A stretch of 64,000 bases of DNA from assembly GCA_013112715.1 (NCBI GenBank), contig JABFGB010000012.1:62001-126000 (forward strand), given 5' to 3'. Below the pieces are notes generated by a model. The model ran no database searches and was not told where the DNA came from. It saw only the letters and a list, made by a program, of their open reading frames with translations. Position numbers and translations under genes: made by a program. The DNA comes from Chloroflexota bacterium (lineage in GTDB: Bacteria; Chloroflexota; Anaerolineae; Aggregatilineales; J027). Positions 1 through 64,000 of this stretch are shown piece by piece. Each line of letters begins with the position of its first letter. The first letter of the stretch is position 1.

Positions 1-314
1 ATGACGAACATAAACCGATTTATCTGGACATTGCGGCGGAACTACGCCCATTGCTGGAAACGATAGATGGATTTATCTCGATTGAGCGATTTGAAAGCCT
101 CTCCACCCCCGGCAAACTGCTGTCGCTGTCGTTTTGGCGGGACGAGGATGCGATTGCGACATGGCGACGGATGGAAGCGCATCGCATGGCCCAAGCACGG
201 GGACGAGCGGAGGTCTTTCGGGATTATCGCCTCAGAATCGCGGGCGTCATCCGAGATTATGGGATGTTTGAGCGCGACCAAGCCCCAACGGATAGTCGAG
301 ACGCTCATGGCTGA
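1..314 (+). CDS. Antibiotic biosynthesis monooxygenase (ABM) domain protein, 3' part
   Basis: The frame is open from base 3, so the gene begins before the window; about 103 codons are visible. The translation has the compact ABM-family pattern: a strand reading GFISIERFESL, then LLSLSFWRDEDAIATW and a helix with HRMAQARGR, ending near RLRIAGVIRDYGM. Small ABM proteins are dimeric ferredoxin-like-fold enzymes or stress proteins; some oxidise quinol-like substrates or act on haem, but many have no known substrate. Nothing in the visible part decides between these. It converges on the Met/His-rich gene, with a shared hairpin between them. Confidence 0.75.
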   Translation, partial: DEHKPIYLDIAAELRPLLETIDGFISIERFESLSTPGKLLSLSFWRDEDAIATWRRMEAHRMAQARGRAEVFRDYRLRIAGVIRDYGMFERDQAPTDSRDAHG

Positions 315-323
315 ATAAAGCAA

Positions 324-358
324 AACGCCCTTACAAGGGAGGAACAGGTAAGAGCGTT
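324..358 (-). terminator. Hairpin between convergent genes
   Basis: AACGCCCTTAC (324-334) pairs with GTAAGAGCGTT (348-358), an 11-bp stem with one G-U or mismatch position and a 13-nt loop. Read on the minus strand the stem is followed by a T-rich stretch (TTTTGCTTTATT), the form of a rho-independent terminator for the Met/His-rich gene and the genes upstream of it. Confidence 0.6.
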
Positions 359-380
359 GAAAAGAATCAGGTTCTGCTAG

Positions 381-776
381 CTATTCGTCGGCGGTCATGG
401 CTTGATAATAGGGGCAGGCTTCGGGATTATGGAGGTGCAATTGCATATGATCCATCCAGCCCCACCAACTTCCACTCGTCTGGGTGGTGCCGTACATCGG
501 GCAGTCTTCAGGATTCATCATGCCGTGATGTCCCATTGCATGATGGCCGCCACGATTCATCATGCCCATACCGTTACCATTCATCATCCCCATCCCATTG
601 CCGTTCATCATGCCCATGCCGTTGCCGTTCATCATCCCAGTGCCATCACAGGGCATGGGAGTGCCATTGCCTGTGCCCGGCCCCTGTGCCGAGGCAGAAA
701 ACACACTGAGACCGATCGCCGCAACAAGGGCGATTACAATAATCATCAAGGTGGATACATAGCGTTTGTTCATCAT
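381..776 (-). CDS. Secreted Met/His-rich protein, putative copper binding
   Basis: A 131-residue protein with an N-terminal signal peptide (hydrophobic stretch LMIIVIALVAAIGLSVFSASA, cleavage likely after ASA). The mature part has three near-identical tandem units of MNGNGMGM (about residues 48-73), encoded by a 24-bp DNA repeat, then a His-rich patch (GGHHAMGHHGM). Two Cys-Pro pairs (EDCPMY, EACPYY) frame a Trp-rich segment. Methionine- and histidine-rich extracytoplasmic proteins commonly bind Cu(I) or Ag(I), so a copper-buffering role is likely but inferred. It is the last gene of a row after the response regulator, sensor kinase and SHOCT gene, and is probably controlled by that pair. No named family was recognised. 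Confidence 0.7.
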   Translation of the reverse strand: MMNKRYVSTLMIIVIALVAAIGLSVFSASAQGPGTGNGTPMPCDGTGMMNGNGMGMMNGNGMGMMNGNGMGMMNRGGHHAMGHHGMMNPEDCPMYGTTQTSGSWWGWMDHMQLHLHNPEACPYYQAMTADE

Positions 777-789
777 GGTCTTTCTCCTG

Positions 790-1026
790 TTATTTAAAAT
801 CGTTCATGAGCGCGAGATATTCTTCGCGTGAGATTTCGCCTTTGGCATAGCGTTCTTGGACGATCCGGCGCGGATCAAAACTGTCCATCGAATAACGCGA
901 AGTGCTATCTCGATGGAACAGCGAGGTGAGAACACTGATGGCTAGACTGAACAGCAAAAACCAGAACAGCAACATCACCAGCCAGCCACCCCACATTCCA
1001 AAACCCCAATCCCCGTGCATCATCAT
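790..1026 (-). CDS. Small membrane protein with C-terminal SHOCT motif
   Basis: The start at 1026 was chosen because AAGGAG lies a few bases upstream; a longer frame to 1065 has no such signal. The 78-residue product begins MMMHGDWGFGMWGGW, has one transmembrane helix (WLVMLLFWFLLFSLAISVLTS reduced to its core, residues about 16-35) and ends in a SHOCT motif (ILxERYAKGEISREEYLALM pattern). SHOCT segments are short C-terminal oligomerisation motifs, often on small membrane proteins. The Met/His/Trp-rich start resembles the composition of the next gene's product and of the sensor kinase loop. The gap to the downstream gene is 13 bp, so they are probably co-transcribed. Confidence 0.75.
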   Translation of the reverse strand: MMMHGDWGFGMWGGWLVMLLFWFLLFSLAISVLTSLFHRDSTSRYSMDSFDPRRIVQERYAKGEISREEYLALMNDFK

Positions 1027-1088
1027 TCTGCGCTCCTTCAAAGTATGCCTATAGGATGCCAGCAACCTATAAAGTTGATGTATCGGGA

Positions 1089-2243
1089 TTATGAAGATTT
1101 GGTAAAGTTTTTTAGAGTGAAGTAGAAAGTGCTGCCGAGATTTGGCCCCGCGCTTTCTGCCCAGATGCTGCCACCTTGACTTTCAATCAGATGGCGGGCG
1201 ATGGTCAAGCCGATGCCACTGCCACCGCTGGCCCGTGAACGCGATTTATCCACGCGATAGAAGCGCTGAAAAATCTTGGTCAAATCGGTTTCGGTCAATC
1301 CCACACCGGAATCCTTTACGGCGAACCGTACCTGATGGTCAAAGGGTTGGGCTGATACCTCGACTCGCCCCTCCGCAGGGGTATATTGCAGAGCGTTGCC
1401 GAGCAGGTTCATCAACACCTGTCCGGTGCGCTCAAGGTCAGCGCAGACACAGGGTAGGGTGGGGGGCAGGTTCACGTGGAGGGCAATATTTTTATCGGCA
1501 AACTGCGGGGTAAGGCGGTCAGTAGCAAATTTGACCAGTTCAGCCGGGGCGTGCGAACGAAGATTGAGGGCGATTTGACCACCTTCGATGCGCGACAATT
1601 CCTGCAAATCTTGCACCAAGCGCCGCAGTCGGTCGGCCTCTTGATGGACAAGGTGATAGGTGGCCGGATTCGCCGCAACGACGCCATCCTCCAAACCCTC
1701 CATCATGCCCATAATGGTGGTGAGGGGGGTTTTTAATTCGTGGGTGACATCGGCGATCAACTGTTGGCGCATGGCTTCGGTTTGCTGCAACGACTCCGCC
1801 ATCTGGTTAAAGCTGTGAATCAAATCGCCAATTTCGTCGCGGGCATGTTTGGGTAGGCGTTCGGTGTAATGCCCATCGGCAATGCGCTGGCTGGCGGCGA
1901 CCATCGCCTTAATTGGGCGGGTGATGCGCCACGTGACAAAGGCGCTGATGAGCAGGGAAGCGGTAATCGCGGCGGCACTCGCCCACAGTAGCGATTCAGT
2001 AAGGGCATCCCGAAAACGCTGATTGATCTCCTCATCTGTCGGTGCGTTGCTGCCACCGCCGCCACCCATCATGCCACGCCCTTGTCCCTGCCCATGCTCC
2101 GTTTCATTCTCGTGCATCATCATCATTTCCATACGATGGGCGAAATTGCGCGGGGCGACAAAACTGGTCGAGGCAAAGATCACCACAAGGCTGATGATGG
2201 CTACCGCGAGATAGGACAGTAGGATTTTGGTTCGTAGACGCAT
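1089..2243 (-). CDS. Two-component sensor histidine kinase (BaeS/CusS-like)
   Basis: A 384-residue membrane kinase. Transmembrane helices lie at about 7-29 and 84-106 and bracket a short extracytoplasmic loop very rich in Met, His, Glu and Gly (MEMMMMHENETEHGQ, then a poly-Gly run). A HAMP domain follows (about 104-158), then HisKA with the phospho-accepting His168 in DVTHELKTPLT, and a HATPase domain with N box (NALQYTP, near 283), G1 (DSGVGL) and G2 (GSGIGLTIA). Its partner regulator ends 6 bp upstream. The Met/His-rich sensor loop matches the composition of the two downstream proteins and suggests sensing of copper or silver; this is inference, since the loop is much shorter than in CusS. 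Confidence 0.9.
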   Translation of the reverse strand: MRLRTKILLSYLAVAIISLVVIFASTSFVAPRNFAHRMEMMMMHENETEHGQGQGRGMMGGGGGSNAPTDEEINQRFRDALTESLLWASAAAITASLLISAFVTWRITRPIKAMVAASQRIADGHYTERLPKHARDEIGDLIHSFNQMAESLQQTEAMRQQLIADVTHELKTPLTTIMGMMEGLEDGVVAANPATYHLVHQEADRLRRLVQDLQELSRIEGGQIALNLRSHAPAELVKFATDRLTPQFADKNIALHVNLPPTLPCVCADLERTGQVLMNLLGNALQYTPAEGRVEVSAQPFDHQVRFAVKDSGVGLTETDLTKIFQRFYRVDKSRSRASGGSGIGLTIARHLIESQGGSIWAESAGPNLGSTFYFTLKNFTKSS

Positions 2244-2249
2244 GTTGGC

Positions 2250-2933
2250 TCATTTATCCTCAAATTTATAGCCAACACCGCGCACCGTCAGGATAAAACG
2301 CGGGTTGGTTGGGTCGGTTTCGAGCTTTTGGCGTAGATGCCCAATATGCACATCTACCACACGGTCTTCGCCAAAATAATCATAACCCCACACGTGCTCC
2401 AAAAGCTGTTGGCGGCTCATGACCATACCCGCATAGGTGGCAAGGGTATGAAGTAGCTTAAATTCAAGGGTGGTCAGTTCAATCGGGGTGTCGTCGCGGG
2501 TGACTTCATAACGGCGGGGGTCAATATGGAGGTGGGGGAAACTGAGGGCGGGGTTTTCATCGGATTCTGCGGCACGCCCTCGTCGCAAAATGGCTTTGAC
2601 ACGCGCGACTAACTCACGCGGGCTAAAGGGCTTGGTCAAATAATCATCCGCGCCCACAGTCAAACCGACTACCCGATCCACCTCTTCGGATTTGGCGGTT
2701 AGCATCAGGACGTAGACATCGGATTCACGGCGGATTTGCTGCAAAACATCGAGACCGTTGAGGCCGGGCAGCATCACATCCAAAATGATCAAGTCGGGCT
2801 TGTGGCGGCGGAATGCAGCTAAACCAGCGGGGCCGTCCGGGGCGGTATGGACAGTGTAGCCCTCCGCGACTAAATAGGCTTCGACAAGTTGCAAAATAGA
2901 GTCTTCGTCATCAATCGCCAGAATGGTTGTCAT
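2250..2933 (-). CDS. OmpR-family response regulator
   Basis: The start at 2933 (MTTILAIDDEDS) sits directly at the receiver domain and has an AAAGGCGG sequence upstream; a start five codons earlier is less likely. The receiver domain has the acidic pair in IDDED, phospho-acceptor Asp52 in IILDVMLPG and the conserved Lys in LTKPF. The C-terminal winged helix (about 128-225) has the usual ELTTLEFKLL and VVDVHIGHLRQKL segments. The kinase gene starts 6 bp downstream, so the two form one operon that continues into the SHOCT and Met/His-rich genes. It probably activates that set in response to the kinase. Confidence 0.92.
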   Translation of the reverse strand: MTTILAIDDEDSILQLVEAYLVAEGYTVHTAPDGPAGLAAFRRHKPDLIILDVMLPGLNGLDVLQQIRRESDVYVLMLTAKSEEVDRVVGLTVGADDYLTKPFSPRELVARVKAILRRGRAAESDENPALSFPHLHIDPRRYEVTRDDTPIELTTLEFKLLHTLATYAGMVMSRQQLLEHVWGYDYFGEDRVVDVHIGHLRQKLETDPTNPRFILTVRGVGYKFEDK

Positions 2934-3047
2934 CGTGCCGCCTTTCATTCAATCCGATTATCAATGATGAGGCTGGGATAGGCTAGGCAGAAATTACGCG
3001 GGGCTGTACAGAAACAGCCTCAGGCAGCGTCAAGACCTTAACAAGTC

Positions 3048-6000
3048 CTAAGTCTCAAAGCTGATGGGCAGACGCACCGTGACCAGTGTGCCCTGCCCCG
3101 CCGTGCTTTCGATATGCAATGTGCCATGATGCAGGTCTATGATATTTTTGGCCGTCGTCAAACCCAGTCCCAAGCCGGGGCGCTCATCAAAGTTGCTCCC
3201 CCGGAAAAAAGCCTCGGTTACCCGGTCTAGTTCGTCTGGCAAAATTCCGATGCCCTCATCCTGAACCTGTAATTGGAGAAAGGTATCCTCCCGCGTCAGG
3301 TTTACAGTGACGGGCCGCTCGAGTGGAGAATAGAGGCAGGCATTCGACAGCAGGTTAATAACCAGCGTCCGTAAATGATAAGGGTCACCCATAACATTCA
3401 GCGCGGGAATAGACGGTTGAATAGATTCGAATCGGATCGGGTGCCGACTATGGTCTTGGGCCTCGACCTTTTCAATCGCGGCTTGGACTAGGGCAGGGAA
3501 ATCCACGTGTTCAGACTGCATCGCATGTTTGGGAAAGTCTTCGCGGACGATCTCGGAGATAATGTGCAGCATATCGGTTAGGGTCGTGATCTGTTCTTCA
3601 ATTTGGCCGCTGAGTTTGCGCCGCTGTTCAATTGATAAACGGTCTTGGTAATTGAGGAGGAGATTGGCTGCTGTTTGGATGATCGCCAGCGGGGTGCGAA
3701 ATTCATGCGAGATACGCTGCATCATACGGGTCTTGAGGTCATTTAACTCGCGTTCCTTTTGAAGGGCCGTTTGGAGTTTTTCGTTTTCAAGGCGTTTCAT
3801 ATCGGCCAGTTTATGCGCGGTGATGTCCACCTGTAAACCCACCAGCGCCACCGTCAACCCATCCGCATTGCAGACGGGTATTTTGGAGGTAATGCACCAA
3901 CCGTCCGGCAGACTTGGGTCTTCACGATGGATGAGGCGCTCTTCACGGCCCAGCAGCGGTTGACCCGACTGGATCACCTGTAAATCATCAGCGAAATACG
4001 TCTCACCCAAGTCCGGGAAGGCCTCGAGGGCTGTTTTCCCCATGAGGGCCTCAACAGGATAGCCTGCTAACTGTGCGTGCCGTTTATTCATCAATAGATA
4101 GCGACCTGCCGCATCCTTGACAAACACCCCATCGGGTAAGTGGTCTATCAGTTGACGCAGTAGGTTGCGTTCATAGATGAGTTCCAAACGGGCACTTTCG
4201 AGGGCGGCTTCGGCGATTTTCTGGCTGGTGATGTCATCAAACATGACCAATAAATGGGGTGCGCCACCAATTTCGATGATTTCAGCCGCAAATTTCACCA
4301 TAGTGGTCTGACCATTTTTCACCCATGAGGCTTCAAGGCCGCGTACATGGCCGTCTTGGGTCAATTGGCGATCAAATTCAGCACGCACGGCGGGGGCCAG
4401 CATAAACCCAACCGACTCGACGGTCTGCCCTATCAATTCTTCGCGGGACAACCCACCAATACGCAGACCCGTTGGATTGGCATCAATAATGCGCTGCGAA
4501 CGCAAGTCAATGATTACCATGCCAAAGGGACTGCCCCAAAAGGCCTTATAGAAGCGTTCCTCGGAGGCTCTCAATTCCGCCTCGGCTTGTTTACGTTCGG
4601 TGATGTCAATGCCAATCCCGACCAAGCCAGTAACCTCGCCAGCGCGATTACGTAAGGGGAACTTGCTGGTCAGCACCCAACGACTACGACCTTGCGCATC
4701 TCGGCCCATTTCCTCATGGTTAATCAGCGGTTGGCCCGACGAAATCACGGCCCGGTCATCGGCATAAAACTCGGCGGCTAAGTCGGGTGGATAGAAATCA
4801 AGGTCAGATTTGCCGACTGCCTCTTCAACGGATTCTAGCCCCAAAACGCGCGTATTGGCGATATTGCTGATAAGAAAACGGGCTTCGGTATCTTTGTGAT
4901 AGATAAAGTGGGGCAGATGGTCAATGAGAGCACGCAGCATCTGGCGCTCGGCTGCGAGGGTTTCTTCGGCCTGCTTGCGATCCGAAATATCGTGGAACAT
5001 ACTCAGCAAATGCGGCTTCCCATTGACATCAATCGTTTCTGCCGAGGCCAGTACAGTGCGAATTTGGCCGTCATGCGTGCGAAAGCGCTGTTCTATCTCT
5101 GGCACTGAGCCTTGTAGTTCCGCATGACGATAGAATTCTTGATGGGTTACAGGGTCAACCACCAGACCCAATTCGAGTGTGGAAAAACCGCGCAATTTTG
5201 TACTGGGCAGGCCGATCATCCTGCAAAAAGCCGGGTTCACTTCGACCAACTCAGTAGTAGCGAGGTCGGAGAGGGTCATGGGAATCGGATTGCTCTCAAA
5301 GATGGTCGCAAATTTCTGTTCGGAAGCGACCCGTGCTGCTTCTGCCGCTTTGTGCTCGGTGATGTCATAATACATACCCAACCAGCAAGGTTGATGGTGG
5401 ATTTCAAACCGCTCCGCAGACAACAAGACCGTGCGTATCTTGCCATCTGTGCCCCGAAACAAATATTCAACGTCACGCAGGCTGCCTGTTTCGCGTAGCT
5501 GGTCATACAACTGCTCACGCAAAGCGACATCCACGCTAATCCCCAATTCCACAGTGGTATGCCCAACAATGGCGTCGCGCTCAATGCCGACCATATCGGC
5601 AAAGGCCTGATTTGCCTCCAAGATACGGCCTTCATCCAGCGTACTGACAAATTGGGGCAGCGGGCTGGCGTGAAAGGCAGAAAAGAACTTCTCTTCTGAA
5701 TCGCGGAGCTTCGTCTCAGTATCATGATGTGGGGTAATATCGCGCGAGATGGCGAGAATCCCCTGTAGATGCCCGATTTGTTTCTTGCTGAATGTGGTCT
5801 CGACCCAGACATAGCTGCCATTGCGATGGCGTAAGCGGTGCTTAACCTGTACCGTCTCTGGGGATAGACTATCGGTAATTTGATTTAAGACCGACACCTC
5901 ATTAGGGTGGCAGAGTGTTTCCCATTGGTAGCCATGCAGTTCTTCCGTCGTATAACCTAATAGAGCTTGGCACTTGGGCGTGCTAAACGAGATTTTTTCC

Positions 6001-6173
6001 GCATCATCTATCCAAATCGCCACTTCGGGCAGAAAAGTTTGGAAAAAACAGGCAAACATCGCCTGTGTCGAAAGCGATCTCTGTGCTTCAAAAGCCGCCA
6101 CAAGCCGCTGAAAACTCGCGTCATCTTTACTGCATTCGCGCAAGAAGTCCTGCTCAACCGATGAAGACCACAT
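3048..6173 (-). CDS. Cytoplasmic histidine kinase with six PAS domains
   Basis: A 1041-residue kinase without a signal peptide or membrane segment. Six PAS/PAC units can be counted at about 45-150, 160-275, 285-400, 412-530, 540-652 and 672-790, each ending in a D-I-T/S-type PAC motif. Then come HisKA with His823 in QRISHEFRTPLA and HATPase (NLLSNACLYSP, GLGLGLTTAKN). Units 2, 3 and 5 resemble one another (F...SP/NP..M), and units 4 and 6 resemble one another (LIDHLP..I/VF/YxKD), pointing to internal duplication. No receiver domain is fused. The gene ends 115 bp before the response regulator; whether they work together cannot be told. The ligand or cofactor is unknown. Confidence 0.88.
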   Translation of the reverse strand: MWSSSVEQDFLRECSKDDASFQRLVAAFEAQRSLSTQAMFACFFQTFLPEVAIWIDDAEKISFSTPKCQALLGYTTEELHGYQWETLCHPNEVSVLNQITDSLSPETVQVKHRLRHRNGSYVWVETTFSKKQIGHLQGILAISRDITPHHDTETKLRDSEEKFFSAFHASPLPQFVSTLDEGRILEANQAFADMVGIERDAIVGHTTVELGISVDVALREQLYDQLRETGSLRDVEYLFRGTDGKIRTVLLSAERFEIHHQPCWLGMYYDITEHKAAEAARVASEQKFATIFESNPIPMTLSDLATTELVEVNPAFCRMIGLPSTKLRGFSTLELGLVVDPVTHQEFYRHAELQGSVPEIEQRFRTHDGQIRTVLASAETIDVNGKPHLLSMFHDISDRKQAEETLAAERQMLRALIDHLPHFIYHKDTEARFLISNIANTRVLGLESVEEAVGKSDLDFYPPDLAAEFYADDRAVISSGQPLINHEEMGRDAQGRSRWVLTSKFPLRNRAGEVTGLVGIGIDITERKQAEAELRASEERFYKAFWGSPFGMVIIDLRSQRIIDANPTGLRIGGLSREELIGQTVESVGFMLAPAVRAEFDRQLTQDGHVRGLEASWVKNGQTTMVKFAAEIIEIGGAPHLLVMFDDITSQKIAEAALESARLELIYERNLLRQLIDHLPDGVFVKDAAGRYLLMNKRHAQLAGYPVEALMGKTALEAFPDLGETYFADDLQVIQSGQPLLGREERLIHREDPSLPDGWCITSKIPVCNADGLTVALVGLQVDITAHKLADMKRLENEKLQTALQKERELNDLKTRMMQRISHEFRTPLAIIQTAANLLLNYQDRLSIEQRRKLSGQIEEQITTLTDMLHIISEIVREDFPKHAMQSEHVDFPALVQAAIEKVEAQDHSRHPIRFESIQPSIPALNVMGDPYHLRTLVINLLSNACLYSPLERPVTVNLTREDTFLQLQVQDEGIGILPDELDRVTEAFFRGSNFDERPGLGLGLTTAKNIIDLHHGTLHIESTAGQGTLVTVRLPISFET

Positions 6174-6332
6174 AAAAAACTCCTTAAGCCCATCGCTTTA
6201 AGTCATTCTAATGGAAGTTCCTCCCCGGCGTGTGATGTTGGTTACATTCTCAGCAAAAATGGTGATGGATGTCTTTTACTAAATTCAGAAGATGCGATAG
6301 CGCTAGGCAACCAACAGACTTCAGTAAAAGAC

Positions 6333-6362
6333 AAACCCTTCCCCGAACACAGAGAAGGGTTT
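6333..6362 (-). terminator. Hairpin downstream of the GH8 gene
   Basis: AAACCCTTC (6333-6341) pairs with GAAGGGTTT (6354-6362), a 9-bp stem. Read on the minus strand it is followed by GTCTTTTAC. It lies about 200 bp beyond the end of the GH3/GH8 operon and before the PAS kinase gene, so it could end that transcript. Confidence 0.45.
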
Positions 6363-6416
6363 TAGAAAGACGGTTGCGAGTCGGGAATAATCTAATACCA
6401 GATTCGGATAAAGGCT

Positions 6417-6515
6417 AACCCCATCCCCAACCCTTCCCCGCAGGCGAGGCAGGGCGTCAAACCGCGATTGTTTCCCCCTCACCGTTGACGGGGCCGGGGG
6501 CAAGGGGGTGGGGTT
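6417..6515. repeat. G/C-rich hairpin repeat bounded by AACCCCA/TGGGGTT
   Basis: The segment opens with AACCCCATCCCCAACC and closes with GGGGGTGGGGTT, making imperfect terminal inverted repeats about 100 bp apart. The same ends bound the repeats at 17052, 53853, 54903 and 56328. This copy has a different interior and no palindromic insert. The 6174-6558 gap between the GH8 gene and the PAS kinase holds only this repeat and the hairpin just before it; no gene is seen there. Confidence 0.5.
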
Positions 6516-6558
6516 CAACCGACATCATGCACCCGAATTCCGTATAACTTAAGCGATT

Positions 6559-7785
6559 CTACGATCCTTGCGGCCCGATAATCTGGAAATTGCCACTCAG
6601 ATGCAGCAGGGCCATTAAATAGAGCAGGCCGTCATAATAGCGCCACTGTCCAACCGGGATCGGTGTGTTCCAAAATTCTTCCACAAATTCCCAGCGGAAG
6701 TCCTCCGTCGCCGCCATCGCCGCCACCGCGTTCATGGCAACCAAGCCCGTCGAACGATGTTGGGGGTTCACGGGTGTGCCATCAATCTGGAAGCGGGTGT
6801 TATATTGCCCAATCCCCAGATCATAGAAAAACTCCAGCCAGCGATTGCTTTGTTCGATCTGCCATTCATCCGCCGCGAACCACACATAATCCACCGCCAC
6901 ATTCATGGCGTTACGCCACGCATCGGCATAGAAGAATTCACCATAGTCACCCGACGGCTTTGGCTCGCCCGTGAACTCGGCATAATTCGGCATCAGGCCT
7001 GTTTCGGGGTGGGCAGTGGTTTTCCAAAACTCACGGCTGACCTGTGCGGCTTCCGTCCAGAACTCATTATCCGCCTCGGCCCAACGTGCCCACAGTTCAT
7101 AATAATGCGGCACATGGTAGGAGGGGTCGGTGAATCGGCTGTTGCGGCCACTCGGCACAAAGACGACCTGTTTAGTTTCTGGGTCAAAGAGGTTGGTCGA
7201 AATCAAGTTTTTCTCATCTTGGTGCAGCATGGTATGGAGGATTTCATTGGCTTGGGCCGTATAATTAAAGATGCCTTCACCATCCCCCCAGCGATGCGCG
7301 GCAAAAAACAGCGCCATCACAAACCAGATTTCGCCATCCGAGGCGGGATTCTCATCAATCTTGGTGCCGTCGGTATTGCAGTGCCACGCGAAATAGCCCA
7401 CGTACTGACCGCTTTCGTTATACATATAGGTTTTGGCCCATTTCCAGATGCGGTCAAATTCCTCTTTCTTATCAAGCTGGACGGCGATCATCATGCCATA
7501 CGACATGCCCTCGCTGCGCACGTCCTGATTACCCACATCTAGCATATAGGCCATGTCGTCACCCACCGGATAATAGACGCGCTGGGTATCATCATTGCCA
7601 TAGAACAACTGCTGCCATGTCGCATCAATGCGTTCTTGAATTTCCGCGTCAGTCAGTCCCCATTCCTTAAGCAGATTGGGATAGACCCCAGTATAAAACG
7701 CGCCATTGGGCGAATCTTGAGCTTGGGTATTCAGTGGAACCATCATCATCACAACCACCATACTAAATAAAATTAGCCGACGCAT
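6559..7785 (-). CDS. GH8 reducing-end xylose-releasing exo-oligoxylanase, secreted
   Basis: A 408-residue GH8 protein with a signal peptide (LILFSMVVVMMMVPLNTQAQ). Family landmarks are clear: Glu92 in RSEGMSYGMM, then WHCNTDG, ENPASDGE, Asp288 in FFYADAWRNAMN and His343 in NPQHRSTGL. These fall at a constant offset of 22-25 from the Glu70, Asp263 and His319 residues known for Bacillus halodurans Rex, which trims xylose from the reducing end of xylo-oligosaccharides. The GH8 fold also covers endoglucanases and chitosanases, but the Rex-like spacing favours oligoxylanase. It is the last gene of the LacI/ABC/GH3 operon, starting 2 bp after GH3. A signal peptide is unusual because studied Rex enzymes are cytoplasmic. 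Confidence 0.85.
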   Translation of the reverse strand: MRRLILFSMVVVMMMVPLNTQAQDSPNGAFYTGVYPNLLKEWGLTDAEIQERIDATWQQLFYGNDDTQRVYYPVGDDMAYMLDVGNQDVRSEGMSYGMMIAVQLDKKEEFDRIWKWAKTYMYNESGQYVGYFAWHCNTDGTKIDENPASDGEIWFVMALFFAAHRWGDGEGIFNYTAQANEILHTMLHQDEKNLISTNLFDPETKQVVFVPSGRNSRFTDPSYHVPHYYELWARWAEADNEFWTEAAQVSREFWKTTAHPETGLMPNYAEFTGEPKPSGDYGEFFYADAWRNAMNVAVDYVWFAADEWQIEQSNRWLEFFYDLGIGQYNTRFQIDGTPVNPQHRSTGLVAMNAVAAMAATEDFRWEFVEEFWNTPIPVGQWRYYDGLLYLMALLHLSGNFQIIGPQGS

Positions 7786-7786
7786 G

Positions 7787-10129
7787 TTAGCTCACCTCCA
7801 CGTGTGATTTAAAAACGGGTTGAACCCGCGTGGTTTGGCCCGCAATCGTAAAACTGCCTGACAGCCGAATATCATCCGAGGCACTACCGACCATGACTTG
7901 TATTTCACCGGGTTCAACCACCAACTGCATGGCACGGTCATAAAAGGCCATTTGGCGAACCGGGACATGGAAGGTGATGGTTTTTTGTTCCTGTGGGGCC
8001 AATGTGAGCCGTTTAAAGCCCTTGAGTTCTTGAACCGGACGGGTGACGCTGGCAATTGGGTCGTGTAAATATAATTGGACGACCTCATCCCCGGTCATCG
8101 TGCCCACATTTTGCACACTCAGGCTAATCACCACCGTATCCTCCGCTTGCACGGGGTTGGGGCTAATGCGCAGATGACGATAGGCAAATTCGCTATAGCT
8201 TAGGCCGTGCCCAAAGGCATAGAGTGGGCTGGCGGGCAAATCAATATAGTCGCCCTGCCAATGGGTGCGACCACCCGATGGTTTGTGATTGTAGTAGACG
8301 GGAATTTGGCCGGATGAACGTGGGATAGAAATCGGTAGTCTGCCGCCGGGGTTTAGCTTGCCAAACAGGGCTTCGGCAATAGCTGTGCCGCCTTCCTGTG
8401 CAGGTAGCCACGCTTCAATCACGGCGGGAACATGCTCGTCAATCCACTCGATGGATAGTGGACGGCCATTGAGCAAAACGACCACAACCGGAGTTCCAGT
8501 GGCATAGATCGCCTCGACCAACTGCTGCTGCACCCCATAGAGATCAATATCGGCGCGATCCAATGATTCGCCGGTGGTGCTTTCTTTGGAGAGGCCAGAT
8601 TTTTCACCCACGACCACCACTGCGACCTGTGCTTTTTCGGCGGCGGCAACCGCTTCAGCAAAACCAGAGGTATCGAAACTGGTGATTTCGCAGCCGGGGG
8701 CATAATAGACTTTGGTCTGGGGCGAGACCAGTTTTTGAATCCCCGCCAATACTGATACGGATGGCACAAAATGCTGCAAGAAATCAATGCCGGAGAGATC
8801 GCGCATCGGGGTCGGGGCTTCCGTGTTGATTTCGGAAATCACCACGCCTTCGGAATGGGAGGGATAATGATAATCGCCTTGCAGCAGGCGGATGCTGTCT
8901 GCGCCGGGACCAATTACCGCGATGGATTCGAGTTGGGGCGAAAGCGGCAGCAGATGATCGGCATTCTTCAGCAGCACCAGTGATTTACGGGCGAGTTCCA
9001 GCGACAAATCACTCTGTGATGGGGTATTAAAGACTGACGGGATGTGGTTGGTGTCTACATAGGGATTTTCAAATAGGCCCAATTGGAATTTCTGACGCAG
9101 CACTCGACTGACCGACAGGTCAATCAATTCCATGCGGATTCGGCCTTCTTTGAGGGCCTGCCGCAGGGGGTCACCATAACAATCGGTGGCGGGCAGTTCA
9201 ATATCAATACCTGCCTCCAGACCCAACAAGGCTGCCTCGGTTTTATCCGCCGCTACACGATGGTACGCCTTTAACATATCCAGTGTGAAATAATCCGAGA
9301 CCACTACACCGTCAAAGCCCATTTCATTGCGCAGGAAATCCACCATTAGTTCTTTGGATGCGCCACAGGGGATGCCATCCAGTTCATGATAGGCATTCAT
9401 CATCGAGGCGATGCCTGCTTCTTGGATCGCGGCCCAGAAGGGGAAGGCAAAAATTTCGCGCAGTTCACGTTCCGGGATGTGCGCGGGTGACCAATTGAGG
9501 CCGCCTTCGGTTGTACCATAGCCCAAAAAGTGCTTGCCCGTCGCCACGACTCCTTCACGCAAATCATGGTTTTGCAGGCCGCGTACATAAGCGACCCCGA
9601 TGCGCGAAATCAGATAGGGGTCTTCACCAAAGGTTTCTTCAACCCGCCCCCAACGCGGATCACGGCAGACATCCAATACCGGCGCAAGACCATGATGTGC
9701 CCCGACAGCCCGCATCTGGGTACGGATCACCCCGGCCATTTCTTCAATTAGTTCCGGTGCCCATGTTGCAGCGAGGCCGATAGCTTGGGGGAAGGTGGTG
9801 GCGTCACGGGCCATATACCCCGCACAACTTTCTTCATGCACGATGGCGGGGATGCCCAAGCGCGTGTGTTTGACTAAATAGGTCTGAATAGCATTGGCAA
9901 CGGCAGCCGAGGCTTGTGGCTTAAGCAGGCTGACAGCCCCCACACGCGAGACATGACCGATACCGTTGACAATTTTTTGCTCGGCCTTAGCTTGGACAAA
10001 ATGTTTCTGGTCATCTATAAGATCAGTCGCCCAAACCGCGCCCAACTGCCCTAATTTTTCTTCTAAGGTCATCTGCGACAACAGATGCTCTGTGCGCTCC
10101 TCGACGGAGTGCCCTACATTGATCGTCAT
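7787..10129 (-). CDS. GH3 beta-glucosidase/beta-xylosidase
   Basis: A 780-residue GH3 enzyme without a signal peptide, so probably cytoplasmic. The N-terminal barrel carries LAPVLDVCRDPRWGRVEE, the Lys199-His200 pair (GKHFLGYG) and nucleophile Asp279 in GVVVSDYFTLDM. The second domain (about 385-620) includes VVVGEKSGLSKES, and a C-terminal fibronectin-III-like domain (about 660-760) has the FKRLTLAPQEQKTI strand. Tyr after the nucleophile (SDY), rather than the SDW of many glucosidases, is common in xylosidase-type members. With the GH8 enzyme and sugar transporter it most likely splits imported xylo- or gluco-oligosaccharides; the exact sugar is not decided by sequence. Confidence 0.87.
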   Translation of the reverse strand: MTINVGHSVEERTEHLLSQMTLEEKLGQLGAVWATDLIDDQKHFVQAKAEQKIVNGIGHVSRVGAVSLLKPQASAAVANAIQTYLVKHTRLGIPAIVHEESCAGYMARDATTFPQAIGLAATWAPELIEEMAGVIRTQMRAVGAHHGLAPVLDVCRDPRWGRVEETFGEDPYLISRIGVAYVRGLQNHDLREGVVATGKHFLGYGTTEGGLNWSPAHIPERELREIFAFPFWAAIQEAGIASMMNAYHELDGIPCGASKELMVDFLRNEMGFDGVVVSDYFTLDMLKAYHRVAADKTEAALLGLEAGIDIELPATDCYGDPLRQALKEGRIRMELIDLSVSRVLRQKFQLGLFENPYVDTNHIPSVFNTPSQSDLSLELARKSLVLLKNADHLLPLSPQLESIAVIGPGADSIRLLQGDYHYPSHSEGVVISEINTEAPTPMRDLSGIDFLQHFVPSVSVLAGIQKLVSPQTKVYYAPGCEITSFDTSGFAEAVAAAEKAQVAVVVVGEKSGLSKESTTGESLDRADIDLYGVQQQLVEAIYATGTPVVVVLLNGRPLSIEWIDEHVPAVIEAWLPAQEGGTAIAEALFGKLNPGGRLPISIPRSSGQIPVYYNHKPSGGRTHWQGDYIDLPASPLYAFGHGLSYSEFAYRHLRISPNPVQAEDTVVISLSVQNVGTMTGDEVVQLYLHDPIASVTRPVQELKGFKRLTLAPQEQKTITFHVPVRQMAFYDRAMQLVVEPGEIQVMVGSASDDIRLSGSFTIAGQTTRVQPVFKSHVEVS

Positions 10130-10248
10130 GGTACTTATCTTCTTTCAGTTAGCGTGTTCAACCGACGTAATCAGCAGGGCGGGCAGTAGAAGACCATGCG
10201 CTATTTTAGTATGCTACCAACCGCCCCAGAGTTATTTTCAAGACAAAA

Positions 10249-11121
10249 TCAGCCCTTGAGTTCACCACCCGTCAAGCCCGTCACAATATACTTTTCGGCA
10301 AACAGGTAAAAAATGACGGCTGGGATAATCAGGATAGTGACGTAGGCCATAATGCGTGCCCAGTCGGTTCCATATTGACCCTGAAATTGCATCAGCCCCA
10401 ACGTCAGCGGCCATTTCTTGGAATCGGTAAAGACCAGCAGCGACAGGAAATATTCGTTCCAGCCCGCGATGACCTGTAGGGTAGCGATGGCCGTAATGGC
10501 CGGACGCGCAAGGGGCAGGAGGATGTAGACAAAAAAGCCGATGCGGGTGCAGCCATCAATATAAGAAGCGTCTTCCAATTCGGAGGGAATAGCTCGAAAA
10601 AACGTGCGTAGAATGATGGTACTGCCGGGTAGACTAAACGCCACCAGCGGCATCACGACCCCCCAGTAGCTGTCGGTCAAATTGAGCGCTCGAATCTGTA
10701 GAAAGATCGGCAGAATGGCAATCCCAAGCGGAAAGAGCAGGCCCAACGAGAGAATATTAAAAAGCACTTCCCGCCCCTTAAACTGTATTCGGCTGAACAC
10801 AAAGGCCATTGTGCTGCTGAGAATCACCGTAAAGGCAGTGGATGCAAGAGTAATGTAGAGGCTGTTTCTAACCGAGCGCCAAAAGATACTATCTTCCAAG
10901 ATACTGGTAAAGTTTTCCCATTGAATCCCTCTGGTTGGCAGCCCAAAAGGTCTTGCCAGAAATTCGCCCGTGGTGCGAAGCCCTCCCAAAATGGCGGTCA
11001 AGATGGGTGACACCACAATCATACAGACAATGATCAAAATGGTATATTTCAGTGCCAGTGACAAACCACGCCGAATTTTGAGAGTGGTGGGTGAAGGAAT
11101 GTAAGTTGAAGATCGCATCAT
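10249..11121 (-). CDS. Sugar ABC transporter permease (MalG type)
   Basis: A 290-residue inner-membrane protein with six predicted helices and the EAA loop LEDASYIDGCTRIGFFVYILLP (key residues E-A/D-A...DG...F..I.LP) in the last third. It pairs with the MalF-type permease starting just upstream (12-bp gap) and with the family-1 binding protein to form a carbohydrate importer (CUT1 type). No ATPase gene is in this operon, so a shared MsmK-like ATPase elsewhere probably drives it. A repeat-free gap of about 120 bp separates it from GH3. Confidence 0.88.
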   Translation of the reverse strand: MMRSSTYIPSPTTLKIRRGLSLALKYTILIIVCMIVVSPILTAILGGLRTTGEFLARPFGLPTRGIQWENFTSILEDSIFWRSVRNSLYITLASTAFTVILSSTMAFVFSRIQFKGREVLFNILSLGLLFPLGIAILPIFLQIRALNLTDSYWGVVMPLVAFSLPGSTIILRTFFRAIPSELEDASYIDGCTRIGFFVYILLPLARPAITAIATLQVIAGWNEYFLSLLVFTDSKKWPLTLGLMQFQGQYGTDWARIMAYVTILIIPAVIFYLFAEKYIVTGLTGGELKG

Positions 11122-11133
11122 AAACCGCCTTTC

Positions 11134-12084
11134 TTAATCGGCATAATCGCGCCGCAATACAATACGCTGATAGCCCAGCGAAAAGAGCAGGCTAATCGTA
11201 AAGAGCACCACTGCGACGGAACTGCCATAACCGAGGCGGAACGTCTTGATGCCAAATTTATACAGATACGTCGAAATCAGGTGACTGGAATTTGCAGGAC
11301 TACCGCCGCGTGTCAAAATCCAAGCGATGGCAAATTGCTGGAAAGAACCCAATACCGATAGGTAGATGGTCAGTCGAATGGTACTACCCAATAATGGCAA
11401 GGTGACATAACGCAAAACTTGAAGCTCATTGGCTCCGTCTACCCGAGCAGCCTCTTCTAGTTCTTTGGATACCCCCTGCAACCCTGCCATATACAGAATC
11501 ATATGGAAACCAAAAAACTTCCACGTCAGTACCCCAAAGAGCGAATACATGACAAGATCACGATCCCCCAACCATGTTTGGCCTTCAAAACCGGGAATTA
11601 GAGTGCCAAACGCAACATTAGCTAGGCCTTCGCCGGGGTGATACACATACATCCAAATAATTGCGGTAATGATTTCTGAAAAAACAAAGGGGACAAACAA
11701 AATCATCCGAAATATTTTTCTACCACGCAGTTTTCCACGTCCAACCAATAAAGCCAACATCATAGCTAATGGCAATTGGACGGTGAGGGACAGAAACATG
11801 ATAAAGAAACTATGGTTGATGGCACTGCGAAACGGCTTGTGGTCATACAGGCGCTGATAGTTGCCATCCTTGACATACTCGGTCAGGGGGCCGAAACCGT
11901 CCCAATCGTACAGGCTGTATTGGGCCGCTTTTGCAATTGGCACCAGCACAAACAGTGCAAACAAGAGCATTCCCGGCAGTACAAAGAGGCTAATGGTGCC
12001 CCATTTGCCAAAATGGATGCGGCGAGGGTGGGTTTTGTCCCGTTGACGGGTTATCGTTCGTACTTGAGCACCGAGGGCAGACAT
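11134..12084 (-). CDS. Sugar ABC transporter permease (MalF type)
   Basis: A 316-residue permease with six helices. The N-terminal helix follows a basic segment (TRQRDKTHPRRIHFGKWG), and the EAA loop reads LEEAARVDGANELQVLRYVTLP. It contains no large periplasmic P2 domain, as in most CUT1 permeases other than enteric MalF. It is translated from an ATG with AGGCTC just upstream and lies between the binding protein and the MalG-type permease of the same importer. Confidence 0.88.
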   Translation of the reverse strand: MSALGAQVRTITRQRDKTHPRRIHFGKWGTISLFVLPGMLLFALFVLVPIAKAAQYSLYDWDGFGPLTEYVKDGNYQRLYDHKPFRSAINHSFFIMFLSLTVQLPLAMMLALLVGRGKLRGRKIFRMILFVPFVFSEIITAIIWMYVYHPGEGLANVAFGTLIPGFEGQTWLGDRDLVMYSLFGVLTWKFFGFHMILYMAGLQGVSKELEEAARVDGANELQVLRYVTLPLLGSTIRLTIYLSVLGSFQQFAIAWILTRGGSPANSSHLISTYLYKFGIKTFRLGYGSSVAVVLFTISLLFSLGYQRIVLRRDYAD

Positions 12085-12141
12085 GAGCCTAATCCTTTGC
12101 TAAACTGATAGCAGTGATTTACAGATATACTTCACGTGTGA

Positions 12142-12204
12142 CAGAGGGTGGGGTGTAGCTGCCCTGCAATTCCCGTCGCCGGTCAGACCACACCTCACCC
12201 CTCT
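12142..12204 (-). other. Intercistronic hairpin after binding-protein gene
   Basis: CAGAGGGTGGGGTGT (12142-12156) pairs with ACACCTCACCCCTCTG (12190-12205) with a few mismatches, in the 134-bp gap between the solute-binding protein and the first permease. No T run follows. Such hairpins commonly protect the 3' end of the upstream message and allow more binding protein than permease to be made. Confidence 0.5.
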
Positions 12205-12218
12205 GGCAGGTTCGGAAC

Positions 12219-13517
12219 TTATTCGTCTAGCTCAAACGAGGCTTCATCTTCGATAGCGGACGCCACATCTTCTGGCGAGAGCGTACCTTCAAACAACCCC
12301 TGCACCGCGTCATTCACAGCCTGCCCAACAGCGGGTGGCAAGAATTGGTCATAGTACAGTTGCGAATAGGGGGCACTGTTGCGTGCAGCCAAGATCGTTT
12401 GCAGAATCGGATCTTCGATGGCTGATTCAGCAGCGGCAACTGTGGGGAGAATCCATATCTTCGCGCCTGCGGCCTGATTTTCGGCAGAGGTGATAAAACG
12501 GAGGAAATCAACGGCTTCATCCTCGGCATTGGAACCAACGGCATAACCATCACCACCGCCGAGTACGTCACCCGGATTACCCGCGCCACCTTCAACCACT
12601 GGGAAGGGGAACCAGCCGAGGTTACCTTGGATCGCTTCACCACCATTTTCGCTGTTGTCAATTTGGACGCTGGGTGCCCATTGGCCCATCAGTTCCATCG
12701 CGGCCTTACCATCGCCCATCAGACCGGCCTGATCGCCATAACCCAAACCAATATAGCCTTCGGGGAACGGTTCGAGGTCAATCAACTGTTGTAAATATTC
12801 ACCCGCCTGTACGAATGGCTCATCGGTGAACGCGCCATCGCGGTTGTAGGCATCTAAGAACGCCTGCTCACCACCCAAGCGGATCGCCAGATAGACCCAC
12901 CAGAAGTGGCCGGGCCATTTGTCGCCTTCGCCTAACGAAATTGGGGTAATGCCAGCATCCTTAAGCGCCTGCACTGCTGCTAGGAATTCTTCCCATGTCG
13001 CAGGGGGGGCTTCTGGATCAAGTCCAGCTTCAGCAAATAGGGCTTTGTTATAGAACATCCCAACAGCGCCCCATGTCCATGGCACGCCATAGTATTCACC
13101 ATCTTGCCCATACAGTTCCAACGCAGCTTGGGCCGAGAATGAATCTTTCCATTCGCCTTCTAGTTCGGGGGCGATATTACGGACGAGGCCAGCTTCGGCA
13201 AATTGCCACAGCACGCCACCACCCCAGCTTTGGAAGATGTCTGGTGGATCGCCTGCCTGCATAACGGTGACAAGACGTTCCTTAAAGGCTTCATTTTCCA
13301 AAATGGTAATTTCGATGGTGACATTGGGGTTCGCTTCCATATAGGCATCAGCGAGCGACTGCCAATAGGCCCCTTGGTCCTCGACGGTGCCGATATGCCA
13401 CCACGTAATGGTGACCTGATCTTGCGCGGCGGCTTTGGGTTGGGTGCTGCCGAGACCCAGCGACAGAATCGTCACAATGGCTAAAACTACTGAGAACACC
13501 GGCAAAAACTTTTTCAT
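12219..13517 (-). CDS. Extracellular solute-binding protein, family 1 (sugar)
   Basis: A 432-residue binding protein with a signal peptide (FLPVFSVVLAIVTILSLGLG) and the usual family-1 opening of the mature part (VTITWWHIGT). Middle landmarks are GDPPDIFQSWGGGVLW, a Pro/Trp-rich stretch around PWTWGAVGMFYNKALF and LMGQWAPS. Because Gly-Ser rather than a lipobox Cys follows the helix, it may be a soluble or membrane-anchored form. It feeds the two downstream permeases. Given the GH8/GH3 partners the ligand is probably a xylo- or gluco-oligosaccharide. AGGAGCT upstream supports the start. Confidence 0.9.
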   Translation of the reverse strand: MKKFLPVFSVVLAIVTILSLGLGSTQPKAAAQDQVTITWWHIGTVEDQGAYWQSLADAYMEANPNVTIEITILENEAFKERLVTVMQAGDPPDIFQSWGGGVLWQFAEAGLVRNIAPELEGEWKDSFSAQAALELYGQDGEYYGVPWTWGAVGMFYNKALFAEAGLDPEAPPATWEEFLAAVQALKDAGITPISLGEGDKWPGHFWWVYLAIRLGGEQAFLDAYNRDGAFTDEPFVQAGEYLQQLIDLEPFPEGYIGLGYGDQAGLMGDGKAAMELMGQWAPSVQIDNSENGGEAIQGNLGWFPFPVVEGGAGNPGDVLGGGDGYAVGSNAEDEAVDFLRFITSAENQAAGAKIWILPTVAAAESAIEDPILQTILAARNSAPYSQLYYDQFLPPAVGQAVNDAVQGLFEGTLSPEDVASAIEDEASFELDE

Positions 13518-13586
13518 GGTCTAGCTCCTAATTTTCACAGAATTGAAATTCCGAAGATATGTGTGTATACAGCCTCTTGATACTTA

Positions 13587-14627
13587 TCACCTCCTTAAAT
13601 CAAGCCACGATTGCTGGGGGGATTGACATGATTCCCGAATAACGAGCGAGGTGGGCAGGGTCACATGACGAATTGGCCTATCGGGGTTTTCAATCTGCTC
13701 AATCAACAGTCGCGCCGCAATCCTGCCCATTTCATCCAACGGCTGACGGACAGTTGTCAACCGGGGATAGACCAACGACGCTTGTGGAATATCATCGAAA
13801 CCGATGACGGAAATATCGTGTGGAACTTGCAATCCATAGGCGCGAACGGCTTCCATTACGCCAAATGCGGAAAGGTCATTGGAAGCAAAAATCGCGGTGG
13901 GGGGGTTGTGGAGATTTAATAATCGCTCGGCGGCCTCATAACCTTCTCTGCGCCAAAAATCACCGGTTTGAATCAGGTCTTCTTCAACCGACACTCCAGC
14001 ATCGCGCAGGGCTGCCATATGCCCGGCCAGTCGCTCTTCAGCGCTGCGCAGTTTCATCAACCCGGTGATAAAGCCGATGCGCCGATGCCCTAAGCCCAAA
14101 AGATATTGCGTGGCTTCGTAGGCCCCCTGACGATTCAAGCTATCTACTACTGAGCTGCGATTATTGGGGTCTACTTGGTCAATCAGCACGTAAGGGAAGT
14201 TCTGCTCACGGAGGGTCTCGATATAACCAGTCGTGAGCAGCGGCACTACCAACAGCACACCATCTGCTAGGCCTTTGGTCATTTTTAGGGCATAGGAGGC
14301 TTCGGTACTGGTGCGGTGGGTGGTATAAAGGAGGAGGTCATAACTAGATTTGGTGAGTTCTTCGTCAATGCCGCGTGCAATTTCGCCGATATAGCCGTTG
14401 TCTAGGCCGGGGACGAGCAGACCAATCACACCAGATTTACCGCCTGCCAAGCTCCGCGCTTGTTGATTGACCACGTACCCAAGTCGTTCAACTGCTTCAA
14501 GCACCCGTTCGCGCGTTGAGTCTTTGACATAGTTATAACCACTCAGTACCCGTGAAACCGTTGAATAGGACACTCCGGCCTCACGTGCAACATCTAGGAT
14601 GGTTACACTGGTGTTTATCTCGCTCAT
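13587..14627 (-). CDS. LacI-family regulator of the xylo-oligosaccharide operon
   Basis: A 346-residue regulator with the helix-turn-helix TILDVAREAGVSYSTVSRVLSG at residues about 8-30 (key residues DVA..AGVS..TVSRVL), the hinge NQQARSLA, and a periplasmic-binding-protein-like effector domain. It is the first gene of the operon and is read away from three copies of a LacI-type operator just upstream (14653-14792), so it very likely controls itself and the five genes after it. The inducer is probably the transported sugar. Confidence 0.9.
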   Translation of the reverse strand: MSEINTSVTILDVAREAGVSYSTVSRVLSGYNYVKDSTRERVLEAVERLGYVVNQQARSLAGGKSGVIGLLVPGLDNGYIGEIARGIDEELTKSSYDLLLYTTHRTSTEASYALKMTKGLADGVLLVVPLLTTGYIETLREQNFPYVLIDQVDPNNRSSVVDSLNRQGAYEATQYLLGLGHRRIGFITGLMKLRSAEERLAGHMAALRDAGVSVEEDLIQTGDFWRREGYEAAERLLNLHNPPTAIFASNDLSAFGVMEAVRAYGLQVPHDISVIGFDDIPQASLVYPRLTTVRQPLDEMGRIAARLLIEQIENPDRPIRHVTLPTSLVIRESCQSPQQSWLDLRR

Positions 14628-14652
14628 AAAGGCCTCTAGCTACCACAGCCTT

Positions 14653-14792
14653 TGCAAGCGTTTGCAATGCTAAACCAAACCTTCGACGTATAAATTCCAA
14701 TATTTAGCAATTTTGCAAGCGTTTGCAATAAAAACCTGAAAATTTATCCGCCTGCGTCCAAAATATCTTGAATAAATCTGCAAGCGTTTGCA
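14653..14792. promoter_or_regulatory. Three LacI-type operators TGCAAGCGTTTGCA
   Basis: Identical 14-bp sites TGCAAGCGTTTGCA lie at 14653-14666, 14714-14727 and 14779-14792, spaced 61 and 65 bp apart. Each is a near-palindrome with the central CG typical of LacI-family operators. They sit 26-165 bp upstream of the LacI start and downstream of the GH31 gene. The rest of the 14628-14962 gap is A/T-rich and shows no gene. Confidence 0.85.
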
Positions 14793-14962
14793 GAAAGCAT
14801 ATCCCGAATTGCAGAATTTGTCAATCAATTTGCAGAAAGATATTCAAAATTCGTTTTCATTTGTAGAAACGAAACTAGGGAAAGTCCACAAAAAAGCCTT
14901 CCCTAAGGAGAGTCGAAACGCTCTAACAAACTATCAAGTTGTGAGAAATTTCGACTTCTGGT

Positions 14963-16990
14963 TTAGGAGTTCAAACACCCCCACTGTGCCCCACGTTCGG
15001 TGTGTACCCACAGCGGCAGGCTGAAATAATCATGGGTTTCGCTGCGCCATACTCCACCCTTAGCAATCTCGCCTGTCAGCAGATTGCGCCATTCACCCGC
15101 TGGCAAATAGTACGTCACCTGTCCTGCCGGGTGGAAAATTGGGGCAACCAGTAGAGCCGACCCCAACATATATTGCTGATCGAGATAGCGGCAGGTCGGG
15201 TCGTTGGGGAACTCCAGCATCATCGCTCGCAGCATCGGCCAGCCATGCGCGGATGCTTCACGGCCCATATCGAGCAAATAGGGCATCAGGCGGGCTTTTA
15301 GGTGATTGAAGAACCGCAAGACTTCGATGGACTCGTCGTCAAACAACCAAGGCATCTTCGCGCTGTTGGCCCCGTGCAGGCGGCTGTGCGACGAAAACAA
15401 CCCAAACGCCACCCAACGCTTATACAAATCTGGCGTGGCGGTGTCATTAAACCCGCTGATGTCGTGACTCCAATAGCCAAATCCGCTTAGGCAGAGGGAT
15501 AACCCACCGCGCAGCGTCTCCGCCATTGAAGGATAATTGGAGGTATTGTCGCCGCCCCAATGCACCGGAAAACGCTGTGAACCCGCCGTGCCAGATCGGG
15601 CAAAGACTACTGCCTCACCTTCGCCTTTTTCCCTCCGCAGCAGATCAAACACCGTCTGGTTATACAGGTAGGCATAATAATTGTGCATCCGTTCGGGGTC
15701 AGAGCCATCATAATAGACCACATCGGTGGGGATGCGCTCACCGAAATCGGTCTTGAAGGCGTCTACCCCCATATCCAGCAATCGCTTGAGATGGCCTGTG
15801 TACCATTCACGCGCCGCTGGATTGGTGAAATCCACCAGCCCAATGCCCGGTTGCCAGAAATCTGCTTGGAAGGTGTCGCCCTCTTTGGTTTTCAGCAAAT
15901 AACCCTGTCGGGCGGCCTCTTCAAAGATGATAGAAGATTCCGCGATATACGGGTTGATCCACAAACAAATTTTGATGCCCTTTTCTTTGATACGCCGCAG
16001 CAATCCTTCCGGGTCGGGGAAGTTGCGTTCATCCCACAAAAAGCTCGTCCATGTCAGTTCGCGCATCCAAAAGCAGTCGAAGTGAAAGACACTAATCGGG
16101 ATGTCGAGTTCTTCCATACGATCTATATTGTTGAGGATGTCCTCTTCGTTATAGTTGGTGGTGAAGGAGGTCGAAAGCCACAAGCCAAATGACCAATCTG
16201 GCAGTTTAGGTGGGCGGCCACTCAATGCCGTGTACTGCTCAAGGGCGTCTTTGGGGGTTGGTCCCGCGAAAATATAGTATTCCAGACTGTGACCATGCAC
16301 GCTGAACTGCACCCGGCTAACATGGCTGGTTCCGACTTCATACGAGACCTGCCCCGGATGATTGACCAAAACGCCGTAGCCCTGACTGGTCAGATAGAAC
16401 GGCACATTTTTATAGGCATATTCTGAATTGGTTCCGGCGTCGTGATTCCATATATCCAGCGACTGCCCATTTTTGATGAATGGCCCAAAACGCTCACCCA
16501 AACCATAAATCGTCTCCCCAACCTGAAGCGAAAGCTGTTCACGCAGGTAGGTTTCACCATTTTGTTTAAACAGGCCGACTGCATGGGGTTCGCTGGCGGT
16601 TAGGAGTGTACCATCGCGGTAAAACGCAAACCGCCATTCGCCGCTGCGGGGCATCTGCACCGCCAGCCGACCCGCATTGAGCCAGACCTGTGTTTCATCA
16701 CACAATACCTCGGCGTCGTCATTGTGCAATCCGTAATCGAGGGCAAAAGTGGGCAGACGTTCCCGCCGACCCTTAAAATGATTCAGTTGGACACGAATCA
16801 CGTTTGGCATTGGGGATGAAAAACGCGCGGTAATCAGCGTGCCGTCAATAAAACTGCCGCGTCCATGCACATGATGATTGTAGCCGCTGAGGGTGACGGC
16901 GTGGGCTTCAACCTCGACATGCGTCACGGTCAGCGGATAAATTGCCTCTGTGCCGGGTTGTAACATCCACTGCCCATAATCAAACTTCAT
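14963..16990 (-). CDS. GH31 alpha-xylosidase (YicI-like), short C terminus
   Basis: A 675-residue GH31 enzyme without a signal peptide. The N-terminal beta domain has YGLGERFGPFIKNG. The barrel carries VFHFDCFWM, nucleophile Asp415 in AFKTDFGERIPTD and acid/base Asp481 in VHWGGDNTSNY, matching Asp416 and Asp482 of E. coli YicI. This subgroup releases alpha-xylose from isoprimeverose and xyloglucan oligosaccharides. The protein stops soon after the YFSLPLWV strand, so the C-terminal beta-sandwich of about 90 residues present in YicI is missing; the last 12 residues look unlike the family, so a frameshift or degraded end is possible. It lies downstream of the Opp-type transporter, separated by a repeat. 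Confidence 0.87.
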   Translation of the reverse strand: MKFDYGQWMLQPGTEAIYPLTVTHVEVEAHAVTLSGYNHHVHGRGSFIDGTLITARFSSPMPNVIRVQLNHFKGRRERLPTFALDYGLHNDDAEVLCDETQVWLNAGRLAVQMPRSGEWRFAFYRDGTLLTASEPHAVGLFKQNGETYLREQLSLQVGETIYGLGERFGPFIKNGQSLDIWNHDAGTNSEYAYKNVPFYLTSQGYGVLVNHPGQVSYEVGTSHVSRVQFSVHGHSLEYYIFAGPTPKDALEQYTALSGRPPKLPDWSFGLWLSTSFTTNYNEEDILNNIDRMEELDIPISVFHFDCFWMRELTWTSFLWDERNFPDPEGLLRRIKEKGIKICLWINPYIAESSIIFEEAARQGYLLKTKEGDTFQADFWQPGIGLVDFTNPAAREWYTGHLKRLLDMGVDAFKTDFGERIPTDVVYYDGSDPERMHNYYAYLYNQTVFDLLRREKGEGEAVVFARSGTAGSQRFPVHWGGDNTSNYPSMAETLRGGLSLCLSGFGYWSHDISGFNDTATPDLYKRWVAFGLFSSHSRLHGANSAKMPWLFDDESIEVLRFFNHLKARLMPYLLDMGREASAHGWPMLRAMMLEFPNDPTCRYLDQQYMLGSALLVAPIFHPAGQVTYYLPAGEWRNLLTGEIAKGGVWRSETHDYFSLPLWVHTERGAQWGCLNS

Positions 16991-17051
16991 AAAGTCATCC
17001 TTTTTAGATGGTTAGAAACAAACGTGCTCTTTAGCTATTAATTTCAGTAAT

Positions 17052-17313
17052 TCAACCCCACCCCCGGAGGCTTGTCCGGCATTGGTGGAAATTCGATGAA
17101 TAAGCGCGATTGACACGGCGTCGGTGTCCATTTCGTAGGGACGCAACATGTTGCGTCCGTACTCAAAACCCCATATCCATGCGATATTCGGGGCATCGTT
17201 CTAAATCGAATACCGGACAAGCCTCCGGCCCCTCCCCAAGCATAGGGAGGGGAGTAAATGTCGTATTCAAGCCCTTCCTTATGTTTGGGGAAGGGTTTGG
17301 GATGGGGTTCTTC
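17052..17313. repeat. Composite repeat, copy 1: palindromic MITE-like element in a G/C-rich repeat
   Basis: The outer repeat runs from AACCCCACCCC to GGGATGGGGTT. Inside it, 17066-17226 is a MITE-like unit with terminal inverted repeats GGAGGCTTGTCCGG and CCGGACAAGCCTCC and a perfect central palindrome GGACGCAACATGTTGCGTCC (17139-17158). After it comes the rest of the outer repeat, with CCCCTCCCCAAGC and TTTGGGGAAGGG hairpin arms. Related copies lie at 53853 and 54903, and a copy without the inner unit at 56328. This fills the gap between the transporter ATPase gene and GH31; no gene is seen in it. Confidence 0.75.
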
Positions 17314-17358
17314 ACTACGCAACGCTTCTGTTAAAGAGCATAGACGGGCCAAACTCAC

Positions 17359-18417
17359 TCACACGGTCTCCACCTCAGCCAACTGCTCGTCCACCGCACC
17401 ACGCAAGGATAATTCTTTGGCCCGATGGCAGGCCACAAAATGTTCAGCGTCCTCCCACGTAGCCTCTAACAACGGCGCTTCGGTCTGGCAGCGTTCAATA
17501 GCATAGCGGCAGCGAGGATGGAAATAACACCCACTTGGCGGATTGGCCGGGTCAGCGACATCCCCTTCCAACCGGATACGCTGCTGCTGGCTGCGATGGC
17601 GCGGGTTATGAATTGGTACAGCCGACATTAGCGCTTCGGTGTAGGGATGTTTGGGATGGGCATAGAGCGCACTGGCCTCGGCTAGTTCGGCCAATTTTCC
17701 GACGTACATCACATTGACCCGATCACAAATATGTCGAATCACGCTCAGGTCGTGGGCGATAAACAGATAGGTCAAGCCGAATTCTTCTTGCAGGTCTTTT
17801 AACAGATTTAAGATTTGGGCGCGAATGGAAACGTCCAACGCCGAAATCGCCTCGTCCGCCACGACCAACTGTGGATTGGTGGCAAGGGCGCGTGCAATCA
17901 CAATCCGCTGACGTTCACCACCGCTAAAGGCATGGGGATAGCGCCGCATGTATTCGGGTCGCAAGCCGACACGCTTTAGCAATAGTGCCACACGATCTTC
18001 CAAGTCGCTGCCCGCCGCCAAATGATTGACCTTCAACACCTCACTAACGATCTCAAACACCGTCATGCGCGGATTGAGCGACGAATAGGGGTCTTGGAAA
18101 ATGAGGCGGATTTGCTGGCGATAGGGTTTCAATTCATCGCGCGTCAGTTTGCCTAAATCTACCGCATCAGTGTCTTTGGCACGGTAGATGATTTCGCCGC
18201 CTGTAGGCCGATACATCCGCACCACACAGCGCCCGACGGTAGTCTTGCCACAGCCGCTTTCACCCACCAAACCTAACGTCTCGCCACGCTGCACGGTAAA
18301 ACTGACATCATCCACCGCTTTGACATAACTCACATTGCGGCCAAATAAGCCAGTGCGTCGTGGAAACCACATGCTCAAATTGCGTACTTCTAAGAGGGGC
18401 GGTGTTGGCTCAACCAT
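17359..18417 (-). CDS. Oligopeptide/oligosaccharide ABC transporter ATPase (OppF/DppF type)
   Basis: A 352-residue ATPase with Walker [10 protein letters not shown], signature FSGGERQR, Walker [10 protein letters not shown] and the H loop in IAHDLSV. The C-terminal extension [14 protein letters not shown] (Cys-rich oligopeptide-ATPase tail) places it in the Opp/Dpp group. It overlaps the partner ATPase gene by 8 bp. The neighbouring glycosidases suggest that the transporter carries oligosaccharides rather than peptides, as family-5 systems of Thermotoga and relatives do. Confidence 0.88.
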
Positions 18418-19456
18418 GACTCATCTCAACTTCGACAAATTCGTTTTGATAGGCGGGGTCATACATCAAACAACTGGCGGTATGCTGCGAAGCAATCGCC
18501 GTCAGCTTGGGTTCAACTCGATTGCACAGCCCTTTGATCTGACGATCACAACGGGTATGGAAAGAGCAACCTTTTGGTCGTTGGAAAGGTGACGGCACTA
18601 TACCCTTAATCGGATCAAGCCGCTGATGCGACAGGCCAATCTTGGGAATCGAACGCAGCAGGGCTTGGGTATAGGGATGTTTGGGATTATTAAAAATGGT
18701 GTCGGCATCCGAATGTTCGACCACATTCCCCAGATACATCACTGCTACATCGTCGGCGACTTCCGCCACCACCCCCAAATCGTGGGTGATGAACAAAATC
18801 GCCATGCCATAGTCGGCCTGCAATTCTTTCATCAAGTCCAAAATTTGGGCTTGAGTGGTCACATCCAGCGCGGTGGTCGGCTCGTCAGCAATCAACAATT
18901 TCGGATTACATGACAGGGCCATCGCAATCATGCAGCGCTGCAACATCCCGCCGCTGAGTCGAAACGGATATTCGTCAATCCGTTGTTCGGGTTTGGGTAA
19001 TCCCACACGTCCCAGCAATTCAATCGTGCGATTGCGGGCCTCCGCTTTGGACGCATCACTGTGGAGCAGGATGGCCTCCATGATTTGATTGCCAACGGTG
19101 TAATTGGAACTCAGGGAACTCATCGGCTCTTGGAAAATCATCGAAATCTCGTTGCCGCGAATCCGCCGAACATCCGCCCCGGTGGGTCTAAGGGTCGCAA
19201 TATTAATCGTTCTGGTCGTGCCATCGGGTTGCGGTTGATGATAGAGGATACTGCCCGACACAATTTTGCCGGGTCGTCGTACAATTTGCAGGATGGCGCG
19301 GGCTGTCACACTTTTGCCGCTGCCACTTTCCCCTACCAAACAGAGTGTTTTGCCGCTCTCGATGGAAAGCTCAACCCCATCTACCGCGCGGACAACCCCT
19401 TCATCGGTGAAGAAGTGGACTTTTAGATCATGAATTTCGAGCAAAGCATTGGTCAT
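18410..19456 (-). CDS. Oligopeptide/oligosaccharide ABC transporter ATPase (OppD/DppD type)
   Basis: The ATG at 19456 is preferred over a GTG two codons earlier because GAGGA is nine bases upstream of it. The ATPase has Walker A GESGSGKS, signature LSGGMLQRC, Walker [10 protein letters not shown] and ITHDLGV, followed by the Opp-type tail with [15 protein letters not shown]. It overlaps the next ATPase gene by 8 bp and follows the second permease by 15 bp. Together the two ATPases energise the SBP/DppB/DppC importer of this operon. Confidence 0.88.
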
Positions 19457-19471
19457 CGTCACATATCCTCA

Positions 19472-20653
19472 TCAATGATAGGGGTCGGCGGCGTCGCGCA
19501 GGCCATCACCCAAAAAGTTAAAGGCCAGCACAGTAATCACGACGGCCAAGCCGGGGATGAGTAGCCAAGGCGTATTGGCAATGGCGGGGATATTTTGCGC
19601 TTCATGCAGCATCACCCCCCAACTGACAACGGGTTTACGCAGGCCCAGTCCCAAAAAGCTGAGGGCTGTTTCCCCCAAAATCATGCCGGGGATTGCCAGT
19701 GTTATCGAGGCGATAATATGACTCATAAACGAAGGGATCATGTGGCGGGTGATAATGCGCATACGGGGCACTGAATCCAGTTCCGCCGCGACGACAAAAT
19801 CTTCCTCACGCAGTGACAAAAACTTGCCACGCACCACCCGCGCCATCCCCGTCCAACCGAGCAGGGACAGGATAATGGTGATGCCGAAATAAACCGCCAC
19901 CGGACTCCAACGCGGCGGCACGGCGGTTGCTAATGCCATCCACAGCGGAATATCGGGAATGGAACGCAGCACTTCAATGAGGCGCTGAATAAAATTGTCT
20001 ACTATTCCGCCGATTAGCCCGGAGATGCCGCCGAGCAAAATGCCCAGTCCCAGACTGAGGAACACCCCAACTAGACCGATGGACAGCGAAATCTGTGCGC
20101 CATAAATCATGCGGCTCCACAAATCATGTCCGGTGTCATCCGCCCCCAAAAAATAGAACGGTTCCCCTGTCTCAACCGGGCCAAAAAAATGCACATCCCA
20201 TTTGACTGAGAGTTTGTTCACCAACGGAACTGGAATCCCCCCAAACCCGATTTGGTATTCTTCGCCTTTGACAAAAAAGCCCAAGCGAATTTTGTGTTCC
20301 TTGTCCTCAGTGAAGGTGCGCTCATAGGTCATCGGGTTGGTCTTCATTTTGTACGCATACACATACGGCGATAACCTACCGTTATCAAAAAGATGCACAC
20401 TTTGGGGTGGGGCTTGGGTATAGGTCTTGGAATAAAATTCTTTGGTAAAGGGCGCAAAAAACCCCGCAAAAAATGCGACGAAGTAGAAGGTGAAGATTAT
20501 CACCAAACTCATCATTGCCAAGCGGTGTTTGCGGAATTTCCACCACATCAAGCGCCACTGTGAAGCCACCAGAATCTTCGGGGCGTCGGTTTCTTCCACA
20601 GCCGTCACTTCAGCGGGGACACGTTTGGGAAAAGGTATCACGCGATGGGCCAT
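19472..20653 (-). CDS. ABC transporter permease (OppC/DppC type)
   Basis: A 393-residue permease with an N-terminal cytoplasmic segment, a first helix at about residues 45-70 (MSLVIIFTFYFVAFFAGFFAPF core), a long extracytoplasmic insert of about 100 residues, then five helices and the EAA loop VAAELDSVPRMRIITRHMIP. The inserted extracytoplasmic domain makes it longer than E. coli OppC (about 300 residues), and the paralogue at 46702 shares this insert. RBS-like GAGGAAA precedes the ATG. It lies 11 bp after the partner permease. Confidence 0.87.
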   Translation of the reverse strand: MAHRVIPFPKRVPAEVTAVEETDAPKILVASQWRLMWWKFRKHRLAMMSLVIIFTFYFVAFFAGFFAPFTKEFYSKTYTQAPPQSVHLFDNGRLSPYVYAYKMKTNPMTYERTFTEDKEHKIRLGFFVKGEEYQIGFGGIPVPLVNKLSVKWDVHFFGPVETGEPFYFLGADDTGHDLWSRMIYGAQISLSIGLVGVFLSLGLGILLGGISGLIGGIVDNFIQRLIEVLRSIPDIPLWMALATAVPPRWSPVAVYFGITIILSLLGWTGMARVVRGKFLSLREEDFVVAAELDSVPRMRIITRHMIPSFMSHIIASITLAIPGMILGETALSFLGLGLRKPVVSWGVMLHEAQNIPAIANTPWLLIPGLAVVITVLAFNFLGDGLRDAADPYH

Positions 20654-20664
20654 CTGGATTTCCT

Positions 20665-21666
20665 CTATTTCGACTCAAAGCGGATACGCGGGTCGAGCCA
20701 TGCCAGTAAAATATCCGACAGCAGCATTCCGGTAATGGTGAGCAGACTAAGCAGCATCAAGAACCCGGCGGCCAAAAACATGTCTTGCTGTTTAAGCGCT
20801 TGCAGCAAGATGGGGCCGCTGGTGGGCAGATTCAGAACAATCGAGATAATGGCTTCCCCTGCGATTAATCCCGGCAGCACCCACCCCAGCGTGCTGACAA
20901 AGGGATTCATGGCTTGGCGTAGGGGGTACTTAATGAGCAGCTTCCATTCGGGCAGTCCTTTGGCACGGGCCGCCTCCACATAGGGCTTGTGAAGCTCATC
21001 CAGCAAATTGGCCCGCATTACACGGATCAACCCGGCTGTCCCGGAGACGCCAATGATAATCATGGGAATCCAGAGGTGCTTCAGCAGGTCAATCACTCTG
21101 GCAAATGACCACGGGGCTTGTTCATATTCATCCGAGAACAGGCCCGTCACGCTAATCCCACCATATTTAAAGGAGATAAAGACCAGCACCAGCGCGATAA
21201 GAAAACCGGGAGTAGCCAGACCCAAAAAACCAATGAAGCTGAAAAAATAATCCGCGAAGCTGTATTGCCGTACCGCCGACAGCACCCCGATGGGCAGGGC
21301 GATCATCCATGTGAAGACAAAACTGGACAGCGACACCGCCAGCGTCATCCCCATGCGGTCTGTAATCATTTGTTCGGAGGAGACATTGTAATAAAAGGAG
21401 TAACCAAAATCGCCATGCACGACAATATTTTCGACCCATTTGTAGTATTGCACATAAACCGGCTCATTCAAGCCATAACGTTCGCGCATCGCTTCTTCAA
21501 ATTCGGGTGTCCATGTGGTGCCGCCCGTCTGTTGATTACGCATATTTTCCAGCATGACCGTGACGTAATCGCCGGGGGGGAGTTGAATGGTCAAAAAAAC
21601 CAAGATTGAAATAATGTACATGGTGGGAATCACTAGCAGCAGTCGTTTTAAGATATATTTCGCCAC
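20665..21666 (-). CDS. ABC transporter permease (OppB/DppB type)
   Basis: A 333-residue permease starting at a GTG behind a near-perfect ribosome-binding site (AAAGGAGGTG). It opens with YILKRLLLVIPTMYIISILVF, the classical DppB first helix, and contains the EAA loop VEAARAKGLPEWKLLIKYPLR. It is preceded by a pair of intercistronic hairpins that separate it from the binding-protein gene. Confidence 0.88.
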   Translation of the reverse strand: MAKYILKRLLLVIPTMYIISILVFLTIQLPPGDYVTVMLENMRNQQTGGTTWTPEFEEAMRERYGLNEPVYVQYYKWVENIVVHGDFGYSFYYNVSSEQMITDRMGMTLAVSLSSFVFTWMIALPIGVLSAVRQYSFADYFFSFIGFLGLATPGFLIALVLVFISFKYGGISVTGLFSDEYEQAPWSFARVIDLLKHLWIPMIIIGVSGTAGLIRVMRANLLDELHKPYVEAARAKGLPEWKLLIKYPLRQAMNPFVSTLGWVLPGLIAGEAIISIVLNLPTSGPILLQALKQQDMFLAAGFLMLLSLLTITGMLLSDILLAWLDPRIRFESK

Positions 21667-21723
21667 GTTGACACCTCCTTTGGTCTACGGCGGATGAGCC
21701 TAGTATGTCGCAACTGAGCCGAG

Positions 21724-21804
21724 GCTGAAAGTCCCCCTGCATCGGGAGAACTTTCAGCACGCTCGTGACAGAGTTAGAAGATCAGCGTGGGAGAAATGCT
21801 GATC
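21724..21804 (-). other. Two tandem intercistronic hairpins after binding-protein gene
   Basis: GATCAGC (21780-21786) pairs with GCTGATC (21798-21804), and GCTGAAAGT (21724-21732) with ACTTTCAGC (21750-21758). Both lie in the 149-bp gap between the family-5 binding-protein gene and the DppB-type permease and lack a following T run. They probably stabilise or process the message so that binding protein is made in excess. Confidence 0.55.
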
Positions 21805-21815
21805 GTTCTAGCCAT

Positions 21816-23762
21816 TTACTCGCTCTTGAAATACCACTGTTCGGGGAAGGCGATGGCGACGCCGCCGGGATTCCAACCATTCACCCATGACGCGGGCACA
21901 TTACCCAATTTGGCGCTTAATGGGCGATAGCTCTCATTGGCGCTCGAAATACCGATGACAAAGAAGTTGTCGGCGTCATATTGCAGCACCTGTGACATCA
22001 ATTCAATCCGTTGTTCACTGGTTGGCGCTTGGAGTACCTGCTCATAGAGGTCAATTAGGTCTTTGATTTCTTGGGGTGGTTCAATACCAGCGGGGTTATC
22101 AGGTGTCTTATACCAGATCGCCCAGCCATTACCCCAGATGGCCTGACCATGCACTGGCACGAAGTAGCGCGGGTCGAGAATCGAGGTGATACCGAAACCG
22201 CCTTCACCAGTGAAAATGGTCGCTTCCATGCTGTTGTCTTCCGCGGCCTGCGTCCAAACTTCGTTATCTACCGAGTTGATGATGATGTCCACACCGACTT
22301 CGGCAAAATAGCCTTTCAGCAGTTCGGCCACATCCAAAAACCGTAGACCGTAGTCATTGATTTGCACGGTAAAGACAACGGAGAGTTTTTCACCAGTGGC
22401 GGGGTTAATGCGCCAGCCGTCGCTGTCTTTATCCGGCAGCACCTTGTCGAGATATTCATTGGCGAGATCAACGTTGTATTCCAAATATTGCGTGGTCAGT
22501 TGTTCGTTGTACAGCGGGGAGTCTTCTAGCGGCGAAAGTTGACGCGGCACACCCTGACTGAAATACACGATGTCAATGATTTCCTGACGGTCAATCGCAT
22601 GGGACATGCCAACGCGGAAATCTTTTTGGCTAAACACTTCGCCCAATACGGGGTGGGTCATATTGAACATCACGCTGACCGTGCCACCGCCCTCGCTCTT
22701 GACAGGGTAAATCGCCAGACCGGATTCATCCTGATATTGAAAGAACAACGGGCGCTGTTCGTCGGTGGTGTTCGCCATCGTGTCATACTTGCCCGCCAAC
22801 ACATCCACCAGCATGGTTTCGTTGTCTTGATAGAGCGAACCGACAATGCGATCCATATAGGGGAGTTGATTGCCTGCGCTGTCTACCCAATAGTAATAGG
22901 GGTTGCGTTCGGCCACAAACTGCGTGCCCGTGCCAAGCGGTTCGGTATAGACCCATGGGAACATGGTGGGGTAGTTGACATCACGGCTGATGACGGCAGG
23001 ATCAGTGCCGGGGCCAACCGCCGAATGCGCTTGGAACAGGGATACCCAGTCGGTTGCACCTTCGGTTTGGGCAATCAGTTCATCAATGCCATCGGGGTTA
23101 TAGTCAATATGGAATTGTTCCAGATAGTGCTTGGGCGCGGTCACCAATTCCCAGCCGGGCCAGCCGCACATATTGATCAGGAACATGCCATAGGAGACAT
23201 CAAAAGTAATGGTGAAGGTGGTGTTGTCAATCTTTTCGGCGACAGGCGCGGCATCACTGGGGCGCAGCCAACCAGCCGGGAATGTCCCCGCGTTGAGTTC
23301 TTCATTCGCCATAATGTCATTAATCGCAAACAGCACGTCGTCGGAGGTGAAGGGGAAACCATCTGACCACTTGAGGCCTTCACGTAGATGGAATGTATAC
23401 ACTTTCGCGTCTTCACTGACTTCGACACTTTCGGCGATATTCGGAACCCAGTCGCTATAGCTTTCGTTCCAATTAACCAGACCCTTCCAAAATGTCCAAA
23501 AGACCATCTGGCTGGCCCAGAAGCCATCACCTACAAATGGGTCGTCGAAGTCGCCGCCATAGGTGCCAATTTCGGAACCGGGCAGGCTGATGACACGGGG
23601 GTTGCTGGGCAGACGTTCTTCAACCGGGGGCAGTTCACCCGCCGCAACACGTTCGGCCAACATCGGGGATTCATGATACTGCCCGTCTTGGGCTTGGCTG
23701 GGGCGGGGGACAATGGCGACAAGCAAAGCGAGAACAAAACAAAATACTAAAAAGCGTTTCAT
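21816..23762 (-). CDS. ABC transporter solute-binding protein, family 5
   Basis: A 648-residue binding protein with a signal peptide (FLVFCFVLALLVAIVPRPSQAQ). The mature protein begins with a segment ESPMLAERVAAGELPPVEER almost identical to that of the binding protein at 43702, then the family-5 core (VYTFHLREGLKWSDGFPFTSDDV and FRVGMSHAIDRQEI). Family-5 proteins bind peptides, nickel or oligosaccharides. Position next to GH31, GH29 and GH42 suggests a xyloglucan-type or galactose/fucose-bearing oligosaccharide. AGGAGC upstream of the ATG supports the start. Confidence 0.88.
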   Translation of the reverse strand: MKRFLVFCFVLALLVAIVPRPSQAQDGQYHESPMLAERVAAGELPPVEERLPSNPRVISLPGSEIGTYGGDFDDPFVGDGFWASQMVFWTFWKGLVNWNESYSDWVPNIAESVEVSEDAKVYTFHLREGLKWSDGFPFTSDDVLFAINDIMANEELNAGTFPAGWLRPSDAAPVAEKIDNTTFTITFDVSYGMFLINMCGWPGWELVTAPKHYLEQFHIDYNPDGIDELIAQTEGATDWVSLFQAHSAVGPGTDPAVISRDVNYPTMFPWVYTEPLGTGTQFVAERNPYYYWVDSAGNQLPYMDRIVGSLYQDNETMLVDVLAGKYDTMANTTDEQRPLFFQYQDESGLAIYPVKSEGGGTVSVMFNMTHPVLGEVFSQKDFRVGMSHAIDRQEIIDIVYFSQGVPRQLSPLEDSPLYNEQLTTQYLEYNVDLANEYLDKVLPDKDSDGWRINPATGEKLSVVFTVQINDYGLRFLDVAELLKGYFAEVGVDIIINSVDNEVWTQAAEDNSMEATIFTGEGGFGITSILDPRYFVPVHGQAIWGNGWAIWYKTPDNPAGIEPPQEIKDLIDLYEQVLQAPTSEQRIELMSQVLQYDADNFFVIGISSANESYRPLSAKLGNVPASWVNGWNPGGVAIAFPEQWYFKSE

Positions 23763-23834
23763 AGTTTATGCTCCTGAACTCATAAAGGATAGAGAGTGCG
23801 CCTAAGTCTTATCGAATGTGGACTGCTCCTTTCC

Positions 23835-23903
23835 AAAAAAAACCTCTTCAGCTTAAGGGGACACGTGAGAAGACCAATGTTCTCCTCACGTCCTGCCCCT
23901 TAA
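23835..23903 (-). promoter_or_regulatory. Leader hairpin with T run upstream of binding-protein gene (possible attenuator)
   Basis: On the minus strand TTAAGGGG and ACGTGAG (23903 towards 23880) pair with CTCACGT and CCCCTTAA (down to 23853), giving about 15 paired bases with a small bulge. After 10 bases comes a run of eight T (23842-23835). This lies about 75-140 bp upstream of the binding-protein start, within its likely leader. It looks like an intrinsic terminator placed before the gene. No antiterminator partner was identified. Confidence 0.4.
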
Positions 23904-24057
23904 AGCCGATAAGGAGTATCTAAGCGTCGGAGGATAATGTCGAATAAGCCGAAAACGACAACAGAGGGTATTGCCCGCAATGGATGAAAATTCGGAGAGG
24001 CCGACTAAATTGCCTAACAAAATATTTCTTGACCTTCTGTATATCGGCAATAAAAAA

Positions 24058-24239
24058 TTGTGAACACTCACAACAGTTATACCACAAATTTTTGAAAAGC
24101 AAAAAAATCTATTTAGGATGTTTTATTCCCTTTCTAAAGCAATATTACAATACGATCAATGACCATTGGAAGGCTATCATCTTTACAAATTTCATTAAGC
24201 TGACAGGTGCCTGATTTGAAAATTTGTGAATACTCACAT
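24058..24239. promoter_or_regulatory. Two LacI-type operators TTGTGAAyACTCACAw
   Basis: TTGTGAACACTCACAA (24058-24073) and TTGTGAATACTCACAT (24224-24239) share 14 of 16 bases and are imperfect palindromes (TTGTGA...TCACAA). They lie in the 586-bp region between the divergent binding-protein and LacI genes, 110 bp upstream of the LacI start for the nearer one. The spacing of 166 bp would permit looping. The region is otherwise A/T-rich, with the leader hairpin and no gene. Confidence 0.65.
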
Positions 24240-24348
24240 ATAATTTAAACAAGAGCTTTGGGCGATAAGACCCAAAATCTCGACAGCGTTCTCACCCTTC
24301 AGTAAACTCATAGTGATAAAAAGCCGATGATGATTTAGTTAGGTTGAT

Positions 24349-25368
24349 ATGAAAACAAAACGTCCAACGCTTTACGATGTGGCCCGTGAAGCGAATGTGT
24401 CCTACCAAACGGTCTCGCGGGTCATTAACGATAAAGCGCATGTCTCCGAAGAAACCCGTGAACGTGTTCAAAAAGCCATAAAAACATTGGGATTCCGGCC
24501 CAACCGTGCCGCCCAGATAATGCAAACCGAGCAATCGGATACGATTGAGGTGGTGTTGTTCTACTCCGGCTTCAATTTGTTCCTCTACGAAATGGCGCGG
24601 ATTGTGCAGCAGTTGGGGTATCACTTTGTCATCTCCGCCATCACCGATGCTGATTTTGCAAGGACGCTCGAAAGTGCGGCGTCGCGGTTTGTGGATGGCC
24701 TTATTATCGTTCCCGATACCCGCCTGCGGGGGGGCTACGAAGAATTAAAGGCGCTGACTGGGGGTATCCCATTTATTCAGGTCGGCGCTCCGTTGGGCGC
24801 GAGTGTGCCCTCCGTCATCTATGACCAAGTACAGGGCGCACGTCTCGCCACCCAACATCTGATTGATCTGGGCCACCAACATATTGCCGAAATTAGCGGC
24901 CCACTGCGGAATCAGGATGGCTATGATCGGCATACCAGTTGGATAGCAACCCTGCGGGATGCGGGTTTGGAGGTGGGTGTCAGCATCGAATCCGATTTCA
25001 CAATTGACGGCGGCTATCAGGCCATGCGGCATCTATTGGAGAGCGGTACTGAATTTACCGGCGTGTTTATCGCCAACGATTCAATGGCCTTTGGCGCACA
25101 TACGGCGATACGGGAATATGGCCTGCGTGTGCCAGATGATATTTCGATTGTCAGCTTCGACGACATCCCCGAATCAGCCCATTTTGTGCCGGGGTTGACC
25201 ACCGTGCGCCAAGATTTTAATCTGTTGGGGCGGATGGCCGTCGAATATCTGGTGGAGATAATCGAGAACCCCAATATGGCGGTTCACCAGCGGGTTTTGC
25301 AACCCAAGCTGATTATCCGTGAAAGCACAGCCGCGCTGACCGATCAACGAGTCAACCTAATCCGCTAA
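24349..25368 (+). CDS. LacI-family regulator divergent from the Opp-type operon
   Basis: A 339-residue regulator: helix-turn-helix TLYDVAREANVSYQTVSRVIN at the start, hinge FRPNRAAQIM, then the effector-binding domain with IIVPDTRLRGG and the C-terminal FDDIPESAHFVPGLTTVRQD. It is read away from the transporter operon with two palindromic sites in the shared region and towards the GH29 gene, which lies on the other strand. It most likely controls the transporter and possibly the GH42/GH29 pair, although no matching site was found upstream of GH42. Confidence 0.88.
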   Translation: MKTKRPTLYDVAREANVSYQTVSRVINDKAHVSEETRERVQKAIKTLGFRPNRAAQIMQTEQSDTIEVVLFYSGFNLFLYEMARIVQQLGYHFVISAITDADFARTLESAASRFVDGLIIVPDTRLRGGYEELKALTGGIPFIQVGAPLGASVPSVIYDQVQGARLATQHLIDLGHQHIAEISGPLRNQDGYDRHTSWIATLRDAGLEVGVSIESDFTIDGGYQAMRHLLESGTEFTGVFIANDSMAFGAHTAIREYGLRVPDDISIVSFDDIPESAHFVPGLTTVRQDFNLLGRMAVEYLVEIIENPNMAVHQRVLQPKLIIRESTAALTDQRVNLIR

Positions 25369-25400
25369 CCGTTTTTGACCATAAAACGGCCCCTTGTATG

Positions 25401-25608
25401 TTAGAGGCCGACAGTTTTAAGAGACGGCGGTTTTGGCGCCAGAGACTCAAGTCTCCGGCTATCCTTGTCAACTCGGCTGAAGCCGACTAGGGAGGGCCAT
25501 CGCCCCTGAATCAGCCAGTCTCCTTTAGGAGAGTTTTCAACGATAGCCTGCGAGTTGACTCGTAGGCGACGGCGGACAGACCCTTCCGTCAAAACTGTCG
25601 GCCTCTGA
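25401..25608. mobile_element. MITE-like element with 18-bp terminal inverted repeats
   Basis: TTAGAGGCCGACAGTTTT (25401-25418) is repeated inverted at 25591-25608 with 17 of 18 matches (15 perfect in the inner part). The 208-bp interior has no reading frame of note and holds smaller hairpins (CTCGGCTGAAGCCGA and CTCCTTTAGGAG). It lies between the convergent LacI and GH29 genes. No convincing target duplication is visible, and no transposase gene is present. Confidence 0.6.
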
Positions 25609-25623
25609 AATGCAATGGAGGCC

Positions 25624-27051
25624 CTACTCAATTTTCAAAACAAACGCAGGCTCTATTGGCTGAATCTCCGGCAGTTTGACCCTCAACCCCTCGGTGCTGC
25701 ATACCCACGTGACGGGCGCGTCTACCCCCAGCAGTTGGATTTTCTGAATCGGCGGCAAATCCAACCCAGACGCCTTGCCCAGCGATTGTATCATCACTTC
25801 GCCATCATCCGGCCAACCCAGCACAATGGCATACAGCGTATTCCCTTTGGTGGTAAACCGAATATCGCGGGCCGTGAATGCAGGCCGATGGGCATCCTGA
25901 AATTGACCGCCGACAAGCTGGGTGGGGCCTTCGCCAAAAACTCGGAACGGGCGGGTTCCATAAATCGCCTCACCATTGATGGCTAACCAGCGGCCAAAAT
26001 CACGCAGATAGCCCGCTTCAACTTCGGGAATCGTGCCATCACTGCGCGGGCCGATATTCAACAGCAGGTTGCCATTTTTGCTGACAATATCAATCAGATC
26101 ATGCAGCAGGGTCGCAAATGATTTGTAATCGTGGTCGGCGATGTAACACCACGAATTTTTAGACATGGAAGTGCAGGCCTGCCACGTTTCCGGGCGGATG
26201 TCACTCGGTTGGCCGCGCTCCATATCAAAAACCGCCGTGCCATCCGGGAAGCTGTCCAGTTTATAATTGATGACCCCCTCAATCCCCTGATTGTAATAAT
26301 AGGCGGCAAAGCGTTGCAGATAGGGCGCAAAAACAATCTGCCGAATCCACCAATCAAAGTAGAAAAGCTGCGGTTGATATTTATCCACCAGTTCGCACGA
26401 GCGCCCCAACCAGTCCTCCAAGAATTTCCCATCGGGGCGGGGCTGCCAATCGTTGCTATCAAACAATTCGGGTTGATCGAAATTTGGGCCGGGGTGGGCT
26501 GGGCCATAAAAATCAGCATAGGTCGGGTCTTGCACATCCGAATCAAACTGCCGCCCCCCATTCATAAACCACCAGTGTTCGGCACGATGGCTCGATAGGC
26601 CAAAAGTTAACCCCTGCGCTCGAACAGCGGCGGCCAATTCGCCAATCACATCGCGTTTTGGTCCCATTTTGGCGGCTGTCCAGTGCGACAAGGCGCAGTC
26701 ATACATCGCAAATCCGTCATGATGCTCGGCGACGGGCACAACATATTTGGCTCCGGCCTCCTTAAACAAACTGGCCCATTCCGCCGGATCAAATTTCTCC
26801 GCACGAAACTGGGGGATGAAATCCTTATATCCAAAGCGGGTTTGCTCGCCATACGTTTGGCGGTGATGCTCAAAGGCACGGCTGCCCTGCATGTACATAT
26901 TACGCGAATACCACTCATTGTCGAAGGCCGGCACCGAGAAAATCCCCCAATGGATAAAAATACCAAATTTGGCGTCTTGATACCATGTGGGGATGGTAAA
27001 GAGCGCCAGTGATTCCCATGTTGGCTCAAAAGCCCCATTCATAGATGTCAT
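25624..27051 (-). CDS. GH29 alpha-L-fucosidase
   Basis: A 475-residue GH29 enzyme without a signal peptide. Landmarks are KFGIFIHWGIFSVPAF, the FDPAEWASLFKEAGAKYVV segment, EHHDGFAMYDC and nucleophile Asp233 in LFYFDWWIRQ. GH29 enzymes remove alpha-L-fucose from glycans, including the fucosylated galactose side chain of xyloglucan. It begins 24 bp after the GH42 gene and is probably co-transcribed with it. The pair would remove fucose and galactose from side chains, and GH31 would then remove xylose. Confidence 0.9.
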   Translation of the reverse strand: MTSMNGAFEPTWESLALFTIPTWYQDAKFGIFIHWGIFSVPAFDNEWYSRNMYMQGSRAFEHHRQTYGEQTRFGYKDFIPQFRAEKFDPAEWASLFKEAGAKYVVPVAEHHDGFAMYDCALSHWTAAKMGPKRDVIGELAAAVRAQGLTFGLSSHRAEHWWFMNGGRQFDSDVQDPTYADFYGPAHPGPNFDQPELFDSNDWQPRPDGKFLEDWLGRSCELVDKYQPQLFYFDWWIRQIVFAPYLQRFAAYYYNQGIEGVINYKLDSFPDGTAVFDMERGQPSDIRPETWQACTSMSKNSWCYIADHDYKSFATLLHDLIDIVSKNGNLLLNIGPRSDGTIPEVEAGYLRDFGRWLAINGEAIYGTRPFRVFGEGPTQLVGGQFQDAHRPAFTARDIRFTTKGNTLYAIVLGWPDDGEVMIQSLGKASGLDLPPIQKIQLLGVDAPVTWVCSTEGLRVKLPEIQPIEPAFVLKIE

Positions 27052-27075
27052 GATGGATAAGTTTCCTTTAGTTTT

Positions 27076-29106
27076 TTAACCCTGCTCGACGAGAATATAG
27101 ACCCCATATGCCTCAAGTTGAACTGAGCCAGTCAGAGTCGCATCGGTCAGTAAATCGCCGAAAGTCCGAGTGCCTAAATCAACCGTCGTGGCTTGGGTGT
27201 TATGGTTCAAAACGAATATCAAGGCGCGGCCATCCTTGTGGCGCAGGCTGAACTCCACTCCATCTACGGGCGGGAAAGGTGACTTGAGGCCGTGTTCAGT
27301 GAGAAGTTTTCCATAGAAAGTGTCAAGGAAGGCTGCTTCGGGTTGTGTCCCAATATAATACGCCTGCCCCTTGCCATAGCGGTTTTTGGTGACAGCAGGC
27401 ATCCCAGCATAAAAATCCTCGCCATAGGTCGCCAACGTTTCGGCGGTCGCGGCTTCCAGATGGAGAATATCGGCCAGATGCCCACAGGAATATTCACCAC
27501 TGCCATCACTCATCACTATCCGATTGGTCTGGCCCTCAAACAAGGCGTCAAATTCCTCGACCCAGATGCCCAAAATTGAAGCCAGCGGCCCGGGGTAGCC
27601 ATTTTCAAAGGCGAGGTCGGTTTCGTCCACAATCCCGCTGAAACAGGTCGCCACCAATGTGCCGCCGTTCGCCACAAACGCCTCGATATTCTTGGCAAAT
27701 TCCGATTTGACCATATACAGCATCGGCGCAATGATGATGTCATAACGACTGAGGTCAGAATCGGCGAACACAATATCCACCGCGATGTTCTGGCGATAGA
27801 AGGGCAGGTAATGTTGGGTAATGGTCTGATAGTAGCGTTTGTCCCGCACTGGCCCAATCGCATCATCCAGCGCGTGCCAGTTGTCCCAATCAAACACGAC
27901 GCCGACCTTCGCCTCTACCCGTGCCCCGATAATGGCATCCCCTAGTTTTTGTAGTTCCGCCCCCAATTGGCTGACCTCACGGAAAACGCGCGTATCGGAA
28001 CGGCCCGCATGTTCAATCACCGCCCCATGCAGTTTCTCACAGCCCCCCCGTCCGCGCCGCCACTGGAAATACAGCACAGAATCCGCGCCATGTGCCACTG
28101 CCAGATAGCTCCACAAGCGCAGCACGCCGGGCCGCTTGAGCGCATTGACCCACGCCCAATTTTGGCTGCTGGGCGTCTGTTCCATCAGCAAAAACGGCTG
28201 TCCATCTTTGAGGCCGCGCATGGTATCGTGCATTAGCGCAATTTCACACGCCGCGTGGGTGGCGCTGGGGTAACAATCCCACGCGATCACATCCATTTCT
28301 TTGGCAAAGCGCCGATAGTCCAGTGGCTTATACGCCCCCATCAAATTGGTGGTAATCGGAATATCGGGGGTAATGGCGCGGATCATATCGCGTTCGTTGC
28401 GATAACAGGCCAATGAACTTTCCGTCATGAAGCGGAAGTAGTCAACATTTAGCCCATGTGTGAGTGTTTCGCCCCCTTTTAGCGGCGGCATAATCTGTGA
28501 CCAATCGGTATAGGTATGGCTCCAAAACGGCGTCCACCAGCGATGATTGAGTTCATCCAAGCTGCCATATTTAGCTTGCAGCCACACCCGAAATTTGCTG
28601 GCGCACGTTTCACACAGGCACTGGCCCGCATACTCATTGCTGATGTGCCACAAAATCAGCGCCGGGTGGTGTTGGTAACGTTCGGCAAGGGCACGCGCCA
28701 TATTCCCACTAAAATACCGATACTCCGCCGAGTTGGGGCAATAATTGACCCGTCCGCCATGTGGATTACGCTGACCGCGTTCATCCGAGCGCAGCATTTG
28801 CGGATAGGCCTGCGACATCCATTGGGGTTGGGCGGCACTGGGGGTCGCTAAGATGGCCTTGATGCCGTGCGCGTGTAGGCCATCCAAAATTTCATCGAGC
28901 CAATCAAAGGTGAAAATATGCTCGGCGGGTTGCAGCGAAACCCAACTAAAAACACCCACCGTCGCAACCGTGATCCCGGCTTGCTGCATCAGGCGGAAAT
29001 CTTCTTGCCAGACCTCACGCGGCCATTGTTCGGGGTTGTAATCGCCGCCGTGCCACAAAAAAGGTGCTTGGCTGGAAACGGGAAGATAGGAAGCAGTCGA
29101 AGACAT
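27076..29106 (-). CDS. GH42 beta-galactosidase
   Basis: A 676-residue GH42 enzyme without a signal peptide. It opens with FLWHGGDYNPEQWP, has acid/base Glu158 in LWHISNEYAG, a zinc-type cysteine cluster (CLCETC, Cys163/165/168, with an upstream Cys in NYCPNS) and nucleophile Glu309 in FLLMEQTPSSQNW. The trimerisation domain (about 385-600) and the short C-terminal beta domain follow. It hydrolyses beta-galactosides in the cytoplasm. GAGAGGGA precedes the ATG. The 197 bp upstream up to the Crp/Fnr gene show no clear operator. Confidence 0.92.
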   Translation of the reverse strand: MSSTASYLPVSSQAPFLWHGGDYNPEQWPREVWQEDFRLMQQAGITVATVGVFSWVSLQPAEHIFTFDWLDEILDGLHAHGIKAILATPSAAQPQWMSQAYPQMLRSDERGQRNPHGGRVNYCPNSAEYRYFSGNMARALAERYQHHPALILWHISNEYAGQCLCETCASKFRVWLQAKYGSLDELNHRWWTPFWSHTYTDWSQIMPPLKGGETLTHGLNVDYFRFMTESSLACYRNERDMIRAITPDIPITTNLMGAYKPLDYRRFAKEMDVIAWDCYPSATHAACEIALMHDTMRGLKDGQPFLLMEQTPSSQNWAWVNALKRPGVLRLWSYLAVAHGADSVLYFQWRRGRGGCEKLHGAVIEHAGRSDTRVFREVSQLGAELQKLGDAIIGARVEAKVGVVFDWDNWHALDDAIGPVRDKRYYQTITQHYLPFYRQNIAVDIVFADSDLSRYDIIIAPMLYMVKSEFAKNIEAFVANGGTLVATCFSGIVDETDLAFENGYPGPLASILGIWVEEFDALFEGQTNRIVMSDGSGEYSCGHLADILHLEAATAETLATYGEDFYAGMPAVTKNRYGKGQAYYIGTQPEAAFLDTFYGKLLTEHGLKSPFPPVDGVEFSLRHKDGRALIFVLNHNTQATTVDLGTRTFGDLLTDATLTGSVQLEAYGVYILVEQG

Positions 29107-29303
29107 GATGTCCCTCTCAAAAAATGAGTGAATTGAGAAACCCGCTGCTGTGCGCCAGCAAGGTTACAAAGTCGGTGTTGCTCAATTTTCGATGCAAAAA
29201 ATTGAGACAGCCCTCAAATATCTCCCAATCTTTGAGAAAGCATTACATCCAATTCTACCGCGTACCGCTCATTGGGGGAAAGCCAGTATTCCAAACAGTG
29301 GGC

Positions 29304-29990
29304 CTAATTACCGCCGTCTTGGTTGGCAAGGGCTGTCAATCGGGCTAAATCGAGGATGAGAATTTTGCGGGGGATAACGCGCAGAATGCCTTCGGTTTCA
29401 AAACGCTTCAGCGTCCGACAGACCACTTCGCGCCCGGTGCCAACCACCGCCGCCAATTCTTGCTGCGAAAAATTGCGGGAAATACAGTGGCCTTCCAAAC
29501 TTGGATACCTGTCCTGTCGCAGCAAAAACAAAGCTAAACGGGCGCTGACATCGTGAAAAACCAGATCATGTACCAGATTGCTCATGGTCAAAAATTGGTC
29601 GGAAAGCAGGCCCAAAAACGCGAGCGCCAATTCCGCGTTTACCCTCAACAAATGGCATAGCTTATCGGCAGGTAAATAGAAGGCCACTCCTTTGGCCGTC
29701 GCTTCAGCATTGCAGGCCACTGCGGTTCTGCCATTCAAAACCTCGACTCCAAACGCGCCGCCCGCTTGGACAATGACCAATATTTGAATCTTGGTGCCTG
29801 CCTGCCGATAGAGCTTAACTTGACCGGATTGCAGGCAGTAAACGCCGGAGGGTATTTCGCCTTGCTGATAAAACACCTGATGGCGATCAAAAACCATTGG
29901 TTGTGCAATCGCAGCTATCGCGGCAAGGGTCGGCGCAGAAAGCTGATCAAAGCGTTCAATATGGCGTATATCTTCGATTGAGACCTGCAT
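29304..29990 (-). CDS. Crp/Fnr-family transcription regulator (second of pair)
   Basis: The ATG at 29990 (MQVSIEDIRHIERF) gives a normal family length of 228 residues; a GTG at 30050 overlapping the upstream gene would add 20 unrelated residues. The cyclic-nucleotide-binding-like domain (about 12-125) includes GEIPSGVYCLQSGQVKLYR. The C-terminal helix-turn-helix reads FSQQELAAVVGTGREVVCRTLKRFE. No N-terminal cysteine cluster of FNR type is present, so oxygen sensing by Fe-S is unlikely; a haem- or NO-sensing (DNR-like) role is possible but unproven. Last gene of the nos operon. Confidence 0.82.
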   Translation of the reverse strand: MQVSIEDIRHIERFDQLSAPTLAAIAAIAQPMVFDRHQVFYQQGEIPSGVYCLQSGQVKLYRQAGTKIQILVIVQAGGAFGVEVLNGRTAVACNAEATAKGVAFYLPADKLCHLLRVNAELALAFLGLLSDQFLTMSNLVHDLVFHDVSARLALFLLRQDRYPSLEGHCISRNFSQQELAAVVGTGREVVCRTLKRFETEGILRVIPRKILILDLARLTALANQDGGN

Positions 29991-30036
29991 AAGTGCTGCA
30001 CCGCCTCTCCAAATTGGCTCGATGAAAGGAGTCACC

Positions 30037-30714
30037 CTATTCTTTTGCACAGGGGAGCATGGTATCTAAACGCTCCGGATGAACCAGATGGATGAGTCCT
30101 TTCTCAATTAGGATTAGCCCTTGTTGTTCAAGCTGCAACAGATGGCGAGAAACGACCTCGCGCACCGTACCGACCAATTCTGCCAATTGTTCATGCGTCA
30201 AGCGCACCATCGGATAGGGGTCATGTGGCACTGCATAGTTCAGCAAGGCATCATTCAGGCGACCCGCCACCCGCCACGCCCCTAGTTTTTCGCTCAAACA
30301 CGACAACAGCGTAATGTACTCGCCATAGATTTCAAGCAACACCCGCGCCAATGCCGGATCACGGTTAACCAGTTGGGTGACGGCGCTGGCTGGTAAGATA
30401 AACAGAGTCACATCGGTATGGGCCTGTGCGCTGGCGGGGTTCATAGGTCGTGTAAACAACGGGCATGACCCAAAACAGCGTTTTTTGTCTACTAGGCACA
30501 GCGCCTGTATCCGTCCCAAGGATGACTGCTTCATTACCTTGACTTGACCCTCAAAAATGAACCACATCCCCTCGGTTGGCTCATCCTCAATGAAGATCAG
30601 TTCGCCGGGGGCATAGGTCTGGGGAATCATGAGACCAGCGAGTTTTTCCAGACTGGTCTGCGGCAGATGACTTAACGCTTTAATCGTCTCCAAATCGGCT
30701 ACGGATACACTCAT
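30037..30714 (-). CDS. Crp/Fnr-family transcription regulator (first of pair)
   Basis: A 225-residue regulator with the effector domain PGELIFIEDEPTEGMWFIFEGQVKV and helix-turn-helix LTHEQLAELVGTVREVVSRHLLQLEQQGLI. It carries scattered Cys residues (LCLVDKKRCFGSCPL) in the middle of the sensory domain rather than an FNR-type N-terminal cluster. It lies between SCO1 and a second Crp/Fnr gene at the end of the nos operon. A perfect Crp/Fnr-type palindrome upstream of nosZ is a likely target of one or both regulators. Confidence 0.85.
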   Translation of the reverse strand: MSVSVADLETIKALSHLPQTSLEKLAGLMIPQTYAPGELIFIEDEPTEGMWFIFEGQVKVMKQSSLGRIQALCLVDKKRCFGSCPLFTRPMNPASAQAHTDVTLFILPASAVTQLVNRDPALARVLLEIYGEYITLLSCLSEKLGAWRVAGRLNDALLNYAVPHDPYPMVRLTHEQLAELVGTVREVVSRHLLQLEQQGLILIEKGLIHLVHPERLDTMLPCAKE

Positions 30715-30753
30715 ACGATAGCCTCCCGAAAACTAAAGCCAATCCGATGGTCG

Positions 30754-31377
30754 TTACTCTAATAGTAGCTCGACATCGTGCAAAATGTCGTCCGCCCCCA
30801 TCCCAAAAATAAATTGGGAGATGAGCAAACCCTCTTGATTGACCAAAAAGATGCTGGCCGTGTGATCCATTAGATAACTTAAAGCCGATTCGCCCACCTG
30901 CCGTCGGATGGCGACCACGCCGAATTGATTCAGCACGTCTTGGAGGGCATCCCCCTCGCCGCGCAACGCCACAAAATCTTCATTAAACAGCTTGATGTAA
31001 GGGCGCAAGCGGTCAAGCGTATCGCGTTCGGGGTCAACCGTGACAAACACCACCGCAAGGTCGTCGGGACGATTGATTTCTTCATAGACCCGTTTGAGAT
31101 GACCACCACTGGTAGGGCAGACATCTGGGCAGGTCATATAGCCGAAATAGATCAGCACCAACTTGCCGCGTAAATCACTGAAATGAAATTCGCCATCCGT
31201 CGAAGGCAGTGTAAAATCCTCGATTTGGCGGGGGGGCACAATGACCGCCCCCCGGATTTGTTCTTGCAACGACGGCGTGGATCGTTCCAGCCTGTCTTCG
31301 GCTTCGGTGGTTTGACCACAGGCCGCAAGTATCGGCGCTAGAAATAAGACCACAAGCATCAATCCCCAGCGTTTCAT
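30754..31377 (-). CDS. SCO1/SenC-family copper chaperone lipoprotein
   Basis: A 207-residue protein with a lipoprotein signal (LAPILAACG) and a thioredoxin-like SCO domain. The copper ligands are in place: GYMTCPDVCPTSGG (CxxxC) and the distal His in MDHTASIF. SCO proteins deliver copper to CuA sites of cytochrome oxidase, and of NosZ in some clade II systems. Its place in the nos operon, overlapping the cytochrome c gene by 4 bp, suggests that it loads the CuA centre of NosZ. No nosL gene is seen in this cluster. Confidence 0.92.
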   Translation of the reverse strand: MKRWGLMLVVLFLAPILAACGQTTEAEDRLERSTPSLQEQIRGAVIVPPRQIEDFTLPSTDGEFHFSDLRGKLVLIYFGYMTCPDVCPTSGGHLKRVYEEINRPDDLAVVFVTVDPERDTLDRLRPYIKLFNEDFVALRGEGDALQDVLNQFGVVAIRRQVGESALSYLMDHTASIFLVNQEGLLISQFIFGMGADDILHDVELLLE

Positions 31378-31955
31378 GATCCACCCCCCGGATTTTGCAG
31401 CGAGCGAATATAGGCAATGATGCTCAAAATTTGTTCATCGGTGAGCGCTGGATTACCACCTTTGGGAGGCATATCAATCCCGGTTGTGTTAGCGGCATCC
31501 CAAATCGGACGGCCCGTTTTGACAAAGGTGAGCAGATCGGCGTCGGTCAGTTCATGCACAAATTCACTGGCGACCAAATCTTTGCCGAGACCTACGACGC
31601 CATGTGCATCCACGCCATGACAGGCCGAGCAGGTTGCCACAAATAATTCCTGCCCCTGTGCGACCACCGCCGGATCATAGCCTAGATCACCCGAAGTCGA
31701 ACCGGACGCTTGGCTCACGGCACGCGGCTGCGCGGTGCGAACCGGAGCGGCATCTAGGGTGGCAATCGCCGCCGCATAGTCGGACATGGGCGGCAGCCCC
31801 GCTGACGCCTCGGCACTGGATTTTTCATTATCGTTTTTGTCTATCCATTGATAGAGCGATCCAAAGCCCAGCAGCAGACATACTAGGCCGAGGGTCAGCG
31901 CACCTATCGCACCAGCTAATGGCATCAGTTCAGAAAAATTACGATTACGAAACAT
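31374..31955 (-). CDS. Membrane-anchored mono-haem cytochrome c
   Basis: A 193-residue protein with one N-terminal transmembrane helix (about 13-36) and a single c-type haem motif CSACHG near residue 113. A later Met in GIDMPPKGGNPALTDEQI is the expected axial ligand, followed by the family's C-terminal helix (ILSIIAYIRSLQ). It probably passes electrons from the quinol pool or a cytochrome bc complex to NosZ. The 3' end overlaps the SCO1 start (ATGA). AAAGGATG lies just upstream of the ATG. Confidence 0.88.
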   Translation of the reverse strand: MFRNRNFSELMPLAGAIGALTLGLVCLLLGFGSLYQWIDKNDNEKSSAEASAGLPPMSDYAAAIATLDAAPVRTAQPRAVSQASGSTSGDLGYDPAVVAQGQELFVATCSACHGVDAHGVVGLGKDLVASEFVHELTDADLLTFVKTGRPIWDAANTTGIDMPPKGGNPALTDEQILSIIAYIRSLQNPGGGS

Positions 31956-31958
31956 GGT

Positions 31959-32339
31959 TCATCCTTTGTCGCTAACAATGATTTGAATCTGTTGGGCCGG
32001 GTGGACGGTGCAGAGACCAAGATAAACCCCCGGTGTCTGGAATTTCTGGCGCACAGTCTCGCCCGTGCCCACCCAGAAATCGCCAATCGTATGCCCCACC
32101 GTGTCGCGGTTTTCGATCACGAGGGTGTCTTTTTCACCAATCGTCAGGTGGATTTCCAGCGGCACAATATCGGGGTCTTCCCCGGCGGCGATGCGATCAC
32201 CTGTCCCGGCGGGAATCACAATGCGATATTCATGCGACTCTTTGGATTGGGTCGAACCAACGACGGTAGCCACCACAAACCCCACAAGGCCGATGATCGC
32301 AAGAACCAGAATAGCGGGCAGCACATATCGCGTGTTCAT
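31959..32339 (-). CDS. Membrane-anchored cupredoxin-like protein
   Basis: The start at 32339 gives an ATGA overlap with the NosY stop and a clean membrane-anchor start (MNTRYVLPAILVLAIIG). The 126-residue product has one N-terminal helix and a small beta domain with a type-1 copper pattern: His83 in DTVGHTIGDF, Cys110 and His113 in LGLCTVHP. The usual axial Met is absent; Gln116/Gln117 occupy the region. It may shuttle electrons or copper between the membrane and NosZ. It has no gene name that can be given with confidence. Confidence 0.78.
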   Translation of the reverse strand: MNTRYVLPAILVLAIIGLVGFVVATVVGSTQSKESHEYRIVIPAGTGDRIAAGEDPDIVPLEIHLTIGEKDTLVIENRDTVGHTIGDFWVGTGETVRQKFQTPGVYLGLCTVHPAQQIQIIVSDKG

Positions 32340-33172
32340 GCGCCGTCTCCTTGTCGTGCAAAGGCGAATTGGGCTAGGCCAAGCGGCAGCAAAATCCACA
32401 GCACCAGTCCCGCCAACATGAGGGGCATAAACATCCCCCCGAACGTATCTGAGGCATACAGTCCGGCAGGCCCTAAGACCTCCAACGAACTGAGGGCGCT
32501 GAAGATCGAGGCCATCTTAAACAGTTGCAGTGGGTTAATCATCGCCAGCAGCAGGGTGGTCTGGGTGGGCATTTGGGTGACAATTGCCGCCCCAATCAAA
32601 CCCAGATCGCCAATGAACACCAGCAGCAACCACAGAAACAGCGCCGCACCGAGAGCCGTCGAGGTTTTATGAGCCAGCGCGGAGATGAGGAAACCGACAC
32701 TCAACATGGCGAGACTAAGCAAACATGCCATACCCGTCATCACCACATAACCGGAGAGGCCATCACCGCCGCCGCGTGTCGAAAGAATGACCCCCGCCAC
32801 CCCAAAGCCGAGCAACAGGGTACTCAGTTGGGCTGAGGCCAATCCCAAAAACTTGCCAAACAGCACTTCACCTCGGTCAACGGGTTGGGCCAATAGGTAT
32901 TTCAATGCCCCTGTTTCGCGTTCACCGGAAATGCTAGATGCCCCAAACGTCAGTGCCATCAAGGGCACAAACAGCAGCACCAGATTGACCAAGCCCGTCA
33001 CCGTGCGGTTATATTCCGCCAGTTGGGTAAATTCGACATCGGGCCGACTGAGCATCGAAAGCGCCAGTACCAACCCGCCAAAAATCACGGTATACAGCAA
33101 GAACCAGCGATTACGTAGCGCGTCGCGCAGTTCTTTTTGAGCAATCAACCAGACCGCGTTGAAATTCATCAC
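32336..33172 (-). CDS. nosY: NosY-type ABC-2 permease
   Basis: A 278-residue permease with six helices. It opens with NAVWLIAQKELRDALRNRWFLLY and has the ABC-2 central segment FGASSISGERETGALKYLL and the DRGEVLFGKF strip. In known nos clusters NosY forms the membrane part of the NosDFY complex that supplies the CuZ site of NosZ. It overlaps the upstream NosD-NosF fusion by 4 bp and the downstream cupredoxin by 4 bp, so translation is probably coupled. Confidence 0.88.
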   Translation of the reverse strand: MMNFNAVWLIAQKELRDALRNRWFLLYTVIFGGLVLALSMLSRPDVEFTQLAEYNRTVTGLVNLVLLFVPLMALTFGASSISGERETGALKYLLAQPVDRGEVLFGKFLGLASAQLSTLLLGFGVAGVILSTRGGGDGLSGYVVMTGMACLLSLAMLSVGFLISALAHKTSTALGAALFLWLLLVFIGDLGLIGAAIVTQMPTQTTLLLAMINPLQLFKMASIFSALSSLEVLGPAGLYASDTFGGMFMPLMLAGLVLWILLPLGLAQFAFARQGDGA

Positions 33173-35517
33173 GATTGCACCTCCGGCACAAAACTGCTAT
33201 CCACGACATCAAAATCCTCCACCGGGATTTGGGCGGTTTCTAAGAGGCGCAGCGCCGAAATCTTGGGTTGACTGCCGACCTGCACAAACAGTGAATGCCC
33301 ATTAGGGGCGGTGCGAAAACCGCTCGTGCTGAGGAGGGCAATCGCGGCCTGCCAGTGATGCGGCGGAATCCACATCCGCAGCCATTGAGAGAGGCCGATC
33401 TCCTGTAATAAGGCATCTGGTGAACCATCCAAAATCACCTGCCCGTCGCGCAACCCCAAAACACGAGTGGCAAGCGACAGCACTTCGTCGGGGCGATGGG
33501 TCGAAAATAAAATGGTTTTGCCATCGTGATTTAATCTATGGACAAGCTGCAAAAATTCCTGTCGAGACTGGGTATCGAGATTGGCGGTGGGTTCATCAAA
33601 GAGGAGCAGGGGGGGATTACCCAATAGGCTCACCGCTAATGCCAAGCGTTGTTTCATCCCGCCCGACAGATTTTTGACAGGTTTTTGCACCTGCGCCGCC
33701 AAACCCACCCGTTCCAAAATGGGAGCGATGTCGGTCACGGCGACTTTTTTCAATTTGGCATAAAACTGCATGGTCTGGGCGACAGTCATATCATAAAAGG
33801 CGGTTTCTTGGGGAACATAGCCAATGCTGGCCCGCACCCGCTTGCCCTCACGTTTGACATCCAAGCCGTTGACCATTAACCGCCCTTGAAAATTGATCGT
33901 CCCCAACAGGCAGCGCAGGGTCGTGGTTTTGCCAGCGCCATTCGTACCCCACAAGGCCACTGCCTCGCCGGGTTGAATGGAAAACGAGACGTCGTTCAAA
34001 ATGCGATGTTTGCCATAATGTTTGCTGAGATGCACGGCGGTAATCATAGGAACAGACTCCTGTTGGTCTGGTGCAATGGATGGAGTGGCAACAGGTGATG
34101 ACTTCGCCTGTGCTGTTTTTTTGGTGACGGGCCTCTTGACAACCATCAGCAGGGGCAACATAGCAAGACCAAGCAGACCCAATGAAACCCCCAACGTTGA
34201 CCACGCCATTGTGCTAGACTGTTTTTCGAGATAGGGCGGAAAGCGATAATTCATCAACGGGGCATCATCCACCAACCGCGGTTGGGGACGCAGCACCGGA
34301 AAAGCCGCCCCGCTAAATTCAATCGCCTGTACCACTGGGCCATACGCAAAAAGCTGGATGACCGGGTATTCGTCTACCAGATTTTCAAAGACCTGATCGG
34401 CTTGATAGGTGGTTTCACCTACACCATCGCCATTGCGGTCATAGCCCGTATAATCGCTCCAATAATTGCCGCGCCCCTCGAATGACCACTGATTGCGGCT
34501 GAGGATTTCGCGCCCCCGCATACTGACCTGTTCGGTGTTTTCCAAAAAGCTGTTTTCGGTGAAGATATTGCGAGAGACCGATGGCAGCGAGGCCACGCCT
34601 TCATCGTTATACACAAAAGTATTGCCCCGAAAGGTGTTATAGACATCCACCAGCGAGGGCGAGTTATCGAGATAGACCCCCGCGACATTGCCCACAAAAA
34701 AATTATCGGTGGCGGTCACGTTGTCCATATCTTTAAGGGCCAAGCCGTAGCCGCTTGATCCCCGGTTATAGGCGAAGATGTTGTTTTGCAGCGTCGCGTC
34801 ATGCGAGGACATCAAAAACGCGCCTACCGAGTTGTTGACAAACGTATTGTCCTCGACCACTGCCCCATTGTTGTACATGAAGTGCAGGCCGTAGCGGTTG
34901 TCTTCAAAATGATTACCCCGGATGGTCAGGCCATTGGAGTACGACACAAGGGTGTCGCGGCTGTGGACGACGGTGTTGTCTACGAGGCTGATGTCGTTGC
35001 TGTACCAGATATAAAATCCATCACCCCGTAGGCCGATGTCTTCACCCTTACCCCGAATCGTGTTTTGTTGGGCCACACTGCCAGCGGCATTGTTAAAAAG
35101 TACCCCGTATAAGACATCGCTCATGTGATTTTCCAACAGGGTCGCCCGCTGTGCCTCAACCACGATACCCGCGTCTTGGTGATGTTGGACACTGCCGCTG
35201 TTGCGTAGCTCAAAACCTTGTAGGGTGACATCGGTGGCGCGTATATACACCAGACTGCCTTCGCCTTGACCATCAATGACGGGTTGCCCAACGCCGATCA
35301 GGGTGACGCTTTTTTCGATGATGACTGGCGCGGCATACACCCCACTATGCACCTCGATTACGTCACCTGTCTCGGCGGCCTCCAACGCGGCCTCAATGGT
35401 CACAAATGGGCCGTCGGGTGCGACAATCAGCCGTTGATGGTTGCCACCCTGCGCCGACGCCGGAGACATCGTGAGGGCCATGAACAGGCATATCCCGACG
35501 ATTATCCAGCGGGACAT
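33169..35517 (-). CDS. nosDF: NosD-NosF fusion: copper-binding beta-helix protein fused to ABC ATPase
   Basis: One uninterrupted 782-residue frame. Residues 1-22 are a signal peptide. Residues about 30-395 are a NosD right-handed beta-helix with repeated N-T-F/NHF turns (NGLTIRGNHFEDNRYGLHF and similar). A single transmembrane helix at about 437-461 follows, then a short linker. The ATPase domain starts near 491 (ITAVHLSKHYGKH): Walker A GTNGAGKTT (524-532), signature LSGGMKQRLAL, Walker B LLLFDEPTA and FSTHRPDEV. NosD is periplasmic and NosF cytoplasmic in known systems; the helix between them gives exactly that topology. The domain order nosD-nosF-nosY matches standard operons. Confidence 0.9.
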   Translation of the reverse strand: MSRWIIVGICLFMALTMSPASAQGGNHQRLIVAPDGPFVTIEAALEAAETGDVIEVHSGVYAAPVIIEKSVTLIGVGQPVIDGQGEGSLVYIRATDVTLQGFELRNSGSVQHHQDAGIVVEAQRATLLENHMSDVLYGVLFNNAAGSVAQQNTIRGKGEDIGLRGDGFYIWYSNDISLVDNTVVHSRDTLVSYSNGLTIRGNHFEDNRYGLHFMYNNGAVVEDNTFVNNSVGAFLMSSHDATLQNNIFAYNRGSSGYGLALKDMDNVTATDNFFVGNVAGVYLDNSPSLVDVYNTFRGNTFVYNDEGVASLPSVSRNIFTENSFLENTEQVSMRGREILSRNQWSFEGRGNYWSDYTGYDRNGDGVGETTYQADQVFENLVDEYPVIQLFAYGPVVQAIEFSGAAFPVLRPQPRLVDDAPLMNYRFPPYLEKQSSTMAWSTLGVSLGLLGLAMLPLLMVVKRPVTKKTAQAKSSPVATPSIAPDQQESVPMITAVHLSKHYGKHRILNDVSFSIQPGEAVALWGTNGAGKTTTLRCLLGTINFQGRLMVNGLDVKREGKRVRASIGYVPQETAFYDMTVAQTMQFYAKLKKVAVTDIAPILERVGLAAQVQKPVKNLSGGMKQRLALAVSLLGNPPLLLFDEPTANLDTQSRQEFLQLVHRLNHDGKTILFSTHRPDEVLSLATRVLGLRDGQVILDGSPDALLQEIGLSQWLRMWIPPHHWQAAIALLSTSGFRTAPNGHSLFVQVGSQPKISALRLLETAQIPVEDFDVVDSSFVPEVQS

Positions 35518-35518
35518 T

Positions 35519-36235
35519 TTACTTAGCTCCTTCAGGCGTTGGGGGAGTTGTCACCGCAGAACGCCCCCGCCGAGCCACAATCAATGCCCACACCAGCGCC
35601 ACAACGATGCACACGCTGGCGGCAAAAACCATGTACCAACCTGTGTCCAAGCTGGCGATGGTTTCAAATTGACCCACCTTGCCCTCGCCCCAGATCGGCG
35701 GGGTAAAGGGGTGAATCGAACTGGAGAATGGAGCATTCCGGTCAAGATTCTGCCCACTATCGCGCAGCCAGTAATAGAGATCACCCAGAAAAACAAAGGG
35801 GAAGGATAGGGGCGGCAATACCAACAACCAGACGAATTTCCGCCCACGCCATTGAATAAATTGCCCAACCGCTGTCAGGGTCAGCAGCACCGCAAAGGCA
35901 TAGACGCTGATTTCGGCAATCGAACGTTCAAATTCGGCGGCATCGTCCAGCTTCCGCATCCCAATGTAGTGATTAAGCGAATTGAGTTCGCGCAGTTCGT
36001 CAAATTCAGGGTCGCGTCCGGCCATTCGGTCTACATAGACCAAAATATCGAGACCGCCGCGATATTCATATTGCACTGCATCCAAGTGCATATTCCAATA
36101 AGGTTTCGACATGGATTGCAGGATCAAAATCGCCGCCACAATCAGCAGGACTGATGGAACGGCCCGTAAGACTTTTTGCCAGATGGCCCTAGTGTTGGTG
36201 GTTGAAGGATTTAAAGAGTGTGTCATGGTGGTCAT
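35519..36235 (-). CDS. Conserved nos-cluster membrane protein with NHYIGM motif
   Basis: A 238-residue protein with four transmembrane helices (about 25-42, 108-128, 133-156 and 202-225). Between the first two is an extracytoplasmic segment with YWNMHLDAVQYEYRGGLDIL and LNSLNHYIGMRKL; the His, Tyr and Met residues could bind a metal. Similar proteins occur near nosZ and copper-enzyme assembly genes in other bacteria, but their role is not established. GGAG lies eight bases before the ATG. It is placed between nosZ and the NosD-NosF fusion, 1 bp from the latter. Whether it equals the clade II NosB protein cannot be decided here. Confidence 0.72.
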   Translation of the reverse strand: MTTMTHSLNPSTTNTRAIWQKVLRAVPSVLLIVAAILILQSMSKPYWNMHLDAVQYEYRGGLDILVYVDRMAGRDPEFDELRELNSLNHYIGMRKLDDAAEFERSIAEISVYAFAVLLTLTAVGQFIQWRGRKFVWLLVLPPLSFPFVFLGDLYYWLRDSGQNLDRNAPFSSSIHPFTPPIWGEGKVGQFETIASLDTGWYMVFAASVCIVVALVWALIVARRGRSAVTTPPTPEGAK

Positions 36236-36318
36236 GGTTTATTCTCCATAAAACAAGACATTACTTGGGGGGTAGAGATATGGGAGGGTTCGCGCCCCCT
36301 CCCACACCTTTCAACCAA

Positions 36319-38295
36319 CTAGGGTTGGACGTTGAAATACCCCATCATTTCGAGGTGCAGCGCCGAGCAGAACTCAGTGCAGTACCATGTAAAGACCCCG
36401 GGACGAACGGCGTCAAACTCAAAGGTGACGGTTTCACCGGGTTCAATACTCAGGTTGATGTTATAGAAAGGAATCGAGAAGCCGTGTGTGGCATCGCGGG
36501 CACGCTCAACATTGGTGATCGTCCAAACGACATGATCGCCCTGTTGAATTTCGACGTGTTCCGGCGTAAAGTGGCTGCGGACGGCGGTCATGCGCACATG
36601 GACAACATTACCATCCCGTTCAACACCCTCTTCGCCTTGTTTTACCGAGTTGGGGTCTACGGATTGCGTCAGCGGATTCCAACCTACTTCAGGATAGACA
36701 TCCCACGCCTTGAGCTTGTCGGCCTTCATGATTTGGGCATAGTGGGGTTCGCCAGCCGTCAGTGGCAAGTCATACAACACTTGCATGGTCTCACCGGATT
36801 GCGAAATATCTACCAGTTGCAGATTTTGGGGCAGCAGCGGGCCAGTCGAGAGGAAACGATCAATTGACCACTTGTTGAGGGCAACCAGATACGTGCCGTC
36901 GGGTGAAACGGTGTCCCCTTCAGCGGCAGCGATATGACCGACGTTATATTGAACTGGGATACGGCCTTGCAGCGCCCAGCCATCCTGTGGACGATAACCT
37001 TCCGCGCCGAGACTCCACCGTGCAACGGCTGAATCGAGGAACAAGCTGGTATAGGCATAACCCTGATTGTCAAATTGGGTGTGGAGTGGCCCAAGTCCTA
37101 GTTCGACCTGTGTCTCCAGCACGGATTCCAATGGCAGAATCGGCACACCATAGGGGTCGGTTTCGCTGGTGCCTGCTGCAATTGCTGCCTGCAATTTGGC
37201 AAAGCTATAGACGCTGACGTGGGGGTCAAGTTTGCCCGCCACCACCATAAAATCACCATGCGGGGCAATGTCTACACCGTGTGGGCTGCGGGGTTCGGGG
37301 ACAAAGTAGAGCAGGCCATTTTCGTTGACCGTTTCGAGCGGAATGACGCGCATCCCGTTGATGTCCACTGTATTTCCCGCTTGGGCAACGGCCTCGGCTG
37401 CCTTTAGGTTAATGGCATGTAGATAGTCGTGGGTATTCTGGCTGACGCCTGCTTCAAACGGGGGATTGCCAGATTCAATACCACCTGTCGCCATTTCGGT
37501 ATTGATGGAGTTGCAGAAGACCCAACCTTCGGAAACACCTTTACCCGCGTCGCACAGGTCTTGCCAATAGGGAGGCAGTTCCATCGCAAATGAGGCACTT
37601 TCATCAATGCGCCCCGTAGCACGGTCAAATTTCCAGAACGTAATCATCCCACGATAGCTGCTTTGGTAATCGCCGATTGGGGCATATTCGCCACCCAGCG
37701 GATGGGCATATTGACCACCTTCAACAATGTATTCGGTGTTGGGGGTCACAAACGTACCGCCGTGATCGTTGAGATAGATGGGGTTGGTGACAATTTGTTT
37801 GGTCTCGAAGTCGCGCAGGTCAATCACTGCCACGCGCCCATTGGCTTTATCCCCAATGAACAAATACTCGCCATCATATTCGCCATTGGTTTCACTGAGC
37901 GACGGGTGGTGCGAATCGCCCCAACGAATTTCTTGACCGTCAATATTGCCTTGATCGAGCACTTCATTGCCCGCGCCATAGCCATACCCCTGCCACGGTT
38001 CGGGGGTGAACACACCAATGGTACGCAGCAGGCGCATGGATGGAATTCCGATAGCAAAAACCTGTCCGCTGTGACCGCCCGACGCAAACATGACGTATTC
38101 ATCCATCACGCCGCTTGGGGTATAGGTCATGGCCGCCGCCCGTAGGTCATCTTCGGTCAGGCCGCGTGCTTCGGCAATTTCTTGCCAACCCGGTCCCTGC
38201 GCCTTGACGTTGGTTTTGGTGGTAAAGGTGCGCCCGACTGAGATACCAATCGCGGCGACCAACACGATAATCAGAAACGTTCGCAACTTGCTCAT
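36319..38295 (-). CDS. nosZ: Nitrous oxide reductase, clade II (Sec-dependent)
   Basis: The ATG at 38295 has AAGGAG eight bases upstream; a start eight codons earlier lacks one. The 658-residue product has a Sec-type signal without a twin Arg (LRTFLIIVLVAAIGISVG), typical of clade II. The propeller carries CuZ ligand motifs such as DSHHPSLS (127-134) and paired His in later blades (NDHGGT, RSPHGVD, LGPLHTQF). The C-terminal cupredoxin CuA domain has Cys639, Cys643, His647 and Met650 in CTEFCSALHLEMM, plus an upstream His in DATHGF. It reduces N2O to N2 in the cell envelope and is the first gene of the nos operon. Confidence 0.96.
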   Translation of the reverse strand: MSKLRTFLIIVLVAAIGISVGRTFTTKTNVKAQGPGWQEIAEARGLTEDDLRAAAMTYTPSGVMDEYVMFASGGHSGQVFAIGIPSMRLLRTIGVFTPEPWQGYGYGAGNEVLDQGNIDGQEIRWGDSHHPSLSETNGEYDGEYLFIGDKANGRVAVIDLRDFETKQIVTNPIYLNDHGGTFVTPNTEYIVEGGQYAHPLGGEYAPIGDYQSSYRGMITFWKFDRATGRIDESASFAMELPPYWQDLCDAGKGVSEGWVFCNSINTEMATGGIESGNPPFEAGVSQNTHDYLHAINLKAAEAVAQAGNTVDINGMRVIPLETVNENGLLYFVPEPRSPHGVDIAPHGDFMVVAGKLDPHVSVYSFAKLQAAIAAGTSETDPYGVPILPLESVLETQVELGLGPLHTQFDNQGYAYTSLFLDSAVARWSLGAEGYRPQDGWALQGRIPVQYNVGHIAAAEGDTVSPDGTYLVALNKWSIDRFLSTGPLLPQNLQLVDISQSGETMQVLYDLPLTAGEPHYAQIMKADKLKAWDVYPEVGWNPLTQSVDPNSVKQGEEGVERDGNVVHVRMTAVRSHFTPEHVEIQQGDHVVWTITNVERARDATHGFSIPFYNINLSIEPGETVTFEFDAVRPGVFTWYCTEFCSALHLEMMGYFNVQP

Positions 38296-38366
38296 AAACA
38301 CTCCTTGTGCAAGATTCAATTTTCAAATGCCATGCTTACATCTTGCCAAAGGTCTGATTGACGCAC

Positions 38367-38382
38367 TGTGACTTAAGTCACA
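38367..38382. promoter_or_regulatory. Perfect Crp/Fnr-type palindrome upstream of nosZ
   Basis: TGTGACTTAAGTCACA is a perfect 16-bp palindrome 72 bp upstream of the nosZ start. TGTGA-N6-TCACA is the half-site arrangement of Crp-family operators. Two Crp/Fnr-family genes end the same operon. It would fit an activator site if transcription began about 30 bp upstream of the ATG; no clear -10 box was identified. Confidence 0.7.
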
Positions 38383-38470
38383 TGGAGAAAAATTGAACAA
38401 TCGGAGAGAAAGGGGCAAGGGGATGTGTTTGAGCAGTCGCACGCGAGGGGACTGACGCAGATGACTGCCT

Positions 38471-38585
38471 AGATTCAGCACGGTGGCTTTGCCCCATGTC
38501 TGAGTGGGTCTTTGAAGAGGATAGGTGAATCACCGACCCATGCCAATCGTGTGCATTTTCGTAGGGTGGAGCCACAGGCCCCACC
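38471..38585. repeat. Degenerate interspersed repeat with ATTCAGCACGG core
   Basis: AGATTCAGCACGGTGGCTTTGCC is shared, with changes, with the sites at 58186, 60970 and 62155. A second shared stretch (GATAGGTGAATCACCGACCCA here, GATAGGTCAATCCACCG near 60989) follows. A hairpin GGTGGAGCC-ACA-GGCCCCACC (38565-38585) with a following TGCTTTTT on the plus strand ends it. It fills most of the 380-bp gap between nosZ and KdgK; no gene is seen. Confidence 0.5.
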
Positions 38586-38675
38586 TGCTTTTTAGGCGCA
38601 TTTGACATCAGGCACACAATGAGGAGAGATTTTTTAGAGGGAGGAAAAACTCTGTCGAGATGACGCCGAAAAAGA

Positions 38676-39626
38676 TTACCGAAAAGCCGACTGCCGTACC
38701 TCAATGAGGCTCATCACTTGGTCGCGGGTACACCACACCACGTCGCCTTGATAGGTCAATTTAAGCGCGGCTAAGACACTGCCCATTTGCAATCCCCACG
38801 TCACCCCCTGCTCCAGATAACCGCACAAAAACCCACCCATAAACGCATCCCCCGCCCCGATTGAATCCACGACCTGAACGGGCTGGGTGGCTTGGGTGTG
38901 CAGTTGACCATCAAAAGCCACGACGGGCTGGCTTTCGTTGGTGATAACGACCACCCGACAGCCGAATTCGTCATGGAGGTTTTGGGCAATTGTGGCGGCG
39001 TCTCCGCTCATGTGGAGGACGTGATGTGCTTCGTCGAGGCCCATTTTTAAAATATCCGCCTGCGACAACAGCGGGCGAATGGTCTGATAGGCCGTGTCGC
39101 TTGACCACAATTTGGCGCGATAATTGACATCCAGTGCCATCAATATGCCAGATTGTCGGGTCAAATGAATGGCATGGCGCACCACCTCGCGCAGGCTTTC
39201 GCTGAGAGCCAGCGTAATGCCCGACACATGAAACAGACGGGTGGAACAGAAATAGTCCCAGTCCACCTCGCCAATGGTCATTTCGGTAAAGGTCGAGCCA
39301 GCCCGATCATAAATCACCTGTGGGGGGCGGGGAGGCACGCCATAATCGAGATAATACGACCCCAAGCGGCCCGTCGGTGCCCACACGACCCCACTGGTAT
39401 CCACGCCATGCTGCTGCACTGAGGCGGCGGCGCGTCGTCCCAATGAATGATCGGGCAGGCGCGAAATCCAGCCTGTTTTGAGACCCATCCGAGCGGCGGC
39501 AATCGCCACATTCGATTCTGCTCCCGCAGGCCGGACTTCAAAATAAGGCGCTTGCTCCAACACTTGCGGCAGGGGCGGGGTGAAACGCAGCATGATTTCA
39601 CCCATCGTCAAAATATCGAGTGTCAT
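38676..39626 (-). CDS. kdgK: 2-keto-3-deoxygluconate kinase (PfkB family)
   Basis: A 316-residue PfkB-type sugar kinase: N-terminal MGEIMLRFTPP, the RPAGAESNVAIAAARMG signature, YYLDYGVPPRPP lid segment and the catalytic DSIGAGDAFMGGF motif with the base Asp. Substrate is inferred from the gene order UxaC-UxaE-KdgK: KDG, made by KduD or UxuA on the other side of the LacI gene, is phosphorylated to KDPG. It is the last gene of the leftward uronate operon, 11 bp after UxaE. Confidence 0.9.
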   Translation of the reverse strand: MTLDILTMGEIMLRFTPPLPQVLEQAPYFEVRPAGAESNVAIAAARMGLKTGWISRLPDHSLGRRAAASVQQHGVDTSGVVWAPTGRLGSYYLDYGVPPRPPQVIYDRAGSTFTEMTIGEVDWDYFCSTRLFHVSGITLALSESLREVVRHAIHLTRQSGILMALDVNYRAKLWSSDTAYQTIRPLLSQADILKMGLDEAHHVLHMSGDAATIAQNLHDEFGCRVVVITNESQPVVAFDGQLHTQATQPVQVVDSIGAGDAFMGGFLCGYLEQGVTWGLQMGSVLAALKLTYQGDVVWCTRDQVMSLIEVRQSAFR

Positions 39627-39637
39627 CGTGCCCTCTG

Positions 39638-41026
39638 CTATGATTTTTGGGTGCTAAAAGGTTGCAAATGTCTATCAAAGTGGCACTTCAGCCCCGCATG
39701 ATAGTCGGTTTCATATTGCCGCAACGTGCTGTGCAGCACCGCCCCATAGGTGTTCAGAATTGAGCCAAACGTGACATGCAAAACCTGCCGCGCATCAAAA
39801 TGATCGAGCAGGTCGGGCAGTTCGTCGTCGGGTACATTTTTGGGCATCCGCTCCAATTCCGCCGAGACATGATAGGTCTTGCGGTCGGTTTCGTAGCGGG
39901 CTACACAGAAATTGAGCATCTCGCGGAACAGCTTGGGTTGTTTGGCGGCCAAGATGCGCAGGGCCTCCAGATAGCTGGTGCCAGCGGTTTTGAGATGCAC
40001 CAAGCCTTTGGTGTGGCGCATGGCGATGGGATAAACCGAAAATTTATCCGACCCGCTGTGTAGACTCAGTTTATATGTCCGGCCAAAAAAGTTCTGAATG
40101 GCGGCATGTCCGGCGATATTACGATCTAGTTCGGCAAGGTCGCCGATATAATCCACGCCTTTTTCAAAGCGACCCACAAAACGCGGGGCGATGCTGACCA
40201 CCGGAATTTGCAGGCGTTTGAGTTCGCTCACGATATAAAAATGCTCGGCAAACGAGGTCGGGATGTCGGTCTCATCTACCGACATCTCCAGATCGAAAGC
40301 GGCAAGGCGGGTCAGCAAATAACGCGCCATATTGACCATGTGGACGACGGCCTTGCCATATTTCGCGGCGGCTTTGAGCAGGGTGTATTCATCCAAATGC
40401 AGATGGAGTGTCGGCCAATCTCTCAGATAATCTTCCAATAGGCGCTTGGGGTCACTGGATAAAACACTCCATTCCAGCTGCTGCACTTTTTGACGCAGGG
40501 TTTCCAAATCATCGGTCTCGGCGTCGTTATCTACAAAATCGCCGGGGTCAATCGTAAAAAAGGTATAGCCCGCCGCGATGAACTGGTCAAGATCGGCAGT
40601 CGTTTTTTGGTGATCGGCATCCGCGCCCCATGCCGTCTGCCAATTGCTTTCCAAGACCCCCCACATGGCATCATCCATCACCTGCTGCGGGCTGCGTCCG
40701 GTGCGGGTGTTTTCGCGGACAGACTGTTGGGCAAAAATCGGCGCAATCCCGGTTCCATAAACGGCCTGTGCATGACCGGGCGTGGCGATGCCGAGACGAT
40801 CTCCGAATCCGGCGGAGGTGGCTAATCCCAGCGGTTGTGGCTTGAGCCATGATAGGCGCTGGCGGATTTCGGCGGCGTTGTGGGCATTGAGGGGACAAAC
40901 CAACCCAGCATCCCCCGCCATACCTTCAAAACCCTGTGTATCCCCGCTGACGACCAGATGTTTGCCTTGCTGCGTGCGAACGAGGGTATATGTTGTGTCT
41001 GCCTGCTGAATCTGCTGAAGGTTCAT
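39638..41026 (-). CDS. uxaE: Tagaturonate/fructuronate epimerase
   Basis: A 462-residue protein of the UxaE family: FGDRLGIATPGHAQAV, ENTRTGRSPQQVMDDAMWGV, then TFFTIDPGDFVDND, LHLHLDEYT and the C-terminal LSLHSGSDKFSVYP with HLKTAGTSYLEAL, which hold the metal-binding and catalytic residues. UxaE interconverts D-tagaturonate and D-fructuronate. It overlaps the UxaC stop by 4 bp. It lets galacturonate enter the glucuronate branch, so no tagaturonate reductase or altronate dehydratase is needed, and none is seen in the window. Confidence 0.92.
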   Translation of the reverse strand: MNLQQIQQADTTYTLVRTQQGKHLVVSGDTQGFEGMAGDAGLVCPLNAHNAAEIRQRLSWLKPQPLGLATSAGFGDRLGIATPGHAQAVYGTGIAPIFAQQSVRENTRTGRSPQQVMDDAMWGVLESNWQTAWGADADHQKTTADLDQFIAAGYTFFTIDPGDFVDNDAETDDLETLRQKVQQLEWSVLSSDPKRLLEDYLRDWPTLHLHLDEYTLLKAAAKYGKAVVHMVNMARYLLTRLAAFDLEMSVDETDIPTSFAEHFYIVSELKRLQIPVVSIAPRFVGRFEKGVDYIGDLAELDRNIAGHAAIQNFFGRTYKLSLHSGSDKFSVYPIAMRHTKGLVHLKTAGTSYLEALRILAAKQPKLFREMLNFCVARYETDRKTYHVSAELERMPKNVPDDELPDLLDHFDARQVLHVTFGSILNTYGAVLHSTLRQYETDYHAGLKCHFDRHLQPFSTQKS

Positions 41027-42435
41027 GCTTTCTCTCCCACTTGCATTCGGTAGGCCCGTTTCGCCAAGCCATACGCTAAATCGTGCATCATCTCCCCCGC
41101 GTCCTCTTCATCCACAATCCGCCGCGTCACCAGATCGGCCACCCAATTCGCGCTGGCCCGTCGCCACACATCATGCCGTGCAGGGATGGATGGGAATGCG
41201 CGGGTGTCGTCGTTAAACCCGGCGGTGTTATACAGTCCGGCGGTCTCAATCACCTGATCGAAATAGCGGGCCATGCCGTTGAAGCTGTCAAAGAACCACC
41301 ACGGCGGGCCGAGGCGCAGGGCGGGGTAGTGACCTGCCAGCGGGGCAAGTTCGCGGCTGTAGGTCGTTTCATCCAGCGTAAACAGAATCAGGGTCAGGCG
41401 TGGGTCACTGCCATAACAATCGAGGAGGGGTTTCAGCGCACGGGTAAATTCGGTCTGGATGGGAATATCCGCCCCCATATCCCGTCCGAAATGCTCAAAA
41501 ATTTGCGGGTTATGATTGCGGAACGCCCCAATGTGCAACTGCATGACCAAGCCATCTTCGACGCTCATCCGCGCCATCTCAATCAGCATGTGTCCGGTGA
41601 AACGACGGGCATCATCCGCATGGAGATGGCCGCTAAGGGCACGCGCAAAAATGGCCTCGGCGGTGGCGGAGGTTAGGTGTTCGGTATGGGCCGTCAATGC
41701 GGCATGATCGGTGGCAACTGCCCCCATCTGTTTAAAGAAAGCGCGGCGGTTTTCGAGAGCCGTGATAAAACTGGCATAACTGCCAACCTCGATTCCACTC
41801 ACATGACTGAGTTGGTGAATGCTGTCTAGCCAGTTGGGGCTGTCCAGATTGACCACCCCATCCGGGCGAAAGGTGGGGATGATAGTGGCCGACCAGCCGG
41901 AGGCATGTATTTTGGTGTGATAGGTCAAGGGGTCGGTGGCGGGGTCGGTGGTGGCTAGTGTTTCGATCTTAAAGCGCTCAAATAGTCGGCGCGGGACAAA
42001 TTCAGGTTGGGCCAGTCTGTCGGCGATGGCATCATAAATGGCTTGGGCCGTGCGGCTGGTCAATTTTTCGGGGATACCAAACATCTGCTCCAGTTCATCC
42101 TTGATCCAGATGCCCGTCGGTGTGCCCCGAAACAGATAAAAATGGTCGGCGAAAATCTGCCAAATACGCCGATGGTCAGTCTCAACAAGAGCACCATCAC
42201 GGCGCGGAATACCGAGCGATTCCAATGCGATACCTTGTGAATAGAGCATCCGAAAAATATAGTGGTCAGGGATAATCAATAAATCAACGGGGGTGCCAAA
42301 CTGATAATCGGCCTCGGCAAACAAGCGCGGATCCACATGCCCATGTGGACAAATGAGCGGCAAGTGGGCAATGGCCTGATACAACTCATAGGCTAACGGG
42401 GAATTTAAATAACGTTCTTCAATTTTTACTTTCAT
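41023..42435 (-). CDS. uxaC: Uronate isomerase (glucuronate/galacturonate isomerase)
   Basis: A 470-residue amidohydrolase-superfamily isomerase: LICPHGHVDPRLFAEADYQFGTP at the start (metal-type HxH-like histidines), YLFRGTPTGIWIKDELEQMFG, DPATDPLTYH, and the C-terminal PARHDVWRRASANWVADLV. It turns galacturonate into tagaturonate and glucuronate into fructuronate. It follows the LacI gene by 2 bp and overlaps UxaE by 4 bp; the leftward operon therefore feeds directly from uronate monomers to the KDG kinase. Confidence 0.95.
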   Translation of the reverse strand: MKVKIEERYLNSPLAYELYQAIAHLPLICPHGHVDPRLFAEADYQFGTPVDLLIIPDHYIFRMLYSQGIALESLGIPRRDGALVETDHRRIWQIFADHFYLFRGTPTGIWIKDELEQMFGIPEKLTSRTAQAIYDAIADRLAQPEFVPRRLFERFKIETLATTDPATDPLTYHTKIHASGWSATIIPTFRPDGVVNLDSPNWLDSIHQLSHVSGIEVGSYASFITALENRRAFFKQMGAVATDHAALTAHTEHLTSATAEAIFARALSGHLHADDARRFTGHMLIEMARMSVEDGLVMQLHIGAFRNHNPQIFEHFGRDMGADIPIQTEFTRALKPLLDCYGSDPRLTLILFTLDETTYSRELAPLAGHYPALRLGPPWWFFDSFNGMARYFDQVIETAGLYNTAGFNDDTRAFPSIPARHDVWRRASANWVADLVTRRIVDEEDAGEMMHDLAYGLAKRAYRMQVGEKA

Positions 42436-42437
42436 TT

Positions 42438-43442
42438 TTAGGTGCTCTCTCGAATAATGAGGACATCATCATAGTGATGCTCATAATAGGTTAAATCTCC
42501 TTCAACCCGTCGGAGCAGCAGTTCCGCTGCCATCGTCCCAATGTGGTACTTATCGCTCCGAAAGGTGGTCAGGGGTGGGGTGACTTGGCTTGCCATCAAA
42601 ATGTCATCACCGCCGATAAGGGCCAAATCCTGCGGGATACGAAGGCCTTGTTCGACAGCAGCCCGCATGACACCTAGCGCCACAAGGTCATTCCCGGCGA
42701 TGACTGCATCCAGTTCCGGGTGTTCGGCCAGCAATACCTTGCCCGTCTCATAGCCCGCCTGCCATGTGGGTTTGCAGGTGGCGTACCAGCTGGGATTTAC
42801 CGGAATGTGCAGGGCTTGGAGTTCCTGCATAAACATATCGAGATTCACGCTAGAAATACTGCGCACCAGATTGACATACCCAATCCGCCGCCGGCCTGTT
42901 TCATAGAGATATTTGGCGGCCAGCACCGCCCGATACCCGCGTGGATGGAGGGTTGTGACCACGCTGCCCAAATGATGGGGCAAATTGCGATTGACCACCA
43001 CAATCGCCGAGTGTTTCTCGATGAGGGGGATGAGTTCATCATCGGATAGGCGAGACGAACACACGATAATGCCGTCCACCATCGTGGATTCCAGTTGGTC
43101 AAGGATGGCCTTTTCGCGTTCGGGGTTTTCGTTGCTATTCGCCAGCATCACATTGTAGCCTTCGCGCCAAAAAAATTCCTCCACCCCTTGAAGGATTTCG
43201 GTGAAATAGGGATTGGTGATGTCGGGGGCGACAAAGCCGATCATGTAGGTGCGTTTGGTGACGAGGGTGCGGGCAGCGCGGTTGGGGCGATATTCCAACT
43301 TCTCTATAATCTCGCGGACGTGCTGGCGGGTCTCATCACTAATCCGGCCCGTCCCATGAATTACTCGTGAGACGGTCATCATAGAGACGCCAGCTTCGCG
43401 TGCTACGTCGGCCAGAGTTGCTCTTTGTGGTTTGCGAGTCAT
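42438..43442 (-). CDS. LacI-family regulator of the uronate island
   Basis: The start at 43442 (MTRKPQRATLADVAREAG) gives a normal 334-residue length; a longer frame to 43535 would run through promoter sequence. Helix-turn-helix ATLADVAREAGVSMMTVSRVI, hinge YRPNRAARTL, effector domain with IVCSSRLSDDEL and the GGDDILMASQVTPPLTTFR block. Read divergently from the Opp-type transporter and pectin genes, with three near-identical palindromes between. It very likely controls both arms, with a uronate or KDG-like inducer. Confidence 0.9.
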   Translation of the reverse strand: MTRKPQRATLADVAREAGVSMMTVSRVIHGTGRISDETRQHVREIIEKLEYRPNRAARTLVTKRTYMIGFVAPDITNPYFTEILQGVEEFFWREGYNVMLANSNENPEREKAILDQLESTMVDGIIVCSSRLSDDELIPLIEKHSAIVVVNRNLPHHLGSVVTTLHPRGYRAVLAAKYLYETGRRRIGYVNLVRSISSVNLDMFMQELQALHIPVNPSWYATCKPTWQAGYETGKVLLAEHPELDAVIAGNDLVALGVMRAAVEQGLRIPQDLALIGGDDILMASQVTPPLTTFRSDKYHIGTMAAELLLRRVEGDLTYYEHHYDDVLIIREST

Positions 43443-43514
43443 ACCTATACCAATTGTCAATAGTCGAAAAACACAAAATTTGACAAAATCCAAAAACCAT
43501 TTTATATTATATGA

Positions 43515-43615
43515 GTTAACGCTAACCTTTGCCAACTATTCTTTGAATGTTTTCAGGGTTAACGCTAACTCAATAAGTCGAGTTTTGGTCGCTTTACTAG
43601 AGTTAGCGCTAACTC
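43515..43615. promoter_or_regulatory. Three LacI-type operators GTTAnCGCTAAC
   Basis: GTTAACGCTAAC at 43515-43526 and 43558-43569, and a perfect 16-bp palindrome GAGTTAGCGCTAACTC at 43600-43615 (core 43602-43613). Spacing is 43 and 44 bp between starts, about four helical turns. The sites lie between the LacI start (43442) and the first transporter gene (43702), so they can control both directions. The central CG matches LacI-family operators. Confidence 0.85.
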
Positions 43616-43701
43616 GACCCCAAAATAATATCGAGAGAAAGGAGCAACACGACATCAAAAAGCCGTTCTGTTCCAATTTTTCAAGCAATATTTTAGGAGG
43701 G

Positions 43702-45612
43702 ATGATGTACAAGCGAATTCTGCCTTTTGTAATTGTATGTGTTTTAATTGCTTCTGCTTTTGTTGCACTACCCCGCCAAACGGCGGCCCAAGATGGCACC
43801 GCCTATAAAGAAGCCCCAATGCTGGCCGAAAAAGTTGCGGCTGGTGAACTCCCCCCTGTTGAAGAACGCCTCCCCGCTAACCCACTCGTCGTTCCACTGG
43901 CTGAAGGGGATACGATTGGTGTCTATGGCGGGACATGGCATCGTGCATGGCGCGGCGTGGATGACTTCCACTGCTTTGGTCGTATCACCTATGACCCCGT
44001 GCTGCGTTGGCCGCGTAACCCCTCGGATGCCGTGCAAGAAAATCTGGCTGAAAGCTGGGAATTTGGCGATGAGGGCAAATCCCTGACCCTGAACTTCCGC
44101 CCCGGCCTAAAGTGGTCAGACGGTGTGCCGTTCACGGTGGATGATGTGATCTTCTGGTGGGAAGACATCGAAAACGACCCTAATATCACCGCTGCCGTAC
44201 ATGGTGAGTGGATGATTGGTGGCGAGCCAATGACGCTTGAACGAGTGGATGATGACACTATCACCCTACACTTCGCTGCCCCCAATGGGTTGGCCGAGAC
44301 CGTCGGTTTGGCCTTCCATGGCAATCAATGGCCGCTGGGTTTTGAGCGCTTTGGTTTCTTTGCCCCGCGTCACTATCTGGAACAATTCCATCCCAAATAT
44401 AACAGCGACGCCACCTACGAACAGTTTGAAGAAAAAGCCTTCGACTATAACGTAGATCGCCCGGTGATGACGGCGTGGAAGATTACGGAATACGAAGCCG
44501 GTACAACCCTCGTGGTTGCTGAACGTAACCCCTACTACTGGAAAGTGGACGAAGAAGGCAACCAACTGCCCTACATTGACTATGTGTATCTACACTTGGT
44601 TGAAGGCGTGGACGGCGTAAATGCAATGGGTATCGCGGGCGACCTCGATATGCAGGCCCGTGCCATTGACCTCGCCCAATTTCCGGTCTATATGGACAAT
44701 GCCGAAGAAGGCAACTATCACATGCTGTTGTGGCCGCAGGCCCAAGCCTCCTCCGCAACCCTGTGGTTCAACCAGAGCTATCCCGATGACAAATATCGCA
44801 CGTTGTTCCAAGACCTGCGCTTCCGTAAAGCCATGTCACACGCAATTGACCGTGAAGCTATCAACGAAATCGCCTTCTTGGGTCAAGGTGTGCCGCGTAC
44901 CATTACGGTTGTGCCCGATTCCCCGTACTACATCCCCGAACTGGAAAATGTAAACGGTGAATATGATGTTGATCTGGCGACCTCCTTACTAGACGAAATC
45001 GGCCTGCAAAAAGGTGATGACGGCTTCTATAATTTCGCGGATGGCTCGGACATCCTCATCTTGATTGAAACTTCCAATACATCCTCTGGTATCCAAGACT
45101 CGTTGGAACTCATTGCTGAATGGTGGAACACCGTTGGTATCGAGACCCAAGTACAAACCTCGACCCGTGACGTGTTCTGGCCGCGTGCTGGTGCCAATGA
45201 AGTCATGGTTGCCACATGGACAACCGATCGTGGCTTGCTGCCGATGGTTGACCCCATCTACATTTTCCCCTTTGACGAGCGCTCTTGGATGGCCCCGGCC
45301 TATGGTACGTGGTACAAGACGGGCGGCGCTGAAGGTCTGGAACCCACCGACGAGTTCAAGGCGGCGATGGCCCTCTATGACGAATACAAGCTGACGACTG
45401 ATCCAGCCCGTCAGATTGAAATTGGCAAGGAACTGGTTCGGATGTCCACCGAAAATCTGTGGACGCTCGGTACAGTGGGTCTGGTGCCCAATCCTGTCGT
45501 TGTGAAGAACAACTTCATGAACGTTGCGGAAAATCACACCGCCGACTGGATTATCATGACCCCCGGTACGATGAATCCCGAACACTTCTATTTCTCTGAT
45601 GGCGGAGAATAA
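43702..45612 (+). CDS. ABC transporter solute-binding protein, family 5 (uronide type)
   Basis: AGGAGG at 43695-43700 lies close to two consecutive ATG codons (43702 and 43705); either may be used, and longer frames from 43432 cross the operator region. The 636-residue product has a signal peptide (ILPFVIVCVLIASAFVALP) and opens the mature part with EAPMLAEKVAAGELPPVEER, like its paralogue at 21816. The family-5 core is clear (LTLNFRPGLKWSDGVPFTVDDV and LRFRKAMSHAIDREAIN). Being first in the operon that carries oligogalacturonate lyase and KduI/D, its ligand is probably an unsaturated or saturated oligogalacturonide. Confidence 0.9.
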   Translation: MMYKRILPFVIVCVLIASAFVALPRQTAAQDGTAYKEAPMLAEKVAAGELPPVEERLPANPLVVPLAEGDTIGVYGGTWHRAWRGVDDFHCFGRITYDPVLRWPRNPSDAVQENLAESWEFGDEGKSLTLNFRPGLKWSDGVPFTVDDVIFWWEDIENDPNITAAVHGEWMIGGEPMTLERVDDDTITLHFAAPNGLAETVGLAFHGNQWPLGFERFGFFAPRHYLEQFHPKYNSDATYEQFEEKAFDYNVDRPVMTAWKITEYEAGTTLVVAERNPYYWKVDEEGNQLPYIDYVYLHLVEGVDGVNAMGIAGDLDMQARAIDLAQFPVYMDNAEEGNYHMLLWPQAQASSATLWFNQSYPDDKYRTLFQDLRFRKAMSHAIDREAINEIAFLGQGVPRTITVVPDSPYYIPELENVNGEYDVDLATSLLDEIGLQKGDDGFYNFADGSDILILIETSNTSSGIQDSLELIAEWWNTVGIETQVQTSTRDVFWPRAGANEVMVATWTTDRGLLPMVDPIYIFPFDERSWMAPAYGTWYKTGGAEGLEPTDEFKAAMALYDEYKLTTDPARQIEIGKELVRMSTENLWTLGTVGLVPNPVVVKNNFMNVAENHTADWIIMTPGTMNPEHFYFSDGGE

Positions 45613-45629
45613 CAGATCACTTTAAGTTA

Positions 45630-45655
45630 GAGGGTGGGGATACCCTCCCCACCTC
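45630..45655 (+). other. Intercistronic hairpin after binding-protein gene
   Basis: GTGGGG (45634-45639) pairs with CCCCAC (45647-45652) over a 7-nt loop, with possible extension by flanking G/C bases, in the 82-bp gap between the family-5 binding protein and the DppB-type permease. No T run follows directly. It resembles in position the hairpins at 12142 and 21724. Confidence 0.5.
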
Positions 45656-45694
45656 CCCTTAGAAGCCTTTAAGTTTTTTGACGGAGAATAAAAA

Positions 45695-46678
45695 GTGATT
45701 GCCTATATCATTCGCCGCCTGATAGGAATGATCCCGATGATGTTTATCATCTCCTTCATCTCCTTTGGCATCATTCAACTACCCAAAGGTGATTACTTCA
45801 CCACCTTGCAAGCGGTACAGGGTACAAGTGGTGGAGGGATGTCCGATGATCAGGCTGACCTGCTGCGAGCACGCTATGGTCTAGATAAACCCTTCCTGAC
45901 GCAATATTACAAATGGGTCACGGGTTTTCCGAAAGGTGACTTTGGCTATTCGTATGAATGGTCAGAGGATGTCTGGCCCCTGATTGACAGCCGTGTGAGT
46001 TATACCCTGCTGTTGGGGGGCATCTCGATTCTCATTATGATCGTGATGGCGATCCCGATTGGCATCTATTCCGCCACGCATCAATATTCGATTGGCGATA
46101 CTCTGCTTTCGGCATTGGCCTATCTGGGCTTGTCCATACCGGGTTTTTTGCTGGCGCTCATCTGGTTATATGTCGGTGGGATTGTTCTCGATCTGGAAGT
46201 GCTTGGCGATCAATCCATTGAATATGCCAACGCCCCCGCCAGCTTTGACAAAACGTTGGACTATATTATGCACCTCATCCCAGCGGCTATTATCTTGGCC
46301 CTCGCCAGTACCGCCCAGTTGGTTCGTATTATGCGGAGCGGGATGCTGGATACACTCAACCAACAATATGTCACCACCGCCCGCGCCAAAGGACTCAAAG
46401 AGAAAGTTGTCATCAATAAATATGTGGTGCGTTCGGCCCTGAACCCGGTCATCAGCGTGGTGGCCCTCGAAATTCCGAAAATTATCTCCTCCTCCATCCT
46501 GATTGGGCAGGTGTTGTCCGTCCCGACGACTGGGCCATTGTTCCTGCGTTCGCTGCGCAGCCAAGACCCCTTTGTAGCCGGTACATTTTTGATGCTGATG
46601 TCTTTGATGCTGCTGATTGCCAACCTGATCGCTGACCTCGTGTTGGCTTGGGTTGACCCGCGCATTGCCTATAACTAA
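45695..46678 (+). CDS. ABC transporter permease (OppB/DppB type)
   Basis: Begins at a GTG with GGAG 9 bases upstream (GGAGAATAAAAA). The 327-residue permease opens with AYIIRRLIGMIPMMFIISFISF, and its EAA loop reads VTTARAKGLKEKVVINKYVVR. It shares the RYGLDKPFLTQYYKWVTGFPKGDFGYS segment with the DppB family. It is the second gene of the uronide transporter and a clear paralogue of the permease at 20665. Confidence 0.9.
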   Translation: MIAYIIRRLIGMIPMMFIISFISFGIIQLPKGDYFTTLQAVQGTSGGGMSDDQADLLRARYGLDKPFLTQYYKWVTGFPKGDFGYSYEWSEDVWPLIDSRVSYTLLLGGISILIMIVMAIPIGIYSATHQYSIGDTLLSALAYLGLSIPGFLLALIWLYVGGIVLDLEVLGDQSIEYANAPASFDKTLDYIMHLIPAAIILALASTAQLVRIMRSGMLDTLNQQYVTTARAKGLKEKVVINKYVVRSALNPVISVVALEIPKIISSSILIGQVLSVPTTGPLFLRSLRSQDPFVAGTFLMLMSLMLLIANLIADLVLAWVDPRIAYN

Positions 46679-46701
46679 CACGGATGAGGAGTATTACGAT
46701 T

Positions 46702-47874
46702 ATGGCCGTTGGAAGTATTCAACTTGAACAAAAATCCGGCGAACTGCGCGGTTTATATGAAGAGGCGATGCAAGAAGGCGCTGAATATCAGGGGCTTTCT
46801 GAAAAAGAAGCGCGGTATGCCGCCTCACAGTGGACAATGATTTGGCGACGTTTCCGCCGCAACCGATTTGCGATGCTGGGTGGGGTGATTGTGCTCATCT
46901 ATTATTTGCTGGCCTTGTTTGCCAATTTTGTCGCCCCTTATACCCTACAAACCCGCTTTCCCAAACAAACCTATCTGCCCCCGCAACCCGTCTACTTTTT
47001 TGACGAGGGGACGCTTCGACCCCATGTCTATGAGGTTGAAAGTAGCTACGATGAAAATTTGCGGCGCGTCTTTACCCGCACCGATAAAAAAATCTATCTC
47101 GAATTTTTTGCAAAGGGCGAACCCTATAAATTAATGGGGCTGTTTAAAACGGATGTGCATTTATTCCAAGCACCGGGCGGGGTCGTCGCCATCTTAGGCA
47201 CAGACCGACAGGGGCGCGATATGTTCACCCGTATTTTGATCGGGGGACAAATTTCGCTCACCATCGGTCTCGTCGGGGTCATCATGAGTCTGGTGTTGGG
47301 GACGGTCTTGGGCATTGTCTCCGGCTATTATGGCGGTTTGGTAGACGAGATCATTCAACGTCTGATTGAGGTCGTCCGGGCCTTTCCGTCTATTCCCCTA
47401 TGGATGGCGCTTTCCGCCGCCGTGCCCAAAGATTGGTCACAAATTCAGACCTATTTTGCTATCACCCTCATTCTCTCGCTGATTGGGTGGACGTGGCTGG
47501 CGCGGCAACTGCGTGGGGTGGTGCTCTCCTTACGTGAAAGTGATTACATCATGGCGGCGCGGCTGGCCGGGGCAAGCGATTCCCGCATCATCTTTAAGCA
47601 TCTCGTACCAGCGACAATTGGGCAGATTATCGTGGTCGCCACGCTGTCCCTGCCCAGCATGATTTTGGCCGAAACCGCCCTCAGTTATCTGGGCTTGGGC
47701 CTGCGACCACCGACCACGAGTTGGGGTGTGCTGCTCAATGAGGTGCAAAACCTGCAATCGTTGGCGCTCTATCCTTGGGTGTTTTCACCCGCCTTCGTGA
47801 TTGTGATTGTCACCGTTGCGTTTAGCTTTTTGGGCGATGGCCTACGCGACGCGGCTGACCCCTATACGGTGTAA
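46702..47874 (+). CDS. ABC transporter permease (OppC/DppC type)
   Basis: The ATG at 46702 (MAVGSIQLEQ) is preferred over one at 46684 because GAGGAG sits nine bases before it. A 390-residue permease with a first helix at about residues 55-78, a long extracytoplasmic insert (PPQPVYFFDEGTLRPHVYEV) and the core with EAA loop MAARLAGASDSRIIFKHLVP. The insert is shared with the paralogue at 19472. The helix block LSYLGLGLRPPTTSWGVLL is typical of DppC. Confidence 0.9.
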   Translation: MAVGSIQLEQKSGELRGLYEEAMQEGAEYQGLSEKEARYAASQWTMIWRRFRRNRFAMLGGVIVLIYYLLALFANFVAPYTLQTRFPKQTYLPPQPVYFFDEGTLRPHVYEVESSYDENLRRVFTRTDKKIYLEFFAKGEPYKLMGLFKTDVHLFQAPGGVVAILGTDRQGRDMFTRILIGGQISLTIGLVGVIMSLVLGTVLGIVSGYYGGLVDEIIQRLIEVVRAFPSIPLWMALSAAVPKDWSQIQTYFAITLILSLIGWTWLARQLRGVVLSLRESDYIMAARLAGASDSRIIFKHLVPATIGQIIVVATLSLPSMILAETALSYLGLGLRPPTTSWGVLLNEVQNLQSLALYPWVFSPAFVIVIVTVAFSFLGDGLRDAADPYTV

Positions 47875-47882
47875 GGTGTGCC

Positions 47883-48887
47883 ATGAATCCCGAAAACTGC
47901 TTAGAAATTCAGGACTTAGAAGTCCATTTTCATACCCTTGATGGCACGGTGCGCGGCGTGGATGGGGTAACACTCTCCATCCGTAATGGCGAAACATTGG
48001 GCGTTGTGGGCGAATCCGGCTGCGGCAAAAGTGTCACCGCCCACAGCGTTATGCGTCTCCTCCCCCGCCGTGTCGCCAAAATTTCTAGTGGTGAGGTGTG
48101 GTTTCGCCGCCGCGATGGGCAGGAAGTCAATATGACGACCCTCGACCCCAACGGCTCGGAAATTCGCTCGATACGTGGCAACGAAATCGCCATGATTTTC
48201 CAAGAGCCGATGACCTCGCTTTCCCCCATGCACACCATCGGCAACCAGATTATGGAGGCCATTATGCTGCATCAAAAGGTCGGCAAGCGTGAGGCCGAAG
48301 AAAAAGCCATTGAGATGTTGCAGGCCGTCCGCATCGCCAACCCGCGTCAATTTGTGCGCTCCTTTCCGCATCAATATTCAGGGGGGATGCGTCAGCGGGC
48401 CATGATTGCAATGGCGCTTTCTTGCAACCCCTCCCTGTTGATTGCCGATGAACCGACCACCGCGCTGGACGTGACCATCCAAGCCCAAATTTTGGACTTG
48501 ATGCGTGATCTGCAAAACGAATTTAGCTCGGCCATTATGATGATTACCCATAACTTGGGAGTCATCAACGAGATGGCCGATCGTATCGCGGTGATGTATC
48601 TGGGTAAAGTGGTCGAGGTAGCGGAGCGTACCACCTTGCTAAAGCGTCCCGCCCATCCCTACACCGTCGGTCTGCTGCAATCCGTCCCCGCGATGGGTAA
48701 TCAAGAGCGCACGCGGCTGCATCCCATCCCCGGCATGATTCCCGACCCCTTTAATGTGCCCAAAGGCTGTGCCTTTTTTGATCGCTGTCCGGTCAAAAAC
48801 AAGTCATCGGCCTGTCAAGACCCAGCGGGTGTGCCATTGGTCGAAGTCGAACCCGGTCATCAAGTCCGCTGCACACTATATAGTTAG
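47883..48887 (+). CDS. ABC transporter ATPase (OppD/DppD type)
   Basis: A 334-residue ATPase: Walker A GESGCGKS, Q-loop region IAMIFQEPMTSL, signature YSGGMRQRAMIAM, Walker [10 protein letters not shown] and ITHNLGV, with the Opp-type C-terminal tail (CAFFDRCPVKNKSSAC). Nine bases separate it from the second permease. It is probably translated together with the next ATPase, and the two form the motor of the uronide importer. Confidence 0.9.
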   Translation: MNPENCLEIQDLEVHFHTLDGTVRGVDGVTLSIRNGETLGVVGESGCGKSVTAHSVMRLLPRRVAKISSGEVWFRRRDGQEVNMTTLDPNGSEIRSIRGNEIAMIFQEPMTSLSPMHTIGNQIMEAIMLHQKVGKREAEEKAIEMLQAVRIANPRQFVRSFPHQYSGGMRQRAMIAMALSCNPSLLIADEPTTALDVTIQAQILDLMRDLQNEFSSAIMMITHNLGVINEMADRIAVMYLGKVVEVAERTTLLKRPAHPYTVGLLQSVPAMGNQERTRLHPIPGMIPDPFNVPKGCAFFDRCPVKNKSSACQDPAGVPLVEVEPGHQVRCTLYS

Positions 48888-48896
48888 GGGGGTGTG

Positions 48897-49973
48897 ATGG
48901 AAACCAATTATCTCATTGAAGTGAATAATCTCAGCAAATATTTTCCCATCCGGCGGGGCGTCCTCCGACAAGTCGTGGGGCACGTCCGGGCGGTGGATGG
49001 TGTCAATTTTAAAATCCAGCGTGGCGAGACGTTGGGGCTAGTGGGTGAATCCGGTTGTGGCAAGACCACCGCAGGCCGCTGTGTGGTGCGGGCCTATCAA
49101 CCGACGACAGGCGAAATCCTGTTTCATGAAGACGAAGACTTGACCTATAACGTCAAAAAATTGGTCGTCCATGCGCGGCATCACAAAGACGGCATCAGTC
49201 AGGGGCACATGATTGATTTCGCCAAGCTCGATTCCAACAGTTTGCGCCAATATCGCCACGAAATCCAGATGATTTTCCAAGACCCCTTTTCATCGCTCAA
49301 CCCGCGTATGACGGTTTTGGATATTGTCGCCGAGCCGCTGGTCATCTACACGGGCAAGCGTCCGCGTCAGCTAAAAGAAGAGGTCGCCGACCTGCTGCGC
49401 AAAGTGGGTCTGCGCCCCGAACACATGAACCGCTATCCCAATGCCTTCAGCGGGGGGCAACGTCAGCGTATTGGCATTGCACGGGCCTTAGCGCTTAAAC
49501 CCAAACTCATCGTGTGTGATGAACCTGTGTCGGCGTTGGACGTGTCGGTGCAAGCCCAAGTGGTCAATCTGCTCCAAGATTTGCAATCGCAGTTGAACAT
49601 GGCCTATCTGTTTATCGCCCACGACCTCTCGGTGGTGCAGCACATCAGCAACCGCGTCGCTGTGATGTATCTGGGCAAGATTGTTGAACTCGCCGAATCG
49701 AAAGCATTGTATCAAAACCCGCGTCACCCCTATACCGAGGCGCTGCTTTCGGCTGTGCCTTCGACTGACCCGGATGTCAAACGCGAACGCATTTTCCTTT
49801 CCGGCGATGTGCCCAATCCGGCCAATCCGCCATCGGGCTGTGCCTTCCATCCGCGCTGTCGTTATGCCAAAGACATCTGTAAACAAGAAGTCCCGGAATG
49901 GCGCGAGACTCCCGAAGGGCATGGGGTGGCCTGTCATTTTGCCGATCAACTCTCACTGGTAGGAGTGCATTAA
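48897..49973 (+). CDS. ABC transporter ATPase (OppF/DppF type)
   Basis: The ATG at 48897 follows GGGGGG/GTG; a GTG at 48894 directly before it is a weaker choice. A 358-residue ATPase with Walker [10 protein letters not shown], signature [12 protein letters not shown], Walker [17 protein letters not shown] and the tail [14 protein letters not shown]. An insert between Walker A and the Q loop ([17 protein letters not shown]) is longer than in the paralogue at 17359. It overlaps nothing; the heparinase-like gene starts 2 bp later. Confidence 0.88.
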
Positions 49974-49975
49974 TC

Positions 49976-51817
49976 ATGCGTCCGTCTGTCCAACAACTCA
50001 AGCAGTGGTTTTCCAACCCTGCCCCGATGAGCGATTTGCGTGAACAAATCCGTACCGCTCCGATGACCCCGCCCATGTTGGAGGTGATTCGGGTGATGGT
50101 TCCCGATGTACACCATATTCCACTGCTGACCTATCACCTGTACCGCGAATTTGAACACACGGGCAGCCGTCCCGAATTTCAAGACCCCTATTTTCTGCGC
50201 CGTGCCATGCTCACCCGTGCCCTTGTCGAGTACATCATGGGTGATCAATCCATGCTGCGCCCGATTGAAAATCTGCTGTGGGCCATTTGCGAAGAAACCT
50301 CGTGGGTTGTGCCCGCACATGAGGAGCAAGGGCCAAATTATTGGGATATTGAGCCACCTATCCTGCGTACTGAGCCGCTGGGTGCCCACACCTCCCTGAC
50401 TCGTGAGCCGGACAGCATTGATCTATTCGCGGCGGAAACAGGCGCGGTAGTGGCGGAAACGGCCTATTTGCTCAAAAACGACCTGACGCCCGAAGTGGTT
50501 CAGCGCGTCAAGCAGGAACTCGAACGCCACATCTTTAAGCCCTATCTAGCGAATGCCCGCAAGCACTGGTGGTTTAAAGGGGCGCTGAATTGGAACGGCG
50601 TGGTGAATGGCAGTGTCGGTCTGACCTTTTTGCGCATGGTGGACGACCCCCAAACATTGGCCGAAGCCTTTGCGCTGGTCTTGGAAGGCTTCGAGACCTA
50701 TATCGCTACCGGGTTTGAGGCTGACGGCGGCAGCATCGAAGGCGTGGGCTATTGGAATTATGGCCTGATGTTTTATGTCACCGTCGCCGAACTTTTGCGT
50801 GAACTGACGGCGGGCGAGTTGGATTTGCTGGCGACGGAGCGCATGAAAGACATCGCCTATTATCCGGTGGGCATGGCGCTGCAACCGCCCCAATATCTCA
50901 ATTTTGGCGATACACCGGAAACGGTCAACATCGCGGCAGGCATCGCCCAAAAATTAGCCGAACGCACCGGTGTGCATGAACTACGGGCGCTGGTCGGCAG
51001 TCTGCCCAAACCCGATGAACACAGCTATTCCGTCGCCAAGTTGCCGATTATGCTGCGCCAATTGGTATGGTGGGATGGCAAAGAATATGACCCGCCCCCC
51101 CTGCGCGATTATGTATTGCCAACCGTCGGCGTGGTCAAAATGGTCGGCAAAGTCGCCCAAAAATCGGTTGTGCTGGCGGTGACGGTGGGGCACAACGATG
51201 GACATCACAGCCATGTGGACGTGGGTAGCTTTGTCTATCACATCGCGGGCGAAAGCCTGATCCCCGACGCCGGACGTGGCAAATATAGCAAAGCCTATTT
51301 CCGCCAGACGCGCTATGACAATATTTTCACCAACGCCTATAGCCACAATATCCCGCGTATCGGCGGACACATGGAACAACCGGGGCGTGAATTTGGCGGG
51401 TCGCGCCGCTTCTATGGCACGATTTTGGAACACGGCGAAGATAAGGGCTGGAAATTCGTCACATTGGATTTCCACACCGCCTATGATTTACCGGAACTGA
51501 CCCTTGCCCGTCGCACCGTCTCGCTTGACCCCCAAACTGGCGTCGCCATCATCCAAGATCAGTTTGATTTCGCCGCCGACCCCCTGCCGATTGAAGAAGT
51601 CTTTGTCACATGGCATGACGTCTCGGTGCAAACACCGGATACCGTGCTGATTCGCGGTGAAAAATCCACGATAAGCGTCTGTGCGGACGGGGCGAATTTT
51701 CAGGTCGAATATTTGGAAAAAGCGAGCCGCGAAAATGAACGGCGCGGGGTCTTGAAACGCATTAGCACTTTAATTACGGGCACGACCTTTACACTGGTCA
51801 TTACCCCCGAATCGTAA
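49976..51817 (+). CDS. Heparinase II/III-like protein, cytoplasmic
   Basis: The ATG at 49976 has AGGAG 11 bases upstream and avoids overlap with the ATPase gene. The 613-residue product has no signal peptide. An N-terminal alpha/alpha-barrel-like part contains WWFKGALNWNGVVNGSVG and GFEADGGSIEGVGYWNYG; the C-terminal part has the heparinase II/III landmarks VGHNDGHHSHVDVGSFVYH and IPDAGRGKYSKAYF. Family members are uronic-acid polysaccharide lyases (heparin, alginate, ulvan-type). Between an oligouronide importer and oligogalacturonate lyase, it may cleave or trim imported uronides. Its substrate is not known from sequence. Confidence 0.82.
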   Translation: MRPSVQQLKQWFSNPAPMSDLREQIRTAPMTPPMLEVIRVMVPDVHHIPLLTYHLYREFEHTGSRPEFQDPYFLRRAMLTRALVEYIMGDQSMLRPIENLLWAICEETSWVVPAHEEQGPNYWDIEPPILRTEPLGAHTSLTREPDSIDLFAAETGAVVAETAYLLKNDLTPEVVQRVKQELERHIFKPYLANARKHWWFKGALNWNGVVNGSVGLTFLRMVDDPQTLAEAFALVLEGFETYIATGFEADGGSIEGVGYWNYGLMFYVTVAELLRELTAGELDLLATERMKDIAYYPVGMALQPPQYLNFGDTPETVNIAAGIAQKLAERTGVHELRALVGSLPKPDEHSYSVAKLPIMLRQLVWWDGKEYDPPPLRDYVLPTVGVVKMVGKVAQKSVVLAVTVGHNDGHHSHVDVGSFVYHIAGESLIPDAGRGKYSKAYFRQTRYDNIFTNAYSHNIPRIGGHMEQPGREFGGSRRFYGTILEHGEDKGWKFVTLDFHTAYDLPELTLARRTVSLDPQTGVAIIQDQFDFAADPLPIEEVFVTWHDVSVQTPDTVLIRGEKSTISVCADGANFQVEYLEKASRENERRGVLKRISTLITGTTFTLVITPES

Positions 51818-51828
51818 AAGGATAGTCT

Positions 51829-53004
51829 ATGAGAACATGGCAATCGGAAATGAGCACGTTTACCGATGCGCTGACAGGCCGCACCATCAAGCGCCTGACC
51901 ACAACGGGCAATAATGTGCATATGTACTTTACGGAAAATTCGTTTGTACAGGGCAAAAACGAGATTATTTTCCAATCAGACCGCGCCTCTGGCAAAAATC
52001 GTGCCCCGCATGAAGACCCAGAATTCAGCATCTTCCGCATGAATCTGGATAGCGGGGTGATTGAGCAGTTGAGCGACGATATTGTGCGTTCCGCCAGCGC
52101 CGTCACCAAAACCCCCGAAGGCCACCTGATCGCCTATACCACCGATTGTGACGTTAAGGTGCTGAATACCGAAACAGGCGAGACAACCGTCGTATATAGA
52201 GAGACTGGTGCGTATCAAATGGCGAGTGTGCCGTCCATCGCCCCGAATCGCCAATATGTCGCGTTTTGCCGCAATGAAGACAGCCGCGACCCCATTCATT
52301 ATCACGGCGCCAATTATGCGGGGTTCAAAGAACGCTTTTATGCCATCAAGGACGGGCGCATCACACTGGCCTACATTGACGGATCGGGGTCATTTGATGT
52401 GTTTAAGGACACTCATCAGGTTGGGCACTTCCAATTTTCACCCGTCGACCCCACGCTGGGCATGTTCTGTCATGAAGGCCCTTGGAATCTGGTACAGCAA
52501 CGCATCTGGTTCTTGGATTTCATCTCACGCGAGGCGCGGCCCTGTTTCCGCCAAAACGAGGACGACTCGATTGGGCATGAGTTCTGGACGCAGGATGGTT
52601 ATGTCTTCTTCGATAATCGTGGGCCGGGTCACGATGGCACGATTACCTCCGACAAGACACAGGCGGTGGTCAAAGACGTGGCCGTCAATGAGAACGCCAT
52701 GATCCCGTTTGTCGGCTTAATGGATCGCCATGGCAAGCTGGTCAAGAAGATTGATATGCCGTTCTACTGCAATCACTACCACGCCAACCCCGATAATACC
52801 GTGCTGGTGGGCGACGATGTGGACAAATTGGTGCTGATTGACATCTCTGGCACACAGCCGAAATTGACTGAATTGTGCGGACACAAAACCTCGTGGCATA
52901 CACAAAGCAGTCATTGTCACCCCACATGGGATTGGGATGGCAGCCGCATTTTGTTCGCCTCGGATGAAGGCGGGCGCGTCCAATTGTATTTGCTGGAGCT
53001 ATAG
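51829..53004 (+). CDS. ogl: Oligogalacturonate lyase (PL22)
   Basis: A 391-residue seven-bladed beta-propeller, close to the 388 residues of Erwinia/Yersinia Ogl. It has the family opening DALTGRTIKRLTTTGNN, FTENSFVQGKNEIIFQSDR, and the metal-site histidines in CNHYHANPD, SWHTQSSHCHPTWDWDGSR. It has no signal peptide. Ogl is a cytoplasmic exolyase that splits short oligogalacturonides into 4,5-unsaturated monouronate units, which the KdgF- and KduI-type enzymes then handle. It follows the heparinase-like gene by 11 bp. Confidence 0.93.
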   Translation: MRTWQSEMSTFTDALTGRTIKRLTTTGNNVHMYFTENSFVQGKNEIIFQSDRASGKNRAPHEDPEFSIFRMNLDSGVIEQLSDDIVRSASAVTKTPEGHLIAYTTDCDVKVLNTETGETTVVYRETGAYQMASVPSIAPNRQYVAFCRNEDSRDPIHYHGANYAGFKERFYAIKDGRITLAYIDGSGSFDVFKDTHQVGHFQFSPVDPTLGMFCHEGPWNLVQQRIWFLDFISREARPCFRQNEDDSIGHEFWTQDGYVFFDNRGPGHDGTITSDKTQAVVKDVAVNENAMIPFVGLMDRHGKLVKKIDMPFYCNHYHANPDNTVLVGDDVDKLVLIDISGTQPKLTELCGHKTSWHTQSSHCHPTWDWDGSRILFASDEGGRVQLYLLEL

Positions 53005-53018
53005 GGAGGCCATCACTC

Positions 53019-53843
53019 ATGGACATGCGTTATCCATCGCACCCCGACAAGGTGAAAAATTTTTCCACCGAGCAGCTTCGGGCCGAATTTCTCATTCCTG
53101 AACTTTTTAAACCCGGCGAACTGACCCTGACCTACAGCCATATTGACCGAATTATCATCGGCGGGGCCAGCCCAACCAACACTCAACCGATTGAACTGAC
53201 CGCCAGCCCGAAAGATTTGGGTGCGGAATTTTTCCTTGCGCGCCGTGAAATTGGCATTGTGAATGTCGGCGGACGCGGCACCGTCACAGCCGATGGCACG
53301 GTGTATTCGCTGGAAAAACTCGACTGTCTCTACATCGGCATGGGTACCAAATCGGTCTGTTTTGCGGGGGAGGGGGCGCTGTTTTATATCGCCAGCACGC
53401 CCGCCCACATGACCTACCCAACCGTGCATCTGCCGATTAGCCAAGCCCAGCCCGTCCATCTCGGCAGCATCGCCAACTCGAACGAGCGCACTATCAATAA
53501 ATTCATCCACCCTGAAGGCATCCAAAGTTGCCAGTTGGTGATGGGTGTCACGCTGCTCGAACCCAATAATATGTGGAACACCATGCCCGCCCACACCCAC
53601 GCCCGCCGCATGGAGGTCTATTTCTATTTCGACCTCGAAGGCGACAATATCGTGTTTCATCTGATGGGTGAGCCAAATGAGACGCGCCATCTGGTGATTC
53701 GCAATCGGCAGGCTGTTATCTCGCCCAGTTGGTCAGTTCATGCGGGCATGGGCACAGGCAATTATGCCTTTATCTGGGCAATGGCCGGTGAAAACCAAAC
53801 CTTCTCGGATATGGATGTTGTGCCGATGGGGAGTTTGATGTAG
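53019..53843 (+). CDS. kduI: 5-dehydro-4-deoxy-D-glucuronate isomerase
   Basis: A 274-residue KduI with the cupin-fold zinc site in MPAHTHARRMEVYFYF (two His and a Glu) and a further His in SPSWSVHAGMGTGNYAFIWAM, plus the usual family opening RYPSHPDKVKNFSTEQLR. It converts 5-keto-4-deoxyuronate to 2,5-diketo-3-deoxygluconate. GGAGG lies a few bases upstream of the ATG and it follows Ogl by 14 bp. Next in the pathway is KduD, separated by a repeat. Confidence 0.95.
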   Translation: MDMRYPSHPDKVKNFSTEQLRAEFLIPELFKPGELTLTYSHIDRIIIGGASPTNTQPIELTASPKDLGAEFFLARREIGIVNVGGRGTVTADGTVYSLEKLDCLYIGMGTKSVCFAGEGALFYIASTPAHMTYPTVHLPISQAQPVHLGSIANSNERTINKFIHPEGIQSCQLVMGVTLLEPNNMWNTMPAHTHARRMEVYFYFDLEGDNIVFHLMGEPNETRHLVIRNRQAVISPSWSVHAGMGTGNYAFIWAMAGENQTFSDMDVVPMGSLM

Positions 53844-53852
53844 GGAGATTTA

Positions 53853-54060
53853 CCTCACCCCCGGAGGCTTGTCCGATTGATCGAAATCCCATCAACATGC
53901 GGGGCTGGGTTGGCCGGAACATCGGTTTCGTAGGGACGCAACATGTTGCGTCCGTACTCAAACCCACTTATCCATGCGGTGTTCCGGGCATCGTCCTAAA
54001 TCGAATGTCGGACAAGCCTCCCGGCCTCTCTTTCTAATTGGAGAGGGGTTTGGGGTAAGG
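53853..54060. repeat. Composite repeat, copy 2: palindromic MITE-like element
   Basis: Outer ends TACCTCACCCCC and GGGGTAAGGT. The inner unit runs from GGAGGCTTGTCCG (53863-53875) to CGGACAAGCCTCC (54009-54021), with the central palindrome GGACGCAACATGTTGCGTCC at 53934-53953. The unit has the same orientation as copy 1 (right arm GTACTCAAACCC...CTAAATCGAAT). The outer repeat is diverged. It separates kduI from kduD; the following 48 bp carry only the kduD leader. Confidence 0.75.
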
Positions 54061-54108
54061 TCTATCCATGCAATAGACACTAGATTTTTTTATAAAAGGG
54101 ACACCTCA

Positions 54109-54879
54109 ATGGGCATATTAGATTCATTTCGACTAAACGGCAAAGTCGCCCTTGTCACCGGAGCAAGTCGTGGGTTGGGGCAGGCGATGGCGGTAGGCTT
54201 GGCCGAAGCGGGGGCCAATATCGCCGTATTGGATCGCACCCTCGACTGCAACGAGACCTGTGATCTGGTCAAGAAAGCCGGACGCAAATTTACCACCATC
54301 TCCTGCGATCTCTACAGCACCCCAGTCAGCGGCTTGACGGATGTGGTCAATACCGTTGTCAAGGAACTCGGCAGCATTGATATTTTGGTCAACAACGCGG
54401 GGATTATCAAACGTGCCCCGGCCCTTGAATTTAGCGAGGACGATTGGGATGCCGTCCTGCAAATCAATTTGAAGGCGGTCTTTTTCCTTTCGCAGGCCGC
54501 CGCCCGCCGTATGGTTCCCAACGGGCACGGCAAGATTATCAATATCGCTTCGATGCTCTCCTATCAAGGGGGCATTCTCGTCCCATCCTATACCGCGTCG
54601 AAAAGCGGCATCATGGGCATTACACGCGCTTTGGCAAACGAATGGGCGTCGATGGGCCTCAACGTCAACGCGATTGCCCCCGGTTATATGTCTACCGATA
54701 ACACCGCCGCCCTGCGAGCGGATGAAACACGCAATGCCTCGATTCTGGCGCGGATTCCGGCGGGGCGATGGGGTGAAGCCAACGATTTGCAGGGGGCAGT
54801 CGTATTCTTGGCATCGGCAGCCTCGGATTATTTGAATGGGGCGATTATTCCAGTAGATGGCGGTTGGTTAGCCCGTTGA
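54109..54879 (+). CDS. kduD: 2-dehydro-3-deoxy-D-gluconate 5-dehydrogenase (SDR)
   Basis: The ATG at 54109 (MGILDSFRLNGKVALVTGASRG) fits the SDR start, with AAAAGGG upstream; longer frames run back into the repeat. The 256-residue enzyme has Gly-rich GASRGLGQA, the NNAG motif (DILVNNAGIIKR), catalytic Ser in NIASMLSYQGG and the Y-x-x-x-K pair in YTASKSG. KduD reduces 2,5-diketo-3-deoxygluconate to KDG using NADH. It closes the unsaturated-uronate branch in this operon. Confidence 0.92.
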   Translation: MGILDSFRLNGKVALVTGASRGLGQAMAVGLAEAGANIAVLDRTLDCNETCDLVKKAGRKFTTISCDLYSTPVSGLTDVVNTVVKELGSIDILVNNAGIIKRAPALEFSEDDWDAVLQINLKAVFFLSQAAARRMVPNGHGKIINIASMLSYQGGILVPSYTASKSGIMGITRALANEWASMGLNVNAIAPGYMSTDNTAALRADETRNASILARIPAGRWGEANDLQGAVVFLASAASDYLNGAIIPVDGGWLAR

Positions 54880-54902
54880 GGTACGGTAACGAATAATATT
54901 TA

Positions 54903-55136
54903 GCCCCACCCCTGAAGGCTTGTCCGGTATTCGATTTCGGGTGATTGGTAGGAAACCGCATGGATAAGGGGTTTTAAGTACGGACGCAACATGTTGCGTC
55001 CCTACGAAATGGACACCGACGCCGTGTCAATCGCGCTTATTCATGCCATTTCCACCAATACCGGACAAGCCTCTGACCCCTCCCCAAGCATAGGGATGGG
55101 AGTGGGCGGCACGTTGAAGCCCTTTGGGATGGGGTT
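54903..55136. repeat. Composite repeat, copy 3: palindromic MITE-like element, inverted
   Basis: Outer ends AGCCCCACCCC and TGGGATGGGGTT. The inner unit lies at 54914-55073 with GAAGGCTTGTCCGG and CCGGACAAGCCTC at its ends and the palindrome at 54982-55001. Its right half (ACGAAATGGACACCGACGCC) is the reverse complement of the left half of copy 1, so this unit is inverted compared with copies 1 and 2 while the outer repeat keeps its direction. It separates kduD and the cupin gene; no gene is seen in it. Confidence 0.75.
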
Positions 55137-55162
55137 GTTCATTTCATAAGAGGAGCAGCACA

Positions 55163-55501
55163 ATGGCGGCAATTTTTCAGGCAGAAGCCGTGCGCGAAAC
55201 CATTAAACCGGGGCGCACACGCTATTTAACCCACACCAATGACCTGATGATGGTGGTCATGGATTTTTCGGACGGCCCAAGCGCCCAACCCGATCCTCCC
55301 CACAGCCATCCCCATGAGCAAATTACCTATGTGGCGTCGGGTGAGCTAGTATTCTTTGTGGGGGATACGCCCCACCAACTGAAGGCCGGGGATATGATCG
55401 CCATTCCGTCGAATGTGCCCCATACCATCCAACTCCTAACGCCAACGGTGCGGTTGATTGATACCTTTAGCCCGATCCGCGAGGATTTTTTGAAGGGATA
55501 A
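55163..55501 (+). CDS. kdgF: KdgF-like cupin, unsaturated monouronate-opening enzyme
   Basis: The ATG at 55163 has GAGGAGC upstream; a longer frame from 55124 starts inside the repeat. The 112-residue cupin has TNDLMMVVMDFSDG, the metal site PPHSHPHEQITYVASGEL, LKAGDMIAIPSNVPHTI and the ending DTFSPIREDFL. These agree with KdgF, which turns 4,5-unsaturated galacturonate from lyases into 5-keto-4-deoxyuronate for KduI. Small cupins have many roles, so the assignment rests on the motif set and its place among Ogl, KduI and KduD. Confidence 0.85.
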   Translation: MAAIFQAEAVRETIKPGRTRYLTHTNDLMMVVMDFSDGPSAQPDPPHSHPHEQITYVASGELVFFVGDTPHQLKAGDMIAIPSNVPHTIQLLTPTVRLIDTFSPIREDFLKG

Positions 55502-55508
55502 TTTGTTT

Positions 55509-56324
55509 ATGCAGGTTGATCTTTCTGGCAAGGTCGCCGTTGTCACCGGGGGTACGGGCGTACTTTGCTCACCGATGTGTGTGGCCCTTGCCGATGCAGG
55601 TGCGTCCGTTGTGGTACTCGCCCAAAATCAGACCAAAATTGATGCGCTGGTCGAGCAGATTCAGGCGAAGGGTGGCAAGGCCCTCGGCATGAGTGCCGAT
55701 GTCTTGAAAAAAGACTCGCTGGAAGTCGCCGCCAAGACCATCCTAGACACCTATGGCAAATTGGATATTTTGGTGAACGGGGCGGGGGGCAACAAACCCG
55801 GCGCGACAGCCGTCCCCGGTGAACGCAGCTTTTTTGATTTACCGGAAGATGCCCTGCGTTGGGTGTTTGATCTAAATTTCACCAGCACCCTCCTTGCCTC
55901 ACAGGTGTTTGGGCGTTATATGGCAAAACAGCCGACAGGGGTCATGATCAATTTCTCCTCAATGGCAGTCTATCAAATTCTGACGCGCGTGGTGGCCTAC
56001 AGCGCAGCAAAGGCGGCCCTCCAGAATTTTACCCAGTGGATGGCGGTTTATATGGCACGCGAACACAGCCCCGATATTCGGGTCAACGCGATTGCCCCCG
56101 GTTTCTTTTTGGGCGAGCAAAATCGCTTCCTGTTGATTGATGCCGAGACGGGCAATCTGACCCCACGTGGACAGCAGATTATTGACCATACGCCCATGCG
56201 CCGCTTTGGTGATCCGGAGGATTTGTTGGGCACGCTGTTGTGGTTGGTCAGCGACGCAGCCCGCTTTGTGACCGGGGTAGTGATTCCGGTAGATGGCGGT
56301 TGGAGCGCCTTTAGTGGCATATGA
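55509..56324 (+). CDS. uxuB: D-mannonate oxidoreductase (fructuronate reductase), SDR type
   Basis: Start at ATG 55509 (MQVDLSGKVAVVTGG). The 271-residue SDR has GGTGVLCSPMC in place of the common GxxxGxG, NGAGGNKPGA, catalytic Ser in NFSSMAVYQ and YSAAKAAL, then a long loop GFFLGEQNRFLLIDAETGNLT followed by HTPMRRFGDPEDL, which is characteristic of the YjmF/UxuB group of mannonate oxidoreductases. It reduces D-fructuronate to D-mannonate with NADH. It lies directly between the cupin and UxuA, agreeing with the pathway order. Confidence 0.87.
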   Translation: MQVDLSGKVAVVTGGTGVLCSPMCVALADAGASVVVLAQNQTKIDALVEQIQAKGGKALGMSADVLKKDSLEVAAKTILDTYGKLDILVNGAGGNKPGATAVPGERSFFDLPEDALRWVFDLNFTSTLLASQVFGRYMAKQPTGVMINFSSMAVYQILTRVVAYSAAKAALQNFTQWMAVYMAREHSPDIRVNAIAPGFFLGEQNRFLLIDAETGNLTPRGQQIIDHTPMRRFGDPEDLLGTLLWLVSDAARFVTGVVIPVDGGWSAFSGI

Positions 56325-56327
56325 GAA

Positions 56328-56424
56328 AACCCCACCCCCAACCCCTCCCCAAACCGTTAGGGAGGTGAGTAGATTTGATTTTAAGCCCTTCCCTATTGCG
56401 ATGGGGAAGGGTTTGGGATGGGGA
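56328..56424. repeat. Outer G/C-rich repeat without the palindromic insert (empty form)
   Basis: AACCCCACCCCCAACCCC runs directly into TCCCCAAACCGTTAGGGAGG and ends with AAGGGTTTGGGATGGGG. Compared with copy 1 (17052-17313), the sequence matches on both sides of the MITE-like unit but lacks that unit. The arms can pair as a long hairpin. It sits between uxuB and uxuA, 4 bp after the uxuB stop. Confidence 0.7.
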
Positions 56425-56476
56425 TAAGTTATCGAATTTAATAGTGTAATCAGATTTAACAAGAGACGAATACCTT

Positions 56477-57520
56477 ATGAAAATGACCATGCGGTGGCTC
56501 GGCGATACCGATCCGGTGCGCTTGGACTACATCGCCCAAGTACCCTGTATCAAAGGCATTGTAAGTGCGTTGGATGGCATTCCGGTGGGGGAAGTCTGGC
56601 CCATTGAGCGTCTAAAGGCCCTCCAAGCCAAAGTTGAAGCAGTCGGCCTTAAACTAGAAGTGATTGAAAGTATCCCAATCTCCGAAGCGATCAAATTAGG
56701 CCTGCCGGAACGGGACGCGCATATCGAAAATTACTGCCAGAGCATCCGGCACATGGGGGAAGTGGGCATCCCAACCTTATGTTACAACTTCATGCCGGGC
56801 TTCGATTGGATGCGCAGTAATCTGCATTACGTTCATCCCGATGGCTCGGCCAGTAGTGCCTATGTCAATGCCGACATCGAGGCATTTGACATCAGTCAAG
56901 GCATTGAAAAGCGCGTCGCGTGGACAAATGCGTTCTCCGGCGAACAATTGCAGGCCCTCATTGACCGTTACCAACAGGTGTCCGAAGATCAGCTTTTTGA
57001 AAATTTTGCCTACTTCCTCCGATGTGTGGTGCCCGTCGCGGAGGCCAGTGGGGTCTATCTCGCCCTGCATCCCGACGATCCCCCTTGGCCCATCTGGGGT
57101 CTGCCGCGTATCGTGCGTGACCAACCGACCATCCAGCGCATTTTGGATGTCGTGGCAAGTCCCTATCATGGCCTGACGTTCTGCACTGGCTCATTAGGGG
57201 CGACCCTCGACAATAATCTGCCTGCCATGATTCGCGCTTTCGCCGGACGTATCAACTTTTTCCATGCCCGCAATGTCAAAGTTACGGGGTATCATGATTT
57301 TTATGAAGTGGCCCACCCGTCCGAATGTGGCTCGGTCAATATGGAAGCGGTGATTCAGGCGCTGGTGGATATTGGCTTTACCGGCCCCATCCGGCCCGAT
57401 CATGGTCGCATGATTTGGGGCGAAACGGGCATCATGGGTTATGGCCTCCATGACCGTTCGTTGGGCGCGATGTACCTCTATGGGTTGTATCAAGGAATGA
57501 CTTATGACCGTCAATATTAA
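56477..57520 (+). CDS. uxuA: D-mannonate dehydratase
   Basis: A 347-residue UxuA: MRWLGDTDPVRLDYIAQVP, then LEVIESIPISEAIKLGL, the metal-type stretch YLALHPDDPPWPIWGLPRI, FCTGSLG, FFHARNVK and RPDHGRMIWGE near the end. It dehydrates D-mannonate to KDG. The 3' end overlaps the aldolase gene by 17 bp, so the two are coupled. The start ATG lies 152 bp after uxuB, with the repeat between. Confidence 0.95.
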   Translation: MKMTMRWLGDTDPVRLDYIAQVPCIKGIVSALDGIPVGEVWPIERLKALQAKVEAVGLKLEVIESIPISEAIKLGLPERDAHIENYCQSIRHMGEVGIPTLCYNFMPGFDWMRSNLHYVHPDGSASSAYVNADIEAFDISQGIEKRVAWTNAFSGEQLQALIDRYQQVSEDQLFENFAYFLRCVVPVAEASGVYLALHPDDPPWPIWGLPRIVRDQPTIQRILDVVASPYHGLTFCTGSLGATLDNNLPAMIRAFAGRINFFHARNVKVTGYHDFYEVAHPSECGSVNMEAVIQALVDIGFTGPIRPDHGRMIWGETGIMGYGLHDRSLGAMYLYGLYQGMTYDRQY

Positions 57521-58151
57521 AGATGGGGTGCTGAAAAATCGTCTCGTTGCCGTCATCCGTCTGGATGATCTCGCTCATTTTCAGCCCCTTGCCGAGACCT
57601 TGTTGGAAGGGGGGGTAAAAATTTTGGAGTTCACCCTCACCAATCTGGATTCGCTCAAAGCCGTCGCAGCCTTACGCCAATCCATGCCGATTTTTGACAC
57701 AGGCGAGGCCATTATCGGCATCGGGTCGGTGCGGTCACTAGATCATACCCGCCAAGCGATGGATGCCGGGGCGCAGTTTCTCGTGTCGCCGATTATGCAG
57801 TTGGAGATGGTAGCTGAATGTCAAAGACGCAACATTACCAGCGTGTGCGGTGCGTTTTCCCCTACCGAAATTGCCACTGCTGCGGCTGCCGGGGCCGATT
57901 TTGTCAAAGTGTTTCCCGCCGATACGTTGGGGCCAGCCTATTTTAAGGGCGTGTTGGCCGCCATGCCGGAACTTCGCCTTATCCCAACGGGTGGTGTGAC
58001 GCTAGAAAATCTGACCCAGTATCTCAAGGCGGGCTGTGTGGCTGTCGGCGTTGGTGGCGCGTTGATTAACCCCAAGATGATCGCCCTGCGCGATTGGGAC
58101 AGCCTCCGCCAGTTGGCCCTCCAATACCGGGAACAGGCGAACAAGCCATAA
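57504..58151 (+). CDS. eda: KDPG/KHG aldolase
   Basis: A 215-residue class I aldolase: RLVAVIRLDDLAHF, catalytic Glu in ILEFTLTN, GEAIIGIGSVRSL, Schiff-base Lys in ADFVKVFPADTLG, and the phosphate-binding LIPTGGVTLENL and VGVGGALI. The position usually occupied by a PG(V/A)xTPxE motif reads VCGAFSPTE here. It splits KDPG to pyruvate and glyceraldehyde 3-phosphate, the last step of the island. The start overlaps uxuA by 17 bp. Confidence 0.9.
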   Translation: MTVNIKDGVLKNRLVAVIRLDDLAHFQPLAETLLEGGVKILEFTLTNLDSLKAVAALRQSMPIFDTGEAIIGIGSVRSLDHTRQAMDAGAQFLVSPIMQLEMVAECQRRNITSVCGAFSPTEIATAAAAGADFVKVFPADTLGPAYFKGVLAAMPELRLIPTGGVTLENLTQYLKAGCVAVGVGGALINPKMIALRDWDSLRQLALQYREQANKP

Positions 58152-58185
58152 CAAACTTACAGCAGTTCTTATGGCATTTTTCACT

Positions 58186-58200
58186 AGATTCAGCACGGTG
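58186..58200. repeat. Degenerate interspersed repeat (ATTCAGCACGG core)
   Basis: AGATTCAGCACGGTG at this site, preceded by AGCAGTTCTTATGG (58161-58174), which matches AGCGGTTCTCATG at 60934. The pair of blocks and their roughly equal spacing recur at 60934-60988. Confidence 0.45.
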
Positions 58201-58266
58201 AATTACCCAAATCTGGTATAACATAAGAATCACTTCCATAGTTCAATTTATGCGCTATAATTATCT

Positions 58267-59232
58267 ATGATAATGCTAGTTATGGAAGATGATATTTTTA
58301 ATCTTATGTTACATCCACAACCCATCAACCCCCTCGATCAAAATCCTGCCGCGATCTTTATCGCCAGCAAACCCTCCGAACATAGCCGCCGCACCATGCA
58401 CCGCGCTCTCGATACAATAGCAAAAATGATCGCCCCCGACCTCGACGCCCTGCAATTTCAGTGGGAATATTTGCGTTATGCCCACACCGCCATGATTCGT
58501 ACCCGCTTGCTCGAACTCGACTATAAACCCGCCACCGTGAATGTTATGCTGGCAGCACTGCGAGGCGTTTTAAAGGAATGCTGGAAGTTGGGGTTGATGT
58601 CCGCCGAGGATTATCACCGCGCCGCTGATGTCCCCAATGTCAAAAACACCACCCTCCCCGCCGGACGTGAATTGACCGCCGGAGAAATTGTCGAACTCTT
58701 CCGGGCCTGTAATCTCGACACCACCCCACTCGGTATCCGTGACGCCGCCCTCATTGCGATTTTACGGACAACGGGGTTACGCCGTGCCGAGGTGGTACGA
58801 TTACAAATCAGGGATTATGCCACCTCCACCCGTCGGCTCGTCATTCATGGCAAAGGGCGCAAAGAACGGGCCGTCTATGTTCCCGAATCGGCTCGCTTCT
58901 ATCTGACCCGCTGGTTGGAAATACGCGGGGACACTGACGGGCCATTGTTGACCGTCATCCGCAAAGGCGGGCATGTGACACTGAACCCCCTCACCCCACA
59001 GAGCATCTATGACATCCTTGCCAAGCGTGCCCACCAAGCCGGGCTGCGCGATTTCAGCCCACACGATTTTCGCCGTACCTTTGCCGGGGATATGTTGGAT
59101 CGTGGTGCGGATATTGTCACAGTCGCTGGGATTTTAGGTCATGCCGATGTCAACACCACTCGCCGCTATGATCGCCGTCCCGAAGACGCCAAACGCAAAG
59201 CCGCCGATTTAATCTCCCTGCCCATGCCCTAG
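58267..59232 (+). CDS. Tyrosine recombinase (XerC/D-like integrase)
   Basis: A 321-residue recombinase; the first ATG is used but one five codons later is equally possible. An N-terminal SAM-like domain (about 25-120) is followed by the catalytic domain with Arg172 (TTGLRRAEVV), Lys197 (HGKGRKER), His266 and Arg269 (SPHDFRRT), His292 (LGHADVNTT) and Tyr301 (RRYDR). All catalytic residues are present. No adjacent transposase, tRNA or clear attachment site was found. It is convergent with the TetR gene. Confidence 0.9.
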   Translation: MIMLVMEDDIFNLMLHPQPINPLDQNPAAIFIASKPSEHSRRTMHRALDTIAKMIAPDLDALQFQWEYLRYAHTAMIRTRLLELDYKPATVNVMLAALRGVLKECWKLGLMSAEDYHRAADVPNVKNTTLPAGRELTAGEIVELFRACNLDTTPLGIRDAALIAILRTTGLRRAEVVRLQIRDYATSTRRLVIHGKGRKERAVYVPESARFYLTRWLEIRGDTDGPLLTVIRKGGHVTLNPLTPQSIYDILAKRAHQAGLRDFSPHDFRRTFAGDMLDRGADIVTVAGILGHADVNTTRRYDRRPEDAKRKAADLISLPMP

Positions 59233-59249
59233 CGAGACGAATGTTTATC

Positions 59250-59876
59250 TTATTGCAACAACAGGGTGAGCAGCGTCCGTAGTTCAGTTTCAAAATCAAT
59301 CTTTGGCAGGCTCGGTTCAGTATCGTAGATTTCTTTGGCAATCGGTGAGGGGTGTGCAAACCCTTCCAACCCCGCCACGACGATAAACAACCGCAAGAGC
59401 AGTTGTGCCCCTCCAGTTGATCGTAAGTGAAACACCTCATCAATCCGATCACCGAGACGACGCAGGTTGTCATACACCCACAATTTGTTGACACGCAGTT
59501 GTTCCGGCGGGATATTGTATTCAAAAATGATAGGCGAGAGAGCCACGAGTCGGGTAAACAGCGGTCTGGATACAAGTGAATGGACAAGCAGTTCTATAAG
59601 GCGCGATTGTGCTGGCTCATGGGTCGGCTCAATAGTCACAAGTGCCTGCTCAATTTCATCTCCCCACAGACCCCCCTGCCGCTCAAACACCTTCAAGAAA
59701 ACGTCTTCCTTTGTCTTGAAATAAAGATACACCGTTCCCTTTGCCAATCCAGCAGCACGGGCCACCTGATCCATATTGATCGCATGGTAGCCTTTCTCAA
59801 TAAGGAGGCTTTCGGCGGCGGCAATAATCTGGTCTTCACGTTCTTGTTTAGCTTCGTCACTATAGGCGCGTTTCAT
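59250..59876 (-). CDS. TetR-family repressor
   Basis: The start at 59876 (MKRAYSDEAKQEREDQII) has GGAAC upstream; longer frames would run back into the operators. The 208-residue protein has the TetR helix-turn-helix MDQVARAAGLAKGTVYLYFKTKEDVF and a helical ligand-binding domain without a recognised ligand type. It is divergent from an SDR gene, and three 13-bp operator-like repeats lie between, so it most likely represses both. Confidence 0.9.
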   Translation of the reverse strand: MKRAYSDEAKQEREDQIIAAAESLLIEKGYHAINMDQVARAAGLAKGTVYLYFKTKEDVFLKVFERQGGLWGDEIEQALVTIEPTHEPAQSRLIELLVHSLVSRPLFTRLVALSPIIFEYNIPPEQLRVNKLWVYDNLRRLGDRIDEVFHLRSTGGAQLLLRLFIVVAGLEGFAHPSPIAKEIYDTEPSLPKIDFETELRTLLTLLLQ

Positions 59877-59897
59877 GATGATGTTCCGTTTCGTTGC

Positions 59898-59968
59898 TGA
59901 CCGATAGTCACTTGACATACTGACCATCAGTCATTTATAATCCAAGTATAACAAATGACCATTGGTCA
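59898..59968. promoter_or_regulatory. Consensus promoter with three TetR-type operator repeats
   Basis: TGACCGATAGTCA (59898-59910), TGACCATCAGTCA (59921-59933) and TGACCATTGGTCA (59956-59968) share TGACC-N3-R-GTCA. The middle copy falls inside a plus-strand sigma-70 promoter, TTGACA (59912-59917), an 18-bp spacer and TATAAT (59936-59941), which serves the SDR gene. Binding there would block RNA polymerase. Confidence 0.85.
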
Positions 59969-60003
59969 TTAAAGGCTTGACGTCAAAATGGGAGAAACCA
60001 AAA

Positions 60004-60933
60004 ATGGTCGAACATTGGACACTGGATAACATGCCCGATCAAACTGGCAAAGTCGTCATCGTAACGGGTGCTACACACGGTTTGGGTTATGAAGTGGCAA
60101 AAGGCTTTGCGACCAAAAATGCCACCCTGATTCTGGCGGTTCGTAACAGGACGCTTGGGCAAGAACGGGTAGCCGAGTTTTGTCAGATCAATCCCAACGG
60201 CAAATTTGAGGTCATGTCCCTCCAATTGGATGATTTGGCGAGTGTCCACCAATTTGCCGAGGAGTTTAAAGGCAAGTATCAGCGGCTGGATGTCTTGGTC
60301 AATAACGCCGGAATCATGGCCGTGCCGTTTGGCAAAACCAAAGATGGCTTTGAGATGCACATCGGCGTCAATTATCTTGGGCATTTCGCCCTCACCGGAC
60401 TCCTGCTGCCCATCATCAAACAGACCCCCGGTGCGCGAGTGATTGCTGTTGCCAGTGAAGCGGAAAAATACGGCAATATTGAATCACTGTTGGCAGATTT
60501 TGGCTACGAAAAACGTTACGAACGTTGGATGGCCTACGGTCACAGCAAACTCGCCCAATTGATGTTCGCGTATGAACTCAATCGGCGTTTTCAGCAGCAG
60601 GGTTATCAAGCGCAGGCGATGGGTGCCCACCCCGGCTTTGCCCGCACCAATTTGCGTCTCAGCGTTATGCCAACCGAACGCAACCTCTTTCACCGCTACC
60701 TGAATGCGTTTTTTGAACTCATCTCACAGCGTCAAGAGCTTGGTGCGCTGCCTCTCTTGTTTGCTGCCGCCGCCCCCGAAGCGCAGGGTGGCGAGTATTA
60801 CGGGGTCAGCCGTCTTCAGATGTGGGGCTACCCAGCCAAAAATCACTCGTCCCGTCGCTCACATGACGAACAGCTTGCCAAGCGGCTGTGGGAAAAATCC
60901 GAAGCAGTGACGGGGGTGCATTACGAATTCTAA
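60004..60933 (+). CDS. Short-chain dehydrogenase/reductase (retinol dehydrogenase-like)
   Basis: The ATG at 60004 (MVEHWTLDNMPDQTGKVVIVTG) has GGGAGAA upstream. The 309-residue SDR has GATHGLGYE, VLVNNAGIMAVPFG, catalytic Ser/Tyr/Lys region (VIAVASEAEKY and YGHSKLAQL) and HPGFARTNL. This subgroup (RDH/WW-oxidoreductase-like) acts on diverse ketones and aldehydes. Under TetR control, it may detoxify a small molecule that is the repressor ligand; the substrate is not known. Confidence 0.87.
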   Translation: MVEHWTLDNMPDQTGKVVIVTGATHGLGYEVAKGFATKNATLILAVRNRTLGQERVAEFCQINPNGKFEVMSLQLDDLASVHQFAEEFKGKYQRLDVLVNNAGIMAVPFGKTKDGFEMHIGVNYLGHFALTGLLLPIIKQTPGARVIAVASEAEKYGNIESLLADFGYEKRYERWMAYGHSKLAQLMFAYELNRRFQQQGYQAQAMGAHPGFARTNLRLSVMPTERNLFHRYLNAFFELISQRQELGALPLLFAAAAPEAQGGEYYGVSRLQMWGYPAKNHSSRRSHDEQLAKRLWEKSEAVTGVHYEF

Positions 60934-60990
60934 AGCGGTTCTCATGTTGACCCACCCGCTTTTTACCCTAAATTCAGCACGGCGGCTTGA
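60934..60990. repeat. Degenerate interspersed repeat (ATTCAGCACGG core)
   Basis: AGCGGTTCTCATG (60934-60946) is followed after about 23 bp by AAATTCAGCACGGCGGCTT (60970-60988), then GATAGGTCAATCC. The order of blocks matches the copy at 58161-58200, and the last block matches the copy at 38520. Confidence 0.45.
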
Positions 60991-61142
60991 TAGGTCAATC
61001 CACCGTACCGATGTTTCCAGCGGTAATGATCCTGTGACGATCTCGTGATGGTGACTCTTTATACTGCATGTATATGGGTCTTGGATCAACGTCCAAGAAC
61101 TCGAGCTATAGTGAATGACGCAGATATACAAGAGGAAAACCG

Positions 61143-61958
61143 ATGAGTATCAATACCGTTGACATGGACGCCCTCAAAACACGCCACAAGGCGATGTGGA
61201 TGTCTGGCGATTACGCCAAGTTTGCCACCTACCTTTTTGAGGGAGCGATGGATTTTCTCCACCTTTGCCATATCCCCGCTGGTGCAAAAGTGTTGGATGT
61301 TGGCTGTGGAGCAGGCCAAACCGCGATACCGCTGGCTCGTAAAGGGATTCACGTTACAGGCATAGACATCGCCAGCAACCTCATTGCCGAAGCACGCAAA
61401 CGTGCAATAGCTGAGAATCTGCCCATCCAATTTGATGAAGGCGATGCCGAACAACTGCCCTATGAAGACGCCTCATTTGATATTGTGTTTAGTTTGATCG
61501 GCGCGATGTTTGCCCCCCAACCACAAAAGGTGGCTGCCGAATTCGCACGAGTCTGTCGTCCCAACGGGCGTATCATCATGGGGAATTGGACACCCAGCGG
61601 CTTTGTGGGTCAAATGTTCAAAACTATGTCCGCCCATGTCCCGCCGCCCACAGGCATCCCCTCGCCGACCTTGTGGGGCGATGAGGAAACTGTCGCTGGA
61701 CGCCTAAGCCCCTATGTCACGGATCTGCACATGACCCGCCGTTTCTATCATTTCAAATACCCCTTTAGTGTAGCAGAGGTAGTCGAATTCTTCCGTGAGT
61801 TCTACGGGCCTACTAACCGCGCCTTTAGCACGCTTGATGCCCATAAGCAGGCTGCATTACGCGCTGACTTGGAGCAGCTTTGGTCACAGCACAATCTAGC
61901 AAAAGATGGCACGGTGCTGCTCAAAGCTGAGTATCTGGAAGTGCAAGCCATCCTCTGA
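61143..61958 (+). CDS. SAM-dependent class I methyltransferase
   Basis: A 271-residue protein with motif [17 protein letters not shown] (near residue 50), an acidic motif-II region ([13 protein letters not shown]), the [23 protein letters not shown] segment typical of the UbiE/Coq5-like group (Methyltransf_11/25), and [27 protein letters not shown] precedes the ATG. The substrate is unknown. It is the third plus-strand gene after the TetR operator region, with a repeat between it and the SDR. Confidence 0.88.
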
Positions 61959-62070
61959 TCCTCAATCAGAAATCAAAGTGATCGCTATAAACAGTGTCAG
62001 TCTTAGCCTACCCCCTACGAAGGGCGGGTTCATCGGCAGGTTTTAGCTCTGCCCAGCAACTGAGCAGTTT

Positions 62071-62095
62071 AAGCCTCATTTATGGGGCTTCTTTT
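62071..62095 (+). terminator. Rho-independent terminator after methyltransferase
   Basis: AAGCCTCA (62071-62078) pairs with TGGGGCTT (62083-62090) over a TTTA loop, with one G-U pair, and is followed by CTTTTCC. It ends the plus-strand transcript about 110 bp after the methyltransferase stop. Confidence 0.7.
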
Positions 62096-62103
62096 CCAGA
62101 AAT

Positions 62104-62128
62104 AGCCAGATGGTTTGACCGTCTGGCT
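62104..62128 (-). terminator. Hairpin after minus-strand membrane gene
   Basis: AGCCAGATGG (62104-62113) pairs with CCGTCTGGCT (62119-62128) over a TTTGA loop. On the minus strand it is followed by ATTTCTGG. Placed 78 bp past the end of the membrane-protein gene on that strand; a weak terminator is likely. The ATTCAGCACGG repeat lies between it and the gene. Confidence 0.5.
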
Positions 62129-62154
62129 TGGTTGAGCTGTATTTGTTTCTGGCT

Positions 62155-62180
62155 AAATTCAGCACGGTAGCTTTAGCCCC
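62155..62180. repeat. Degenerate interspersed repeat (ATTCAGCACGG core)
   Basis: AAATTCAGCACGGTAGCTTT, followed by AGCCCC, corresponds closely to the copy at 38471 (AGATTCAGCACGGTGGCTTT, then GCCCC). It lies between convergent genes. Confidence 0.45.
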
Positions 62181-62205
62181 GTGTTCTAATAGCTTGGAAA
62201 CCGAA

Positions 62206-62715
62206 CTATTGGGGTATCGCTTCATCGTGTTTGGCCTTGACCTTGACTTTGCCCTTTGATTGTTTCTCGCGCTGGCCGACGAGTACCTTGACGCCTTCGG
62301 TGATAAAACTGATGCAGATACCGAGCACGCCCAACCACAACGCAATATGCACCACTGTATCCAGCGTGTCATCTTCAAAACGGAACGGGAAAATCGAGAT
62401 CAAGGCCAGCATAGACACCAGCGAAAAGGCGTTGGTGAAAATTTGCATCAAATGGCGCAAGCGATAGGGGTCGAGGCCGAGAAGCAAGCAATTTGCCAAA
62501 ACCGTCGCCGCGCAGGATAGGTAAAAATAGGGCAGCCAATCTTCAAACTTGGCGTTGCGAATAAAACTCAGGTCCCAATCCGGCACCATACCCACCACCA
62601 CCACCCCAATCATCGTCACGACAATGGTGACAAAATACCCAATTTTCCGGCCTACGATATCCATAATGGAATCCCGTTGGGGTTTAACGACTTTCAGATT
62701 ATCATCTTGAATCAT
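62206..62715 (-). CDS. Membrane protein of unknown function
   Basis: The start at 62715 (MIQDDNLKVVKPQRDS) has GGAAGGTGATG upstream; a longer frame to 62793 has no such signal. The 169-residue protein has four hydrophobic helices at about residues 26-44, 66-83, 95-111 and 121-140, and a basic tail (GQREKQSKGKVKVKAKHDE). The hydrophobic segments are short and free of recognised motifs. No family was recognised. It is divergent from the lipoprotein gene. Confidence 0.65.
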   Translation of the reverse strand: MIQDDNLKVVKPQRDSIMDIVGRKIGYFVTIVVTMIGVVVVGMVPDWDLSFIRNAKFEDWLPYFYLSCAATVLANCLLLGLDPYRLRHLMQIFTNAFSLVSMLALISIFPFRFEDDTLDTVVHIALWLGVLGICISFITEGVKVLVGQREKQSKGKVKVKAKHDEAIPQ

Positions 62716-62965
62716 GCCTACATCACCTTCCCATACTCGAATAATTTGCGATTCTACCCTACCTCGGCGATTCTGAATCGTGCAAAAATGCACAATCTTT
62801 TGTCATACTCGCTCCTATACGAAAAAATCCCCCTGTAAGTTTTTTGTCAGATAAGGTTAGGTTTTTGTTAGTGATTCGCTTGTAGGTCGTAGCAGCGGCG
62901 TCATGCCCACTAAGTTTGAAGGCGGTACACTGGTTATAAATTGATTTAGAGAAATGGGTGTAACC

Positions 62966-64000
62966 ATGTCGTCCAAAAAAATCTACGCCCTAGCACTGAT
63001 AATTTTGACCAGCCTCCTAAGCGGCTGTATGTTTGATGATGGCGCCAAACCGTCGGCGGCGGCTCCCACACTCCCGGAAGAAAATATTATCAAGACCAAG
63101 TCCGCCCAAAATAACCAAGACCAGATGCAATTGGCGGCCAACAGCATTGGTGGGCCGATCAACAACCCCCAATCCCAAACCGTTTGCACCTATCCGACGG
63201 GGTGGCAGCCCTATCAACTGCAAATCAACGAGACCCCCTACAGCATCGCCGCGCGTGGCGAATATACTGCCGATCAAATTCTAGCCGCGAATTGTCTGGC
63301 TGCTGGCACGGTCTTGAGCATCGGCCATATCTTATATGTGCCACCCTCCGTCTCTAGCAGCGCCCCTGAAACCCTACTGCCCCTCGGCATTAGTGCCATC
63401 GTCGTAGACCCGCCCAGCATTATCGCAGGCGGCAAGGTCAATTTGACATGGCAGGGACAAGGGCCAGTCGTCTCGGTGCGCGTCGGTTGGGTCTATAACG
63501 GCCAATTTATCGAAGAAACCCGCAATCTGCCCAAGATCGGCACATGGCAGTTTACCGTTCCCGACGATGGACGACAGGAAATGACCCTCATGGTGCGTGT
63601 GGGCGACGGCGTCCAAGAGGTCGCGGCCCAAACGGTAGTCAAAGTGGCTTGTGGTCAAAGTTGGTTTTTCGCTCCCACCCCACCCGGCTGCCCCACCCCA
63701 TCATTGGTGACAACCTTTCAGGAACAGACCTTTGAACGTGGACGGATTGTCTACCTTCCAACATTGGGTGTGAATTACCTCCTGATTGACGGCCAACCCG
63801 CCATCAAAATCGGTGACAGCTATCTGCCGGGGATGCCCCTCAAAGATGTTGGGTTAGATGCCGCCGTCCCACCGGGGATGCACCAACCCAGCGGCTCATT
63901 TTATTATGCGTGGCGCGTCAATGAAGAGGTGCGCAATGCCCTCGGTTGGGCCACCTCCGATGTCGTGCAGTATACCGGGGTCTTGCAGCGGGCCATTGAT
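62966..64000 (+). CDS. LysM-like lipoprotein, 5' part (runs off window)
   Basis: A frame of 345 codons, open at the right window end, starts at ATG 62966. The signal (ALALIILTSLLSGC) ends in a lipobox Cys, so it is a membrane lipoprotein. Residues about 71-115 (CTYPTGWQPYQLQINETPY to GHILYVPP) resemble a degenerate LysM-like unit, including ILAANCLA. Beyond it, residues about 125-225 look like a beta-sandwich (VNLTWQGQGPVVSVRVGW), and later text lacks recognised motifs. It may bind cell wall or extracellular glycan; function unknown. The 250-bp gap before it shows no further gene. Confidence 0.72.
   Translation, partial: MSSKKIYALALIILTSLLSGCMFDDGAKPSAAAPTLPEENIIKTKSAQNNQDQMQLAANSIGGPINNPQSQTVCTYPTGWQPYQLQINETPYSIAARGEYTADQILAANCLAAGTVLSIGHILYVPPSVSSSAPETLLPLGISAIVVDPPSIIAGGKVNLTWQGQGPVVSVRVGWVYNGQFIEETRNLPKIGTWQFTVPDDGRQEMTLMVRVGDGVQEVAAQTVVKVACGQSWFFAPTPPGCPTPSLVTTFQEQTFERGRIVYLPTLGVNYLLIDGQPAIKIGDSYLPGMPLKDVGLDAAVPPGMHQPSGSFYYAWRVNEEVRNALGWATSDVVQYTGVLQRAID

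Follow-up and report, generated by a model that had tools for sequence, protein, structure and literature searches.

The nosDF gene of this Chloroflexota bacterium encodes NosD and NosF, two components of the NosDFY transporter, in a single polypeptide, and it would appear to yield two products: the full-length NosDF and a free NosF of 292 aa that starts at Met491, keeping the transporter at a NosD:NosF:NosY ratio of 1:2:2. Judged from sequence, this reading is given a probability of roughly 0.6. The fusion itself is genuine, and it recurs across Chloroflexota as a variant of NosDFY. Maturation of the principal biological N2O sink depends on NosDFY, and in soils and wastewater Chloroflexota are abundant reducers of this gas.

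The window, i.e., the whole 64,000-nt stretch of DNA that was analysed, carries nosDF at positions 33169–35517 of the reverse strand, as are the parts of nosDF and the nos-cluster genes, from nosZ to Sco1, given below. The frame runs from an ATG to a TGA without a stop and encodes 782 aa, so the first-pass annotation was right to call it continuous. It begins with a putative Sec signal peptide (residues 1–22; 35452–35517), with an AxA site after Ala22 recognized by eye, followed by the NosD beta-helix domain (residues 29–432; 34222–35433), a transmembrane helix (residues 439–459; 34141–34203) with Lys/Arg behind it (positive inside), a disordered and fast-evolving cytoplasmic linker (residues 460–490; 34048–34140), and the NosF ATPase domain (33169–34047), which is also the extent of the predicted free product. 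The NosD half matches TIGR04247 with 400.5 bits (cut-off 300) over residues 40–422 and model positions 1–377 of 377, and a profile search placed ABC_tran at residues 506–644. An AlphaFold2 model, for which 40 fused homologues served as input, has a mean pLDDT of 88 and consists of an N-terminal helix (2–16), the beta-helix, the transmembrane helix (439–459; 437–461 in the first-pass annotation), and the ABC domain (491–773), with linker residues 462–486 disordered at a pLDDT under 50. Superposition of the modelled NosD half on solved NosD gives a Z of 46.1 with 7osf_A and 45.7 with 7o0y_A, and the NosF half matches solved NosF (7o0y_B). The earlier claims of a full set of NosF motifs and of a topology that suits both halves also hold: Walker A Lys530, Q-loop Gln570, the signature at 617–620, Walker B Asp641/Glu642, and H-loop His674 are invariant in the 40 fused homologues, and signal peptide, periplasmic NosD, helix, and cytoplasmic ATPase follow one another in the correct order. 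Frame and model together show one chain, in which NosD, predicted to be periplasmic, is joined to a complete NosF ATPase by one transmembrane helix and, on the cytoplasmic side, a flexible linker of ~30 residues. It departs from the typical NosD, which is separate, soluble, and periplasmic (typical traits that TIGR04247 does not require), in being joined to NosF and in having a transmembrane helix.

The ATPase half is assigned as an orthologue of NosF rather than of another ABC ATPase, as judged by identity and NosY adjacency and not by a NosF-specific model. It is 48–58% identical to the NosF that adjoins NosD in split relatives, versus ~36% for the other ABC ATPases of the genome. The partner permease gene, nosY (32336–33172), overlaps the end of nosDF by 4 nt, in keeping with the pairing proposed earlier, and has a strong Shine-Dalgarno sequence (SD; −13.1); the only matches of its product in the PDB are to NosY (E 2.6e-21).

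The cluster is ordered nosZ, membrane protein, nosDF, nosY, cupredoxin-like protein, cytochrome c, and Sco1. The first gene encodes a Sec-dependent (clade II) nitrous-oxide reductase (36319–38319; TIGR04246, 825 bits, cut-off 625). Between nosZ and nosDF is a membrane protein of 238 aa (35519–36235) without a Pfam or NCBIfam match, which we take to resemble NosB of clade II clusters; relatives of it adjoin nosD elsewhere, e.g., at the start of the L176 frame described below. A cupredoxin-like protein (31959–32399) was recognized by eye and has no family match, while a c-type cytochrome (31374–31955) and a Sco1/SenC copper chaperone (30754–31377) were identified by profile matches. Following the cluster are two adjacent, slightly overlapping regulators of the Crp/Fnr type (29304–30050 and 30037–30714), and this pair likely regulates the nos genes. 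In other systems, NosL hands copper to NosDFY; a search for NosL (PF05573) in the genome of the window (96% complete) gave no match. NosL is missing from some known nos clusters too, and its absence is therefore not counted against membership in the NosDFY family. In this genome, the Sco1-like, cupredoxin-like, and cytochrome c genes are located directly downstream of nosY.

Since the genome is a metagenome assembly, as are most of those surveyed, the fusion might be an artefact of a stop codon overlooked, or a frame error introduced, at the junction; in favour of this, there is a split relative with a single in-frame TAG (G026). However, three other genomes of the genus, at 92–94% identity, have an identical open frame across the junction, and the open frame is shared by dozens of genomes more. 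The linkers of the genus genomes differ by substitutions and by a 9-bp indel that is itself in-frame, so the fusion is not a sequencing error, and conservation of the fused frame excludes chance. An artefact at the junction is refuted by these independent genomes, and the chance of one is negligible.

Fusion of nosD to nosF turns out to be recurrent and common in the phylum rather than singular. Class and phylum samples of Chloroflexota contain 113 distinct NosD-NosF loci, 61 of them fused and 52 split. Within the order of the window, full-length NosD was found in 28 genomes, with seven fused and 21 split. The nos cluster is also variable within the genus, one member of which (G002) lacks a full NosD. 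Separate genes whose stop and start fall at this same point had been named in advance as grounds for rejecting the fusion; such loci do exist, as the 21 split genomes of the order attest, but what they reveal is a pair of interchangeable forms and not an error. In a tree of NosD plus NosF from 112 loci, at least nine changes of state are needed, seven of which are forced by well-supported branches. One split locus (L133) is nested within the fused f46 clade and looks like a reversal, i.e., a fission, possibly at the internal start. Among 80 named loci from outside the phylum, single fused cases occur in Phycisphaeraceae and in candidate division KSB1, while the Proteobacteria and Bacteroidota loci are split. 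In Anaerolineae SSC4 (L131/L176; CP059258.1), the upstream membrane protein, NosD, NosF, and NosY are read in one frame of 1258 residues; this apparent D-F-Y triple fusion was set aside as a likely consensus artefact, as the sequence includes 18 ambiguous bases (Ns), some of them at gene junctions. No mention of a NosD-NosF fusion was found in the searchable literature.

The split relatives indicate how the fusion could arise. Loci of this type in the same order (e.g., G016 and G026) share the domains, the C-terminal helix, and the D-F-Y order with nosDF at 50–56% identity, but a stop codon ends NosD and NosF starts within a few bases. In many of them the end of NosD and the start of NosF overlap by 4 nt (ATGA), and in some (L153, L032, and L043) the split genes share one frame. 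Given such an overlap, and sometimes a common frame, loss of one stop codon or a small indel is enough to fuse the genes. All 52 split NosDs sampled from the phylum carry a hydrophobic C-terminal segment like that of the fused NosDs. The first-pass annotation was correct that a properly placed helix provides the topology required by both halves, but the helix did not originate with the fusion, which needed only a stop loss or a frame change in a NosD that already bore it. The fusion would then have arisen repeatedly from a membrane-anchored NosD with its stop codon at the NosF start. The helix is missing from most NosDs of Proteobacteria and Bacteroidota. A C-terminal transmembrane helix has likewise been predicted in the NosDs of Bacillus azotoformans (PMC3475470), although these are unfused and the gene order is nosD-nosY-nosF or a variant of it.

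nosDF resembles the NosDFY of P. stutzeri (PDB 7o0y series) in its NosD fold, NosF catalytic motifs, NosY partner, and clustering with nosZ. As stated in the first-pass annotation, however, P. stutzeri NosD, NosF, and NosY are separate chains, and they assemble as 1:2:2. This ratio was read off PDB chain counts, where the main constructs have 16 NosD chains in 16 entries, 30 NosF chains in 15, and 34 NosY chains in 17. At 436 aa, P. stutzeri NosD stops at the point where the anchor of the Chloroflexota proteins starts, with the alignment reaching residue 430, and the 1:2:2 composition is known for P. stutzeri alone, whose NosD is unanchored. A plain fusion produces as many NosD as NosF, unlike 1:2:2, and the solved ratio conflicts with the earlier proposal of a single chain that couples copper loading to ATP hydrolysis. 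Either the fused complex differs in composition, or free NosF is made as well. A second NosF gene was sought in seven genomes and none was found, the next-best ATPases scoring far below the fused NosF in each case.

A candidate source of free NosF lies in the linker itself. An internal ATG (Met491; 34045–34047), the homologue of the start codon in stand-alone NosF genes, is preceded at a distance of 9 nt by an SD-like AGGAG (34057–34061; −6.9 kcal/mol) that does not vary among four genomes of the genus, and a 29-nt invariant run spans both within an otherwise diverging linker. The genome carries a canonical anti-SD, and in about 360 kb of it, used as a baseline, an SD of −6.9 kcal/mol is reached by 6.6% of internal in-frame ATGs versus 31% of gene starts. 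Across fused genes, an ATG is found exactly at the NosF start column in 28 of 60; its SD energy (−5.40) is that of true split NosF starts (−5.39) and stronger than at internal ATGs (P 3e-4). Counting any in-frame linker ATG with an SD, 39 of 59 fused genes have one, where windows taken from within these genes predict 9.5; with one gene per family, the figures are 14.7 of 20 and 2.9. The tails of split NosDs, which are the same kind of sequence behind the same helix, have five times fewer (4.4 per 1000 codons versus 22.5 in fused linkers; P 2e-4). As true starts do, these sites show a GG peak at −10 to −7, which is present in 20 of 24 cases versus 39% of controls (P 1e-5), a count in which some alternative ATGs were chosen as the best in their linker.

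The mRNA is also open at these sites. At the ATG it is more open than roughly 82% of the gene (P 4e-8; P 2e-4 on family means), an effect that is local, falling to chance level 60 nt to either side. Alternative linker ATGs are likewise unfolded (0.77; P 7e-5), whereas fused genes without an ATG at the start column give no such signal there. L167 has lost the start codon but carries a substitute with a strong SD 3 codons upstream, and L120 has one, also with a strong SD, 16 codons upstream. The start-column Met has changed twice versus about ten times per linker column, in clades picked for this contrast after the data had been seen. A hold-out of eight new fused genes, too few and too related for an independent test, included six with a linker ATG and SD, two of which have the ATG 50 codons upstream beside the helix, and two without, both from family f104. 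From these comparisons, it is somewhat better than an even bet that one gene supplies two products, with initiation in the linker providing a second, untethered NosF from a start that has shifted yet been kept across many Chloroflexota families.

The same signals might instead be relics of a separate nosF within a simple fusion that makes one product, two NosDF and two NosY then forming a 2:2:2 complex whose two anchored NosD domains either alternate or leave one idle. We consider this unlikely, but several observations speak for it. A linker ATG with an SD is missing from Thermoflexus (f18) and from most fused genes of f104, and no second NosF copy was found in the genomes checked, so these lineages at least would have to rely on NosDF by itself and not every fused gene gives a second product; in Phycisphaeraceae and KSB1, the linker ATGs have weak SDs (−3.8 and −2.9). 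Shuffling synonymous codons near the internal ATG, with the amino acids fixed, revealed no SD enrichment (P 0.10), which indicates that the excess is carried by the amino acids of the linker (such as the Glu/Lys-Gly/Asp pair before Met) and counts against selection at the codon level. The internal-start signal may be partly a relic, and a true 2:2:2 machine may exist, particularly where the internal start is missing. Relics should fade, however, and the start Met, GG peak, and unfolded mRNA persist in fused clades that are about 40–55% identical, even as the linker around the start has turned over. In addition, the ATG moves yet stays in frame with an SD, and the signal is missing from split NosD tails. 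Cleavage of a single chain by a protease within the linker would also release NosF from an anchored NosD, with the fusion merely equalising amounts, and the linker is indeed disordered and exposed. This route is improbable: the alignment, inspected by eye, has no conserved cleavage motif in the linker, cleavage alone gives NosD and NosF at 1:1, and the SD and unfolded mRNA at the ATG are left unexplained.

If two products are made, ribosomes would initiate at Met491 as well, by way of the AGGAG nine bases upstream, to give free NosF. A 1:2:2 transporter, as in the three-gene system of P. stutzeri, would then form from a single NosDF, a single free NosF, and two NosY, with a tether on just one of the NosF copies, as the start signals suggest. 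By analogy, this transporter would spend ATP in delivering copper or a copper-sulfur unit to apo-NosZ by way of NosD, and the fusion would guarantee exactly one tethered NosD per complex. A comparable arrangement is known from Cas8b/Cas11b (PMC11899642), where one frame yields a long protein and, through an internal start, its C-terminal part as extra subunit copies, although that case was shown experimentally and concerns a CRISPR effector complex, not a transporter.

The fusion also affects how nos clusters are read from genomes, since a nosF inside a nosD fusion can go unseen and look absent in Chloroflexota. For instance, a Thermoflexus genome study listed nosZDYL as the full system, with nosF missing (PMC8129789). 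If NosDF and NosF do come from one gene, this would offer a direct test of why there is one NosD per two ATPases, and of whether NosD has to be linked physically to one given ATPase subunit.
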